Shown here piece after piece: positions 1 through 45,629 of a DNA stretch of 45,629 bases. Source of the DNA: a virus. Numbering within the stretch: position 1 is the first letter of the stretch; each line of letters starts with the position of its first letter. The DNA is taken from IMG/VR virus record IMGVR_UViG_3300047481_002084, positions 1-45,629 of that record; one strand, given 5' to 3'. Below the pieces are notes generated by a model, which was given only the letters and a program-made list of their open reading frames with translations, did not search any database and was not told the DNA's origin. The position numbers were made by a program, and so were the translations under genes.

Positions 1-408
1 GCGCTTGCGGACTCGGGGGAGGATCGGCTCCCAGATCCAGCTGGGGACGGCGGCCGGGTCACCGGCGGAGCCGAGGCGCAGGTCGAAGCCGTCGAAGTCA
101 GCAGGTTGCGCCGGCGCGTAGCCGGCGCCGTGGTGCCAGCAGTTCCAGACGCTGAGGGGCGCCTGATACCACTGGACGTAGCAGGTGCGGTTAAGGCGGT
201 GCGGGCAGTCCCCGCAGACGGAAGCGCCGTCCTCGGAGGCGAAGGCGTGGTGCGGCGGTATGTCGGCGCGAAGGATCCATGTTTGGATCATGGCGCCGGT
301 TTTGGCGTTACCGGAGCGCGCGGCGAAGCCGGTGGCGATGACGACGATCGGTGCGCCGTCCAGCATCGACGGGCCCTCGTAGAGGACGCGGCCGTTGGGG
401 TTGGTCAT
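1..408 (-). CDS. Conserved phage hypothetical protein with CxxC motif (partial, C-terminus beyond window)
   Basis: The reading frame opens with ATG at 408 and stays open to the left edge, giving 136 residues without a stop, so the C-terminus lies outside the window. The N-terminus reads as a compact conserved phage protein: a VIATG strand at residues 22-27, an N-A-K-T-G-A-M-I-Q-T turn at 34-43, then a cysteine cluster (CGDC at 65-68, C76, C90) followed by histidines, which looks like a small zinc-binding site. From memory, similar proteins of unknown function occur in many siphophages. It is the last seen member of a leftward cluster of small genes, separated from the next gene upstream by a terminator-like hairpin. 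No function is assigned; zinc binding is inference. Confidence 0.7.
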   Translation of the reverse strand, partial: MTNPNGRVLYEGPSMLDGAPIVVIATGFAARSGNAKTGAMIQTWILRADIPPHHAFASEDGASVCGDCPHRLNRTCYVQWYQAPLSVWNCWHHGAGYAPAQPADFDGFDLRLGSAGDPAAVPSWIWEPILPRVRKR

Positions 409-430
409 GCTGTCTACAGCTTGTGAAGAG

Positions 431-459
431 AAAGGGCGAGGCGCCCAGGGAGCTCGCCC
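431..459 (-). terminator. Terminator-like hairpin, leftward
   Basis: On the minus strand a 7-bp stem (GGGCGAG / CTCGCCC) with a 12-base loop is followed by a pyrimidine-rich run TTTCTCTT. It lies between the stop of the 55-aa gene (488) and the start of the partial gene (408), so it could end or attenuate transcription of the small-gene cluster. The loop is long and the T run is interrupted, so strength is uncertain. Confidence 0.4.
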
Positions 460-487
460 ACAAAAGAGGTAGAGCTCCGGGGGAGCG

Positions 488-655
488 TCAGCGGGGGAGT
501 ACAGGGGTGCCGCGCAAGCGGCCAAGCTCGGCGGCCTCGGTGTCGGACATGTCGTTAAGGGCCTCCCATTCGGTCTCGGTTAGGGCGTCGTCGGGGAGGA
601 GGTAGCAGGTCTCGGCGGTGAGGACGGTACCGGTGGAGGCGTCGATGAGGAGCAT
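488..655 (-). CDS. Small hypothetical protein (55 aa)
   Basis: ATG at 655 gives a 55-residue acidic protein. The same frame is open further upstream, but there it overlaps the neighbouring gene that ends at 661, and the upstream translation is arginine- and proline-rich as expected of a shadow frame, so the internal ATG was chosen. The protein has an N-terminal strand (LLIDASTGTVLTAE) and an acidic helical C-terminal half (TETEWEALNDMSD). It sits 5 bp after the 67-aa gene in a compact leftward cluster. Function unknown. Confidence 0.55.
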   Translation of the reverse strand: MLLIDASTGTVLTAETCYLLPDDALTETEWEALNDMSDTEAAELGRLRGTPVLPR

Positions 656-660
656 GGGAG

Positions 661-864
661 TCAGGCGCGGGGGTCGGGGGTGAGGCCGAGCTCGTGGAGG
701 ATCTGGCCTGTGGTGAAGTAGGGGGAGGCTGCGGCGGTGGCGCCGCAGAAGCGCCAACAGCGGAAAGTGGCCGACCAGTAGAGGTCGGATCGGTCGATGC
801 CGACCGAGGCGAGCTGCTCGGCGGTAACGGGAGGGAAGGCGACTTCCCGGAAGTGGGTTTGCAT
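661..864 (-). CDS. Small hypothetical protein (67 aa)
   Basis: ATG at 864, 3 bp downstream of the stop of the 62-aa gene, encodes 67 residues. The composition is natural for a globular protein (residues V-T-A-E-Q-L-A near 14-20, several aromatics W30, F34, W37, F39). It is part of the 1790-488 leftward cluster in which most neighbours overlap by 4 bp or abut, a pattern typical of phage polycistronic accessory genes. I do not recognise the family and can name no function. Confidence 0.55.
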   Translation of the reverse strand: MQTHFREVAFPPVTAEQLASVGIDRSDLYWSATFRCWRFCGATAAASPYFTTGQILHELGLTPDPRA

Positions 865-867
865 GGT

Positions 868-1056
868 TCAGAAAGCGTTGAAAGCGTCCTCGGGCCACAC
901 TTCCTCGATGTGGAAGGTGGCGTCCGGGTGGCGGCGGGTGAGGCCGGCAAGTTCAAGCACGACATCGGCGCGGCTGTAGCCCCAGATGCCTGTGGGGTTA
1001 CAGCGGCTGCCGAGGTCGTCGGTGATGGTGCAGAAGATTTCGTAGGTCACGGTCAC
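868..1056 (-). CDS. Small hypothetical protein (62 aa)
   Basis: GTG at 1056 overlaps the stop of the preceding gene by 4 bp (GTGA), supporting translational coupling. The 62-residue product begins MTVTYEIFCTITDD and carries two cysteines (C9, C19) and an alternating strand/helix pattern (RADVVLELAGLTRRHP then TFHIEEVW). It resembles short single-domain phage accessory proteins of unknown role. No transmembrane segment or known motif is visible. Confidence 0.55.
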   Translation of the reverse strand: MTVTYEIFCTITDDLGSRCNPTGIWGYSRADVVLELAGLTRRHPDATFHIEEVWPEDAFNAF

Positions 1057-1343
1057 TCCAGGTAGAGGTATTCGTAGACGTCAGGGTCGTCGGCGCAGCT
1101 GCAAGCCCAGGTCCAGAGGACACGCTTGCGGTTCTCGTTGTGGTCGCAGAGGTCGGTGCGGTCCCACGCGCCGAAGCCGCGTAGGTACTGACGGAAAAGC
1201 CAGGCGGGGCCGTCGAACTCGAGGTGGTCCACCCAGTAGGAGACGTCTGCGTCGCAGTCGCCTTGGTGGGAGCAGTCGATGACGCACTCGATGGGTAGGG
1301 CGCGGATGGCGGCGCGGCCTTCGAACCAGTCGTTGCAGTACAT
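1053..1343 (-). CDS. Conserved phage hypothetical protein, cysteine- and tryptophan-rich (96 aa)
   Basis: ATG at 1343 gives 96 residues rich in Trp, Cys, Asp and Tyr. Notable segments are R-A-L-P-I-E-C-V-I-D-C near 14-24, YWVDHL near 36-41, and a C-terminal W-T-W-A-C-S-C-A-D-D-P-D-V-Y-E-Y-L-Y. From memory, proteins with this pattern occur in siphophages of several Gram-negative hosts, always as small unknowns. The paired cysteines could bind a metal. It ends with a 4-bp overlap with the next gene and starts 2 bp after the previous one. Confidence 0.65.
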   Translation of the reverse strand: MYCNDWFEGRAAIRALPIECVIDCSHQGDCDADVSYWVDHLEFDGPAWLFRQYLRGFGAWDRTDLCDHNENRKRVLWTWACSCADDPDVYEYLYLE

Positions 1344-1344
1344 G

Positions 1345-1575
1345 TCAGCGGTTGCGGAGAGCGGGAGGCAGAGAGCGGTTCCGGCGGGTGAGCTCCATGC
1401 CGTAGGTGGACGCCTGGTCCAGGTAATAGCCCTCGCGGGCGGGATTCCAGCCGCGCATACCGGCGGCGGCCTGGTGGCAGTCCGCGATGACGTAGCGCAG
1501 GGAGTGGGAATCCAGAGTTGCCGCGTGGGACTCCCAACGAGCGAAGTGCTCGGCGGTGGCGTGCTCGGTGATCAC
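1345..1575 (-). CDS. Conserved phage hypothetical protein (76 aa)
   Basis: GTG at 1575 overlaps the upstream stop codon by 4 bp. The 76-residue helical, basic protein contains a segment L-R-Y-V-I-A-D-C-H-Q-A-A and then W-N-P-A-R-E-G-Y-Y-L-D-Q-A-S-T-Y-G-M-E-L, a combination I associate with small unknown phage proteins. No catalytic motif is visible. It lies in the middle of the leftward cluster and is probably co-transcribed with its neighbours. Confidence 0.6.
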   Translation of the reverse strand: MITEHATAEHFARWESHAATLDSHSLRYVIADCHQAAAGMRGWNPAREGYYLDQASTYGMELTRRNRSLPPALRNR

Positions 1576-1790
1576 TGGCCGGCCTCGATGAGGGCGAACA
1601 GTTCCGCCTTGACTGCGGAAACGGTGAGGCCGGTCACGGTGTGGAGGCCGTACATGCCGTGGTAAGCACCATCGGCGTCGGTGATGAGGGCGATGGCCTG
1701 GGGGTTGACGCCCTCGGGGCGCTCAACATCGGAGCGCCAGATGAACTCCAGGTAGCCGGGTACATCGGCGCGGCGGGAAGCAAAACGCAT
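1572..1790 (-). CDS. Small hypothetical protein, first gene of the left cluster (72 aa)
   Basis: The frame is open upstream to a TTG, but ATG at 1790 gives the more natural N-terminus (MRFASRRADVPGYLEF); a GTG at 1799 is also possible. The product is 72 residues with a mixed strand/helix pattern and an acidic C-terminal helix (SAVKAELFALIEAG). It is the promoter-proximal gene of the leftward small-gene cluster, so the controlling promoter should lie in the noncoding stretch to its right. Function unknown. Confidence 0.55.
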   Translation of the reverse strand: MRFASRRADVPGYLEFIWRSDVERPEGVNPQAIALITDADGAYHGMYGLHTVTGLTVSAVKAELFALIEAGQ

Positions 1791-2340
1791 GCTGGTCACA
1801 GCTTGGGGACATGAGATGCAAAGCACCTCAGCCAAAAGACCCCCGGACGCAGTGCGCCAGGGGGAACTTCTGGGGGAGATGGTTTGTGCCTGGCAGAGCC
1901 GTTTGCCAGGGCTTGGCCGTCCTAGTGAAGCCGGAGCGGCGGGCTACCCCTAAGGGGTGTATCTGCAGGCCAGGCGTTAAGGGGCTGGCGCACCCGCTGT
2001 GACCCCTGTCGGGGGCAGCGTTGATCCCCCTGCAGCAGCGGGATCGGTAAAGACACATGCAGTGCGCCCTCCTGCAGGAGGTTCCGCGTTCGCCTACTTG
2101 CCCCCAGCCATCGGGTACTGGCCGCCTCACCCTCTATCGCCCATCGTTATGGCGTTCGGGAATCTCGGCGACGGTCCTCGTGTTCGGTGTGATCCGAACA
2201 GGCCGTACGTGAGGTGCAAGAGCTAGCGCCCAGTCAGTTTGGGCGCACTGCTGCTATAGCTCCGGGATCCGCCCGGCCGGCCGCGCTTTATCGGCTGCGC
2301 ACTGCGTTTAACGCATCGGTGGTTTCGAACTGACGTAAGT

Positions 2341-2501
2341 GTGGCACACAAGGCGCCGATCTGTCAAGCAACCGGCCGGAGCCGGTACCGGCGCGCAGCC
2401 GCGGGGAGCTGGCCTGAGGCCTAGGCTCCGCGGGGCGGCTGTGCTCCGATGCCATGAATGGTTGCACAAGTTCGGGATCCTGTCAAGCAATACGCCGGAG
2501 C
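2341..2501 (-). repeat. Two promoter-like direct repeats about 118 bp apart
   Basis: The core GAT-C(C)-TGTCAAGCAA-NNN-GCCGGAGC occurs at 2358-2382 and 2476-2501, and similarity continues to the left (GGCACACAAG versus GTTGCACAAG). On the minus strand each copy supplies a perfect TTGACA (-35 like) at 2367-2362 and 2486-2481. The -10 candidates are poor (CACACT with an 18-bp spacer, AACCAT with 17). The leftward promoter before 6522 shares GATCyTGTCAA. They may be tandem promoters for the left small-gene cluster, or binding sites; the leader to 1790 would be over 500 bp. Confidence 0.4.
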
Positions 2502-2588
2502 GGCTTGCCAAGGAAGACGAAAACGCGCATGATGTGCGCGCGTGAGCTCAGTCTGGCATGGCGCTGCGCAGCCGTCAAGCCACCTCAG

Positions 2589-2670
2589 TGAGTCTCATGA
2601 GTCTCACCTAAGGGGCTTGAGTCTCATTGTGTCTCAGGTTGAGTCTCGCCTTGCGTCGCAGTGAGACTGG
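2589..2670. promoter_or_regulatory. Array of TGAGTCTCA operator-like motifs
   Basis: The near-palindrome TGAGTCTCA (TGAG-N-CTCA) occurs exactly at 2589-2597, 2598-2606 and 2618-2626, with one mismatch at 2628-2636 and 2640-2648, and a degenerate inverted copy at 2662-2670. Start-to-start spacings are 9, 20, 10, 12 and 22 bp, close to multiples of a helical turn, as expected for protein bound on one DNA face. The tandem pair at 2589-2606 matches 15 of 18 bases of the element at 6647-6664 in the replication control region. Likely a repressor or activator array; the binding protein is unknown (candidates: the XRE proteins or cyAbrB of this phage). Confidence 0.6.
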
Positions 2671-2744
2671 GGTAAGGGTGCAGACATCTCGGCCTGGCCT
2701 AGAAAAAATGTATGTATATAAATTTTACAAGAATAGTGTTACGG

Positions 2745-3635
2745 TTAAGCGTCGAAAGCTTCCCAAGTGTAGGAGAGCTCTACACGTAGCTTGTGTAGGG
2801 CTTTTTTGTACATGGCGGAGATGCGATATCGCGATATGTTCAGCTCTTCCGATAGCTGATGCAAGCTGCGCTTCTCAAAGTACAGTGATTGCACGATCAG
2901 ATGTTGTGTTGGATCGAGCGTGCCGAGTGCGCGGTAGAGCAGCTCTTCGCGCTCGGTGGATAGAACCGCTAGGTCCGGGGATTCGTTGATGGTGGGGTTG
3001 TCAGTAGTGAGTACCTCGAGAATAGATGTATCTGATAGCTGGCAAAGGGAATCAATAGACGTGCAATCGGTGATGGTGCAGCTGACTAAGGTCTCGGTTA
3101 TGCGCTCACAGGGGAGGTCGAGCTCGGTGCTCAGCTCCTCGAGGGTGGGGGGCCTGCCATAAGCTGCAGTTAATGTGTGTATTGTGCGGCGGATTTTTGT
3201 AGCTAAATCCTGTACGTTAATCGGTAGCCGTATTGTGCGGGATGAGTTGTAGAGCGCGCGTGATATTGACTGCCTAATCCACCAGTAGCTGTAAGTGCTA
3301 AAGGCGTAGCCGCGAGTAGGGTCAAAGAGCTCGATACCGCGGATGAGGCCGAGGCTGCCCTCCTGGATGAGGTCGCTCAGCTCGAGGCCGCGGTTCTGGT
3401 AGCGCTTGGCGAGGTGAACAACGAGCCGCAGATTGGTGCGCACCATGATGTCCAGGGAGCGCTTGCCGAGCCGGGCAACGTGAGCGGGGGCGGCTGTGCG
3501 ATCGGGCTCGGAGGCACCGGGTGGCGTGTAGTCGACCCAGGCGCGGATGCGGTAAGCGTGGCGGAGCTGCGCTTCGCGGGAGAGGATCGGGTGCCGGGCG
3601 ATGTCGCTGAGGTACTTGGAGATGAGATCCGACAT
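2745..3635 (-). CDS. Phage-encoded RpoD-type (sigma-70) RNA polymerase sigma factor
   Basis: The 296-aa product has sigma-70 regions in order: 1.2 (residues 1-35), 2.1-2.4 (about 60-135, with N-L-R-L-V-V-H-L-A, L-I-Q-E-G-S-L-G-L and F-S-T-Y-S-Y-W-W-I-R-Q), 3 (about 133-185) and 4 (about 225-285). The tyrosine/tryptophan pair used to melt the -10 element is kept and the region 2.4 glutamine is present. In the region 4 recognition helix, however, S-R-Y-R-I-S-A replaces the T-R-E-R-I-R-Q of RpoD, changing three of four residues known to read the -35 box. It is the last gene of the leftward early operon. The 5' third is GC-rich and the rest visibly AT-richer, suggesting a mosaic. A host-RNA-polymerase-redirecting role is inferred. 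Confidence 0.9.
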   Translation of the reverse strand: MSDLISKYLSDIARHPILSREAQLRHAYRIRAWVDYTPPGASEPDRTAAPAHVARLGKRSLDIMVRTNLRLVVHLAKRYQNRGLELSDLIQEGSLGLIRGIELFDPTRGYAFSTYSYWWIRQSISRALYNSSRTIRLPINVQDLATKIRRTIHTLTAAYGRPPTLEELSTELDLPCERITETLVSCTITDCTSIDSLCQLSDTSILEVLTTDNPTINESPDLAVLSTEREELLYRALGTLDPTQHLIVQSLYFEKRSLHQLSEELNISRYRISAMYKKALHKLRVELSYTWEAFDA

Positions 3636-3651
3636 GGCTCAGGCGGCAGGC

Positions 3652-3855
3652 TCAGGCGGCGGGTGAGCTGTGGAGATCTCGGACCAGGGAGCCGAGGAGC
3701 CAGGCTCGGGCGTGAGCGAGGCCGTGCTGCTTCGCGATTCTGAAGTACAGCTCGCTGTATGGACCAGTGACTGGGTTACGGCGAATTGTTTCAGCGGATG
3801 CGCTGGAGGTGAGGCGTATGTACTGGGGCAGCACAGTGGCGAGATGAGAGTCCAC
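3652..3855 (-). CDS. Small hypothetical protein (67 aa)
   Basis: GTG at 3855 overlaps the stop of the preceding gene by 1 bp. The 67 residues are basic and mostly helical (A-E-T-I-R-R-N-P-V-T-G-P-Y-S-E-L-Y-F-R-I-A), with no transmembrane segment or metal motif. It ends 16 bp before the sigma factor start and is surely co-transcribed with it. A role with the sigma factor (for example a regulator) is possible but nothing in the sequence shows it. Confidence 0.6.
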   Translation of the reverse strand: MDSHLATVLPQYIRLTSSASAETIRRNPVTGPYSELYFRIAKQHGLAHARAWLLGSLVRDLHSSPAA

Positions 3856-4040
3856 TAGACGGTGATTTTTAGCTGAACGTAGTATGCGGTAGAGGAAGAA
3901 CCGAAGCGAGAAACAGGAGTAATGATTAAGTCGTCGACGGTTGTTCCGGTAATCTCGCTGAAGTCGTTAAGGGTGGCCGTGATGTGCTTTTCTAGCTGTT
4001 CGATCTGCTGACGCAGTTCAAGGACAGTTATGGTTGTCAT
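3855..4040 (-). CDS. Small hypothetical protein with N-terminal coiled coil (61 aa)
   Basis: ATG at 4040, 4-bp overlap with the dNMP kinase stop. Residues 6-24 form an amphipathic helix (V-L-E-L-R-Q-Q-I-E-Q-L-E-K-H-I) followed by a short strand-rich tail ending Y-Y-V-Q-L-K-I-T-V. Such short helix-plus-strand proteins often pair, but no family is recognised. Tightly coupled within the leftward operon between the kinase and the sigma factor. Confidence 0.6.
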   Translation of the reverse strand: MTTITVLELRQQIEQLEKHITATLNDFSEITGTTVDDLIITPVSRFGSSSTAYYVQLKITV

Positions 4041-4648
4041 ACGGATACCGTGTACTCGTTAAAGGCTACGATGTCGTCGATATCAGCGTATAAGGCTTCC
4101 AGCGATTTATTGTTATCAATAATGTGCGTTAAGCCTATGGAGTAATCGTTCTCGGGGTCAGCCAGGGCGCGGAGGTGATCGAGGCTGCCCTCGGAGGCGT
4201 GGCGGGTGTTGCGTTTGATGTCGGGGCGGGTGACCTTCCAGAGCTGGGCGCCGAAGCGATCGAGGAGAGCGGCTTCGTTGGGGAAGCGCATGTCGTCGAC
4301 GACCACTTTGGTTACGCCCTGGAGGTGGAGGCGCATGTAGCGGGAGGTCCAGCAGCGGAGCCAGATCTCGGGGTGGACGCAGTCGCGGCCCCACTCGGTG
4401 CCAAGTGTGCGGAGTAGGTGGCGGGCGTCGACGTGTTCGTCGATCTCGGGGAGGGGCGCAGTCTTGGCGACGTGCGTCATGTGGTGGGCGTCCTGGGCGC
4501 TGTAGCCGAAGTCCAGCAGCAGGGTGCTGATCATGGCTTTCAAGGGCTCGGCGAAGCTGAGGTGGGTGTAGCCGTGGTGGGTGACGAGGTGATCAGCGAT
4601 GGTGGATTTGCCGCTGCCGGCGGCGGGGGAGTAGATGCCGATGAGCAT
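4037..4648 (-). CDS. Deoxynucleoside monophosphate kinase (P-loop NTPase)
   Basis: The 203-aa protein starts with a strand and a Walker A loop, S-P-A-A-G-S-G-K-S-T (residues 7-16), and continues with H-L-S-F-A-E-P-L-K and, near 80-90, L-L-R-T-L-G-T-E-W-G-R-D, the combination typical of phage dNMP kinases of the T4 gene 1 type. These phosphorylate dNMPs to dNDPs and enlarge the nucleotide pool for phage DNA synthesis. V-V-V-D-D-M-R-F-P-N-E near 115-125 is the Walker B/acceptor-site region. The gene fits its place in the replication operon. A related adenylate-kinase-like activity cannot be excluded. Confidence 0.85.
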   Translation of the reverse strand: MLIGIYSPAAGSGKSTIADHLVTHHGYTHLSFAEPLKAMISTLLLDFGYSAQDAHHMTHVAKTAPLPEIDEHVDARHLLRTLGTEWGRDCVHPEIWLRCWTSRYMRLHLQGVTKVVVDDMRFPNEAALLDRFGAQLWKVTRPDIKRNTRHASEGSLDHLRALADPENDYSIGLTHIIDNNKSLEALYADIDDIVAFNEYTVSV

Positions 4649-4650
4649 GA

Positions 4651-5040
4651 TCAGTCGTTGAGGTAGCGGGGATAGAGGAAGACGAGAACCCAGGCGTAGA
4701 CGGCTTTGCCGGCCTCGGTGTAGATCGGGGGTGGTTCGTCGCCGTTCTGCTTGGGATCGCCGAGCACTTGCCAGAGTGTGCGAGCTAGGTATTGGACGTT
4801 GTGCGTGCTGATGTCGTCATTGGTGAGAAGCGCACACAGAGATGCCAGCACGTGGGTAGCTGTAATTTCAAAGTTCAGACCTGTTTTTGTAGTTAGGTCA
4901 CGGTAGAGCTCCATCGTGTCCGCACTGTTTGTGTCCTCTAGGTGGGTGGGGTCGATGCCGCGTGCTTGGGCGTGCTGTACGAGTAGGGCGCCACCGATGA
5001 CGTTGGATACGAGAGCGTGAATAGGTGTCGTCTCAGTCAT
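4651..5040 (-). CDS. Hypothetical protein (129 aa)
   Basis: ATG at 5040 overlaps the exonuclease stop by 4 bp. The 129-residue, largely helical protein has no recognised motif: hydrophobic patches near 10-20 (V-S-N-V-I-G-G-A-L-L-V) and at the C-terminus (A-V-Y-A-W-V-L-V-F-L-Y-P-R-Y) could be buried helices rather than membrane spans. It is located between the exonuclease and dNMP kinase and is probably an accessory DNA metabolism protein, but this is inferred only from position. Confidence 0.65.
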   Translation of the reverse strand: MTETTPIHALVSNVIGGALLVQHAQARGIDPTHLEDTNSADTMELYRDLTTKTGLNFEITATHVLASLCALLTNDDISTHNVQYLARTLWQVLGDPKQNGDEPPPIYTEAGKAVYAWVLVFLYPRYLND

Positions 5041-5717
5041 GCACGTGCTCGGGTGAAACGTTTGATGCGGGCCTCGAAGTGCTGCATGTACTGCGTGAGC
5101 TGCCGGGGGGAGAGTTCCTCAATTTGAGGGGCTTCGTCGGGGATAGCAACAACGATCAGGGCGCGAGTTATGTTTAGCCCTTGAGGTTTGTACACGTAGT
5201 TGGCCGCGGCTACGTATGCGGCTACTTGAAGTGAGTACTCGTACATCTTCGCGGGGTTTCGCAGCTTGTCCGCGGTTTTCCAGTCAAGTAGAGAGGGCTG
5301 CTCGCCGTCGTCGTCTAAGTAGGCGATGCAATCGAATGTTCCTGCGTAGCGAAGCGGGTGATAAATGGCACCTTCCATCACGAGAGGTTTACGCACTCGG
5401 TCAAGGAAGGCTCGTGAGCTATTCCAGTAGGGGGTGTTGAGGAAGTCGAAGCCGGGCTCAGTGCCGTCGAGGAGGTAGCGCTCAACAGCGTCGTGATGGC
5501 GGGTGCCGCGGAAGCTGGCCAGGTTGCAGATGAAGTCAGCGCGGGCTTCGCCTACGGATTCGCGCCAGGCCTGCAGGCCTGTGCTGTCGCGGGTGCTGCT
5601 CAGGATTGTGGTAACAGAGCTGCAAGGACCGAGTGGTGTGGAGTAGCTGCGCTCACCGTTCTCGTGGGAGCGGACCGGTTCATACTTGGGGAGGCCGCGG
5701 ATGGCGTCAGTTGTCAT
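5037..5717 (-). CDS. PD-(D/E)XK exonuclease (RecB/Cas4-like)
   Basis: The 226-aa product carries the complete core of the RecB-type nuclease superfamily: a histidine in G-T-R-H-H-D near 71-76, E115, G-T-F-D at 126-129, D-W-K at 145-147, and the Q-x-x-x-Y helix Q164-Y168. These residues bind the metal and cut the phosphodiester bond. Proteins like this in phages act as 5'-3' or single-strand exonucleases in recombination and end processing. No Fe-S cluster cysteines of the Cas4 type are evident. It follows the small XRE gene with an 11-bp overlap. Confidence 0.85.
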   Translation of the reverse strand: MTTDAIRGLPKYEPVRSHENGERSYSTPLGPCSSVTTILSSTRDSTGLQAWRESVGEARADFICNLASFRGTRHHDAVERYLLDGTEPGFDFLNTPYWNSSRAFLDRVRKPLVMEGAIYHPLRYAGTFDCIAYLDDDGEQPSLLDWKTADKLRNPAKMYEYSLQVAAYVAAANYVYKPQGLNITRALIVVAIPDEAPQIEELSPRQLTQYMQHFEARIKRFTRARA

Positions 5718-5940
5718 AGGGGACGCCCTCGAGGGGGAGCAGGAGTGCGTTGGCGTCGCATTTGAAGACGCGCATGAGATCTGTGAGAATGTTCGGGTCG
5801 ATCAGCTTGGTTTTGCCGCTGGCTATGCGACCCAGGGAATATGGAGAGATTCCAGCGGACTCGGCAACATCGCGCAGTGTGAGTTCTGTGCGGAATAGGT
5901 GGAAGCGGATGTTGCGACCCAGCAGCTTTGTGGTATCCAT
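5707..5940 (-). CDS. XRE-family (Cro/CI-like) helix-turn-helix regulator
   Basis: A 77-aa single-domain protein. Residues 20-45 form a classical helix-turn-helix (L-T-L-R-D-V-A-E-S-A-G-I-S-P-Y-S-L-G-R-I-A-S-G), followed by helices that close the five-helix XRE fold. It has no C-terminal oligomerisation or peptidase domain, so it resembles Cro or a small repressor rather than CI. It lies directly after a terminator that ends the ssDNA-binding gene, so it is expressed by readthrough or from a promoter inside that gene. It is a candidate reader of the TGAGNCTCA motif. Confidence 0.85.
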   Translation of the reverse strand: MDTTKLLGRNIRFHLFRTELTLRDVAESAGISPYSLGRIASGKTKLIDPNILTDLMRVFKCDANALLLPLEGVPYDN

Positions 5941-5953
5941 CGAGGTGTAAAAG

Positions 5954-5975
5954 AAAAAGGGAGCTTTAAGCTCCC
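5954..5975 (-). terminator. Rho-independent terminator after the ssDNA-binding gene
   Basis: On the minus strand the 17-base near-perfect hairpin GGGAGCTTAAAGCTCCC is followed immediately by TTTTT and then CTTTT. It sits 14 bp after the stop of the 5989-6522 gene and just before the XRE gene, so it should lower expression of the rest of the operon relative to the abundant ssDNA-binding protein. Confidence 0.85.
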
Positions 5976-5988
5976 CCGTTGGATAGGG

Positions 5989-6522
5989 TTAAGCGGAGGC
6001 TTCAGCAAATGGATCTTCGCCGTCGAATAGACGGTTCAGATCACACTTGAGTTCGTCAAAGCGCTTTTGAATGTCAGCTTTGATCGCTTTAGGAGGTGCG
6101 GCGACTAGGGTGTACTCGGTCTTTTTACCTTCGCCGGTTTTTCCGATCTTGACGTCATAGGCGGTAGGGTCGCCGTAGTCTTCGTCGGAGATGAACTTAA
6201 AGAGCTGATCCATCAGAGTCTTCTGCGTGATCTGCAGAATCTTGAAGTCGTCAGCGGAGTAGTCATAGACAAGACCGGCGATGAAACGCTTAACGGTCTG
6301 GTAGCCCTCCTGCTGGCGGATGTTGGCGGGCAGCTCCTCGGGCTTGGTTTCCCAGCGGATGGGCTTGTTGTCGTTGGTCCAAGCCTCGAAGCCGGTGATA
6401 CCGGAGCCGAAGAAACGCACTCGGACTTCTTCGGTGATCTTGGAGGGGTTCAGGTAGCGGCCGGAACCGGACGACTCCTTGGAGATCTCCTCGATGGCGT
6501 CGGGTGACAGGAATGCGGACAT
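5989..6522 (-). CDS. Putative phage single-stranded DNA-binding protein
   Basis: The 177-aa protein begins MSAFLSPDAIEEIS and contains a strand-rich central part (V-R-V-R-F-F-G, then I-R-W-E-T-K-P-E-E-L-P), F-K-I-L-Q-I-T-Q-K-T near 115-124, the D-Y-G-D-P-T-A-Y-D-V-K-I region, and an acidic C-terminal tail (D-G-E-D-P-F-A-E). An acidic tail after an OB-like core is characteristic of phage ssDNA-binding proteins, and I recall this arrangement in siphophage proteins annotated so. It is promoter-proximal and followed by a terminator, consistent with high dosage. OB fold and function are inferred. Confidence 0.65.
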   Translation of the reverse strand: MSAFLSPDAIEEISKESSGSGRYLNPSKITEEVRVRFFGSGITGFEAWTNDNKPIRWETKPEELPANIRQQEGYQTVKRFIAGLVYDYSADDFKILQITQKTLMDQLFKFISDEDYGDPTAYDVKIGKTGEGKKTEYTLVAAPPKAIKADIQKRFDELKCDLNRLFDGEDPFAEASA

Positions 6523-6588
6523 GTGGCGAAATCCCTCGAATAGTGGGTGATGTGCCAGAGGTGCGGGGGTTACCGCCCTCTTGTGCAG

Positions 6589-6617
6589 ATCCTAGGGGAT
6601 CGACGTGATCTTGTCAA
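6589..6617 (-). promoter_or_regulatory. Leftward sigma-70 type promoter of the early operon
   Basis: Minus strand: perfect -35 TTGACA at 6617-6612, 17-bp spacer, -10 TAGGAT (4 of 6) at 6594-6589. Transcription would begin near 6582 and leave a leader of about 60 bases before the ATG at 6522. A 10-bp direct repeat CTTGTGCAGA (6580-6589 and 6631-6640) brackets the promoter, and the TGAG-type operator lies just upstream of the -35 box. Confidence 0.6.
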
Positions 6618-6645
6618 CGCTACCCGGACGCTTGTGCAGAAATCG

Positions 6646-6665
6646 ATGAGTCTATTGAGACTCAT
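6646..6665. promoter_or_regulatory. Inverted-repeat operator in the divergent control region
   Basis: ATGAGTCT-ATTG-AGACTCAT is a perfect 8-bp inverted repeat with a 4-bp centre. It contains an exact TGAGACTCA at 6656-6664 and overlaps a second, partial copy at 6647-6655, the same 9-bp tandem arrangement as at 2589-2606. It lies between the leftward early promoter and the rightward primase gene, a position suited to control both. The protein that binds is not known. Confidence 0.6.
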
Positions 6666-6717
6666 GCAGGCGGGTTGTGCCCCCTGCTGGGGGTGGTTAC
6701 GGTGAACCACGGCCAAG

Positions 6718-6744
6718 AAAAAACCCCCTGCGGGTGGCAGGGGG
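6718..6744 (-). terminator. Strong leftward terminator inside the primase leader
   Basis: Minus strand: 8-bp stem CCCCCTGC / GCAGGGGG with a 5-base loop, followed by TTTTTT. It can only stop transcripts coming from the right, that is antisense to the primase gene, and would protect the control region and early operon from them. On the plus strand no T run follows, so it should not stop primase transcription, though the hairpin would form in its 5' leader. Confidence 0.75.
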
Positions 6745-6775
6745 TCTTGGCCTTCACTTGCTTCCACAGATCGTA

Positions 6776-9547
6776 ATGGACAACGAGAACAAAAGCAACG
6801 GTGCAGACTTGCTACAAGGTCGCGCCATTGAGTTGCTACGGCGAGACGTGTTCCCTGATGGGTGGGCTTTTGTGCCAGTAGCTGGCAAGGCCACCTTCGT
6901 CAAAGAGTGGAGCACAAAGCCGCTGACGCGGATTGAGTGCATGACGGCATACCAGCTCAGGCAGGACTACGTGGGCCTGGGCGTGGTGACAGGATCGTTC
7001 TCGGGGGGACTGATTGCTCTCGACATCGACGGGCCTGAGGCAGATGCGCGCTACCGCGATGTAGCTGGCGCTGAGTACGAGCCCTATGGCGAGGAGCGGA
7101 CGATGTCGTGGACATCGGGTAAGCAAGGGCGGCGGCAAATCCTCTACCAGGTGCCAAAGCGGTTGGTGGCCGAGCTCGAGCATGTCAAGACGCTGATTCT
7201 GCGCACCGATGACGGTGGATGGCATCTGGGGCATGGGGACACCAACCGTGGTGCCGGTGGTGACGTGGATGCGATCAGCGGGGCGGCCTACGAAGAGGTT
7301 GTGCTGCGGTTCAACGCATGTCAGAGCGTTGTGCCGGGGTCACCGCACCCAGATACCAAGCAGCCCTATCGGTTCCTCAACTACAACGAGGGCCAGGTAG
7401 CGACGGCGCCGCAGTGGGTGCTGGATGTGCTGCGGCCGTACCGGAAGCCGGTGCAGTGGCTGTCTGAGGCGGAGCAGAAGGAGGTCATGAGCGACCTCGG
7501 GGGGCTGACGGCGGTGCCGCCGCGGCAGATCCGCGGGTGGTTCTTCAAGGAGGAGGTGCAGTCGTTACTGCGGCCTCGGTTGGAGCAGCTTGTGTTCCGC
7601 CACGAGGTGTTCGACAAGTACGGGTGGAAGAGCCGCAGCGGGGAGAGGCCGCAACGGATGAGTGGGTGCCCATGGCATGGCGGCCGTAGTGGGACCACGT
7701 TCCAGTACGCCGAAGAGACCGGGTGCTGGGACTGCAAAGCGTGCGGTGTGGGGGGTGACGTCCTCGATTTCGTGCACAAGATCCGCACCAAGGACATGCA
7801 CGCGGGGCGACCGAATGGGCCCGATCTCGAGGCCTATGTGGCAGAGCTGGCCGGCGAGCTCGGGTACGACTATCCGGCGTGTGCGACGGCGACGGAGGTC
7901 ACCATCAAGGATGCGCCGCTGAAGCGGCTGACGGGGGAAGAGTTCTTCACGACAGCGGAGCGGATCATCAACGGGTACGACAACGCGGAGCTTGCGCACT
8001 ATCAGCTGATGGAGCTGGTGCGCGACTCAGGGCTGACGCACGTCTACAAGTCGGGGCCACAGGTGGAGTCCGCGCTCGAGCGGTTTCTGCTGCACCAGGA
8101 GCAGGTGGTAACGGATCCGCTGTGGCAGGAGAAGGTGCGTGGTGACCGGGACTATCTGATCCCGGACTTTTTGTCGAAGCCGTCCTCGGTGATGCTGCAT
8201 GCCCGCGGCGGTATGGGTAAGACCAGGCTGGCGGTGTTGATCTCCAAGATCGTGGGGCAGAAGCGCCCGATGAAGGTGCGGGGGCTGACGGTGGAGCCGA
8301 CGGTCTCGGGGAATGTGCTGTTCATCGGCAATGACATGTCGATGACGGACTATGCGGAATACTTCGATCAGCAGGGGATCGACTCCAGCGGGGCTGATCG
8401 CTGGATGCACTTCAAGCCGCAGTGGCAGCAGAGCCAGTATCGGGTGCTGGTGCGGTGGCTGGAGGAGATCAAGCCGGTGCTCGTGGTGGTGGACTCGCTG
8501 ACCTCGGTGAGCATGATGATCGCCGCCAAGGAGTACGAGAAGGAGTACGCCAACACGCTGTACCGCTTGGCGCGGGAGAACGGCACGGCGTTTCCGGCGA
8601 CGACGTTCCTGTGGATCCACCACAACACCAAGGACGGCACGAAGTTCCGGGGGACGGACACGCTGCGGAACGCGGTGCACGAGACCTGGGAGCTCAAGGA
8701 TCTAACGGATGAGGATCGGGCGCAGTACGGCGACCATGCGCTCATCCTCGAGATCGACAAGAGCCGGGGCATGCGGGGTGGTGATCGCTTCCTAGTGCGG
8801 GAGGACATCGAGGAGGCGCTGAGCATCGAGGACCTGACTCCGACCGTGACCCGGGAGAACGGAGGCAACGGGGATGAGCAACCGCGGACGATCGTTCTCG
8901 GGCTACTCAAGGAGGCTGAGGTGCCGATGACGGCCAAGGAGCTGCGTTATGCGCTGAATGCGCGGCTGGCGGGGCGCAGGGGGCCGGGGACGTGTGTGAG
9001 TGAGAAGACAGTGAAGCGGTGGGTGCAGCGGTGGGTTGTTGCCGGTCTCGTGGAGGAGTCGGTGGTGAGACAGGGGGGACAGAAAGGGGGGCGCCCTTGC
9101 ACAGGATTTTCTGTCAAGGGTCCTATAACAGAGCCACAGAATGTCCAAAACCCCCCTCTTTTCTTCGAGAACGGTTCCAGGGGAAGGGATTTGGGTTTTG
9201 GACAGGGTGAGGCAGAAAATGTCCAAAACCTCGAAGTGTCCAAAACTCCCGAGGTCGAAACGGTTCAGGCGGATGCAGTCTCAACTGAGACGCATGAGAC
9301 TGATCTGTCTGTGGAAAACTTGGGGAAAAACTCCCCTCAAAGTGGCCCTGAGGTTTTGGACATTTCGGACACCGAGGAGGGGTTGTCCAAAACCTTCGAG
9401 GCTGAAACCCTTTCCAGCACAGGCGTTTCGGAGAATGGCTCCGAGGTTTTGGACACGGCCTCGGGGGTATATAGGACCCCCCTCTCTACGCAGGACTACG
9501 GAGACTGGGACGACACCGGGTGGGGTGGTACTTCATCTAGGCGGTGA
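6776..9547 (+). CDS. Bifunctional prim-pol primase and RecA-fold helicase
   Basis: ATG at 6776 (923 aa) was preferred because the frame upstream runs through the terminator hairpin. Domains: N-terminal prim-pol-like region (about 15-215) with G-L-G-V-V-T-G and the acidic A-L-D-I-D-G; a zinc-binding segment at about 296-333 (C-P-W-H then C-W-D-C-K-A-C-G); a RecA/DnaB-like ATPase with Walker A G-G-M-G-K-T near 480, Walker B V-L-V-V-V-D-S near 570 and an I-H-H-N-T sensor; a winged-helix segment (about 705-780); and a low-complexity tail from about 785. It would open and prime the phage origin. The tail is encoded by an array of TGTCCAAAAC repeats, treated separately. Confidence 0.9.
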   Translation: MDNENKSNGADLLQGRAIELLRRDVFPDGWAFVPVAGKATFVKEWSTKPLTRIECMTAYQLRQDYVGLGVVTGSFSGGLIALDIDGPEADARYRDVAGAEYEPYGEERTMSWTSGKQGRRQILYQVPKRLVAELEHVKTLILRTDDGGWHLGHGDTNRGAGGDVDAISGAAYEEVVLRFNACQSVVPGSPHPDTKQPYRFLNYNEGQVATAPQWVLDVLRPYRKPVQWLSEAEQKEVMSDLGGLTAVPPRQIRGWFFKEEVQSLLRPRLEQLVFRHEVFDKYGWKSRSGERPQRMSGCPWHGGRSGTTFQYAEETGCWDCKACGVGGDVLDFVHKIRTKDMHAGRPNGPDLEAYVAELAGELGYDYPACATATEVTIKDAPLKRLTGEEFFTTAERIINGYDNAELAHYQLMELVRDSGLTHVYKSGPQVESALERFLLHQEQVVTDPLWQEKVRGDRDYLIPDFLSKPSSVMLHARGGMGKTRLAVLISKIVGQKRPMKVRGLTVEPTVSGNVLFIGNDMSMTDYAEYFDQQGIDSSGADRWMHFKPQWQQSQYRVLVRWLEEIKPVLVVVDSLTSVSMMIAAKEYEKEYANTLYRLARENGTAFPATTFLWIHHNTKDGTKFRGTDTLRNAVHETWELKDLTDEDRAQYGDHALILEIDKSRGMRGGDRFLVREDIEEALSIEDLTPTVTRENGGNGDEQPRTIVLGLLKEAEVPMTAKELRYALNARLAGRRGPGTCVSEKTVKRWVQRWVVAGLVEESVVRQGGQKGGRPCTGFSVKGPITEPQNVQNPPLFFENGSRGRDLGFGQGEAENVQNLEVSKTPEVETVQADAVSTETHETDLSVENLGKNSPQSGPEVLDISDTEEGLSKTFEAETLSSTGVSENGSEVLDTASGVYRTPLSTQDYGDWDDTGWGGTSSRR
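9142..9455. repeat. Iteron array, putative replication origin inside the primase gene
   Basis: The 10-mer TGTCCAAAAC occurs exactly seven times: forward at 9142, 9220, 9237 and 9384, and inverted (GTTTTGGACA) at 9195, 9353 and 9446. Several copies extend to TGTCCAAAACCTCG. Between them lie a DnaA-box-like TGTGGAAAA (9310-9318, one mismatch to TGTGGATAA), an A-rich stretch near 9313-9332, and TGAG-type half-sites (GTCTCA-AC-TGAGAC at 9278-9291, TGAGACTGA at 9295). The coded protein here is low complexity, so selection seems to act on DNA. The layout matches origins embedded in initiator genes, as in lambda O. Confidence 0.75.
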
Positions 9548-9550
9548 GCA

Positions 9551-9772
9551 TCAGCCCCGGCGCCAAGGGAGCTCGTCGTCGAGCTCGGTCAGGTAGCTGG
9601 TGCTGATAGGGGTGGACGCATCTCGCAGCAGTAGCGTTGCTATGAAGCTGCGAGATGTAAAGTGAGACTTAATGAGACTCTTAGCTAGAGCTTTTAGGTC
9701 TGCTATATTGGTGCACTCATCAACCTGCCGCAATGCTGCTTCTTGCGCAAAGCTAAAGGCAATGTTGTCCAT
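9551..9772 (-). CDS. Small hypothetical protein, antisense-oriented between primase and polymerase (73 aa)
   Basis: ATG at 9772 gives 73 residues of natural composition: M-D-N-I-A-F-S-F-A-Q-E-A-A-L then A-D-L-K-A-L-A-K-S-L-I-K-S-H-F and F-I-A-T-L-L-L-R-D-A. It is a short helical protein; the L-A-K-S-L-x-K-S-H-F segment recalls small cyanophage and cyanobacterial unknowns. It is the only leftward gene in the 6.8-13.7 kb rightward block. TGAG-type motifs (9663-9671 and 9673-9681) lie inside it. Its transcript, if not stopped earlier, would run antisense across primase to the terminator at 6718-6744. Confidence 0.6.
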   Translation of the reverse strand: MDNIAFSFAQEAALRQVDECTNIADLKALAKSLIKSHFTSRSFIATLLLRDASTPISTSYLTELDDELPWRRG

Positions 9773-9796
9773 GCAAACACTCGCATTTAACTGAGT

Positions 9797-11746
9797 ATGC
9801 CCTCAACTGAATCGCTCGCGCACAAGGAAGCTTTAGATAATGTTGATTTCGACTTCATCCGGGGGCCGAAGGCGGCGGCGTTACTGGCCCGTAGGGTTTC
9901 CGAGCTCGGGGAGGTGACCGGCCCGCTTGGCGTGGATACGGAGACCACCGGCCTTGATCCGCTGGCAAATCGCGTGCGTCTCATCCAAGTCGCGAGTTGC
10001 GACTACGCATTGGTTGTGGACGTGGAGGCGTGGCGCGAGGGCGGCAAGCGTCAGCTTCCCTGGGATGCACCTGGACTGCAGCAGCTCAAGGTGCTGCTCG
10101 AGGGGCCGAAGCACAAAGTGCTGCAGAACGCGGCGTTTGACTTGAACTTCCTCGCTGGGGAGGGCGTCGAGCTCGGGGGGTCGATCTTCGATACGATGGT
10201 GGCCGCCAAGGTGGTCAACAACGGCACAGGAGCCAAGAACGATCTCGGAAGCTTGGTGAACCGAGTGCTGAAGGTGCCGCTCGACAAGGAGTTGCAGAAG
10301 GCGGACTGGAGTGGCGAGATCTCGGACGAGATGGTGCGCTACGCAGCACGAGACGCTGTGTGCCTTCCACGGATGGTGCCAGCGCTTGTAGAGGCACTGA
10401 AAGACTCCGAGGTGTCGCCCTCGGTGACGTTGTGGGACGTCTTTCGGCTGGAGATGATGGCGCTGCGTCCGATTGCGCGGATGCAGTGGAACGGGTTCGG
10501 GTTCGATGCGGTGGCTGCCGCAGCTCTGCAAGTCTCATTGCAAGACAATGCTGAGACGCTTAAGACTGTGTTCCTCGAGGCCTTGGATGAGGCCATCAAG
10601 CGGGAGAACCCGGATGAGCCTGGGGTGTGGCTACCGCGCGATGACGATGGGACGCTGAATACCCGGGAGAAGGACTCGGGGTCGATTCGCTTGGGGACGA
10701 AGCGCTACAAGGGCTTTAATCCGCGCTCGCCGAAGCAGATGGCAGAGCGCTTTGAGCAAGCGGGGATATTGCTGCCGCCGGATGAGAAGGGGGCACCGAG
10801 CCTGGATCAGAACCTGCTGGCGTTTCTGAAGGGGGAGCACGAGCTCGTGGAGATGTACATGCAGTGGAAGGCGGCTGTGACTCGTGTGTCTCATATTGAG
10901 AAGCTGCTGGAATCGATCGGGCCAGATGGCAGGATTCATGCCGGGTATAGGCAGATGGGTACGGAGACAGGAAGGCTCAGCTGTTCTTCGCCGAACCTGC
11001 AGCAGGTACCCAGGGAAGCTGAGTTCCGCCGTCTTTTCCGAGCTCGGGAGGGCTACTGCTTGGTGGTGGCCGACTTCTCACAGGTGGAGCTGCGTGTAGC
11101 AGCGGAGCTTTCTGGGGAGGAGCGCATGCTTGCCGCGTACCGTGCTGGTAGGGATCTGCATACGGAAACTGCAGCTTTGGTAACAGGTAAAAGTGCTGAT
11201 AGTATTACGAAGAAAGAACGGACATCAGCTAAGCTTTGTAATTTTGGACTTTTGTATGGGGCTGGAGCTGCTACGTTGAGGAAGCAAGCTGTTGCACAAT
11301 ATGGTGTGGATATGGTGTTAGAAGAGGCGCAGGAGCTAGTTACTGGGTTTAGGGAAGCCTACCCGCAGCTATATAAGTGGCAAACTGAAGAAGGTAATAA
11401 GACAACACGAGCTGTATTTACTAGGTATGGACGGAGGCGCATACTAACAGGGTTTAACGATAAATACACAACTCGTATCAACACGCAGGTACAAGGTACT
11501 GCGGGAGATATTGCTAAGATAGCTCTTGCCATGATATGGAAGCAAATCAACGCAGCCCGGGCAGGCGAAGCGCTGCTTATCGCAATGGTGCACGACGAGA
11601 TCGTCCTCGAGGTCGAAGAGGAGGTGGTAGACAAATGGGCGAAACGCTTAGCAGCTGCCATGGAAGCTGCTGGTTCGGTGGTTTGTCAGCAGGTACCTAT
11701 CGTGGCAGAAGCGTCTTTTGGTACTACCTGGGCTGACGCAAAATAG
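9797..11746 (+). CDS. polA: Family A DNA polymerase with 3'-5' exonuclease domain
   Basis: The 649-aa protein has proofreading exonuclease motifs D-T-E-T-T-G-L-D (47-54), N-A-A-F-D (about 111) and Y-A-A-R-D (about 182), and polymerase motifs A V-A-D-F-S-Q-V-E-L-R (about 424), B with R, K and F-G-L-L-Y-G (about 475-487) and C M-V-H-D-E (about 598). All catalytic residues are present; the position matching E. coli Pol I F762 is Phe. No 5' nuclease domain is fused, as in other phage replicative enzymes of this family. Codon use and GC drop sharply between about 11160 and 11560, across motif B, suggesting a recombined segment. Length is normal for phages. Confidence 0.95.
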   Translation: MPSTESLAHKEALDNVDFDFIRGPKAAALLARRVSELGEVTGPLGVDTETTGLDPLANRVRLIQVASCDYALVVDVEAWREGGKRQLPWDAPGLQQLKVLLEGPKHKVLQNAAFDLNFLAGEGVELGGSIFDTMVAAKVVNNGTGAKNDLGSLVNRVLKVPLDKELQKADWSGEISDEMVRYAARDAVCLPRMVPALVEALKDSEVSPSVTLWDVFRLEMMALRPIARMQWNGFGFDAVAAAALQVSLQDNAETLKTVFLEALDEAIKRENPDEPGVWLPRDDDGTLNTREKDSGSIRLGTKRYKGFNPRSPKQMAERFEQAGILLPPDEKGAPSLDQNLLAFLKGEHELVEMYMQWKAAVTRVSHIEKLLESIGPDGRIHAGYRQMGTETGRLSCSSPNLQQVPREAEFRRLFRAREGYCLVVADFSQVELRVAAELSGEERMLAAYRAGRDLHTETAALVTGKSADSITKKERTSAKLCNFGLLYGAGAATLRKQAVAQYGVDMVLEEAQELVTGFREAYPQLYKWQTEEGNKTTRAVFTRYGRRRILTGFNDKYTTRINTQVQGTAGDIAKIALAMIWKQINAARAGEALLIAMVHDEIVLEVEEEVVDKWAKRLAAAMEAAGSVVCQQVPIVAEASFGTTWADAK

Positions 11747-11787
11747 CGCTTTAGGTGTTAGGCTGTGCTTGTAGCGTTTTTTGACCG

Positions 11788-12177
11788 ATGCTGACTGGAC
11801 AGGAGCTGCTTTCGTTTGTGAAAGCCAATGCCGACATGGATCAAGCCGAGCTTGCCCGTGAAGCTGGCTATGTGAAGACTACAGATAAAGGTACTGAGCG
11901 CTTGTTGATCAACAAGCTGCACGAAGCGCTGCTTGATGCTAAGGGTGTGAAGCTTAAGACCAGTAAGAAGCCGGGTAAGACTGCTCAGTTTATGACCACC
12001 GTGCATCGCACTGGGGTTATTCTGGTTGGCAAGACTTATTCTGAGAAGTTCGGTGTAGAGCCTGGCGATGAACTCAAAATTGTTATTGAGGATGATGCGA
12101 TTCGCTTAGTGCCTCAAACAGCTGGATCTAAGCCGGCGGTAACTAAAGTTGGTTCTAACACTGCATCTGCTATCTGA
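11788..12177 (+). CDS. cyAbrB-type (cyanobacterial AbrB-like) transcriptional regulator
   Basis: The 129-aa protein matches the cyAbrB layout: an N-terminal segment (L-T-G-Q-E-L-L-S-F-V-K then A-R-E-A-G-Y-V-K-T, G-T-E-R-L and L-H-E-A-L-L-D-A-K-G-V), followed by a C-terminal AbrB-like strand unit (G-V-I-L-V-G-K-T-Y at about 75-83, V-E-P-G-D-E-L-K-I near 91-99, A-I-R-L-V-P near 106-111). cyAbrB proteins are global regulators of carbon/nitrogen and redox genes in cyanobacteria. The gene starts 41 bp after the polymerase and its stop overlaps the next start by 1 bp. A phage copy could control phage genes, mimic a host regulator, or both. Confidence 0.85.
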   Translation: MLTGQELLSFVKANADMDQAELAREAGYVKTTDKGTERLLINKLHEALLDAKGVKLKTSKKPGKTAQFMTTVHRTGVILVGKTYSEKFGVEPGDELKIVIEDDAIRLVPQTAGSKPAVTKVGSNTASAI

Positions 12178-12404
12178 TGAACGATTGCGAGCTGCGGTCT
12201 CGGTTGTTGGCTCGCTTAAACCGGATTGCAGAGCGTTTACCTAATGGGCTCCTTCATCGTTTGGTGGAGGATGCCCAGTTTTTTTATGATTGGAACTTAA
12301 AGAAAAGAGGTGCTAGGAAGAGCAGCCGGGTAGCACAAGCTAAAGCTACTGTGGCTAAAGCTGAAGAAAACTACTGGCGTAGCGTGCGCAAGCGTGTTGG
12401 GTAG
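12177..12404 (+). CDS. Small basic helical protein (75 aa)
   Basis: ATG at 12177 shares a base with the cyAbrB stop (TGATG), so the two are translationally coupled. The 75-residue protein has an N-terminal helical part (L-L-A-R-L-N-R-I-A-E-R-L-P then L-V-E-D-A-Q-F-F-Y-D-W) and a lysine/arginine-rich C-terminal helix (K-K-R-G-A-R-K-S-S-R). It could bind nucleic acid or the cyAbrB partner. A toxin-antitoxin pairing was considered and is not supported. Function unknown. Confidence 0.65.
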   Translation: MNDCELRSRLLARLNRIAERLPNGLLHRLVEDAQFFYDWNLKKRGARKSSRVAQAKATVAKAEENYWRSVRKRVG

Positions 12405-12428
12405 ACTTTCACTATTCGCTCTTGGTTC

Positions 12429-13583
12429 ATGGCATCGCGCAGTCGGAGCTACGCCAATACGTGGGAAGGTGTGGTGCAGGCGGCTAAAGACGCTGGTGCA
12501 AAGTGGGTGCAGCTGGTAGCTGCGCAGTGGGCTTTGGAGTCCGGTTACGGAAAGCACACCAGCGGGCGGCACAACTACTTCGGGCTGAAGGCTGCGGGAT
12601 CTCAGGGTGCGACGCATGAGACTCGCGAGTTTGTGGATGGCAAGTGGATCACGATCTCGGCGGAGTTTTTGGACTTTTCCGACCTCGGGGCATGTGTGAA
12701 GTATCTCGTGACCCGGTGGTACAAGGACTGGGACAAGTACGAGGGTGTGGATCGGGCGCCGACGCTTGAGGTGGCAGCGAAAGAGCTGGTCAAGCAGGGC
12801 TACGCCACGGATCCTGATTATGCGAGCAAGCTGCTGCGGCTGGTAGAGGAGAACGGAGCGAAGACGGAAAACCCGGCTACGCCTGTGGTGAAGGCGAGTC
12901 CGAAGCCGATCTTGTATCGGGTGGAAGCGGTTCAGGCGACGTGGCTCAAGAAGGAGCCGGTTCAGGCCGCCGAGCTCGGGGAGAAGGAGAAGGTGTACTG
13001 CCCCAGGGGTAAGGACTATGCAGTGGTTGCATATTCCGAGTGTGTGGCGGATGCGCATGCGCGGGTGGAGTTGGCAGCCGATTCTGGAACGTGGTTCCTG
13101 TTTGAGCCGCACTGGCGGAAGGTGGTGGCCGACGCGCCTGGGATGGCCAGCGATGTCGACTGGAGCGATTTTGGGTGCATGGTGACGCCGAACCTCAGCG
13201 TGGGTGAGATTCTGCAGTGGGATAAGCGGCGGATTCCGGGGTCGGCGTCCTCGGTGCGTATGCGCTTACTGCGAACGGCAGCGGAGTTTCAACGGGTGAG
13301 GGAGGCGTGGGGTCGGCCGCTGGGGGTGACGAGCTTTTACAGGCCGGAGCCCATCAATGCACAGGTTGGTGGTGTGCCGGGCTCGAGGCATGTTGCAGGG
13401 GAGGCTTTTGACGTCTATCCGGTGGATCGGAGCCTGGAGAGTTTCTACCAGTGGATCCGCAATCGGTGGACGGGCGGGTTAGGTGACGGACGGGGCCGCG
13501 GTTTTGTCCACTTAGATACGCGGGATGGAGGTGGTTTCGTACCGGGCGCAGGGGCACGGCCTGCGGCGGAGTGGTTGTACTAA
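12429..13583 (+). CDS. Two-domain lysin: glucosaminidase plus M15-type D,D-peptidase
   Basis: 384 aa. Residues about 8-145 match GH73-type glucosaminidases (W-A-L-E-S-G-Y-G-K with catalytic Glu at 37, then N-Y-F-G-L-K). A middle strand-rich segment (about 155-225) looks like a binding or spacer domain. The C-terminal part is an M15 zinc peptidase: S-R-H-V-A-G-E-A-F-D with H321 and D328, and V-H-L-D with H361, the usual three zinc ligands. It would cut both glycan and peptide bonds of peptidoglycan during lysis. No signal peptide is visible, so a holin is needed; candidates lie just downstream on the other strand. Confidence 0.85.
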   Translation: MASRSRSYANTWEGVVQAAKDAGAKWVQLVAAQWALESGYGKHTSGRHNYFGLKAAGSQGATHETREFVDGKWITISAEFLDFSDLGACVKYLVTRWYKDWDKYEGVDRAPTLEVAAKELVKQGYATDPDYASKLLRLVEENGAKTENPATPVVKASPKPILYRVEAVQATWLKKEPVQAAELGEKEKVYCPRGKDYAVVAYSECVADAHARVELAADSGTWFLFEPHWRKVVADAPGMASDVDWSDFGCMVTPNLSVGEILQWDKRRIPGSASSVRMRLLRTAAEFQRVREAWGRPLGVTSFYRPEPINAQVGGVPGSRHVAGEAFDVYPVDRSLESFYQWIRNRWTGGLGDGRGRGFVHLDTRDGGGFVPGAGARPAAEWLY

Positions 13584-13723
13584 TGGATGACCGCACTCGG
13601 GAGAACTGGGCAAAGGTCAAGGCTGCGCTCGAGCAGGCGGGCAAGACCGACTGTGATTTCTACCGGCGTGCGGTTGCGGTGGTGACGACGGGACGGGACC
13701 CGGGCCCTGCGTTTGGGGCTTAA
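13583..13723 (+). CDS. Small hypothetical protein (46 aa)
   Basis: ATG at 13583 overlaps the lysin stop by one base (TAATG). The 46-aa product, beginning M-D-D-R-T-R-E-N-W-A-K-V-K-A-A-L-E-Q-A-G-K-T, has one good amphipathic helix and a short tail. Composition and coupling support a real gene too small for ordinary callers. Its TAA stop overlaps the stop of the convergent gene by 4 bp. Function unknown. Confidence 0.6.
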   Translation: MDDRTRENWAKVKAALEQAGKTDCDFYRRAVAVVTTGRDPGPAFGA

Positions 13724-13896
13724 GGCTTAGGTGTGTAGCCCATCTGCTCGGCGTACATGCGGCTCATATACTCGTCTTCGCAGTAGCGGCAGATGCTGTT
13801 GAAGCAGGTGCGGTAGTAGGTGGCGCCGTCCTCGGAACAGAGCTGGTCGATGGTGTAGCCATCACCGAGGTCGATTGTGCTGACTAGGGTGCTCAT
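13720..13896 (-). CDS. Small cysteine-containing hypothetical protein (58 aa)
   Basis: ATG at 13896 overlaps the upstream stop by 4 bp (ATGA). The 58-aa protein carries C20, C31 and a C-R-Y-C pair (36-39), so four cysteines that could form a small zinc knuckle, and ends in a tyrosine/methionine-rich helix. It ends in TTAA shared with the convergent 46-aa gene. No family recognised. Confidence 0.6.
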   Translation of the reverse strand: MSTLVSTIDLGDGYTIDQLCSEDGATYYRTCFNSICRYCEDEYMSRMYAEQMGYTPKP

Positions 13897-14183
13897 CGCA
13901 TTTCCAGCTTGATTATGCGCCTGTCGTGTTCTTGGACTTTTTCTTCTAGGTTGGCGAAACGGCCTTCAAAGCGTTCTTGGTTGTTTAAGATGCGGGTTAT
14001 TTGACCTTCGAGTTGCTGTAATCTATTGGGGAGTTGTATTACTAACCAGCTCATGCCGCCGGCGGTGCTGATAATGGCGGCAGCTAGTACGGCGGCGGCA
14101 GTCGCTTCCATGACTTGGATACGGCTTATGCGCTGAGTCTGTGGCCGCGAGTCCTCGGGCGGTGTGGGTGGTGGGGTAGCCAC
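13893..14183 (-). CDS. Single-span membrane protein with coiled coil, holin or spanin-like candidate (96 aa)
   Basis: GTG at 14183. After a Pro/Thr-rich cytoplasmic-type N-terminus, residues about 25-50 form one hydrophobic span (A-A-A-V-L-A-A-A-I-I-S-T-A-G-G-M-S-W-L-V-I), followed by a 45-residue coiled coil with regular leucine/isoleucine spacing (L-Q-Q-L-E-G-Q-I-T-R-I-L to R-R-I-I-K-L-E). Phage proteins of this shape next to lysis genes are often annotated as holins, class III holins or related accessory lysis proteins. Proximity to the lysin end supports this, but no specific family motif was recognised. Confidence 0.6.
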   Translation of the reverse strand: MATPPPTPPEDSRPQTQRISRIQVMEATAAAVLAAAIISTAGGMSWLVIQLPNRLQQLEGQITRILNNQERFEGRFANLEEKVQEHDRRIIKLEMR

Positions 14184-14240
14184 GAGGACGGCTGATGGTC
14201 TCTCTGATACCTCAGCGTAGCGTTGAGCGGTAGCAGAGGT

Positions 14241-14381
14241 TTATGGTTTGCCTTGGCCCACGCGCTTTTTCTTGCCACGGCGGCGAGGGCGAGAGTTTTG
14301 GCCGTAACCCTGTCTTGTGGTTTTGGGGCGTCCTGATATGTGCTCTATATGGGCAGTGCCTGTTTTAGCTTTTGTTGCCAT
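14241..14381 (-). CDS. Very basic small protein (46 aa)
   Basis: ATG at 14381 shares a base with the stop of the 30-aa gene. The C-terminal half is almost all basic and small residues (R-P-R-R-R-G-K-K-K-R-V-G-Q-G-K), so nucleic acid binding or insertion among virion DNA is possible. The N-terminal half is polar (M-A-T-K-A-K-T-G-T-A-H-I-E-H). Conserved neighbours are unknown to me; treated as a probable gene because of tight coupling. Confidence 0.5.
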   Translation of the reverse strand: MATKAKTGTAHIEHISGRPKTTRQGYGQNSRPRRRGKKKRVGQGKP

Positions 14382-14473
14382 CAGTGATCGTTATCGCGTG
14401 GGTTGATTGCCACTAGACAGTAAGCCAAGCCGATCCCAGCGAGCCATGCAGAAATCAGAAAAGCCAGCACCAT
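14381..14473 (-). CDS. Tiny single-span membrane peptide (30 aa)
   Basis: ATG at 14473, 5 bp after the endonuclease stop, encodes 30 residues: a hydrophobic helix (V-L-A-F-L-I-S-A-W-L-A-G-I-G-L-A-Y-C-L-V-A-I) and a charged tail N-P-R-D-N-D-H. This is the shape of minimal holins or holin regulators. Its start overlaps nothing, and its stop overlaps the next start by one base. Small size means chance cannot be excluded. Confidence 0.45.
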   Translation of the reverse strand: MVLAFLISAWLAGIGLAYCLVAINPRDNDH

Positions 14474-14478
14474 AGTAA

Positions 14479-14985
14479 CTAGCCTTGCGCGAACTCTCCG
14501 TGTAGCTTTGCGCGTAGTGCCAATGCTGCTGCAGCAGCTTCTTCTTTTGTGTCAAAGTAGCCGGCGTGATGCTGTCTACGGTCTAACTGGACAACGGCTC
14601 TCCATTTGCTGATGTTTTTATACCAGTAAACGCCCTTGACGCCCGATGCGCTGTTTGAGTTAGCTCCCCGGTTCATGCCGTTTTGGGAGTATGTGGCCGC
14701 ACGCAAATTCTCGATGCGATTATCCGCCTTATTCCCGTTAATGTGGTCTAAGACAGGGGCGAGATTTTTACCGTGCATTGCCCATACAATGCGATGTACA
14801 TAGTATAGTTTTCCGTCAATACCAACCTGTAAATACCCTTTAGCAGAAAGAGTGCCGACTGGGCGTCCCATTTTGCGGCGAGGCTTGTAAACCTTCCAGA
14901 AAAGATTTCCGCTTTTGTAAGTAAAAAGCTCGTTGGCTTTTTCGCAGCTCAGGTCGGAGCGGCGGTGATAAGCTCTTTTTGTCAT
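14479..14985 (-). CDS. HNH endonuclease with AP2 domain (free-standing homing-type)
   Basis: ATG at 14985 (M-T-K-R-A-Y-H-R-R) was chosen over an upstream start whose extra residues look like shadow. The 168-aa protein has an N-terminal strand domain, an HNH nuclease (V-H-R-I-V-W-A-M-H-G then L-D-H-I-N-G-N-K-x-D-N-R-I-E-N-L-R, about 60-100 in this numbering) and a C-terminal AP2 DNA-binding domain (G-V-K-G-V-Y-W-Y then K-W-R-A-V-V, G-Y-F-D-T-K-E-E-A-A-A-A). These selfish nucleases spread by cutting cognate sites; the gene interrupts a run of small membrane protein genes. Confidence 0.9.
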   Translation of the reverse strand: MTKRAYHRRSDLSCEKANELFTYKSGNLFWKVYKPRRKMGRPVGTLSAKGYLQVGIDGKLYYVHRIVWAMHGKNLAPVLDHINGNKADNRIENLRAATYSQNGMNRGANSNSASGVKGVYWYKNISKWRAVVQLDRRQHHAGYFDTKEEAAAAALALRAKLHGEFAQG

Positions 14986-15051
14986 CGTGGAAAAGCACGG
15001 TGGCCGGGGGCAAGGTGTTGCAAGCACCGTTGCCCCGCAACTATGGCAAGA

Positions 15052-15159
15052 TCACCAAAACCGATCCTGCCAGTCGTAGGTATGACACCATTGCCACACC
15101 ATCAAACCAAGGATGGAGATGGCCAGCAGTGATGCGCCGACGGTAATGATTAAACCCAT
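15052..15159 (-). CDS. Small single-span membrane peptide (35 aa)
   Basis: ATG at 15159 overlaps the end of the 105-aa gene by 10 bp. The 35 residues comprise a hydrophobic helix (L-I-I-T-V-G-A-S-L-L-A-I-S-I-L-G-L-M-V-W) and an aromatic tail (W-C-H-T-Y-D-W-Q-D-R-F-W). Like the 30-aa peptide it is a candidate lysis regulator or holin. The overlap and clean composition argue for a real gene. Confidence 0.5.
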   Translation of the reverse strand: MGLIITVGASLLAISILGLMVWQWCHTYDWQDRFW

Positions 15160-15467
15160 GGCACACCAGCAGCTTTTGTAGGCGCCTGTTGTTCATCAAT
15201 TTGGGCTTGCAGGGCGTTCTCGATCTCGGTGATCTTTTCGGGACCGCCCAGCTTGTCCTGCACCCATCCGAGCACGACGTCTTTTGTGAGATCGGCGTAG
15301 GGGATCATGGTGGCAGGATCTGGCTGCTCCAAACCGACGCTGCCATAGGCAGAGCTGCTGTAGATACCGTTGTTAGCTGCAATCGTATAATGAACCGTAA
15401 AAATTGCACCATCAGAGGTGTGGCGCTCCATGTTTGCCACATTCCATTCAAATACGGTGTCAGCCAT
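15150..15467 (-). CDS. Conserved cyanophage-type protein of unknown function (105 aa)
   Basis: ATG at 15467. The 105-aa protein starts M-A-D-T-V-F-E-W-N-V-A-N-M-E-R, has a beta-rich centre (A-I-F-T-V-H-Y-T-I-A-A-N then Y-S-S-S-A-Y-G-S-V-G-L) and a helical C-terminal half (D-V-V-L-G-W-V-Q-D-K-L-G then I-E-N-A-L-Q-A-Q-I-D-E-Q-Q-A-P). From memory this matches a domain of unknown function (DUF7936-like) common in marine cyanophages, often near structural genes. A small GAAA-loop hairpin separates it from the integrase upstream. Confidence 0.65.
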   Translation of the reverse strand: MADTVFEWNVANMERHTSDGAIFTVHYTIAANNGIYSSSAYGSVGLEQPDPATMIPYADLTKDVVLGWVQDKLGGPEKITEIENALQAQIDEQQAPTKAAGVPWV

Positions 15468-15489
15468 GCGTAAGGGAAGCTTTCGCTTC

Positions 15490-16359
15490 TCATAGTACAG
15501 GCATTTCGTATTCCTGGGTAGTGTTGCAGTAATGCTTGAAGATCACCTCGCTTGTGTTTCCCGCCCATGCAGCGACTTGAGGTACGGGAATCCCTGCTTC
15601 GATCCAACGGCTGATGGCGGTGTGGCGACAGTCGTAAGGACGGTATAAGTGTGAGATTAGTTCTACTTGTTTGAGAGGGCTTAGCTTTTTACGAAAGTAG
15701 CTCTGGAAGGCAAGGCGATCCCAAGGAAATAAATACTCATCTGTTTGAGGTAAACTAGATAGTATGTCGAGACAGCGTTGGTTAAGTGGTACCCAGCGTT
15801 TTTTGTTAGTTTTTGTACTATTTTTTATTCCATGAGTAAGTGTGTAATTTTGATGGACTAACACACGATTATCTTTAATGTCGTTCCACGTTAGCGCACG
15901 GACTTCACCTGTGCGCATAGCTGTTTGGAGCATAAACTCTGTGTATAAAGCCCAGTTAACGTGCTTGTACGTTTGCTTAGCTTCTAATGCGGCTAGGACA
16001 AGTCCTACTTCATTACGCGGTATTACTATTATATCTTCATCTTTTTGGGGTGCTTTGGGCATTTTGAAGCTAGCTAACGGGTTACGCGGTATAAGTGCTA
16101 CGTCTTCCTGCGCAGCCCAGCGATACATTGTTTTAAGATACATAGCAACACGTCTGGATGTGAGTACTGGCTGTTGACCTAGTACCCAGATCATGATCTC
16201 ACGAGCTCGGGAAATATCTTGCTGAGGGCAGCGAGCTAGCCATTTAGTAACTTGCTTGTAGTCTGATGTAAGACTTGTCGGGCAAAGCGATATGGCGCGT
16301 TCTGTTTGGAAAGCGATCCACAGATCGGATAGGAGCATGCTGATAGGTTGAGCCAGCAC
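15490..16359 (-). CDS. int: Tyrosine recombinase / integrase
   Basis: GTG at 16359 or ATG at 16338 (289 or 282 aa). An N-terminal SAM-like core-binding domain (about 10-100) is followed by the catalytic domain with R149 (M-R-T-G-E-V-R), a lysine in K-T-N-K-K-R-W-V-P-L (about 183-190), Y-D-C-R-H-T (R245, H246), a G-N-T-S where many enzymes have G-H (N268), and the nucleophile Y277 in F-K-H-Y. The Y-D-x-R-H form and Asn variant are tolerated in phage integrases. It would catalyse integration into the host chromosome, so the phage is probably temperate. Low-GC codon use differs from neighbouring genes. Confidence 0.9.
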   Translation of the reverse strand: MLAQPISMLLSDLWIAFQTERAISLCPTSLTSDYKQVTKWLARCPQQDISRAREIMIWVLGQQPVLTSRRVAMYLKTMYRWAAQEDVALIPRNPLASFKMPKAPQKDEDIIVIPRNEVGLVLAALEAKQTYKHVNWALYTEFMLQTAMRTGEVRALTWNDIKDNRVLVHQNYTLTHGIKNSTKTNKKRWVPLNQRCLDILSSLPQTDEYLFPWDRLAFQSYFRKKLSPLKQVELISHLYRPYDCRHTAISRWIEAGIPVPQVAAWAGNTSEVIFKHYCNTTQEYEMPVL

Positions 16360-16445
16360 CTATTGTTGCAGTAAATAAGTTAGTACAGTAGTAGGGTAAT
16401 CCGTACGCTCTATGTACGGTACATACAGCTTGGTAGTGTCAAAGA
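16360..16445. other. Candidate attP / integrase arm-site region
   Basis: The AT-rich gap right upstream of the integrase has an inverted repeat CCGTAC-GCTCTAT-GTACGG (16401-16419), followed by a further GTACATAC, and repeated TAGTA runs (AGTACAGTAGTAGGG). ACTAATC occurs at 16445-16451 and again near 16468. Core sites next to the integrase gene are usual. No host sequence is present to fix the core, so this is only a candidate. Confidence 0.35.
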
Positions 16446-16625
16446 CTAATCAGTTGGGGGATCTACTAATCCGCAGCGCCCCCAATAGCCTTTTGCCAAA
16501 CCTCGCGTTTCAGGATCACTCCAGCGACGGCCCCAATCAGGAGTCCGAGTGTCTGAGTTGACCCAGCGGAAGTTACCGACCTTGCCGGCGTGGCTACAAA
16601 CGTATACAAATGGAAACTCAGTCAT
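16446..16625 (-). CDS. Small hypothetical protein (59 aa)
   Basis: ATG at 16625, stop at 16446, 59 residues with natural composition: M-T-E-F-P-F-V-Y-V-C-S-H, then F-R-W-V-N-S-D-T-R-T-P-D-W-G-R-R-W-S-D-P-E-T and a G-Y-W-G-R-C-G end. Rich in Trp and Arg with two cysteines. It lies between the tail fibre gene and the integrase and is just under common length cut-offs. Function unknown. Confidence 0.6.
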   Translation of the reverse strand: MTEFPFVYVCSHAGKVGNFRWVNSDTRTPDWGRRWSDPETRGLAKGYWGRCGLVDPPTD

Positions 16626-16649
16626 AGAAGTGAAGGGGACTTCCGCCGA

Positions 16650-19523
16650 TCAGCAAGCCATAAGAACGCAAGGCACGCAGTAACTGCCGTCCTCGTAGGT
16701 GCAGCACACGTTGGTGCTGGTGACTTTGGCGATGGTCTTGCTGCGGATGATGTCGTCGTCCTGAGGCTTGGCAGTGCCATCACCTGCGGACATCAGCAGA
16801 TCGCCGCGTTCAACGGTGACGCCTTGAGCAATGCGGATGATGAAGTCACCCGTCATCGCGCAGTAGAAGTCGTTGGTGTAGGTGTCGTCATCGTCGTCCC
16901 AACCTTGGAACACGCCAGACACGTTCTTGTCACCTTCAACGTCGCTCACCTTCATCCGGTTGAGCTGCTCATTGTCTTCGTCACCCCATTCGCACATCTC
17001 GTCGATGTTAGATAGAACGGAGCCACGCAGGATTTCGGTGCGTTCAGCGCCCCCTGGGAGTTGAGACCAACGGCTTAAGTGAGCGCCGTTGTAAGAGACG
17101 GTCGTACCAGAGATAGAAATTGAGCCTTCTTCCGTATTTTCGTGCCTAAAACTGATTAACGTGCCATCGGTACTTATTCTACCTACTTGCAACGTTGTCG
17201 TGTTAAAGGAATTGATATACATCGTTCCATTGGGGGTATCCATGCCGATGCCAACCGCATCTCCGTTTTCAGTATCTTGCCCAAATACTACCCATCCATT
17301 GTTTCTCATCACTACGCGACGAGTCGGAGAACTCGCCCCGTCGGCAGTAGTCGAGAACACTAGGCGGCCTTTATCTACTCCATCACCTTCGCCAGTAATT
17401 GCTCCTAATGTCTTGATGTCTCCTGCGGAGTTGTTCTTGGATTGAAATAATATCCGCGCTCCATAGCCATACCACTGTTGGTTAGTAATACTCAGGCCAC
17501 CAAGTGAGTCGGCTTGAGAAAAACTTATTTGTACTGGATCACTTGTGAGGTTACTAGACGTGCCAACTAACAGGCGTCCGCTGGAGTCGATGGCAGCACG
17601 CTGGCTGTTTGCTGTGTCGTCGTAAAAGATTAAAGACCCACCAACAGCGCTGCCGATTGTATATTGCCTGATGGCATTTGAACCAGCAGGAGCAAATCGG
17701 ACAAACGCGCCGTTTTGAATTGAACTAATAGTTGTTATTGCATCAACGCCAGCGCCACCTCCCCTTACTTCTAAATTAGTGGCAGGAATCGTAGTGCCAA
17801 TCCCTAGTCGGCCTGTCGCGGTTAGACGGGCTTTTTCAGTGGTTACATAAGCACTTCCATTCCACGTTTGCGTGGCAAAAGTAAGGTCCGAATCAGCGGG
17901 TTGCGGACCTGAACCGGCCACCCCAATCTCAGCGGTATAGTTGTTGTTTGTGTTTGGGCCAACACTTCGAAGGCGAATTTTGTAGTCGGTGCTTGTGGTT
18001 GCCACATAGTGCGAACCGACGCTGAGACTTCCGGCGTAAACATCTAACTTTTCGCCAGGCGAACTAGTCCCTATGCCTACGTTGCCGCTGGAGTCGATGC
18101 GCAGGCGTTCGGTACCATCCTTGTTAATAGCAAAATCACCGCCAGATGTTGCATTCAGGAAATAAGAAGCAATCGACGGATAAGTAATCTTGACTTGATT
18201 TCCAGCATTGCTTTCAATTGTTAACGGCGAGCCAGGGCTTGTAGTGCCCACCCCTACCGCTCCTGCCGAAGTAATCCTAAAAAGCTCGGCGCTGTTATTT
18301 CTTACGACAAGACTATCGGTAAGTGCGCCTCTGCCAAAATACATGTTAGTGGAATACCCACCCTGAAAAGTTATGCCGTTCAGTAGTGAAGCGTCTCCAC
18401 CATTGCCAGCAAAGAAGCCAACATTGTCGGCAACCGTTGTTGATGTTGATAGGGACTGAACAGTGCCAACGACGTGGAGCCTCTGACTAGGCGAAGATGT
18501 CCCCACGCCTACGAGGCCAGCGGACGTGATACGCAGGCGTTCGGTGCTGCCGTTTCCGCCGTCCACTCCGATTGTGTAGGCACCACCCGCAACGACTCCA
18601 GTTTGAGCAGCGCCTACACCTTGATAAGTTATCTGCGTAATAGGAGCAGAAGCGGATGACAAATGAAGTAGCTGAAGAGGTGTGTCAATTCCAATGGCTA
18701 CTCGATTGTTGACAGCATCAACATAAAATGTGTTGCTGTCCACGTTGACGTTCCCACTTGCATCAACGAAGAGGCGGCCAGTCCCATTAGTTGCTACCGC
18801 TACTTGGTCTGCGCCGGGGGAGTAAATGCCGGTGTTGGTGTCGCCAGTAAAAGTAAGCGTTGGTGCGCCAGCGGTTCCAAGCGCGTGACTGACGACGCCC
18901 GTGGTTTGAACTGTCTGGCTGCCGAAATCAGGACTAATCTTGGTGCCAGCAATCGCGGCGCTTGAATTAATATCTGCGTTGACGATGGTATCATTTCTAA
19001 TCATCGTGCTGGTCACTGTTTCACTATCACCAGTAGTGACAATGGTGCCATTCACATCAGGCAGTGTGATCGTCTTGTCGGACGCAACTGACGCCGGGCC
19101 CTGCAGGGCGATGTAATTGGTACCGTTCGCAGTGGTCTCGCGGAAGCGCACCTGCTGCTGGTTGTCCATAACCAGCGCACCAGTCATCACGTCGCCGTTC
19201 ACATCGACGAACGTGCCGCTCTCGCTGCGCCACGCTGATCCATCCCAGATCTTGAGCACGTAGGTGCCCCCGGTGGTATCGAGCCATTGCTCACCCACGC
19301 TGTTGCCCGTTGCACCGCCGCTGGCAGGCGAGACATTGGGTGCCGTAGTGCCAACATGCACCGGGCCTACTTTCACCAGGCCGCCAGTGCTGTCTTTGAA
19401 GAACAGACCGGGGCTTGCACTATTTGTATTGATTGCGGGGCGACCGTCAACAAGTCCTGCGGGAAGGGGGCGCTTGTTTGCGGTGCTGCTGCGGAGAAGT
19501 TGCAGGGGATTAACGCTGGACAT
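16650..19523 (-). CDS. Tail fibre / receptor-binding-type virion protein (957 aa)
   Basis: The N-terminal part (about 1-220) has a P-A-L-V-D-G-R-P-type virion attachment segment and S-A-W-R-S-E-S-G. A long middle shows repeated beta-roll units built on E-R-L-R-I-T-S-A-G-x-V-G-V-G-T-x-S-P and D-S-S-G-N-V-G-I-G-T, a pattern of phage fibres. The C-terminal domain (about 860-957) has an acidic D-D-D-D-D stretch and ends in a cysteine cluster (five Cys in the last 20 residues). A chaperone-of-endosialidase domain was not seen. It is the last gene of the tail module and probably binds host cells. Confidence 0.8.
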   Translation of the reverse strand: MSSVNPLQLLRSSTANKRPLPAGLVDGRPAINTNSASPGLFFKDSTGGLVKVGPVHVGTTAPNVSPASGGATGNSVGEQWLDTTGGTYVLKIWDGSAWRSESGTFVDVNGDVMTGALVMDNQQQVRFRETTANGTNYIALQGPASVASDKTITLPDVNGTIVTTGDSETVTSTMIRNDTIVNADINSSAAIAGTKISPDFGSQTVQTTGVVSHALGTAGAPTLTFTGDTNTGIYSPGADQVAVATNGTGRLFVDASGNVNVDSNTFYVDAVNNRVAIGIDTPLQLLHLSSASAPITQITYQGVGAAQTGVVAGGAYTIGVDGGNGSTERLRITSAGLVGVGTSSPSQRLHVVGTVQSLSTSTTVADNVGFFAGNGGDASLLNGITFQGGYSTNMYFGRGALTDSLVVRNNSAELFRITSAGAVGVGTTSPGSPLTIESNAGNQVKITYPSIASYFLNATSGGDFAINKDGTERLRIDSSGNVGIGTSSPGEKLDVYAGSLSVGSHYVATTSTDYKIRLRSVGPNTNNNYTAEIGVAGSGPQPADSDLTFATQTWNGSAYVTTEKARLTATGRLGIGTTIPATNLEVRGGGAGVDAITTISSIQNGAFVRFAPAGSNAIRQYTIGSAVGGSLIFYDDTANSQRAAIDSSGRLLVGTSSNLTSDPVQISFSQADSLGGLSITNQQWYGYGARILFQSKNNSAGDIKTLGAITGEGDGVDKGRLVFSTTADGASSPTRRVVMRNNGWVVFGQDTENGDAVGIGMDTPNGTMYINSFNTTTLQVGRISTDGTLISFRHENTEEGSISISGTTVSYNGAHLSRWSQLPGGAERTEILRGSVLSNIDEMCEWGDEDNEQLNRMKVSDVEGDKNVSGVFQGWDDDDDTYTNDFYCAMTGDFIIRIAQGVTVERGDLLMSAGDGTAKPQDDDIIRSKTIAKVTSTNVCCTYEDGSYCVPCVLMAC

Positions 19524-19584
19524 TCCTTAACGCCCCTCAGGGGCCGGAAGTTACCTCTGCAGACTAGCGATTATGCGCTGAAGC

Positions 19585-22500
19585 CTAAAATGTACCATCA
19601 TCTAAATCGCTTGTTAGTGCTAAAGTGCCTGACGCATTAGGCAAAGATACTGTGTTATCAGCAGTTGGATCAACAGCGGAAAGCGTTGTTTCGTAAGCGT
19701 CCTCGGTGCTTCCTTCAAAAACAAGAGCGGCGGTTGATGACAGGGCAATGTTGCCTGTCATTGTTCCGCCACTTGTCACAAGTGCGTCATAAGTAGCCCA
19801 CTGAAGTCCAGTCGCAGTGCCGCTATTAGCTTTAAGGATAAATCCGTTAGTACCTACCGCAAGCTTTGAAAGTACATTGGTGCCAGAGCCAGCAATTAAG
19901 TCACCTTTGGCATAACTTGTAAGTCCTGTGCCGCCTACGGTTGTTGCAAGCGTCCCACTTGTGATATTCGTGGCAATACGGCACTCGCTACTTACTTCTT
20001 CAATCGCCGCCTGAACGTTTGTGCTAGAAATCTGACCGGCGGGCGTAAATGAAACTTGTGTAGCGACCTGAGCGATATAGGCGTCAGACGATTCAATACG
20101 AACCCATGCAGTACCCGTGGAAAGAATTAGGTCGGGCGGCAGTAATGCAACTGTCGGCGCGGGACTTGTACCTGTGCCCGCGTTGCTGACAATGACAAAG
20201 TAATTCTGGTTTGTAGCGCTAGCCGCAGGCAATGGATTGCCAACGCTGAGGCCAAGTGAAGCACCATCCGCAGTGACGGACGCAATTTGATTGGTATTGG
20301 CGTCGTAGGTACCTGCAAAGATGACAGTACCCGCAGTAATGCCAACAGGCTGCCAAACGTTGCCGTCCCACATGTAGACGGTACGTTCCAGCGGATTCAG
20401 GAAGAACTGACCAATAAACTCAGCAGACGGAATCGTGGAGCCAATTTGCGCCGTAGAGTAATCAGCAAGCTTGGCGGCAGTAACGCTGTCATTCGCCAGT
20501 GCGGATGAGCCAAATGTGCCCGTGGCAATTTTGCTGGCATCCAGGCTCGGGATGTCGGCGGCGAGCAGTGATGCACCAGCGGTGACATGACCCTGAGCGT
20601 CAAATGTAATCTTTGTCGCCGTGCCAGCAGTAACACTATTGCTATGGTTCAGCGTCCCCGTACTGACTGACAAACCAGTGCCGGGAACAACAGCGCCCTT
20701 GGCTACGCTTGTTGCATCAGGCAGATCGGCAGGAACAAGAGCGCGGAAGGTCGGTGATGCTGCATCTCCTGCAGCCGGACCAGCGAATACGCGATTCGCC
20801 GTTTGAGTGTCGAGCGTTGTTGTAATTTCAGCGGTATAAGGGTCTGGATAGGCGACAGAGAAAGTAAGCGGTGAAGAATCAATAAATGTCAGCGAACCAA
20901 GCGAAGCCTGACGCAGCCATGCAGTGCCATCCCAGGTGTATTCAATCGCCGTGGCCGTATTGATCCATTGCTGGCCAATAAAAGCACCAGAGCCAGAGGG
21001 GCTTGCGTCAGCAACAATCGCAGCGGAGTTGTCTGCCAGTTTTGCTGCAGTTACTCCATCATTGATTATCTTTGCTGTAGTGACTGAATCAGTAGCGAGC
21101 TTTGCGTTGGTGACAACGCCATCGCTAATCGTTGCAGCAAATGAACCAGTACCCGAGCCTGTTACATCACCGGTGAGCGTGATCGTCTGATCACCTGTAT
21201 TAGTACCAGAGCTAGTGCCGCTAAACGTGCCGCTGAAGGTTCCATTTTGGGTTGCCAGCGTGCCCAGGCCCAGGGTGTTGCGCTGAGCAGCAGCATCAGC
21301 ATCGTCGATCAACGCACGGCCCGCCGCAGTCAGCGTGATCTCTTCGACTGCCCCGGCGCCGGCAGACGAACGACCCAGCACTCGATCAGTGCTGCTGACG
21401 TTCTGCAGCTTGTCGTAAGTGACCGCACTCGAGGCGAGCTTGGCTGTGGTAACAGCGCCTGCCCCGAGAGCGGTTGCATCAACAGCTCCGGAGGCTAGCT
21501 TTGCTGTCGTTACAGCGCCAGTGGCAAGCTTTGCAGCAGTGACGGCTGCATCAACCAATTCGGCGGTGTTAACCGCGCCATCGCCGATCTGCCCAACCGT
21601 AATCGAGTTGGCTGCAATCTTGGCGCCAGGAATTGAACCGTCAGCAAGATTGAGCTTGCCAGCAGCGATGGTTGCATCAGCAATTTTGGCGTTAGTGACT
21701 GCTCCATCGCCAAGCTTGGCTGTAGTGACAGCATCATCTGCGAGCTTCGCGCTCGTGACAGCAAGATTGAGAATGGCACCAGAATCAACAGCGTTATCCG
21801 CAAGCTCGGAGGCGCCAATAGCATTAGGTGCGACTTGAGATGCGGTGATTGAATCAGTCGCAATCTTTGCTGAAGTTACTGAGCCATCAGCGATTTTGGT
21901 AGTAGTAACGGCGGAGTCAGCAAGCTCGCTTGCTTGAACTGCACCCGCCGCGATTTGTACGCTCGTGACCGAATCGTTGACGAGTTTGGCGCCAGGTACT
22001 GAGCCATCTGCTAGGTTCAGCTTGCCTGCGCTGATTGAGGCATTGGCGATCTTGGTATCAGTAACCGAAAGATCGCCAAGTTTTGCTGTTGTTACAGCAT
22101 CATTAGCAAGCTTGGCCTCAGTAACAGCGAGTGCTTGAATTGCTGCTGTATCAACGGCGTTGTCAGCGAGCTCGGAGGCACCTACCGCTCCAGATGCAAT
22201 TTGCGCTGCAGTGATTGCGTCAGTGGCGATCTTGGATGAAGAAACTGCACCGTCGGATAATTTTGCTGCTGTAACTGCAGCATCAGCTAGCTCGCTTGTT
22301 GCAACTGAGGCTGCTCCGAGCTGCGCCGTAGTAATGGAATCGGCGGCAATTTTTGCTCCTGGTACGGAGCCATCACTAAGGTTTAGCTTGCTGTAGGTAA
22401 TTGTAGATGCTGCAATCTTATCATTTGTGACTGCTAGATCACCAAGTTTGGTTGTTGTTACCGCACCACCGGCGAGCTTCGCCTCACTAACAGCGAGTGC

Positions 22501-23121
22501 TTGAATTGCTGCTGTATCAACTGCGTTATCGGCGAGCTCGGAAGCCCCCACCGCACTCGGTGCGATTTGGGTGGCTGTGACACTATCGGTTGCGAGTTTT
22601 GCGGTAGTAACTGCACCATCAGCTATTTTGGCCGTGCTGATACTGCCGTCTGCATAGGCTGCAGTACCGAGCGCAGTAACTTTGGCGGTAGTGACTGCAC
22701 CATCGGCCAGCTTGCCCGTGGTGACTTGTAGATCGCCGATACCAGCTAAAACTTGCTGATAGGCGCTACCATTGAAAATCTGAAGATTGCTAGTGCTGGT
22801 ATTGAAATAACCGCGCCCTTCAAAGTTATTGGTTGTCGGAGTAGTAGTCTGAACAGCAATAGAGCTATCGGCAGCAAGCTTTGTCGCGGTTATCGCGCCA
22901 TCAGCAAGCGCAGCAGAGCCCAGTTTTGTAACACTGGTTTGATCAAGCTTGGCGAGGTCAATCTCACCATTGTCAACTAGGTCAATACCTGCGGCTACTA
23001 GATCCTTTGCGGTGACTTTCTTGGTTTCGCTGGCGGATATATCAGCAATAGGCAGTACGTCCGTAGCTGCAATGCCCGCTTTAGACAGTGCGTTTAATTG
23101 CGTAATGCGCTGATCAGCCAC
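19585..23121 (-). CDS. Long repetitive tail fibre protein (1178 aa)
   Basis: GTG start at 23121. The N-terminal ~600 residues consist of short repeats of the type D-G-A-V-T-T-A-K-L, which imply an elongated beta-structured shaft. Within this lies a 122-aa super-repeat present three times. The rest (about 600-1178) contains G-D-Q-T-I-T-L-T-G-D-V-T-G and W-D-G-T-A-W / W-D-G-N-V-W-Q-P modules common in side-tail fibres and near the end S-G-G-T-M-T-G-N-I-A-L. It lies directly upstream of the other fibre gene; both probably form the tail fibre assembly. Confidence 0.85.
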   Translation of the reverse strand: MADQRITQLNALSKAGIAATDVLPIADISASETKKVTAKDLVAAGIDLVDNGEIDLAKLDQTSVTKLGSAALADGAITATKLAADSSIAVQTTTPTTNNFEGRGYFNTSTSNLQIFNGSAYQQVLAGIGDLQVTTGKLADGAVTTAKVTALGTAAYADGSISTAKIADGAVTTAKLATDSVTATQIAPSAVGASELADNAVDTAAIQALAVSEAKLAGGAVTTTKLGDLAVTNDKIAASTITYSKLNLSDGSVPGAKIAADSITTAQLGAASVATSELADAAVTAAKLSDGAVSSSKIATDAITAAQIASGAVGASELADNAVDTAAIQALAVTEAKLANDAVTTAKLGDLSVTDTKIANASISAGKLNLADGSVPGAKLVNDSVTSVQIAAGAVQASELADSAVTTTKIADGSVTSAKIATDSITASQVAPNAIGASELADNAVDSGAILNLAVTSAKLADDAVTTAKLGDGAVTNAKIADATIAAGKLNLADGSIPGAKIAANSITVGQIGDGAVNTAELVDAAVTAAKLATGAVTTAKLASGAVDATALGAGAVTTAKLASSAVTYDKLQNVSSTDRVLGRSSAGAGAVEEITLTAAGRALIDDADAAAQRNTLGLGTLATQNGTFSGTFSGTSSGTNTGDQTITLTGDVTGSGTGSFAATISDGVVTNAKLATDSVTTAKIINDGVTAAKLADNSAAIVADASPSGSGAFIGQQWINTATAIEYTWDGTAWLRQASLGSLTFIDSSPLTFSVAYPDPYTAEITTTLDTQTANRVFAGPAAGDAASPTFRALVPADLPDATSVAKGAVVPGTGLSVSTGTLNHSNSVTAGTATKITFDAQGHVTAGASLLAADIPSLDASKIATGTFGSSALANDSVTAAKLADYSTAQIGSTIPSAEFIGQFFLNPLERTVYMWDGNVWQPVGITAGTVIFAGTYDANTNQIASVTADGASLGLSVGNPLPAASATNQNYFVIVSNAGTGTSPAPTVALLPPDLILSTGTAWVRIESSDAYIAQVATQVSFTPAGQISSTNVQAAIEEVSSECRIATNITSGTLATTVGGTGLTSYAKGDLIAGSGTNVLSKLAVGTNGFILKANSGTATGLQWATYDALVTSGGTMTGNIALSSTAALVFEGSTEDAYETTLSAVDPTADNTVSLPNASGTLALTSDLDDGTF
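21456..22553 (-). repeat. Three tandem 366-bp (122-aa) repeats in the fibre gene
   Basis: The codons for A-S-E-L-A-D-N-A-V-D recur with marker bases CTCGGA at 21805, 22171 and 22537, exactly 366 bp apart twice. Each unit reads G-A-S-E-L-A-D-N ... K-L-N-L-(A/S)-D-G-S ... A-K-I-A. Synonymous differences are many, so the units are old or diversified rather than recent copies. Unit boundaries are approximate. Recombination between units could lengthen or shorten the fibre. Confidence 0.75.
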
Positions 23122-23152
23122 CGTGCAACTCCATCACAGGATATGAGCCAGT

Positions 23153-24028
23153 CTAGTCATCGACTTCTTGGAGCAAGAAGTCAACGGATTGCTGCAAGCG
23201 AATCCGATCGTCGTCTTCCTTGAGGATATACCCGGCGGGCTCGCCGATCAGCAGGCGTACCTCTCCCGTAGTAACAAAATCGATGCTGCACTCGATAAGG
23301 CTATCAGCATTAAGAGTAATACCAGCGCGTGTAACTAGCGCGGTCATTTCGTAATAAATTGAGTCTACTGAAGCATCTAAACTACTATCAGTAACATAAA
23401 GTGCTAAGTCAAATTCACTACCTATATCGACCCGTTGGATAAGTTGAAGCATTAGAAGTGGTGTTTCTTTGATGCCCGTGCTTTCGTAATCGAACAAGCA
23501 ATCAATGCTGCCGCCGCCACTTATGAGGCCAGCGTTGTACTGTTTCTTAAACTTATCGCTGAGCGTAGTTACTTCGAGTGTTTCTCGATCTGAATTAAAT
23601 GTGTACCCCGTAACATTTCCGAGTACATTGGCACGTAAGTCACGCACCGTGTACTCAATATCTAGTGGCTCTCCAGTGAATGCGTACAGTGCTATTTCGT
23701 TAGCACGTACATTGTTAACCGCGTCCTCAAATGAGTTGAAGAAACGCAGGCCACCTGCTCCGTTTACATTGACGTACGCGCTAATACCGGTTTCGACCGT
23801 TGCAGAATCCCAGGCAGAAGCAGGAAAACAAACAAGACCACGCGGATCTTGCGTTGAAATTTCAAGTCTGTCGCCAGTGAGCAGATTATCTAAGGCCGTA
23901 GAGAAGCCAAGGCGGTTCAAATAAGTATTGACGTCATCAGGGCCGATGCGATCAGCTAGCTGACCATAGTCTTGCTTGGCGCCACGGCGCAAACGGATGT
24001 TACCCTTATAGCCAAGAAAGACTGCCAT
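23153..24028 (-). CDS. Tail protein, tube-like fold suspected (291 aa)
   Basis: The 291-aa protein starts M-A-V-F-L-G-Y-K-G-N-I-R-L-R-R-G and is strand-rich throughout, with L-E-V-T-T-L-S-D-K-F-K near 157-167 and a C-terminal acidic tail. That L-E-V-T-x-L-x-x-x-F-K pattern is frequent in tail tube and related proteins. It lies between the J-like protein and the fibres, next to a second tube-like protein, so both may be minor tail or fibre-attachment components. Precise role not determinable. Confidence 0.6.
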   Translation of the reverse strand: MAVFLGYKGNIRLRRGAKQDYGQLADRIGPDDVNTYLNRLGFSTALDNLLTGDRLEISTQDPRGLVCFPASAWDSATVETGISAYVNVNGAGGLRFFNSFEDAVNNVRANEIALYAFTGEPLDIEYTVRDLRANVLGNVTGYTFNSDRETLEVTTLSDKFKKQYNAGLISGGGSIDCLFDYESTGIKETPLLMLQLIQRVDIGSEFDLALYVTDSSLDASVDSIYYEMTALVTRAGITLNADSLIECSIDFVTTGEVRLLIGEPAGYILKEDDDRIRLQQSVDFLLQEVDD

Positions 24029-24030
24029 CG

Positions 24031-24462
24031 TTAGGAAATGACTTCGATAAAGTCTCCATCCATTGTGAACTGGATGGGCACTACGCTCAACTCTCCAGTG
24101 CTAACGCTGACCTGAGCGCTTGTAATGTAGGCGTTGAATCGAATGTCATCAGCAGCGCCGCCGCCCACATTCAAGTCAAGCAGCACGCGATCGGTCTCGG
24201 CAACAGCGCCGGTGCGCATCACCTTAGTCAGCAGGTCGGTGAATTGAGTAAGTGTTGCGCTCTCACCGCTCTCGAGGCGGTAGTACATCAGGGTTGCGCT
24301 GCCGGTAGCGCCTTTGACGCCAGGCGTAAATGTATTGACAGCGCTATCAATCGCATTGGTGTTCAGCAGTTCGACGGTCGTATCAAGTGACCAGTCGCGA
24401 ATTTTGGCGACTGGCTTGCCGTTGAAAACCAGAGAACCGCTACGCCCGGTGTAAAAGCCCAT
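24031..24462 (-). CDS. Tail tube-like protein (143 aa)
   Basis: 143 aa starting M-G-F-Y-T-G-R-S-G-S-L-V-F-N-G-K, then I-R-D-W-S-L-D-T-T-V-E-L-L-N-T-N, and ending in Q-F-T-M-D-G-D-F-I-E. The N-terminal strand pair plus 'W-S-L-D-T-T' turn is the usual opening of tube-fold proteins. A second copy of the fold at this place, after J, is typical of cyanobacterial siphophages as far as I remember. It ends 2 bp before the next gene; an 8-bp stem hairpin precedes it. Confidence 0.6.
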   Translation of the reverse strand: MGFYTGRSGSLVFNGKPVAKIRDWSLDTTVELLNTNAIDSAVNTFTPGVKGATGSATLMYYRLESGESATLTQFTDLLTKVMRTGAVAETDRVLLDLNVGGGAADDIRFNAYITSAQVSVSTGELSVVPIQFTMDGDFIEVIS

Positions 24463-24471
24463 GACAGAAAG

Positions 24472-24496
24472 ACCCGCTACGCTCAGGTTAGCGGGT
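24472..24496 (-). other. Hairpin at the end of the J-like gene
   Basis: An 8-bp perfect inverted repeat ACCCGCTA / TAGCGGGT with a 9-base loop overlaps the last codons of the J-like gene and lies just before the tube-like gene. The following minus-strand bases (CTTTCTG) are too weak for a clear terminator. It might attenuate or stabilise the transcript. Confidence 0.4.
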
Positions 24497-27400
24497 TGAA
24501 CAGACCGTCGCTGAAGTCAGCTATCAGGCTTTGACCGCTTGAGTCGCAAGGGTGTTCAGTCGCGCGAATGCTAATTTCGCCCTCTTCATCCATTTGAACT
24601 TCAATTACACGAAATACACGCTTTTCCCTGACTGCTGTACCGAGTACAAATAGCCATCCAGCATAAACGGCAAGGCTGCTGGCTGTGTTATTTGTTACGG
24701 ACGCAGTAGTACTTATTACAGCTTGACCGCTCTTGTAAAGCAGCACATTGTAAGTACCATTTGGGACGGTTGAAGCAAGCGGGACGTTTAGCGCGCCACC
24801 CGTTTCTACCTGTCCGCTGTAAATGCTCTGCCAGCTTTGCTGGCCGTTATCGACGTAAATGTAGGCGCCAGGATATAAGGGACTGTCTGTAGGGAAAGTC
24901 TGAAATTCAATGTTCCTTCGTATATGACGCCTTTGCTGGCACAGTAATTTGCCATACATAATGGCTTGACTGCGATTGGTTACGTATTGTGATAGATCAA
25001 ATGTTTGGCGAATGGCGGTAGTCTCTGTGACGCCCTTTAGTGAGATGTCAATGCTTGCATTACGTGGAAACACGCCATCGCGCTCTGTGTTTCGATAGAT
25101 GACCGTAGCGATTAGATCTTGCACACTGCTACCGTAATCAATAAATTCTTCTCTGTATGAACCCTCTAATATGTTGCCTGCCGTAAACATCGCAGTAATC
25201 GGTACTGTTCTCTTGATTAACCCAGCATTGTCACAGGGCACTGCGGGAATCAGTGTCTCCTTGCCGCCAATGCGCCCAAGCTCGAGCAGGCTGTAAGGCG
25301 CCACCTCTGCCCAGAACTGCCGCCACGATGCAGGTTCAGCAATTACGCCATCAAAGAACAAATAATTCCGCTGGCAGAAACGCTTTGCTTTTGCTAGCGC
25401 CACAAGATCAATGCCAGCGATGTTGGCATATTGACCAATACCATCAACTCGATCAATGATTGTGTCTAAGAACACCTCTGGTAAATAGCTCGTTGGAGCG
25501 TTGGGCGTGGCACTGTAAGTACCATCATTATTAAGCGAGCGCACCAGCTTGCCCTTGTTGACGAATACGGACATTGAACGCAAATCTTGCACGCCTTGGC
25601 CGCTGTAGATATTAAAGCCAAGCATAGAAAGATCTTTGTATAGCGATGGATAATTGGTAAATGCTTCCACACTCTGTTCCGTAACAGCTTTAATTTCCAG
25701 CTCGGGGCCGTTGTCAAAACTGAAACTCAGTTGCGTATCAGAACGCATGGAAAACAAGCCCCATTCATCCAGCTCAGATGGGTTGCGGTTAAGGGGGGCA
25801 AGGTAGCCATTCCTACTTCTAAGCCTGCCACGAAAAGTAAACATACCGCCCGCCGGTCCATTTACTGATCTGGTGTTGCCTGAATTTTCTATGTAAGCAA
25901 AATCCACAAGGCCGTGATAGCGCATTTCGGCAGCAGTTTCAGCAATGGGTTCAAACTTGAATTGCCAATTACCTATGTTGTCTTCTGCAATAAATTTCAG
26001 CGAAATATAGGAATCGTTGTCACTGCCTCGGCGGATGACAAAGATTCTGGGGACACGGGTCCATGGAGCTGGTGACGTTTGATTTGTGCGGCGATACAGC
26101 ACCCAGAAGAACATAGAACGGAGCTTTATACCATTGTCGCTGTCCTTGTAATTATCCATGGACACTTCGCCATATTGCTTTTGTCGACCTTGTACGCGCT
26201 TAAATACACGCGCCTTAAGTGCAAAGTCAACAACGCGGCATTGAGTAATCGTTTCGTAAGCGGCTTCCTCAATCTTGACCAGACATTTCGTATTGAAAAA
26301 GTCGTTTTCTAATTCGGGATTCTTTAGAACGCTTTCATAATACGTGCGCTCCTCTATCTTTGTGTTGATCTGATTCTGCCAGTTGCTATTTCTTGCTTCT
26401 GTTTCTGCTACGTTGATATTATTTGCATCGCCGTACAAACGAGAAATTTCTTCTTGAAGACTTGCCTGTTGCCGCAGAAGAGATTTGCGATCACTGCGCA
26501 GATTTCCGCCTGTTGGCGTAGTGAAACCATACTGCCTAACTGCTTCGTCTAGTTTCGCTTGAAGATTCTTTAGGCGACTGTTAATGCTATTGATCTCACT
26601 GCGCCATTGCCTTATCTTGTCTCTGTTTCGATTGTTGCTATTTTTATCTAATTCGTCATCAATGAAACCCTGCAAGTCCTTGCGACGCGCACGAGCGTTT
26701 TCTACTTTCTGCGCAAAGCTAATAACAACAGGATCAAATGAGCTACCGTCGTCATTGGCGATTTGTTCAATCTCGGCAACAGTCCATCTTTTGTCGCGCA
26801 GATCTTCAATCTGGTTGATAAGTCCGTTGATCTGGGTAAGTCGAGTACTAGCAGAGTCTTGGATTCCCGGCTTGAGAATCGGAAGACTTGTCGTAAGCAG
26901 TCGCGTAAGCTCGGCGATCTCGGCGTTTAACCGAAGAATTTCGTTCTGCGCTTCTTCTTCGTTTTGTTTGAAATTAACAGTGTTGTAGTCTTCCTCAGGG
27001 CAGATACCTGACTGAACACACTCAAACGTGATATTGATTGCATCATTGTCTAGCTCTAAATCATTGACAGGGCCAACAACGCGTAAATGCACGCTACCGA
27101 GCTTATAAGTACTGGCAACATCAATATTGCTGAGCAGTGTACGGCGCAACTCAGATGCGGCTTGGCGTACATCACTGGCTCCATTGCTCACCAACGCCTT
27201 GAAGCGCATCGTAAAACGATGTCCGACTGGCACCACGGTGCGAGAGTTGTTAAGCCTGTTTTCTGGCCAATAGTCAAAAACTCTGCCGAGGTTATCTGAA
27301 CCGATACGATTGCTTAGTTCTATACCGAGTTCAGCATTGGTAGCTTTGCCTTTATCGTCTCTATCGTAATAGCGCACATTGATTGGTATAGGAGCAAAGA

Positions 27401-28124
27401 CTCCACACTTAGTGAGCGTTGACGGAGAAAAAGCTTGACTAAAACCGTCTTCGCGCTGTGCTCCAGCAAGATTGGCGCGATATACGAATGCAGTGCTTGG
27501 TTCGGTCGTCTGCGTAGGGTCTACGCCTACGTTGGCGCGAGGGCGTAGGTTATTGAACCGTATGTTCCCATTCTGACTTAAATAAAGCCAGCTTCGTTGT
27601 GCGCTGAACTGCCTAAGTGGAATTTGGCCAAACGCAATACGCTCAACGTCAATATCTTCAGGTCTGATACTTGATGCGCCAATCACCGCCAGCATTTGCA
27701 TGAATTGGCTAGAGCCAAAGCTTTGAACGGCAGACCAAACAAGAGAAGTCGCTACTCGAACACCACCGGTTTGATTTTGATCAGTATTGCAATATACAAG
27801 ATTGACGGGATCGCCATACTTGGCAAGCTCTTGTGCCGAATTAAAACCAAAGCGTGGAGCAAATGATTGATCGCGTCTACGGCGTTGATTCTGCTGTGAA
27901 GGAAGCTCAGGCTTGGGGGCTAGAAGCGCAGCGCCAACTTGAAACAGAACGCCAATGATCGTCATTACGATGGCGACCGTTTCCCAGTTCTGCGGAGTTG
28001 CAAGCTTGTCGGCAGGAAGGCGCGTGTGATCAAACTGCGCTTGAGCGAATTCAAGATACTCAGCTTCGCTGATGCCCAGCTCCCTGATGAGCTGATGTTC
28101 GTAAGGCAGCAGACGACGCTTCAT
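24483..28124 (-). CDS. Tail tip / host-specificity protein, lambda J-like (1213 aa)
   Basis: The 1213-aa protein has a hydrophobic stretch near residues 50-70 (V-A-I-V-M-T-I-I-G-V-L-F-Q-V-G-A-A-L-L-A-P), then Y-G-D-P-V-N-L-V-Y and Q-M-L-A-V-I-G-A typical of J-type tail tip proteins, an inserted long coiled coil (about 388-608), and C-terminal fibronectin-like/hub regions with V-R-E-K-R-V-F-R-V-I-E-V near the end. J forms the tail tip and contacts the receptor in lambda. The order K-like, J-like supports this. Overlaps the upstream gene by 4 bp. The coiled-coil insertion is unusual. Confidence 0.8.
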   Translation of the reverse strand: MKRRLLPYEHQLIRELGISEAEYLEFAQAQFDHTRLPADKLATPQNWETVAIVMTIIGVLFQVGAALLAPKPELPSQQNQRRRRDQSFAPRFGFNSAQELAKYGDPVNLVYCNTDQNQTGGVRVATSLVWSAVQSFGSSQFMQMLAVIGASSIRPEDIDVERIAFGQIPLRQFSAQRSWLYLSQNGNIRFNNLRPRANVGVDPTQTTEPSTAFVYRANLAGAQREDGFSQAFSPSTLTKCGVFAPIPINVRYYDRDDKGKATNAELGIELSNRIGSDNLGRVFDYWPENRLNNSRTVVPVGHRFTMRFKALVSNGASDVRQAASELRRTLLSNIDVASTYKLGSVHLRVVGPVNDLELDNDAINITFECVQSGICPEEDYNTVNFKQNEEEAQNEILRLNAEIAELTRLLTTSLPILKPGIQDSASTRLTQINGLINQIEDLRDKRWTVAEIEQIANDDGSSFDPVVISFAQKVENARARRKDLQGFIDDELDKNSNNRNRDKIRQWRSEINSINSRLKNLQAKLDEAVRQYGFTTPTGGNLRSDRKSLLRQQASLQEEISRLYGDANNINVAETEARNSNWQNQINTKIEERTYYESVLKNPELENDFFNTKCLVKIEEAAYETITQCRVVDFALKARVFKRVQGRQKQYGEVSMDNYKDSDNGIKLRSMFFWVLYRRTNQTSPAPWTRVPRIFVIRRGSDNDSYISLKFIAEDNIGNWQFKFEPIAETAAEMRYHGLVDFAYIENSGNTRSVNGPAGGMFTFRGRLRSRNGYLAPLNRNPSELDEWGLFSMRSDTQLSFSFDNGPELEIKAVTEQSVEAFTNYPSLYKDLSMLGFNIYSGQGVQDLRSMSVFVNKGKLVRSLNNDGTYSATPNAPTSYLPEVFLDTIIDRVDGIGQYANIAGIDLVALAKAKRFCQRNYLFFDGVIAEPASWRQFWAEVAPYSLLELGRIGGKETLIPAVPCDNAGLIKRTVPITAMFTAGNILEGSYREEFIDYGSSVQDLIATVIYRNTERDGVFPRNASIDISLKGVTETTAIRQTFDLSQYVTNRSQAIMYGKLLCQQRRHIRRNIEFQTFPTDSPLYPGAYIYVDNGQQSWQSIYSGQVETGGALNVPLASTVPNGTYNVLLYKSGQAVISTTASVTNNTASSLAVYAGWLFVLGTAVREKRVFRVIEVQMDEEGEISIRATEHPCDSSGQSLIADFSDGLFNPLT

Positions 28125-28501
28125 TTGTGCAACCGAAAATAGTGACCAGTACCTTCAGGAATCGGAGCGAGAACTACGCCCGACTTTTCGGTGATGAACA
28201 ACACGTTGCCATCATCCAATACTGTACCCATGGCACCTCCACTTGAGCCAGGCAGCAGCACAACCGCGTGAAGCTCAGGACCATCCAACCTCGTGCCATT
28301 TTCAAGCAGCCACTTGGCCATGACTCGGCGAGGAAAAGTTTCGTCGGTATAGCGTTGAAAGTACCAAGCGAAGTCAGGAGTGTGATCGTAGTAACCCAAG
28401 CGACGCCTAACTTCAGCAAAAAGCAAGCAGCAGTCAACCGTTCCAGAACCATCACCAGGCCGAGCGCCCCATGCACGCTTCAGCCCGATCAGGTCATTCA
28501 T
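28121..28501 (-). CDS. Tail assembly peptidase-like protein, NlpC/P60-type suspected (lambda K-like)
   Basis: 126 aa. The segment G-T-V-D-C-C-L-L-F-A-E-V (Cys at 24-25) resembles the catalytic Cys helix of NlpC/P60-like (DUF6950-type) proteins, and H78 in E-L-H-A-V-V-L-L could be the catalytic histidine. In siphophages the protein between L and J is often such a peptidase, used at the tail tip to degrade cell wall on entry. The fold is only partly clear. Confidence 0.6.
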   Translation of the reverse strand: MNDLIGLKRAWGARPGDGSGTVDCCLLFAEVRRRLGYYDHTPDFAWYFQRYTDETFPRRVMAKWLLENGTRLDGPELHAVVLLPGSSGGAMGTVLDDGNVLFITEKSGVVLAPIPEGTGHYFRLHK

Positions 28502-28959
28502 CGCAAGTACAGTTCGCTATTGAGGGGCAATGGGCCAACAAGATCTTTGGTCAGTGTGCGAGCTGGAAACGCACTACCGACGCTATCAATAGCCGATCTG
28601 AAACGCAACTCGATAGTTGTTTCACTGTAACTGGCTCCGATGCCTAAATAGTAGTCCGACATAGGAGTAATGATTTGATCGGATGAGTTAAGCCAAGCTG
28701 TTGTAAATGTGAGCTGACTAAGCCTGTTGCCGTTTGCTTGCTCAACTAACCGCAGTGCTACTTCAATGTTAGGGAACAAAATTCGCAAAGTTTCGTTATC
28801 GCCATTCAGCGAAGCAAGTGAGCCTTCTGCGCGGAAGGGCGCAAAGTCATACGATTCACTTAAATAAGAACTTGATTGTCCAATGAAGTAATTTTGATAG
28901 CGAAGCGTTTGCACGCCAGCAACAAGCTTGAAATACTGAGCTATGCGTATTTCAGACAT
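28498..28959 (-). CDS. Minor tail protein, lambda L-like position (153 aa)
   Basis: 153 aa, strand-rich, with F-A-P-F-R-A-E-G-S-L-A-S-L near 39-51 and Y-Y-L-G-I-G-A-S-Y-S-E-T-T-I-E-L-R-F near the C-terminal half. The D-F-A-P-F pattern and placement between M-like and K-like genes fit the L-type distal tail proteins (DUF1833/DUF2163 type). Overlaps both neighbours by 1-4 bp. Role in tail tip assembly is inferred from order. Confidence 0.6.
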   Translation of the reverse strand: MSEIRIAQYFKLVAGVQTLRYQNYFIGQSSSYLSESYDFAPFRAEGSLASLNGDNETLRILFPNIEVALRLVEQANGNRLSQLTFTTAWLNSSDQIITPMSDYYLGIGASYSETTIELRFRSAIDSVGSAFPARTLTKDLVGPLPLNSELYLR

Positions 28960-29348
28960 CAGTAATCGAGCTCACCGAGAAGCGTGATTGTAATACTGCT
29001 TAAGCCATTGAACACGGACTTGATGTCGGGCGGGCCCGAGTACTCCCACTTGATCTGAGTAGGGGCCTGTAGCCTTGTTCGCAGGCTTGCGTCCATACCA
29101 GCAAACAGTTCGGCGGGCAGCGTAAAGCGATCAAAACCTCCTCGAGTACTATTGTAGTGATCAATTAGTGCAATTGTGACACTATCTTTTACGTTGTTAA
29201 AGCTGAGCTGCAACTCGTGTCCGTAGGCGCGATTACCGAAAGCTCTTTTTACGATGGCGCCAGATAATGCCCTGTAGCTTTTTGTTGGGTACTGCCCAGG
29301 GCGAAAACTACGCTCCGAAGGCTTAATGCTAGGAAATTGTGCAGCCAT
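28959..29348 (-). CDS. Minor tail protein, lambda M-like position (129 aa)
   Basis: 129 aa immediately after the tape measure (1-bp overlap). It reads F-P-S-I-K-P-S-E-R-S-F-R-P-G-Q-Y-P then L-S-F-N-N-V and a Y-S-G-P-P-D-I-K-S-V near the C-terminus. This is the usual pattern of the small distal tail protein that follows the tape measure in lambda-like phages. The I-K-W-E-Y-S-G-P-P signature is characteristic in my memory of cyanobacterial phage proteins. Confidence 0.65.
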   Translation of the reverse strand: MAAQFPSIKPSERSFRPGQYPTKSYRALSGAIVKRAFGNRAYGHELQLSFNNVKDSVTIALIDHYNSTRGGFDRFTLPAELFAGMDASLRTRLQAPTQIKWEYSGPPDIKSVFNGLSSITITLLGELDY

Positions 29349-32300
29349 CAGCGGAGTCCAACGCGGCCACGAGTGCCTGGGCTTTGCTGCAGTTTATCGA
29401 GTGTCATTGACATACCTCGTTTTGCGCCATCGCGTGCAGCATCACGACGAGTAGCGGCCATGGCGGCCTCGAGCTGATCGCGGCTCACGTACTCGACGCC
29501 ACCAATGCTGGTGGTCTCAAAGCTCATGTTGAGGGTTGGAGCTCCACCCATGCTTCCGCCCCCGGAAGCCATTGCCTCACGAAGACCATTTGCGTCCACT
29601 CCAAGGCGGCCACTGGCAGAGCGGCGGAGAGGCATGATTGCCTCAGGACCAGCCTCACCCATCAGTCCGGTGCGTTGAACGCCACCATCGGCGAATTTGA
29701 AGAGAGTTGGCGAGGCTACAACAGCATTAGTGAACGCACCTCCATTAGCAAACGCAGTCACATTATTCGCAAAATAAGCGCCGTTCTCTGCCAGACCACT
29801 CAGCATGTCCGAAACATTCCCAGCTCCAGTAGTAATTCCAGTTGTTGTCGCCTTGCCCATTGAGCCAGGCAGGGCAGGCTTGCTAGCGCCTCCTGCACCA
29901 CCAAGCAGTCCTGCAAACATTTTTGCAATGCCAATAGCAACATACATGCCAATCATTCGCGTGCCTTCTTTAACTAAGATATTGCCTACATCTTTCAGAA
30001 AGCCTGCAAATATCTCTTTTGCTGTTGTGGTTCCCTCAACTAGACCACTAATACCGTTGGCCAAAGAATTTCCGATAGCATCTCCTATACTTTGTGACAC
30101 ATTAATAGCGACTGTTTCTAAATCTTTAAGCTGTGTTTCCATTGAGGCAATAAAGCCTTTGATTTTTTGCCCGGGCTCGGTTTGAGCCGCAGCCCGCGCG
30201 TCTTCGGCAGCAGCCGCTTCTGCGCCAGCACTGCTAACACCACCGATCTGCTTGCGGAGTCGCTCGATCTCGGCAAGCGCCGCAGCTAGTTGCTTTTCTA
30301 GTTCTTCTTTTTCTTTACCTGTAGCACCGTTAATTTTTTGGTTAAGTTGATCACGCAGCTGAATCTCAGTAGTTAACTGGGTGTTAAGTTCTGCTGTGAG
30401 GCGATTAACTTCGCGTCTAATGTTTAGCTTAGCTAGTTCAGCGGCTATGAGTTCGGGAGCGACACCTTCATATGTTAGACGATTGCGCAGCTTTAGTGCT
30501 TCTATTTCATTGTAAGTGTCGCGCGCTTGTGTGCGTAGTTGCGTTATTACATTTGTGGCTTGTTCAGCCGCGAGTATGCGCTGCTTTAGTATAGCCTCTT
30601 GAGCTATATTCTGTAGGTACACACCATACTGCTTATTTACACTATCGATTGCTTTTGCTCTTTCAGCTTCGCTTAGCTTCGTTTGGTCAGCGATTCCTTT
30701 AAGGATCTGTTGACGTTCTCGGTTGGCTGTTGCAAGCTGCGTCAGTCGGCTAACCTCATTAGCGGTTCGCTCTGGGTTGAAAGCATCCGCTGTGCTGCTT
30801 GCAATCGCGTCATATGTGTAGCGCAACTCGATTAGGCGATCCTGATATTGCTCCAGGGCGACCTGGGGGAACGCCGCTTTGGCGATCTGATCGAAGGCTT
30901 CAGCGGTGTTCGCTTCGGTGAGCGCGGCCTGCAAAGAGCGGAGGCGCTCCATGGCGCCGGCCAGGCTGCGAACGGCCTCGGCATAGCGCTGGGCTGCGGC
31001 AGCTGCTTCTGGCATCGCAGCGCCGGCAGCCGGAGCAGCGGTGGCTGCGGGTGCTGCAGCGCGGCCACCGCCCGGGCTGGCGACTGATGTGCCAAGACCA
31101 TGCAGGAATAAGTTGCCGGTTTGCAATGAGGTGGCTTGCCAGCCGCCGTCGCCGCCCCAGGAGGGGGTGCCGACAGGCGTGGGTACCAGGGTGCCGGCAG
31201 GGACTGCGATGTCGATGGCGCCACCGCCGGAGCGCTTGGCGTGCACAGCCTGTTCTTTAGCCAGCGCCTTGCGGAGCTCGGCCTCGTTGAACATGTTTTT
31301 GACGTCGATATTGGCGTTGCTGAGCTGGATGTACTCGAGGCCTTGACCTTGCCAGGCCTTGATGATGGCCGTGGCCTCGTCGATGACGGCCTGCTTGTTG
31401 CCTGTTGGGCTGCGGATGTCGAGGTGAGGGCCGGTGCTGCGGCCTGTGCTGCCCACTTGGAAGCCGGCAGCGACGCCGGGAGCTGCAGCAGTGGTGCCGC
31501 CAGCAGCACGCTGCCGCGCGTCCGCCGAGTCGCGTTCGTAGTCGGCGGATTTCTTGCGGAGCTCGGCGATCTTCTTTTCGGTCTCGTAGCGGTAGTCGCT
31601 GATGGCCTTTTCAAGGTTTGTGACCTCGATGGCGATGGTCTTCTTGGCAGCTTCGATCTCGAGCTCGCCGCGCTCGCGGGTGGCGATGTAATTGTTGAGC
31701 GCCTCGAGAGCGGCGCGGGAGGCACCTTCCTCGCCCTCGATGAGTTTGGCGTTGGCCTTCTCGATCTGCTTGATGCGGAGCTCGCCGGCAGCGCGGAAGA
31801 TTTCTACTTCCTTTTGGGCTAAGGCTTGGCGTTGCTGGAATAGGTCGCTCTCGAGCTGACGACGTAGCTCGAAGATTTCTTTCTCGAGATTGACGCGGTT
31901 AGTGGCTTGGAGCTTGATGTCCTCGGCGGCACGTTCACGATCGCGCTGCGCATCGACGCCGCGGAGCTGGGCTTTGATTTTGGCCTCTTCGGATTGCAGC
32001 CCTTTAAGGACTTGGCGTGAGCGCTCTTCAAAGCGCCCGGCCTCGGAGCCGGACAGTGCATTCCAGAATTCGCCCCAGCTTTGGATGCCGGGCTTGAGTT
32101 CGTAGCGTATTTGATTGATCTTTTTGCGTACTTCTTCTAGTTGATCGATGTTGCGGCTGTAATTGGCGTCAACGATTGCGCGTTCAAAGTCGCGTGCAGC
32201 TTTAGTTGCGCTGTCAGCTGTATCGCCTACATCTTTGTACGTGGTCTGCAAGCGGCGCAGTGCTTCGACGGCCCGGGCATTGGAGCGCTGATCTTCCTGA

Positions 32301-34267
32301 GCACGCTGGTAGCGACCGAGGGCGTCAACGATGACAGCGATGCCGATTTGAATGGCGGCGACCCAGCCAAGGGAGGCGAGGATCGACGCGCCGGCGGCTT
32401 TGGCGCCCGCGCCGAGACCGCGGAAGCCAGCGGCGAGTCCGTTGAGTTTCGCGCCTGAAGCTATGGCCTCTTTGCCAACAGTGAACAGCTCAATACCTAG
32501 CGCTTTCAGTGCGGCTGCTACCGCAGGAATAGCGGCGGCTGGACCTACAAGAGCGGTAGCTAAGCCAGCGAGTACAACAATTAGCTTACCAAGTGCTACT
32601 ACGACTGTGGCTATAACAGCTACAAGTCCGCCTAAGGCTGTGCCTAAACCACCTACAGCGGGTATTACACTACCAAGTATAAAACGACCAAATAGTACTA
32701 ACTGTGTGGCGGCGTCGAGGCCGACGCGCTTGAGGAGGCCAAGGACGGCGGCGACCTCGGAGAAATACTGGACGGCCGGGGTGTTTAGGAAGCGGGCGTA
32801 GAAGTTGAAGAGTGTGGCCACGCTCGGGGCGAGGGCGCCTACCACGCTGGCGATGTTGGCGAGGGCGGATGCGAGAGCCTCGAATGTGCCGACTTTGATG
32901 TTGACGAAGGCCTCGGCGATGTTCTTGAAGGCATCGACGAGGATCAGCGCAGTGGGCTTCAGTGCTTCGATGGCCTGCGACAGAGCACCGACGGTGCGCT
33001 GTGCGACTTGCTCGAGCTCGGCAAAGCCACGTTGGGCGACGGAAGCGGCGGCACTGGCTGCGGCGCTGGGGTCGCCGGCGCCGAGACCGGTGCGGCCGGC
33101 GGTGAGACCGGTGATGAGCTGCCCTGCACGGCCGATAGCAGCGCCTGCACCGGAAGCGATGTCGAAAAGCTGTGTCCGAATGCGGAATAGGGACTCGAAG
33201 ACCGCGGTGAGGCCCGCGAGCAGTGGATCCAGCAAGCCACGGCCGAAGTTTTGGCCGATGAGCTCACCGAGGTCGGCGATGTTGGAGACGACGCCGGAGA
33301 AGCCCTCGGCGGCGATTTTTTGGCCGGCGACGGCTGCGGCGAGGCGGTCCTCGAGGAATTTGACGACGCCGCCGACCTCGCTCTTGGCCTTGGCGATGTC
33401 TTGGCTACGAATACCAAGGGAAGTGGCCAGTCTCGAGTCATCGGTGATCTGTCCTCGGAGAATCGAGCCAATTTCTTGGTTGGCCTGATATAGGGGTAGG
33501 CCAAAAGTGCCTAGCGCGGCGGAAAAGCTTATGGCTAGATCTTCTGCATCCTTAAGCCCTCCTCCTATTTGACCAACTTGAGAAGCGACGATGCCAAAGA
33601 CTTCGATGACGTCGTTGGAGGTGACACCAGCGAGGGCGATGGACCGCTCTCGGATGGAATCGATGTTCTTGTTGACCGCGCCAGTCAGCGAAACGATCTT
33701 CTGGTAGGGATCGGTGATCTCACGACCGTTGGCGAAGACTCGGTTAGTAGAGGCGAGAGTTGTTTGAGTTTTTAGAATAGTCTCGCGTAGCTTAATCTCG
33801 CGTCCGATCGTGTTGTTGAAGAAGCCGTTCCACGCGGCTTGAAGTACTCCGACTGCTTCTTTAATCGCGAACGTGGCAAGGCCTACTTTCGCTAAGGCAT
33901 TGATGAGCTGCCCACCCTTACCTGCCGCAAACTCTAGGCTGTTAGCTAGTATGCTGCCCGCTTTTGCGTTCTCTTTTAGTCCGATACCTGCTTTAGCTGC
34001 CGACGCGGTGCTTTTAGCTAGTTTTTCATATTGTTCAATTTTATCGCTTAGACCTGGGACTTTTTTACTAAAACTGTAGAACGTTTTAATGTTATTGGTA
34101 GCTGATTTTATATCACCTGTAAGGCTGCTAAAGCTTTTGTTGAGCGACCTAAGATCAATGTTTAGCTTCCGCTCTCGGGTTGCCTTGTCCGCAACCTGCT
34201 CTACCTGCTTCAGACTGCGCTCGGCTGCCTGAGTCTCAGCTATTACGTTGAGCCGAAAATCAGACAC
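29348..34267 (-). CDS. Tail tape measure protein (1639 aa) with internal peptidase-like domain
   Basis: GTG start at 34267. The 1639-aa protein has coiled-coil ends, long alanine/valine-rich hydrophobic stretches (about 440-640), more coiled coil (720-930), an embedded compact domain about 930-1060 (T-G-P-H-L-D-I-R-S and G-G-A-I-D-I-A-V-P, suggestive of a cell wall peptidase), then coiled coil and a membrane-active stretch near 1480-1520. Length sets tail length: at about 0.15 nm per residue roughly 245 nm. It is preceded by G/GT chaperone genes and followed by M-like, as in lambda. Patches of lower GC are visible at about 30000-30800, 32460-32700 and 33860-34260. Confidence 0.9.
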   Translation of the reverse strand: MSDFRLNVIAETQAAERSLKQVEQVADKATRERKLNIDLRSLNKSFSSLTGDIKSATNNIKTFYSFSKKVPGLSDKIEQYEKLAKSTASAAKAGIGLKENAKAGSILANSLEFAAGKGGQLINALAKVGLATFAIKEAVGVLQAAWNGFFNNTIGREIKLRETILKTQTTLASTNRVFANGREITDPYQKIVSLTGAVNKNIDSIRERSIALAGVTSNDVIEVFGIVASQVGQIGGGLKDAEDLAISFSAALGTFGLPLYQANQEIGSILRGQITDDSRLATSLGIRSQDIAKAKSEVGGVVKFLEDRLAAAVAGQKIAAEGFSGVVSNIADLGELIGQNFGRGLLDPLLAGLTAVFESLFRIRTQLFDIASGAGAAIGRAGQLITGLTAGRTGLGAGDPSAAASAAASVAQRGFAELEQVAQRTVGALSQAIEALKPTALILVDAFKNIAEAFVNIKVGTFEALASALANIASVVGALAPSVATLFNFYARFLNTPAVQYFSEVAAVLGLLKRVGLDAATQLVLFGRFILGSVIPAVGGLGTALGGLVAVIATVVVALGKLIVVLAGLATALVGPAAAIPAVAAALKALGIELFTVGKEAIASGAKLNGLAAGFRGLGAGAKAAGASILASLGWVAAIQIGIAVIVDALGRYQRAQEDQRSNARAVEALRRLQTTYKDVGDTADSATKAARDFERAIVDANYSRNIDQLEEVRKKINQIRYELKPGIQSWGEFWNALSGSEAGRFEERSRQVLKGLQSEEAKIKAQLRGVDAQRDRERAAEDIKLQATNRVNLEKEIFELRRQLESDLFQQRQALAQKEVEIFRAAGELRIKQIEKANAKLIEGEEGASRAALEALNNYIATRERGELEIEAAKKTIAIEVTNLEKAISDYRYETEKKIAELRKKSADYERDSADARQRAAGGTTAAAPGVAAGFQVGSTGRSTGPHLDIRSPTGNKQAVIDEATAIIKAWQGQGLEYIQLSNANIDVKNMFNEAELRKALAKEQAVHAKRSGGGAIDIAVPAGTLVPTPVGTPSWGGDGGWQATSLQTGNLFLHGLGTSVASPGGGRAAAPAATAAPAAGAAMPEAAAAAQRYAEAVRSLAGAMERLRSLQAALTEANTAEAFDQIAKAAFPQVALEQYQDRLIELRYTYDAIASSTADAFNPERTANEVSRLTQLATANRERQQILKGIADQTKLSEAERAKAIDSVNKQYGVYLQNIAQEAILKQRILAAEQATNVITQLRTQARDTYNEIEALKLRNRLTYEGVAPELIAAELAKLNIRREVNRLTAELNTQLTTEIQLRDQLNQKINGATGKEKEELEKQLAAALAEIERLRKQIGGVSSAGAEAAAAEDARAAAQTEPGQKIKGFIASMETQLKDLETVAINVSQSIGDAIGNSLANGISGLVEGTTTAKEIFAGFLKDVGNILVKEGTRMIGMYVAIGIAKMFAGLLGGAGGASKPALPGSMGKATTTGITTGAGNVSDMLSGLAENGAYFANNVTAFANGGAFTNAVVASPTLFKFADGGVQRTGLMGEAGPEAIMPLRRSASGRLGVDANGLREAMASGGGSMGGAPTLNMSFETTSIGGVEYVSRDQLEAAMAATRRDAARDGAKRGMSMTLDKLQQSPGTRGRVGLR

Positions 34268-34291
34268 GAGTCGTTATGCGCTACTCGTATG

Positions 34292-34738
34292 TTACGCAGG
34301 GTCAGAGGCACCGGCAGCAAGCGCGGCGTAGACGTGCAGAGGTACCCGACGTGTGCGCACGAGCTCGGAGAGGATGAACTTCGTGGGGGCGTCGGGGCCA
34401 TCGGCAGTGGCCGATGCAGGTTTCCAATCGGGGAAGGGTAGGAAGTCGCGCGGTTGCGCTTTGGGCGCGGAGCGCTTCGAGCCTGAGAAGCCATGCGCGA
34501 TCTGAATGAGCACCGCGGTGAGGCGTGCGGTGCTCATGCTCTGCGTGTTGGCCAGACCGCGATCAAGGTCATCGATCTGGCGCAGCAGCCAGCGGATTGT
34601 GCTGATAGGGGTGCGGAGGAAGCTTGCCGGTGTGAAATCTCCACCTACCGGAGAGGCGCGAAGGCGGAAGTAGACCGAGTCCCAGTCCGCCAGCGGAGCA
34701 CGGAGGACGTCCTCGGCGTTCTTCAGGATTTGCTCGGG
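34292..34738 (-). CDS. Tail assembly chaperone GT extension (expressed by -1 frameshift)
   Basis: The frame from about 34738 to 34292 is open, has natural composition from P-E-Q-I-L-K-N-A-E-D-V-L to the end, and lacks a good start upstream of it: the internal ATG at 34537 would lose its first 68 residues, which read as real protein (A-D-W-D-S-V-Y-F-R-L-R-A-S-P-V-G-G-D-F). It is reached from the preceding G-like gene by a -1 shift at 34735-34743. The product would be G fused to a 148-aa T-like part, which in lambda recruits tail tube protein to the tape measure. The order G, GT, tape measure is conserved. Confidence 0.8.
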   Translation of the reverse strand, partial: PEQILKNAEDVLRAPLADWDSVYFRLRASPVGGDFTPASFLRTPISTIRWLLRQIDDLDRGLANTQSMSTARLTAVLIQIAHGFSGSKRSAPKAQPRDFLPFPDWKPASATADGPDAPTKFILSELVRTRRVPLHVYAALAAGASDPA

Positions 34739-35265
34739 GGTGGGCTGAACTCGGGCTCCGCCTCCGGTTCTTTTCCCTCCGCAGTGGGCCAGCCATCGCG
34801 CTCCCAGGTGAGCAGCTCGAAGATCTGCTCCATCAGCCGGGTGGGGATGGCCTCGGTGTCGGCCTCGGTCCAGTCGTCGAGCTTCTGCCAGTCCTTGGAG
34901 CGGGGGAGCTTGGCTTCGCCGCGGTACTGCATGAAGAGAGTGACGAAGGCCACCTGCTGCTCGACGGCGCCGACCGAGTCGCGCTGCAGTTCTTCAAGGT
35001 CGCCGGCATAGTCGTAGAGGAGCTCTTGGTCGTTCTCGGCAGAGCTGCTCAGCAGGTCGATTGCTTCTTTGGTTGTGATGCCTTTATCTTTAGCGATTCG
35101 CTGCGCGAGCTTGATAGAGCGAAAGGTCGATTTAGATTGTTTGCGACCTAGCGCTTCGATGCCTTTAGCTTCGCCGGGTACCAAGTCGTGGTAAACAGGA
35201 AAGCGGAAAGGTCCAATCTCGTGGTACTCCTCGGGTGAAAAGAGTAGCGACGCGTATTTAGACAT
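34723..35265 (-). CDS. Tail assembly chaperone, lambda G-like (180 aa)
   Basis: ATG at 35265 (M-S-K-Y-A-S-L-L-F) was chosen over an upstream start inside the neighbouring gene. The 180-aa acidic/helical protein has E-L-L-Y-D-Y-A-G-D-L-E-E-L-Q-R-D near 83-98 and an E-x-E-P-E-F-S-P-P-P-S-K-S tail ending at 34723. Its last codons carry the C-run frameshift site. In lambda G and GT help the tape measure protein fold. The upstream small gene overlaps the start by 8 bp. Confidence 0.8.
   Translation of the reverse strand: MSKYASLLFSPEEYHEIGPFRFPVYHDLVPGEAKGIEALGRKQSKSTFRSIKLAQRIAKDKGITTKEAIDLLSSSAENDQELLYDYAGDLEELQRDSVGAVEQQVAFVTLFMQYRGEAKLPRSKDWQKLDDWTEADTEAIPTRLMEQIFELLTWERDGWPTAEGKEPEAEPEFSPPPSKS
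34735..34743 (-). other. Predicted -1 ribosomal frameshift site
   Basis: Minus strand, zero frame: CCA CCC CCG AGC; one base back: ACC CCC GAG CAA. A run of five C (34740-34736) gives the tRNAs identical or near identical pairing after slipping back one base. It joins the G-like frame to the T-like frame 5 codons before the G stop. A slippery C-run is less usual than the A- or G-type heptamers. Confidence 0.6.
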
Positions 35266-35491
35266 CGGTGAGCGGTAGATCGATGGACCAGGACCTGAAG
35301 GGCTCAGCTTGATTGACGAGCTCGTCAGGTAGTTCAACCATCACGCTAGCAGCTTCATACGCCAGGCGTATAGACTTAAACGGGATCAGGGGCTCCAAGT
35401 ACAAGGCGCCGCAGTGAAGGGTGTCGCCCTGTACTTGGCAGTTCACTGCATAGACCATGTGGGCGGCATCCATTAAGAGGTCGTGTTGCAT
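35258..35491 (-). CDS. Small hypothetical protein between major tail protein and chaperone (77 aa)
   Basis: ATG at 35491 gives 77 residues with strands and two cysteines: M-V-Y-A-V-N-C-Q-V-Q-G-D, then G-A-L-Y-L-E-P and S-V-M-V-E-L-P-D-E-L. It comes right after the terminator that follows the major tail protein, and overlaps the G-like start by 8 bp, so it is transcribed by readthrough with the tail tip genes. Possibly a tail assembly accessory factor; not recognised. Confidence 0.6.
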   Translation of the reverse strand: MQHDLLMDAAHMVYAVNCQVQGDTLHCGALYLEPLIPFKSIRLAYEAASVMVELPDELVNQAEPFRSWSIDLPLTDV

Positions 35492-35503
35492 CGTGGTGAT
35501 AAC

Positions 35504-35527
35504 AAAAAAGCCCCGCGGTGGCGGGGC
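35504..35527 (-). terminator. Rho-independent terminator after the major tail protein
   Basis: Minus strand: perfect 7-bp stem GCCCCGC / GCGGGGC, 4-base loop, followed by TTTTTT. It lies 31 bp after the stop of the major tail protein gene and before the tail tip genes. It would give high major tail protein and lower tape measure and tip expression by partial readthrough. Confidence 0.9.
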
Positions 35528-35557
35528 AGGGTAGTTGGCTCGAGCTCAGTCTGACCG

Positions 35558-36568
35558 TTAGGCGGTCGTGAAGAGGGTGGTGAAGCCTTGAAGGGGGAAC
35601 AGCACGCCGCTGGCAGAAGGGTTGCCGCTGTTGTCGAGGGCCTGCTTGATGGCACCGTCAGCCACAACTAGGCGATAGATGGTCGCAGCGGTGAGGTTGG
35701 ACGAGGGGTTGATGGTGACCACGTTGCTAGCCAGGGATACGGCAGCAGGCACACGGACACCGGTGGAAGCGACCTCGAGGCGGAAGCCACCACCATCGGC
35801 TTGACCCAGGAACAGCTGAGTCAGCGCGGTGCTGCCATCACTGGTGTAGGTGACGGTGAGGTTGTCACCAACAGCGACCGAGCCCGCGTTGTTGGCGGGA
35901 ACCGTGGCATAGCGGCGGGTGCCGGAGCTAGGCGCGGTGAAGAGCAGGCTTGACTGCACGCCACCGAAGGCCAGGGCGGTGGAGCCGGCGTCGTAGCGGC
36001 CGAAGACTGGACGACCTCGGGACATCAGGTCGAAGGAGACCTCGGTGAGACCCTCAGCGGTGAGATTCTCGTTGTAATTCATCACAACGGCGTTGAAGCC
36101 GGTGAAGTCATAGATGTAGTCGCCGCTGGTGCCATTTTCCTGGCCGAGTTCCTTAAGGAATTCGACATAGATCTCGTAGTCTTTGTTGTAACGGGCCTTT
36201 TCGATGAGAGCAAAGCCCTCTTCGTAGTTGCCACGGAACTGTGGGCAATTCTGTCCAGCAGGGATACCCGTGTCCTTGAGGAAATAGGCCGTCACAGAGG
36301 CCTGCACGGTGGAGCCGGTGATCAGCGAGTCACCCCAACCGTTGTCACCCAGGAGGCGGAACTCCTGGTTGGTGTCGTTGATGGCGAAAGTGGTGTTGCT
36401 GACGCCCTGGAGCTCGACGTAGCGGGAGCCGGCGTCCAGTGCGGGCAGGGTGATCATGCCGGCGGTGTCGCGGGTAGCGAAGTAGCGGCAGGGCGGCGTC
36501 AGGTCCACGGCGCGGACGAGGGTCCGGTGAGCCTTGTGGAACGACAGCCCGATGGCGTAGTCGGCCAT
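35558..36568 (-). CDS. Major tail protein with C-terminal Ig-like domain (336 aa)
   Basis: 336 aa; the N-terminal part (1-210) has the usual tail tube pattern, for example N-N-G-W-G-D-like turn, then S-F-D-L-M-S-R-G-R-P-V-F. Residues about 215-336 form a separate strand domain, G-S-V-A-V-G-D-N-L-T-V-T-Y then V-V-T-I-N-P-S-S-N-L and Y-R-L-V-V-A-D-G-A-I-K-Q-A-L-D-N-S-G-N, which matches SbsA-type Ig-like (Big_5) domains. Such C-terminal Ig domains decorate tail tubes in several siphophages. Position before the G/GT genes supports lambda V equivalence. Followed by a strong terminator. Confidence 0.85.
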   Translation of the reverse strand: MADYAIGLSFHKAHRTLVRAVDLTPPCRYFATRDTAGMITLPALDAGSRYVELQGVSNTTFAINDTNQEFRLLGDNGWGDSLITGSTVQASVTAYFLKDTGIPAGQNCPQFRGNYEEGFALIEKARYNKDYEIYVEFLKELGQENGTSGDYIYDFTGFNAVVMNYNENLTAEGLTEVSFDLMSRGRPVFGRYDAGSTALAFGGVQSSLLFTAPSSGTRRYATVPANNAGSVAVGDNLTVTYTSDGSTALTQLFLGQADGGGFRLEVASTGVRVPAAVSLASNVVTINPSSNLTAATIYRLVVADGAIKQALDNSGNPSASGVLFPLQGFTTLFTTA

Positions 36569-36580
36569 GGTTGGGACTCC

Positions 36581-37054
36581 TTAGGGGATCGGGGGGTTCA
36601 GAACGGGGCCCAGGATGGACACCGTCAAGGCCTCGTAGGTGGCCTCGGTCCGGGGTGTGTGCGTGGCACTGTCCCGGGGAAAGGTGCGTGCCAGGCGGCG
36701 GCTGATGTCCAGCAGCGTGACGGGCATGCGGGTGCCTTTGCGGGTGCCGTAGTTCGTGAAACGAACAGGCCAGCGCTCGAAGGACACGATGGCTCCAACG
36801 GAGCCGGGGGAGACGATCTCGGGCACATCGGTGATGACGCACTCGATGCCGGTAACGACCCAGTCCGACGGGACCATGGCCTCGCCGACAACGTAGACCG
36901 CGGGGATGCGGGTGTTGTTCGGCAACGTGTAGTAGCCGGGCCAGCTGGCTTGGGAGCGGAGCGTTGTGCCGTCGGCCTCGTAGAGGTCGAGGATGTAGCG
37001 CTCGATGGTGGTGCGCAGTGAGCGCACCTGGGGACAGCTGGTCGAGATCGTCAT
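36581..37054 (-). CDS. Tail terminator-like protein (157 aa)
   Basis: 157 aa, placed immediately before the major tail protein as lambda U is. It has P-A-V-Y-V-V-G-E-A-M-V-P-S-D-W-V-V-T-G near 50-68, then V-S-F-E-R-W-P-V-R-F and a helical C-terminal half. Strand/helix order and position fit tail terminator proteins, which cap the tail and bind the head. Overlaps the previous gene by 4 bp. Assigned mainly by gene order. Confidence 0.55.
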   Translation of the reverse strand: MTISTSCPQVRSLRTTIERYILDLYEADGTTLRSQASWPGYYTLPNNTRIPAVYVVGEAMVPSDWVVTGIECVITDVPEIVSPGSVGAIVSFERWPVRFTNYGTRKGTRMPVTLLDISRRLARTFPRDSATHTPRTEATYEALTVSILGPVLNPPIP

Positions 37055-37422
37055 GACTGCTCAGCGCGGAGGGCGTTGCGCAGAAAGAGGTCGAACTGGG
37101 CGGGGGCTTCCTCAAGAGGGGCTTTTGTCCAGGGGCGACCGGGGAAGCGGAGGCCGGTTACGGCAACTCCGCCCTCGTGGACCTGGGCGGCATATTCCAC
37201 CGGCCAGGTGAAGGTGATCGAGCCATCAGGATTGACGACGCGAGTCTGGCTGGCGCGGAGGCGGCCTGTATCCACGATGTCCCGCACCTTGGGGGGTGTG
37301 GGGTACTCCCACTTGACAGAGGAGATCTCTGTCGTGAAGCGGGTGTCGAGCCAGGTAGCGAGCTGCCGGGTCGCTTGCGCAGTGGCAGCGCGTAGCTGGG
37401 CATCAAGCGGGCGCCTAGCCAC
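37051..37422 (-). CDS. HK97 gp10-like neck protein (123 aa)
   Basis: The frame is open well upstream, but the first part there is serine/threonine-rich shadow of the previous gene. GTG at 37422, overlapping the upstream stop by 8 bp, gives M-A-R-R-P-L-D-A-Q-L-R-A. The 123-aa product contains the gp10 pattern V-E-Y-A-A-Q-V-H-E-G-G and G-R-P-W-T-K-A-P-L-E-E near its end. These proteins lie in the neck between head and tail (lambda Z position). Confidence 0.7.
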   Translation of the reverse strand: MARRPLDAQLRAATAQATRQLATWLDTRFTTEISSVKWEYPTPPKVRDIVDTGRLRASQTRVVNPDGSITFTWPVEYAAQVHEGGVAVTGLRFPGRPWTKAPLEEAPAQFDLFLRNALRAEQS

Positions 37423-37819
37423 TGATCGAACCTCCGATAACGCGGAACGTGCCTTGGATGGACTGGCGGATGTCTTGGTAGGCAGCGCTGTCCATGTCGA
37501 GGTCGAAAACGAGCTCGAAGCGGCCGCGGTAGCCATTGATGATGGCTTCCGCTTGACTGCCGTTGGTGATCCGGGTGTCCAGACGGTCGGGGCTCAGAAG
37601 GCGTCCGCTGCAGCGGTAGCTGGAGTTGTCGACGCCCGGCTGACCGTTCCAAGCAGGAGCTTCGAGTTTGAGGGCAGCCAGGTATTCGACGGTCTCGAGC
37701 GTCTGCACGGTGTTGCCGGTGTCCGCGTCGGTGCTGAGCGTGGTTCCGCCGACCTCGAACGCCAACTGGGCATTGCCCCAGGGGGCGTAGTTGGCGATCG
37801 TGGCAGCGGAGATGGCCAT
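37415..37819 (-). CDS. Head-tail adaptor candidate (134 aa)
   Basis: 134 aa, ATG at 37819 two bp after the stop of the preceding gene. It is strand-rich with F-E-V-G-G-T-T-L-S near 22-30, Y-L-A-A-L-K-L-E-A-P-A-W near 46-57, and F-R-V-I-G-G-S-I-S-G at the end. By order (after the gp6-like connector, before the gp10-like protein) it may be the head closure protein. No motif confirms this. Confidence 0.5.
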   Translation of the reverse strand: MAISAATIANYAPWGNAQLAFEVGGTTLSTDADTGNTVQTLETVEYLAALKLEAPAWNGQPGVDNSSYRCSGRLLSPDRLDTRITNGSQAEAIINGYRGRFELVFDLDMDSAAYQDIRQSIQGTFRVIGGSISG

Positions 37820-37821
37820 GG

Positions 37822-38130
37822 CTACAGCGCGAAGCCGGATAGGGCGAGATTGCCTTTGAGGCGCTCGTACTCCTGGCCATAAAGGCTGGCGTTCAGACCG
37901 GTGCCGAGAGGCTGACCTGCCTGGCTGCCGACCTGAAGGCCGACCTGCATGACGCGGGTGGAGAGGATGTGAGCCGCCAGATAACTGACGGCCTCGGTGT
38001 GAACAGTGCCCCAGTTGGCCGCGGGGGTGGAGCGGCCCGCCTCCGTGAGTGCGCTTTGGACTACGGCGAGGGCAAGCTCACCGAACTCGGGAAAGCGGAT
38101 AAGGAACTCGTTGGAGGTGGGGACTGCCAT
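37822..38130 (-). CDS. Head-tail connector, gp6-like (102 aa)
   Basis: 102 aa. The F-L-I-R-F-P-E-F opening, A-L-T-E-A-G near 27-32, N-W-G-T-V-H-T-E-A-V-S-Y-L-A-A-H-I-L near 39-56, and a late Y-G-Q-E-Y-E-R-L are characteristic of the small helical adaptor (HK97 gp6 / DUF4054-type) that binds the portal ring. Starts 1 bp inside the end of the previous gene. Order among head genes agrees. Confidence 0.7.
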   Translation of the reverse strand: MAVPTSNEFLIRFPEFGELALAVVQSALTEAGRSTPAANWGTVHTEAVSYLAAHILSTRVMQVGLQVGSQAGQPLGTGLNASLYGQEYERLKGNLALSGFAL

Positions 38131-38543
38131 CAGCCGTTGCCCTCTGTGATGGCAGCGATGCGCTTGCTGATGGTGTTACGAACGCGGATGCGTTGCTCAC
38201 CGGACTCCCAGCGCTTGAGCTGAGCGACGTCGAAGCTGTCTTCCACGAGGCGTAGGGCCTGGGTCACAGGCATGTCCGCGATGGAATCCACGTCAGCGAC
38301 TGCTGCGGGGTCCGCCACAAAAGACTGCTCTTCTTCGACACGCAGGGCGCCGAGTTTGAGCATGTTCTTGACGACGTCGTAGCCCTTGATCTGCTCCCAC
38401 ACGTTCTCGGGGAAGTCGCGGTTGACACCGGACTTCACCTGGATGCTTTCCGGTTGTCCGTTGTGTTGGACAAACGAGAAGCCAATCGTGCACTCGGGGT
38501 CCATCGGAGGACTTTCGAGTTCGGGGCGATAGACGAGGATCAT
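38130..38543 (-). CDS. Conserved head-module protein of unknown function (137 aa)
   Basis: ATG at 38543 (M-I-L-V-Y-R-P-E-L) was taken because the upstream frame is a serine/proline/arginine-rich shadow. 137 aa with F-P-E-N-V-W-E-Q-I-K-G-Y near 47-58, L-G-A-L-R-V-E-E-E-Q near 67-76 and a helical C-terminus. Found after the major capsid protein and before the connector. I do not recognise it beyond a likely virion or assembly role. Confidence 0.6.
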   Translation of the reverse strand: MILVYRPELESPPMDPECTIGFSFVQHNGQPESIQVKSGVNRDFPENVWEQIKGYDVVKNMLKLGALRVEEEQSFVADPAAVADVDSIADMPVTQALRLVEDSFDVAQLKRWESGEQRIRVRNTISKRIAAITEGNG

Positions 38544-38595
38544 GATCAGAGAGGTGAAAGAGCCAACAAAGCAAGCGCGGAGCTGCAGGCCTGGA

Positions 38596-39513
38596 TCAGG
38601 CCTTCTCGAGCACGATGGCGCTCTTGGGGTAGTAGAGCGCGAGGCCGCCGATGCGCGCGTGGGCGGCGACGGTGAACTCGAGCTCGGCACGCACGGGCGG
38701 GAAGAACTCGAGGGGCTGCGGAACGTGCAGCTGCAGCTTGTCGGGGCTGCGGTCGTAGCAGATCACGCGGTCCTTCGAGAGGACGCCGCCGGACTTGGAG
38801 GCTTCGAGCTCGTTGATGGGCTCGATGGCGGTGATCATGGGGTTGGTGCGCAGGAAGAACTCCATCACCGTGGTGTCGGAGGTGGTGCTGCGCGGGGTGG
38901 TGGAGATGATGCGGTACACGTTGTAGGGCACCAGCATCGTGTTGGGCATCTCCTTCATGTTGCTGTTCTGCACGATCCGCGTGGCGGGCTCGTTGAGCAG
39001 TTGCAGCATCTCGTCGGTGGTGATGTCCGCGGTGTCGAACCAATGGTCCGGCACCAGCTTGTCCACCTGGTTGTTGTTGAAGAAGCCTTTCATGCCGGAG
39101 GGGGCATCGCCGAAGTAGGCGATCTCCTGCACTTTCTCCTCGTAGGCGCGGCGCACGGCGTTGGCGCGGCGCTGCTCCAGGTTCATGCCGGGCACCATGG
39201 CGGCGGCACGGGTTTCCTGGACGGTGTAGGCGAAGGAAGCGCCGAGGCTGCGAACCGGGTGGGTGACTTCCTTGCGGAGCACGTCAGCGCGGGGCAGGTC
39301 CTGGGCTTTGTCGCCGATCACCTTCATCGAGCCTTGCTTGTCGAAGACGCGATAGGTGAAGGAATCAGCGCCGTTGCCGACCTCGGAGGAGACGGGGATA
39401 ACAGTGCTGTACTTGATGTCGGCGTACTCGACTTCAAACGCGCGGGCCAGGATGGATTCCAGCTCGCGGGCAAGAAAGAGGCCGACCGAGTCGTTACGGA
39501 TTTCGGTGGTCAT
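38596..39513 (-). CDS. Major capsid protein (DUF2184-type, HK97 fold; 305 aa)
   Basis: ATG at 39513 (M-T-T-E-I-R-N-D-S-V-G-L-F-L-A-R-E-L-E) chosen over an upstream shadow extension. The 305-aa protein contains F-A-Y-T-V-Q-E-T-R-A-A and A-V-R-R-A-Y-E-E-K-V-Q-E-I-A-Y-F-G, then P-L-E-F-F-P-P-V-R-A-E-L-E-F near the end, as in DUF2184 family coat proteins. It follows decoration-like and protease/scaffold genes in the usual order, so it should form the shell. Confidence 0.85.
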   Translation of the reverse strand: MTTEIRNDSVGLFLARELESILARAFEVEYADIKYSTVIPVSSEVGNGADSFTYRVFDKQGSMKVIGDKAQDLPRADVLRKEVTHPVRSLGASFAYTVQETRAAAMVPGMNLEQRRANAVRRAYEEKVQEIAYFGDAPSGMKGFFNNNQVDKLVPDHWFDTADITTDEMLQLLNEPATRIVQNSNMKEMPNTMLVPYNVYRIISTTPRSTTSDTTVMEFFLRTNPMITAIEPINELEASKSGGVLSKDRVICYDRSPDKLQLHVPQPLEFFPPVRAELEFTVAAHARIGGLALYYPKSAIVLEKA

Positions 39514-39529
39514 GGGAGGGGCTCCGGGA

Positions 39530-40150
39530 TCAGGTGTCGGCGGTGAAGGTGATCCCCGGGATGTCGATCTCGAGGAGGACCAGGCCGGCGCCACTGGTTT
39601 CAGACAGCCAGCGAGCTCCGCCAGTCATGGCGAAGGTCTTGTTGGCCACGGCGGTCTTGGTGAAGCGACCCACGTAGGCACCGGTGACGGTGGACGAGTG
39701 GTCGACGCCAAAGAAGCGCACTGCGTCACCGAGGGCGATGGCGGCGGTGCTGTAGACCCAGACGACGCCTTTGGAGACGACGTTCATGGTCTTGCCGTCG
39801 GGGTAGCCCACGCGGAGGGAGCCGTCGCCGATGACGTTGGTGGGGTTGGGGGTGTAGGCGGAGCTGCCGCCGACGCCCTCGAAGGTCAGACCGTCAACAG
39901 CGAGGCCCACAACGCCGGTGCCGCTGGTGGCCAGCAGGACGGCGAAGGGATCGTTACCAACGGGGTCGTTGTCGGTGGCAACCAGGGAGCCGAAGGGGAT
40001 GGCGACGCCGGACTGGTTGTAGTAGCTGCGGGACACATAGGCCTGCAGGTCAGCGATCATGCCCTCGTGGCCCACGGTCAGCTCCAGGGGATAGCTGCCT
40101 TGAGCACCGGTCGGGTTGCTGACAACGGTGGGGGTGAAAGAAACGGCCAT
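39530..40150 (-). CDS. Capsid decoration or cement protein candidate (206 aa)
   Basis: 206 aa, strand-rich and glycine-rich: M-A-V-S-F-T-P-T-V-V-S-N-P-T-G-A-Q-G-S-Y then S-G-V-A-I-P-F-G-S-L-V near 45-56, G-K-T-M-N-V-V-S-K-G-V-V-W-V-Y near 118-132 and G-D-A-V-R-F-F near 141-147. The G-x-V-W-V-x-x-x-x-x-x-x-G-D-x-V-R pattern is what structural cement proteins next to the coat gene show. Between protease/scaffold and coat genes. Confidence 0.65.
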   Translation of the reverse strand: MAVSFTPTVVSNPTGAQGSYPLELTVGHEGMIADLQAYVSRSYYNQSGVAIPFGSLVATDNDPVGNDPFAVLLATSGTGVVGLAVDGLTFEGVGGSSAYTPNPTNVIGDGSLRVGYPDGKTMNVVSKGVVWVYSTAAIALGDAVRFFGVDHSSTVTGAYVGRFTKTAVANKTFAMTGGARWLSETSGAGLVLLEIDIPGITFTADT

Positions 40151-40162
40151 TGGAGGTACTCC

Positions 40163-41440
40163 TTACTTGGTGGCGGTGAGGGGACGTTTCCAGGCGTCAA
40201 CCGTGCGGCTGCGGTAGGCAGCGATGGGGTTGGCGGTGGACTGGCCGGCACCTTTCAGCGCATCACGCAGGGCGGTGGTGCTGTCGGCGCGGTCGGAATC
40301 GGCGTCCTCTTTGGTCTCCTCGTCGCCTTCGGCGGAGTCGTCCTCGGAGTCGGCGTCTTCGTCGCCTTCGGCGTCAGCGCGAGCGGCGAGGATGCCTTCA
40401 ACCACGCCCTGGATGTAGGCGGGTTCGGCGTCTCCGCGCGGGGCGGAGCCGGTGAGGTTCTCGAAGGCCTGTACGTACAGGGAGGCGTCGTCGATGCCGT
40501 CGAACTTGAAGTCCTCGGTGAACGCGGGGGCGAGTCGCTGCAGCGTGGCGAGGCGCTCGGCGACGAGCTGGTCGAGCTCGGCGGTATCGATGCGGGCTTC
40601 GGTGGAGGCAGCGAGCTGCTCCTCGAGAGCGTCGGCGCGACCTTCAGCGGCCTCTTTGTCGTAGGCCAGAGCGTCGAAATCGGCCTGCAGAGAATCGAGC
40701 TTGGTGGCAAGCTCGTCGCGCTCGGTGGTGAGGGCTTGCAGTTGGCGCCCCATGTCCCGGGAGTAGGACTGGACCGCGCTGGCTGCTTCTGCGGGCAGAT
40801 CGATCTCCAGGCCGTCGAGTTTGACGGTTGCCATAACGGGAGATGCAGTTGAACTGGACTGGGGCGCCATTTCGTGCTCGGGGAAGGCGGCTACAGCATC
40901 GGCTGCATCCATTCGGTCGAGCAAGAGTCGTACCTCCGGGCCAGCCCGGCCGCGGGGGACAATGGCGATGTGGTTCACCCGGATGTTGCGCTGGACGCCG
41001 GCGTACTCTTCGCCCTCGGGGGTGATCCCGGGGGTCGGGTCGAAGTCGACTTTGTAGCCGGCGGATACCTCGGTGGCATCCTTGCGCTTGATCTTCTCGA
41101 TGGCGTCGGCGTCGGTGACGACGAGCGCGACTTCGACAAAACCGTCGTTGTACCGGACCTGGCTACCGGAGTAGCCGACCTGGAACTGTTTGGTGTTGGC
41201 GGAGTCGAGAAGAACAGGTGGGTGACCCCACGTTGCGGGCTTCATGCCGAACGTGGAGAGGGAGTCCGGGCTACTGACCTCCTCCGGAGGGCGGTATTCA
41301 CGGACTTGGGAGCCATCAGCACGGCGGTAGAGCTGTGTGCCCGAGCGGGCAGCACGGCACCAGACCCGGAGGTAGCCCTCTGGGGTGGTCTCGCTGCCAG
41401 TTATGGGAGCGAAGTCGTACCTGGATACTGATGTTTCCAT
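40163..41440 (-). CDS. Prohead protease (DUF2213-type) fused to scaffold-like coiled coil (425 aa)
   Basis: 425 aa. The N-terminal half (1-180) has R-Y-D-F-A-P-I, T-P-E-G-Y-L-R-V, Y-R-P-P-E-E-V, W-G-H-P-P-V-L-L, Y-N-D-G-F-V-E-V-A-L-V-V and V-N-H-I-A-I-V-P-R-G-R-A-G, the DUF2213 pattern. The second half is coiled coil (about 230-290) and then an extremely acidic segment (about 355-390), as in scaffolds. A single protein would thus direct shell assembly and later remove itself. It is followed by decoration and coat genes. Confidence 0.8.
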   Translation of the reverse strand: METSVSRYDFAPITGSETTPEGYLRVWCRAARSGTQLYRRADGSQVREYRPPEEVSSPDSLSTFGMKPATWGHPPVLLDSANTKQFQVGYSGSQVRYNDGFVEVALVVTDADAIEKIKRKDATEVSAGYKVDFDPTPGITPEGEEYAGVQRNIRVNHIAIVPRGRAGPEVRLLLDRMDAADAVAAFPEHEMAPQSSSTASPVMATVKLDGLEIDLPAEAASAVQSYSRDMGRQLQALTTERDELATKLDSLQADFDALAYDKEAAEGRADALEEQLAASTEARIDTAELDQLVAERLATLQRLAPAFTEDFKFDGIDDASLYVQAFENLTGSAPRGDAEPAYIQGVVEGILAARADAEGDEDADSEDDSAEGDEETKEDADSDRADSTTALRDALKGAGQSTANPIAAYRSRTVDAWKRPLTATK

Positions 41441-41526
41441 GCTTAAGAGCTTACCGGTTCTTGTGCGTTTGGTTAGGTTTATGCACAGAGCGGTTACAGC
41501 ACTTGGCGATTCATAGGCAGCTGACT

Positions 41527-41718
41527 TTGTGTAGGCGCATTAGAGCGCTACGGGAGTACCACAAGCTTACGCAGTTTGAAGTTGCAGAGAGACTGGGGAT
41601 TAGTCAAGCTGCATATTCGAGGTTAGAGAAAGGTGAGGTAGAGGTTTCAGTAATGAAGTTGATAGCGCTGAGCGAAGTCTATGATGTAAGGCTGCAGGAG
41701 CTTGTAAAAGATATTTGA
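41527..41718 (+). CDS. Small XRE-type regulator on the opposite strand of the head module
   Basis: The frame is open further left, but that part is shadow of the protease gene; the domain begins with C-R-R-I-R-A-L-R at a TTG (41527) and gives 63 aa. The helix-turn-helix L-T-Q-F-E-V-A-E-R-L-G-I-S-Q-A-A-Y-S-R-L-E-K-G is complete. DNA is AT-richer than its neighbours, and its TGA stop abuts the TCA (stop) of the convergent virion gene in a TGATCA. It looks like an inserted extra gene (moron) that could help keep the prophage silent. Confidence 0.75.
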   Translation: MCRRIRALREYHKLTQFEVAERLGISQAAYSRLEKGEVEVSVMKLIALSEVYDVRLQELVKDI

Positions 41719-42984
41719 TCAGACGATTTCGAACCAGGCCAGATCGAGGAACAGTTTGGCGGCGTCGTTGGTGGGAACAGCTGCAATGAGGAGGACGTCG
41801 CTGGTGCCGGAGATGGTGCGGCCAAGCTGGAAGTTGAAGTCCGTGATGCTGCCGAGGTCGAGGGACGACGAGCTCGTGAGGTAGCCGCCGGCGATCTCGG
41901 TGCCACCGGTGAAGCTGCTGATGGTGGTGTTGTACTGGACGTTGTTGTTGAAGTGCGTGGACCAGGTACCGCCTGTGATGGTGGGGTTCAGGAGTACCTG
42001 GTACTGGACGATGTCGAGCTTGTTGTTGGTGGTCTGCTCGACAGCGGCGCTGACATTGGAGGGGACGATCACGCTGTCCAGGCGCGTGCTGTTGAGGCGG
42101 ATCGCCATGATTGGGTAGCTGGTGCCAGCGGTCGCGAGCGTGATGGCGGTAGATCCGGTGGAGAGGTTGTAGCGGCGGCTGAAGCCTTCGTATCCGCCCT
42201 CGGAGGCGACGGTGGCGCAGATCTGCTTGGCGGTTGCGGAAGCGGCGGTGGTGCCTGTGTTCTCGATCTCCTGGCGGAGGGGGAGAACAGCGGTGGTCAT
42301 GTAGCTGGTCGTGTTGATGTTGTCGCCGTGGAAGGTGTGGGCGATCACCATGCGGCCGTCGACGACGAAGCCGCAGCGGACGTCGCCGACGCCAAGCCAC
42401 TCGATGTCGATCCAGGAGATCTGGGTTTTGGCGAGGTCTAGGGTGCGGCCGGACAGGCCTGTGCCGTCGAGCTTGTCACCGTTCCAGTCGGCTTGGGCGA
42501 TGCGGGTGTTGACCACACTGCCAGTGACGTAGCTGCGGCGGACGAGGTAGGTGGTGGTGCCGTCGCTCTCGAGGTAGATGCCGTTCTGGGTGCTGAAGTA
42601 GCCGATGCGTTGGCGCAGGTTGGCCTGGGCAGTGGCGAAGGCGAAGGACGTCATCACCAGCAGTGATTTGCCGGGCTGGTAGGGGAAGACGCGCTTGGTT
42701 TCGCGATAGACGTAGGCGCCGGATGTGGTGGGAACGGTGAGATTGATGGAGCTTTCGTTAGCGACGTATGTCTTAGAGGCGCCACCGTTTAGTGCAGTGT
42801 CCCATTTGTCGTTTTCTTGATAGCGATGCTGGCTATCGAAGATGGTGAATGGGGAGCTGGTGCGGAGGCGACCAAAGGCGTCTCCGCTGGTACCGGTATT
42901 GGCGAGTACGGGTACTGGGTATTCAACGTCGCCGCGAACGTACTCGAGTTCGTAGCGATCATTGTTGACGATTCGTTGGCCCAT
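41719..42984 (-). CDS. Virion structural protein (421 aa)
   Basis: 421 aa, begins M-G-Q-R-I-V-N-N-D-R-Y-E-L-E-Y-V-R-G-D, with strands throughout: G-D-A-F-G-R-L-R-T-S-S-P-F-T-I-F-D-S-Q near 33-51, W-I-D-I-E-W-L-G-V-G-D-V-R-C-G-F-V-V-D-G near 190-210, H-T-F-H-G-D-N near 215. From memory similar proteins are common virion components of marine phages. Placed between kinase and protease, so head-associated or a fibre/decoration. Function not further defined. Confidence 0.65.
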   Translation of the reverse strand: MGQRIVNNDRYELEYVRGDVEYPVPVLANTGTSGDAFGRLRTSSPFTIFDSQHRYQENDKWDTALNGGASKTYVANESSINLTVPTTSGAYVYRETKRVFPYQPGKSLLVMTSFAFATAQANLRQRIGYFSTQNGIYLESDGTTTYLVRRSYVTGSVVNTRIAQADWNGDKLDGTGLSGRTLDLAKTQISWIDIEWLGVGDVRCGFVVDGRMVIAHTFHGDNINTTSYMTTAVLPLRQEIENTGTTAASATAKQICATVASEGGYEGFSRRYNLSTGSTAITLATAGTSYPIMAIRLNSTRLDSVIVPSNVSAAVEQTTNNKLDIVQYQVLLNPTITGGTWSTHFNNNVQYNTTISSFTGGTEIAGGYLTSSSSLDLGSITDFNFQLGRTISGTSDVLLIAAVPTNDAAKLFLDLAWFEIV

Positions 42985-43019
42985 GGATAGATAGCTCTGT
43001 TGCTATCAGGCTACGAGCG

Positions 43020-44531
43020 CTACAGCGGGGTACCGAAGGGCTGCCGGCGCTCGCGGGCGCGACGGGCGGCGCGCTCGGGCTCTAGGGCTCGTTGCAGCTG
43101 CGGAACTTTGACCCCGAGAGCTTTGGCTGCCTCGCTCATGTTGATGAGCCCGCGCTCCATGGCTTGGCGCGGAGCTGTACGGGCGTTGGCCGTCAGGATA
43201 CGGCGGGTCAGGCCGGGGATGCGGGGTTGATCGGCACCGCTGACGAAGCGGGAGCGGGGTATGCGGTCCTCCGCGAGGAGTTCGCGCTCGAGTGCGTCGT
43301 GGTAGCGCTTGACTGCGATCTCAAAGCGCTCGGTGTTGTCTGCGCCGCCGTAGGTAGCAAGTGCTTTTGCCTGCTTTTCTACGTTAGCTAATACGCCTTT
43401 GTATTTGTTAGTAAAATCAGCGCCGCGTGAGCTAAAACCTAAGAAGTCGGGAAGCCTACCCATATCGTACATCAAATTCATTACGCCGTTGCGATAGTGT
43501 GCTGGCTGCCTGCCGTCGTGTAGTTCTGTGGCGTAGCCGAAGTCGATCAATGCTACTTTTTTGCTCTTAGCATTAACCATGAGATTTCCGTTATGGATGT
43601 CTCCGTGGGCTAAGCCGGCTGTGTGTAGCTTGCGGAACTCGCGCGCGATTTTTGTTTTAACAATTAGTGGTGCATTTGAAGCGTTACCGTATGAGTCGCG
43701 GTATTCCTTACCCAAAGTCTTGTAGCCCTTCATATGGGTCAGTACGAGAGTCTGCGATCTGACTTCGCCATCGATGTCTCTGACTGCTTGCATACGCAAC
43801 GGCGAAGGAACATTGACGCCAGCATGATCAGCTAGATCCAAGCGCCTGAACTCGCTGGCTACATCGTCCTCGTCGCCGTTGCGGAACAGTTTGATGCCGT
43901 ACTTCTCGGATGGGTGAACGAAGTAGGTGCCAAAAGCTCCTGCACCTGCTTGGCAGCGTGGTTGGTTGACGTAGCCTCCCGCAGATGCGAGGCCCTGGCT
44001 GCCGGTAGACACCAAGGCGAGGGCGTGCATAGCCCCGGTGGAAAGGCCGTACCAATCGGTATCGGCGTCAAATTTCCCCGGGGCTTGGGTCTTTCCCAGG
44101 CCACCGCCGCATTCAGCAGCGCGGCGGCGCTGGTTGATCTGGTCCTGGACATCCCACGTCTGGCCTCCTGCGAGGGCTTCGTCGACGAGGCGCTGAGCTT
44201 CGTCCTCGGTGAGCTTGGGGTTGTTCAGCTTGTTGGCGGGGTTTTTGTCCCACGCCTCTTTGGTCATGTACTTACTGGCGATGGCGGCACCTCCTGCTAC
44301 TACGCCTGCGACGAGAGCGACTTTAGCAGCTGTTTTGAGGGTTTCTGCTGTTATACCGCTTGCGTTTTTAGTGCATTTGTGCGCTTTGGGGATGTGGGAA
44401 TTGCCGCAGGGCTTCCCCGGGCCGCCGGAGGGGGCGTCGTTCCTTACCAGGCCGAGGACTTTCCCGGCGTAAGCGCGTCGTCGCGGCGGGATACCTTGCC
44501 GCTGCAGCGCCACTTGGTGCGCGACAAGCAC
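43020..44531 (-). CDS. Eukaryotic-like protein kinase with membrane segment, in the head module
   Basis: The GTG at 44531 gives 503 aa; the first ~30 residues overlap the previous gene and the true start may be downstream (GTG at 44513, or near 44450). Residues 40-55 carry C-G-N-S-H-I-P-K-A-H-K-C; 67-88 a hydrophobic segment (A-L-V-A-G-V-V-A-G-G-A-A-I-A). The kinase domain (about 196-420) is complete: glycine loop G-A-F-G-T-Y-F (198-204), K214 in Y-G-I-K-L-F, E227, catalytic loop H-G-D-I-H-N-G-N (309-316), D330-F-G. Resembles Bud32/RIO or WaaP-like kinases. Target unknown; a virion-borne kinase is unusual. Confidence 0.85.
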   Translation of the reverse strand: MLVAHQVALQRQGIPPRRRAYAGKVLGLVRNDAPSGGPGKPCGNSHIPKAHKCTKNASGITAETLKTAAKVALVAGVVAGGAAIASKYMTKEAWDKNPANKLNNPKLTEDEAQRLVDEALAGGQTWDVQDQINQRRRAAECGGGLGKTQAPGKFDADTDWYGLSTGAMHALALVSTGSQGLASAGGYVNQPRCQAGAGAFGTYFVHPSEKYGIKLFRNGDEDDVASEFRRLDLADHAGVNVPSPLRMQAVRDIDGEVRSQTLVLTHMKGYKTLGKEYRDSYGNASNAPLIVKTKIAREFRKLHTAGLAHGDIHNGNLMVNAKSKKVALIDFGYATELHDGRQPAHYRNGVMNLMYDMGRLPDFLGFSSRGADFTNKYKGVLANVEKQAKALATYGGADNTERFEIAVKRYHDALERELLAEDRIPRSRFVSGADQPRIPGLTRRILTANARTAPRQAMERGLINMSEAAKALGVKVPQLQRALEPERAARRARERRQPFGTPL

Positions 44532-45163
44532 AGCGGAGTGTTGCGATCGGGCCCGCTGCAGTCCTTGCCGTGGGACTTCATGTCGCCGAAGCTGCGGGCG
44601 CAGTAGCGGTCGCCTTTGGCGGTGCCGGGGGCGATGGTGTAGCCCTTAGCGCCGTAGCGGACGCGGTTCTTGCGGCCGGTCTCGGGGTTGGTGACGGTCT
44701 TGGAGTACTTCTTGCCGTCCTCGGCGTCGAAGCCTGCTGCCCAAACGTCGGTTTTGGAGCTCACCATGACAGGGGCGCCGGTGCGCTCCTTGCGTGGGTC
44801 TTCGCGGCGCTTGCGGGCGACGAGGCGGCGGCGCTCAGCAGGGGAAAGCGCCATCGCTTTGGCGGCCGGGAGGCATTTGGGCTTGCCTTCGCCCTCGGTG
44901 CGGTCGCCACAGGAGCCGAGGATGCGGCCGGTGCTGCTCATGCGCACCCACTTCTCCTTGAACCACTTGTCGAGGGCGTCGTTACGGAAGGTGCCGCCGC
45001 GCTTTTTGTACTCGCGGACCATCCAGGCGTTGGCGTAGGCGCTCGGGTAGATCTTGAACTTGCGTTTGGCCTCGGCTTTGACAGCGGCGTGCAGCTTGGC
45101 GTCGGCGAAAACGACCCCGCGGGCATCGGCGCGTAGGCGCAGGGTCGCGGGGGTGAGGTTCAT
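44444..45163 (-). CDS. DUF5872-like protein in the head module (239 aa)
   Basis: 239 aa. N-terminal segment (1-60): K-R-K-F-K-I-Y-P-S-A-Y-A-N-A-W-M-V-R-E-Y-K-style helix; then K-W-F-K-E-K-W-V-R-M-S-S-T-G-R-I and K-C-L-P-A-A-K-A-M-A-L-S near 66-107, which match DUF5872-type proteins of phages and large viruses. C-terminal cysteines (R-Y-C-A-R-S, K-D-C-S, L-C-L-S-R-T-K-W-R-C-S-G) form a second module. Basic and probably internal to the virion. It lies between the partial first gene and the kinase. Confidence 0.65.
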   Translation of the reverse strand: MNLTPATLRLRADARGVVFADAKLHAAVKAEAKRKFKIYPSAYANAWMVREYKKRGGTFRNDALDKWFKEKWVRMSSTGRILGSCGDRTEGEGKPKCLPAAKAMALSPAERRRLVARKRREDPRKERTGAPVMVSSKTDVWAAGFDAEDGKKYSKTVTNPETGRKNRVRYGAKGYTIAPGTAKGDRYCARSFGDMKSHGKDCSGPDRNTPLCLSRTKWRCSGKVSRRDDALTPGKSSAW

Positions 45164-45629
45164 GGCTCGAAGCCGGCGGCCCAGACGGAATCGGAGCGCT
45201 TGGTTTTAGCTGCGCCCTTGCGGGTGGTCTTGCTGCCGCTCTTGTAGCCCATCTTGTTGAGGGTGCCGTAGATGTAGGCGGCGGCGCGTTCGCCTTTGAG
45301 GCCCCTGGCTGCAGCCTGTTTAGCGAGCTCGGCTTCCATCGCGGCAACTTTGGTACCGCGGGGATCCATGCGGGATTCGCTGTCGTTCGACATGGAGTCC
45401 AGACCCGGGGGGCGTTTGGCGGAGGGGCCACGATAAAGGCGCTCAAGGGAGGCGCGCTGCCTGGAGCGACGTGCTGTCCGGGCCATGGAGGCGGCGCCTA
45501 CGGCGGTGCCGATGGCACTACCGCCTGCGCTGATTGCGCGGAAGGTGGCTTCCTTCTTCAGGCGAGCTTTGCCTGCTGCACTGCTGGTTTCTTGTGCTTT
45601 GGCAAAGGTGTTGAGGGCGCGGCCAGCAC
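45160..45629 (-). CDS. Head-module protein (partial, N-terminus beyond window)
   Basis: The frame stays open to the right edge at 45627; at least 155 residues are visible. The visible start is A-G-R-A-L-N-T-F-A-K-A-Q-E, then I-S-A-G-G-S-A-I-G-T-A-V-G-A-A-S and a basic segment, and E-R-A-A-A-Y-I-Y-G-T-L-N-K-M-G-Y-K-S-G, a motif also seen in phage proteins that end in such a helix. It ends S-D-S-V-W-A-A-G-F-E-P, echoing V-W-A-A-G-F in the next gene. An internal ATG at 45486 is possible but upstream sequence reads as protein. Role unknown. Confidence 0.6.
   Translation of the reverse strand, partial: AGRALNTFAKAQETSSAAGKARLKKEATFRAISAGGSAIGTAVGAASMARTARRSRQRASLERLYRGPSAKRPPGLDSMSNDSESRMDPRGTKVAAMEAELAKQAAARGLKGERAAAYIYGTLNKMGYKSGSKTTRKGAAKTKRSDSVWAAGFEP

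Follow-up and report, generated by a model that had tools for sequence, protein, structure and literature searches.

What is an intact kinase doing among the head genes of a phage, and where does its coding sequence begin? The question is raised by a 503-codon open reading frame (43020-44531, minus strand) in the IMG/VR virus record IMGVR_UViG_3300047481_002084, all 45,629 nucleotides of which were analysed and are called the window below. A first-pass annotation had read this frame as the gene for a complete, eukaryotic-like protein kinase, with the basic gene next to it as a possible partner or substrate. The presence of the frame was verified in the window sequence, and the nature of its product, its boundaries and its equivalents in related loci are considered in turn.

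An atypical kinase

43266..43949, minus strand: kinase domain, residues 195-422 (Pfam, profile search, AlphaFold2 and Foldseek)
43929..43946, minus strand: glycine-rich loop GAGAFG, residues 196-201 (alignment and position check)
43890..43892, minus strand: catalytic lysine K214, invariant (alignment)
43851..43853, minus strand: helix-C glutamate E227, invariant (alignment)
43584..43607, minus strand: catalytic loop HGDIHNGN, residues 309-316, with H309, D311 and N316 invariant and G310 variable (alignment and position check)
43536..43544, minus strand: DFG, residues 330-332, invariant (alignment and position check)
43044..43202, minus strand: C-terminal helical region, residues 444-496, conserved, no function assigned (alignment and AlphaFold2)

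All of the kinase motifs named in the first-pass annotation are present, as are the N-terminal cysteine pair (C42/C53) and the hydrophobic segment (residues 67-85) that it described. Three Pfam families match the open reading frame above their cut-offs (APH, 3e-9; Kdo, 8e-9; ABC1, 9e-7), and a profile built from 25 sequences, the window kinase and 24 relatives, matches solved kinases with Bud32 as the best (9e-10). Within the kinase-like superfamily, the enzyme belongs with the atypical, APH/Kdo/RIO/Bud32-like members. To call it a kinase was therefore right and to call it eukaryotic-type too specific, given that the Pfam Pkinase model scores 26.9 bits, under its cut-off of 31.7, and for the same reason the substrate may not be a protein. 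In the AlphaFold2 model both the N-lobe and the C-lobe are confident (block pLDDT about 77-96 over residues 201-422), with at least four helices after DFG (349-418) making up the predicted C-lobe, while confidence is low in the linker (128-199) and in the first 36 residues. The Foldseek comparison that had been proposed for the domain returned kinases for all of the best solved structures, at probability 1.00, with TM-scores that are modest (0.33-0.51 by target) and include the poorly modelled parts.

K214, E227, H309, D311, N316 and D330-G332 are invariant in 25 of 25 aligned sequences, at identities down to 32%, and the catalytic residues are also kept in a divergent second kinase domain from the same phage group. 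Homologues with degenerate residues, which the earlier annotation would have counted against its reading, did not appear, and a degenerate pseudokinase is ruled out by this invariance. Selection on the domain is strongly purifying (dN 0.044 and dS 1.30 against relative L002; dN 0.095 and dS 1.48 against L015). Since the catalytic residues are invariant, the fold is confident and purifying selection is strong, the window encodes what is very probably an active kinase-like enzyme. No isolate with the window kinase was found among 50,697 phage records, and a search of 84,980 genomes for a cellular or prophage copy gave one weak, probably unrelated match only.

Predicted frameshift fusion to DUF5872

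The kinase frame is the exact -1 frame of its neighbour, a DUF5872 gene, and a slippery heptamer precedes that gene's stop codon. The sequence after the slip, here termed the payload, has a cysteine motif and a hydrophobic helix ahead of the kinase domain.

44444..45163, minus strand: DUF5872 gene, 239 aa, pI 10.3, 26.6 kDa; zero-frame product and N-terminal part of the predicted fusion (Pfam DUF5872, 5e-11)
44459..44465, minus strand: slippery heptamer GGGAAAG in the phase G_GGA_AAG, six codons 5' of the DUF5872 stop (sequence and relatives)
43020..44458, minus strand: predicted -1 frame extension after the slip, VLGLVRNDAP... to the stop (purifying selection only post-slip)
44373..44408, minus strand: cysteine motif CGNSHIPKAHKC, C42-C53 in the numbering of the kinase frame, start of the payload module (position checked)
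44277..44333, minus strand: Ala/Val-rich hydrophobic helix TAAKVALVAGVVAGGAAIA, residues 67-85, mean hydropathy 1.77 (AlphaFold2 and sequence)

A -1 shift at the heptamer would join ...ALTPGK to VLGLVRNDAPSGGPGKPCGNSHIPKAHKC... in a fusion of 714 aa and 78.0 kDa, and G_GGA_AAG is known to be highly shift-prone in E. coli (PMC5009743). The number of GGGAAAG heptamers in the window is ordinary (six seen, 5.7 expected); it is the phase, place and conservation of this one that stand out, and in its context the slip site occurs once. A scan of the whole window gave four arrangements of a slip site with a -1 extension, and the DUF5872/kinase extension is by far the longest. Consensus RNA stems are predicted 3' of the slip, with no covariation.

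In relatives the heptamer stands in the correct phase, 2-6 codons ahead of the DUF5872 stop. After deduplication 50 loci could be scored: the site is present in 23 of the 27 with a long -1 frame, and in the 23 with no such frame it is absent from 18 and present in five (Fisher p = 9.6e-6, which is only a guide because the loci were treated as independent and related phages are not). In three of the four long -1 frames that lack the site, a start codon is present at the junction or close by, judged by eye or from the start column. At least seven homologues (L009, L010, L013, L016, L018, L039 and L066) have no ATG, GTG or TTG in the payload frame until 42-61 codons after the slip, with the first start codon lying beyond the cysteine motif. 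In the other direction, a stop codon interrupts that frame 4-10 codons before the slip. Ahead of the slip the kinase frame shows pN > pS (three comparisons of 16-22 codons each, small numbers), a pattern that fits only DUF5872 being read there. Locus L014 encodes the predicted fusion in frame ('...SRRDGLTPGKVVGLARIDAPKGGKGKPCGESFIPKNNKC...') and a similar fusion, lacking the linker, is found in L017; since such in-frame fusions exist, a low ratio of fusion to zero-frame product would be inessential. The site is missing in payload-free close relatives, as seen when L024 is compared with L011, a contig whose kinase protein is 100% identical to that of the window and which extends farther upstream.

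The gene boundary proposed earlier is very probably wrong in view of these comparisons: its GTG (44531) falls within DUF5872, pN exceeds pS in the part of the frame before the slip, and in at least seven homologues the first possible start comes only after the motif. The neighbour is indeed basic, as had been noted, but would be the N-terminal part of the same product and not just a partner or substrate. There is little doubt, judging from the sequences compared, that the kinase is made as a -1 frameshift fusion with DUF5872, and the coding unit very probably begins with DUF5872 at 45163, changes to the -1 frame at 44459-44465 and ends at 43020.

The slip site is imperfectly tied to an enzyme, since six loci (L031, L032, L034, L035, L036 and L049) keep GGGAAAG 15 codons before the DUF5872 stop with a 31-aa extension only, and in L059 the site is followed by a 30-codon broken payload start (GKPYAKLVPNSAAK). 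The short extension is perhaps the remnant of a lost payload, and L059 has the appearance of a slot in decay. L060, L068, L071, L072, L076 and L099 carry another -1 extension, STAYYRTHPEAAAKKVRHQ..., after the same slip site. Elsewhere in the window a second -1 slip candidate, GGGAAAA (34771-34777, minus strand), belongs to an open reading frame at 34723-35337 whose -1 frame runs to 34292; it immediately precedes the tape-measure gene, the place expected of a tail-chaperone G/GT pair, and no PHROG match was found for the gene that contains it.

An exchangeable payload slot

The clearest view of the slot comes from L003 and L023, which are 97.2% identical until just after the cysteine motif and 94.9% identical after the slot; between these matching flanks L003 carries a kinase and L023 an ADP-ribosyltransferase (ART). 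The insert is absent from L024, and the slot is empty in many relatives. The L023 payload passes the ADPrib_exo_Tox cut-off (26.3 against 23.4 bits) and weakly matches phrog_832, RNA polymerase ADP-ribosylase (3.3e-5). A GNAT-like payload in L074 is distantly similar to a family whose model resembles GNATs, a fold that is weakly supported (best Foldseek E 5e-3, the matches being mostly GNATs). Comparison of the GNAT-like and ART payload sequences with solved structures gave nothing useful. The kinase in L030 is divergent, with HND, L060 encodes a HELGH metallopeptidase-like domain, and L066 and L097 have two payloads in tandem; the labels given to alpha/beta-hydrolase and metallopeptidase payloads are based on sub-threshold Pfam scores together with motifs. 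LRAT-like domains form a further payload class, located behind the same cysteine motif in a protein upstream of MuF (L018:1851-4736, L046:2-3055 and L048:1-3003; Pfam LRAT up to 4.9e-10). A catalogue of payloads built on regular expressions left 41 of 86 units unclassified, and no immunity gene was identified in the slot. On this evidence the slot is almost certainly exchangeable among relatives, with kinase, ADP-ribosyltransferase, GNAT-like, peptidase-like and empty versions. Large single proteins in which a kinase domain precedes DUF5872 were also seen (L030:4018-6693, L041:4006-6684 and L042:1063-6234), the last with two kinases and DUF5872.

In related loci, 127 instances of the motif CGxSHIPKxHxC were counted in proteins of the head region. 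A membrane-like helix lies within 75 residues after it in 48 of 86 distinct units, against one of 308 control blocks and 0-4 in shuffles. As far as sequence can tell, the motif, often with a membrane-like helix after it, marks payload units.

Genomic neighbourhood and host

45160..45627, minus strand: upstream gene, C-terminal part only, ending SDSVWAAGFEP (open reading frame list and L011)
41719..42984, minus strand: virion structural protein (phrog_1645), downstream boundary of the slot (5.8e-114)
40163..41440, minus strand: head maturation protease (DUF2213, phrog_530; Pfam and PHROG)
38596..39594, minus strand: major capsid protein (PF09950), best isolate match Synechococcus phage S-CBS4, 55.6%

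That the kinase is encoded among head genes, as first described, was borne out by Pfam and PHROG: it is flanked by MuF/DUF5872 on one side and by structural, protease, cement and major capsid genes on the other. In L011 the upstream order is portal, a 1148-aa multi-domain protein, MuF, two small proteins and DUF5872, with MuF a separate 287-aa gene that has no payload fused to it, and the full L011 version of the upstream gene that is cut off in the window starts with a related CGRGSISEGEKC motif. The 1148-aa protein (L011:1263-4709), between portal and MuF, combines a GNAT-like domain and a second intact kinase domain (RIO1, 1.8e-9) with two CGASHIPKAHxC units; large upstream payload proteins of this type were not found in isolates either (50,697 phage records). 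A VWA(A/D)GF motif is common to neighbouring head-region proteins (44729-44743 and 45169-45183, minus strand, and L011:5828-6625), twice at the C-terminus, and is possibly a cleavage or targeting signal.

The structural protein is about 47% identical to cyanophage and HMO-2011 structural proteins, and its phrog_1645 matches are mostly to Synechococcus phages. As the capsid is also nearest to that of S-CBS4, the host is likely cyanobacterial, although no isolate carries the window kinase and the host is to that extent deduced. S-CBS4 shares the capsid protein; the cysteine motif was not found in the stretch of it examined. S-TIM5 and roseophages have only a C-terminal piece of DUF5872, and neither a slip-linked kinase nor the cysteine motif was found in the S-TIM5 stretch examined. 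The window also encodes a sigma factor and a tyrosine integrase (15490-16359, minus strand; phrog_1, 2.5e-38), the latter suggesting a temperate or formerly temperate phage.

Proposed mechanism and alternatives

Taken as a whole, the best explanation, and a likely one, is a frameshift-attached kinase payload that is packaged via DUF5872 and injected. Most ribosomes would terminate DUF5872 normally while a fraction would slip -1 on G_GGA_AAG, and the slipped product would run from DUF5872 through CGxSHIPKxHKC and the hydrophobic helix to the kinase. DUF5872, basic and made with the head genes, would be the carrier, with the kinase as its exchangeable C-terminal payload; the virion would take up a restricted number of fusions, as built-in parts or as cargo, and these would pass into the cell alongside the DNA, where the kinase would phosphorylate a host target early in infection. 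In lambda the frameshift ratio is about 30:1 (PMC5009743). APH/ChoK/RIO-type kinases have been detected by mass spectrometry in the virions of cyanophages S-CRM01, S-TIM5, S-CBWM1 and S-CREM2 (PMC10665884), T4 Alt, of the RNA polymerase ADP-ribosylase class, is packaged and injected (PMC5512222), and head-linked ARTs offer a precedent (PMC9503650). By analogy with such systems, packaging of the kinase in the virion seems rather probable, and its injection and action on the host are favoured by a little. The chances are even for the broader proposal of a cargo-loading system, in which a conserved GGGAAAG slip would append exchangeable enzymes, each behind a module of CGxSHIPKxHxC and membrane helix, to the virion carrier DUF5872 in fixed minor amounts for injection. 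The sequence comparisons show the arrangement for frameshifting, the intact catalytic residues, the purifying selection and the exchange in the slot; we infer how efficiently ribosomes slip, that DUF5872 belongs to the virion, the packaging and injection steps, what the motif and helix do, that the kinase is active and what it phosphorylates.

A fusion that is made late and left unpackaged, acting in the producing cell, for example by phosphorylating head or host proteins during assembly, would suit the position of the kinase among late head genes, and the lambda gpG/gpGT pair shows that such products encoded near structural genes need not be virion components (PMC5009743). This is nonetheless unlikely: the swap for ART, GNAT-like or peptidase-like domains, or for nothing, in close relatives is unlike a fixed assembly role, and kinases of this type are found in cyanophage virions (PMC10665884). 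It is far less probable that the payload is directed at competing phages, or works in lysogens, and not at entry. The integrase gene is compatible with such a role and interchangeable payloads resemble polymorphic toxins (PMC5576092), but expression of the payload is tied to a late-type head gene, the slot has yielded no immunity gene and no prophage copy was found in the 84,980 genomes apart from the one weak match.

Equally improbable is an independent kinase gene with DUF5872 merely adjoining. The window does have GTG codons in the kinase frame upstream of the slip, but a start at 44531 or 44513 was rejected on the missing starts in relatives, the selection pattern before the slip and the natural in-frame fusions; the slip site is also kept with payloads of different kinds. 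The frameshift fusion thus remains the preferred reading of the coding unit.

Comparison with known systems

Frameshift extensions and injected phage enzymes are each already known. The virion kinases of S-CBWM1 (APH/ChoK/RIO2), S-CREM2, S-CRM01 and S-TIM5 resemble the window kinase in superfamily and in cyanophage setting, but those of S-CBWM1 are separately annotated genes with no frameshift fusion, only distantly related to it (about 29-35% identity over 45-77 residues), and no matching cysteine-motif module was seen in that phage. Lambda gpG/gpGT and gene 10 of T3/T7 are alike in that ribosomes slipping -1 late in a phage gene yield a C-terminally extended minority product (PMC5009743); their extensions are assembly domains, Ig-like domains or short tails, whereas that of the window is an enzyme which is swapped among relatives. 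Polyvalent proteins, MuF-linked effectors and T4 Alt are likewise multi-domain enzymes encoded with head genes, for which packaging and injection have been predicted or shown, and the ART, GNAT and kinase classes recur both among polyvalent and MuF-linked effectors and in slots of the window type (PMC5512222, PMC9503650). The kinases of polyvalent proteins have lost the C-terminal subdomain (Iyer 2017), unlike the window kinase with its predicted C-lobe helices, and the window payload differs from MuF polymorphic toxins in being joined, as predicted, by frameshifting to DUF5872 and not fused to MuF. Retroviral Gag-Pol is similar in principle, as a frameshift fuses an enzyme to a particle protein and so limits the number packaged (PMC5009743), although it is unrelated to the window system, where packaging is a prediction.

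No account of frameshifting as a means to attach swappable enzymes to a head-region protein turned up in the open-access papers searched, an absence that is no proof of novelty. If the proposed system is real, it would explain how an effector could be loaded by a phage in a few copies, it would show that automatic gene calling misassigns such fused proteins as separate genes, and GGGAAAG at the end of DUF5872 would serve as a signature for finding further effectors, many of them of unknown type. What cyanophages inject besides DNA would then become directly testable.
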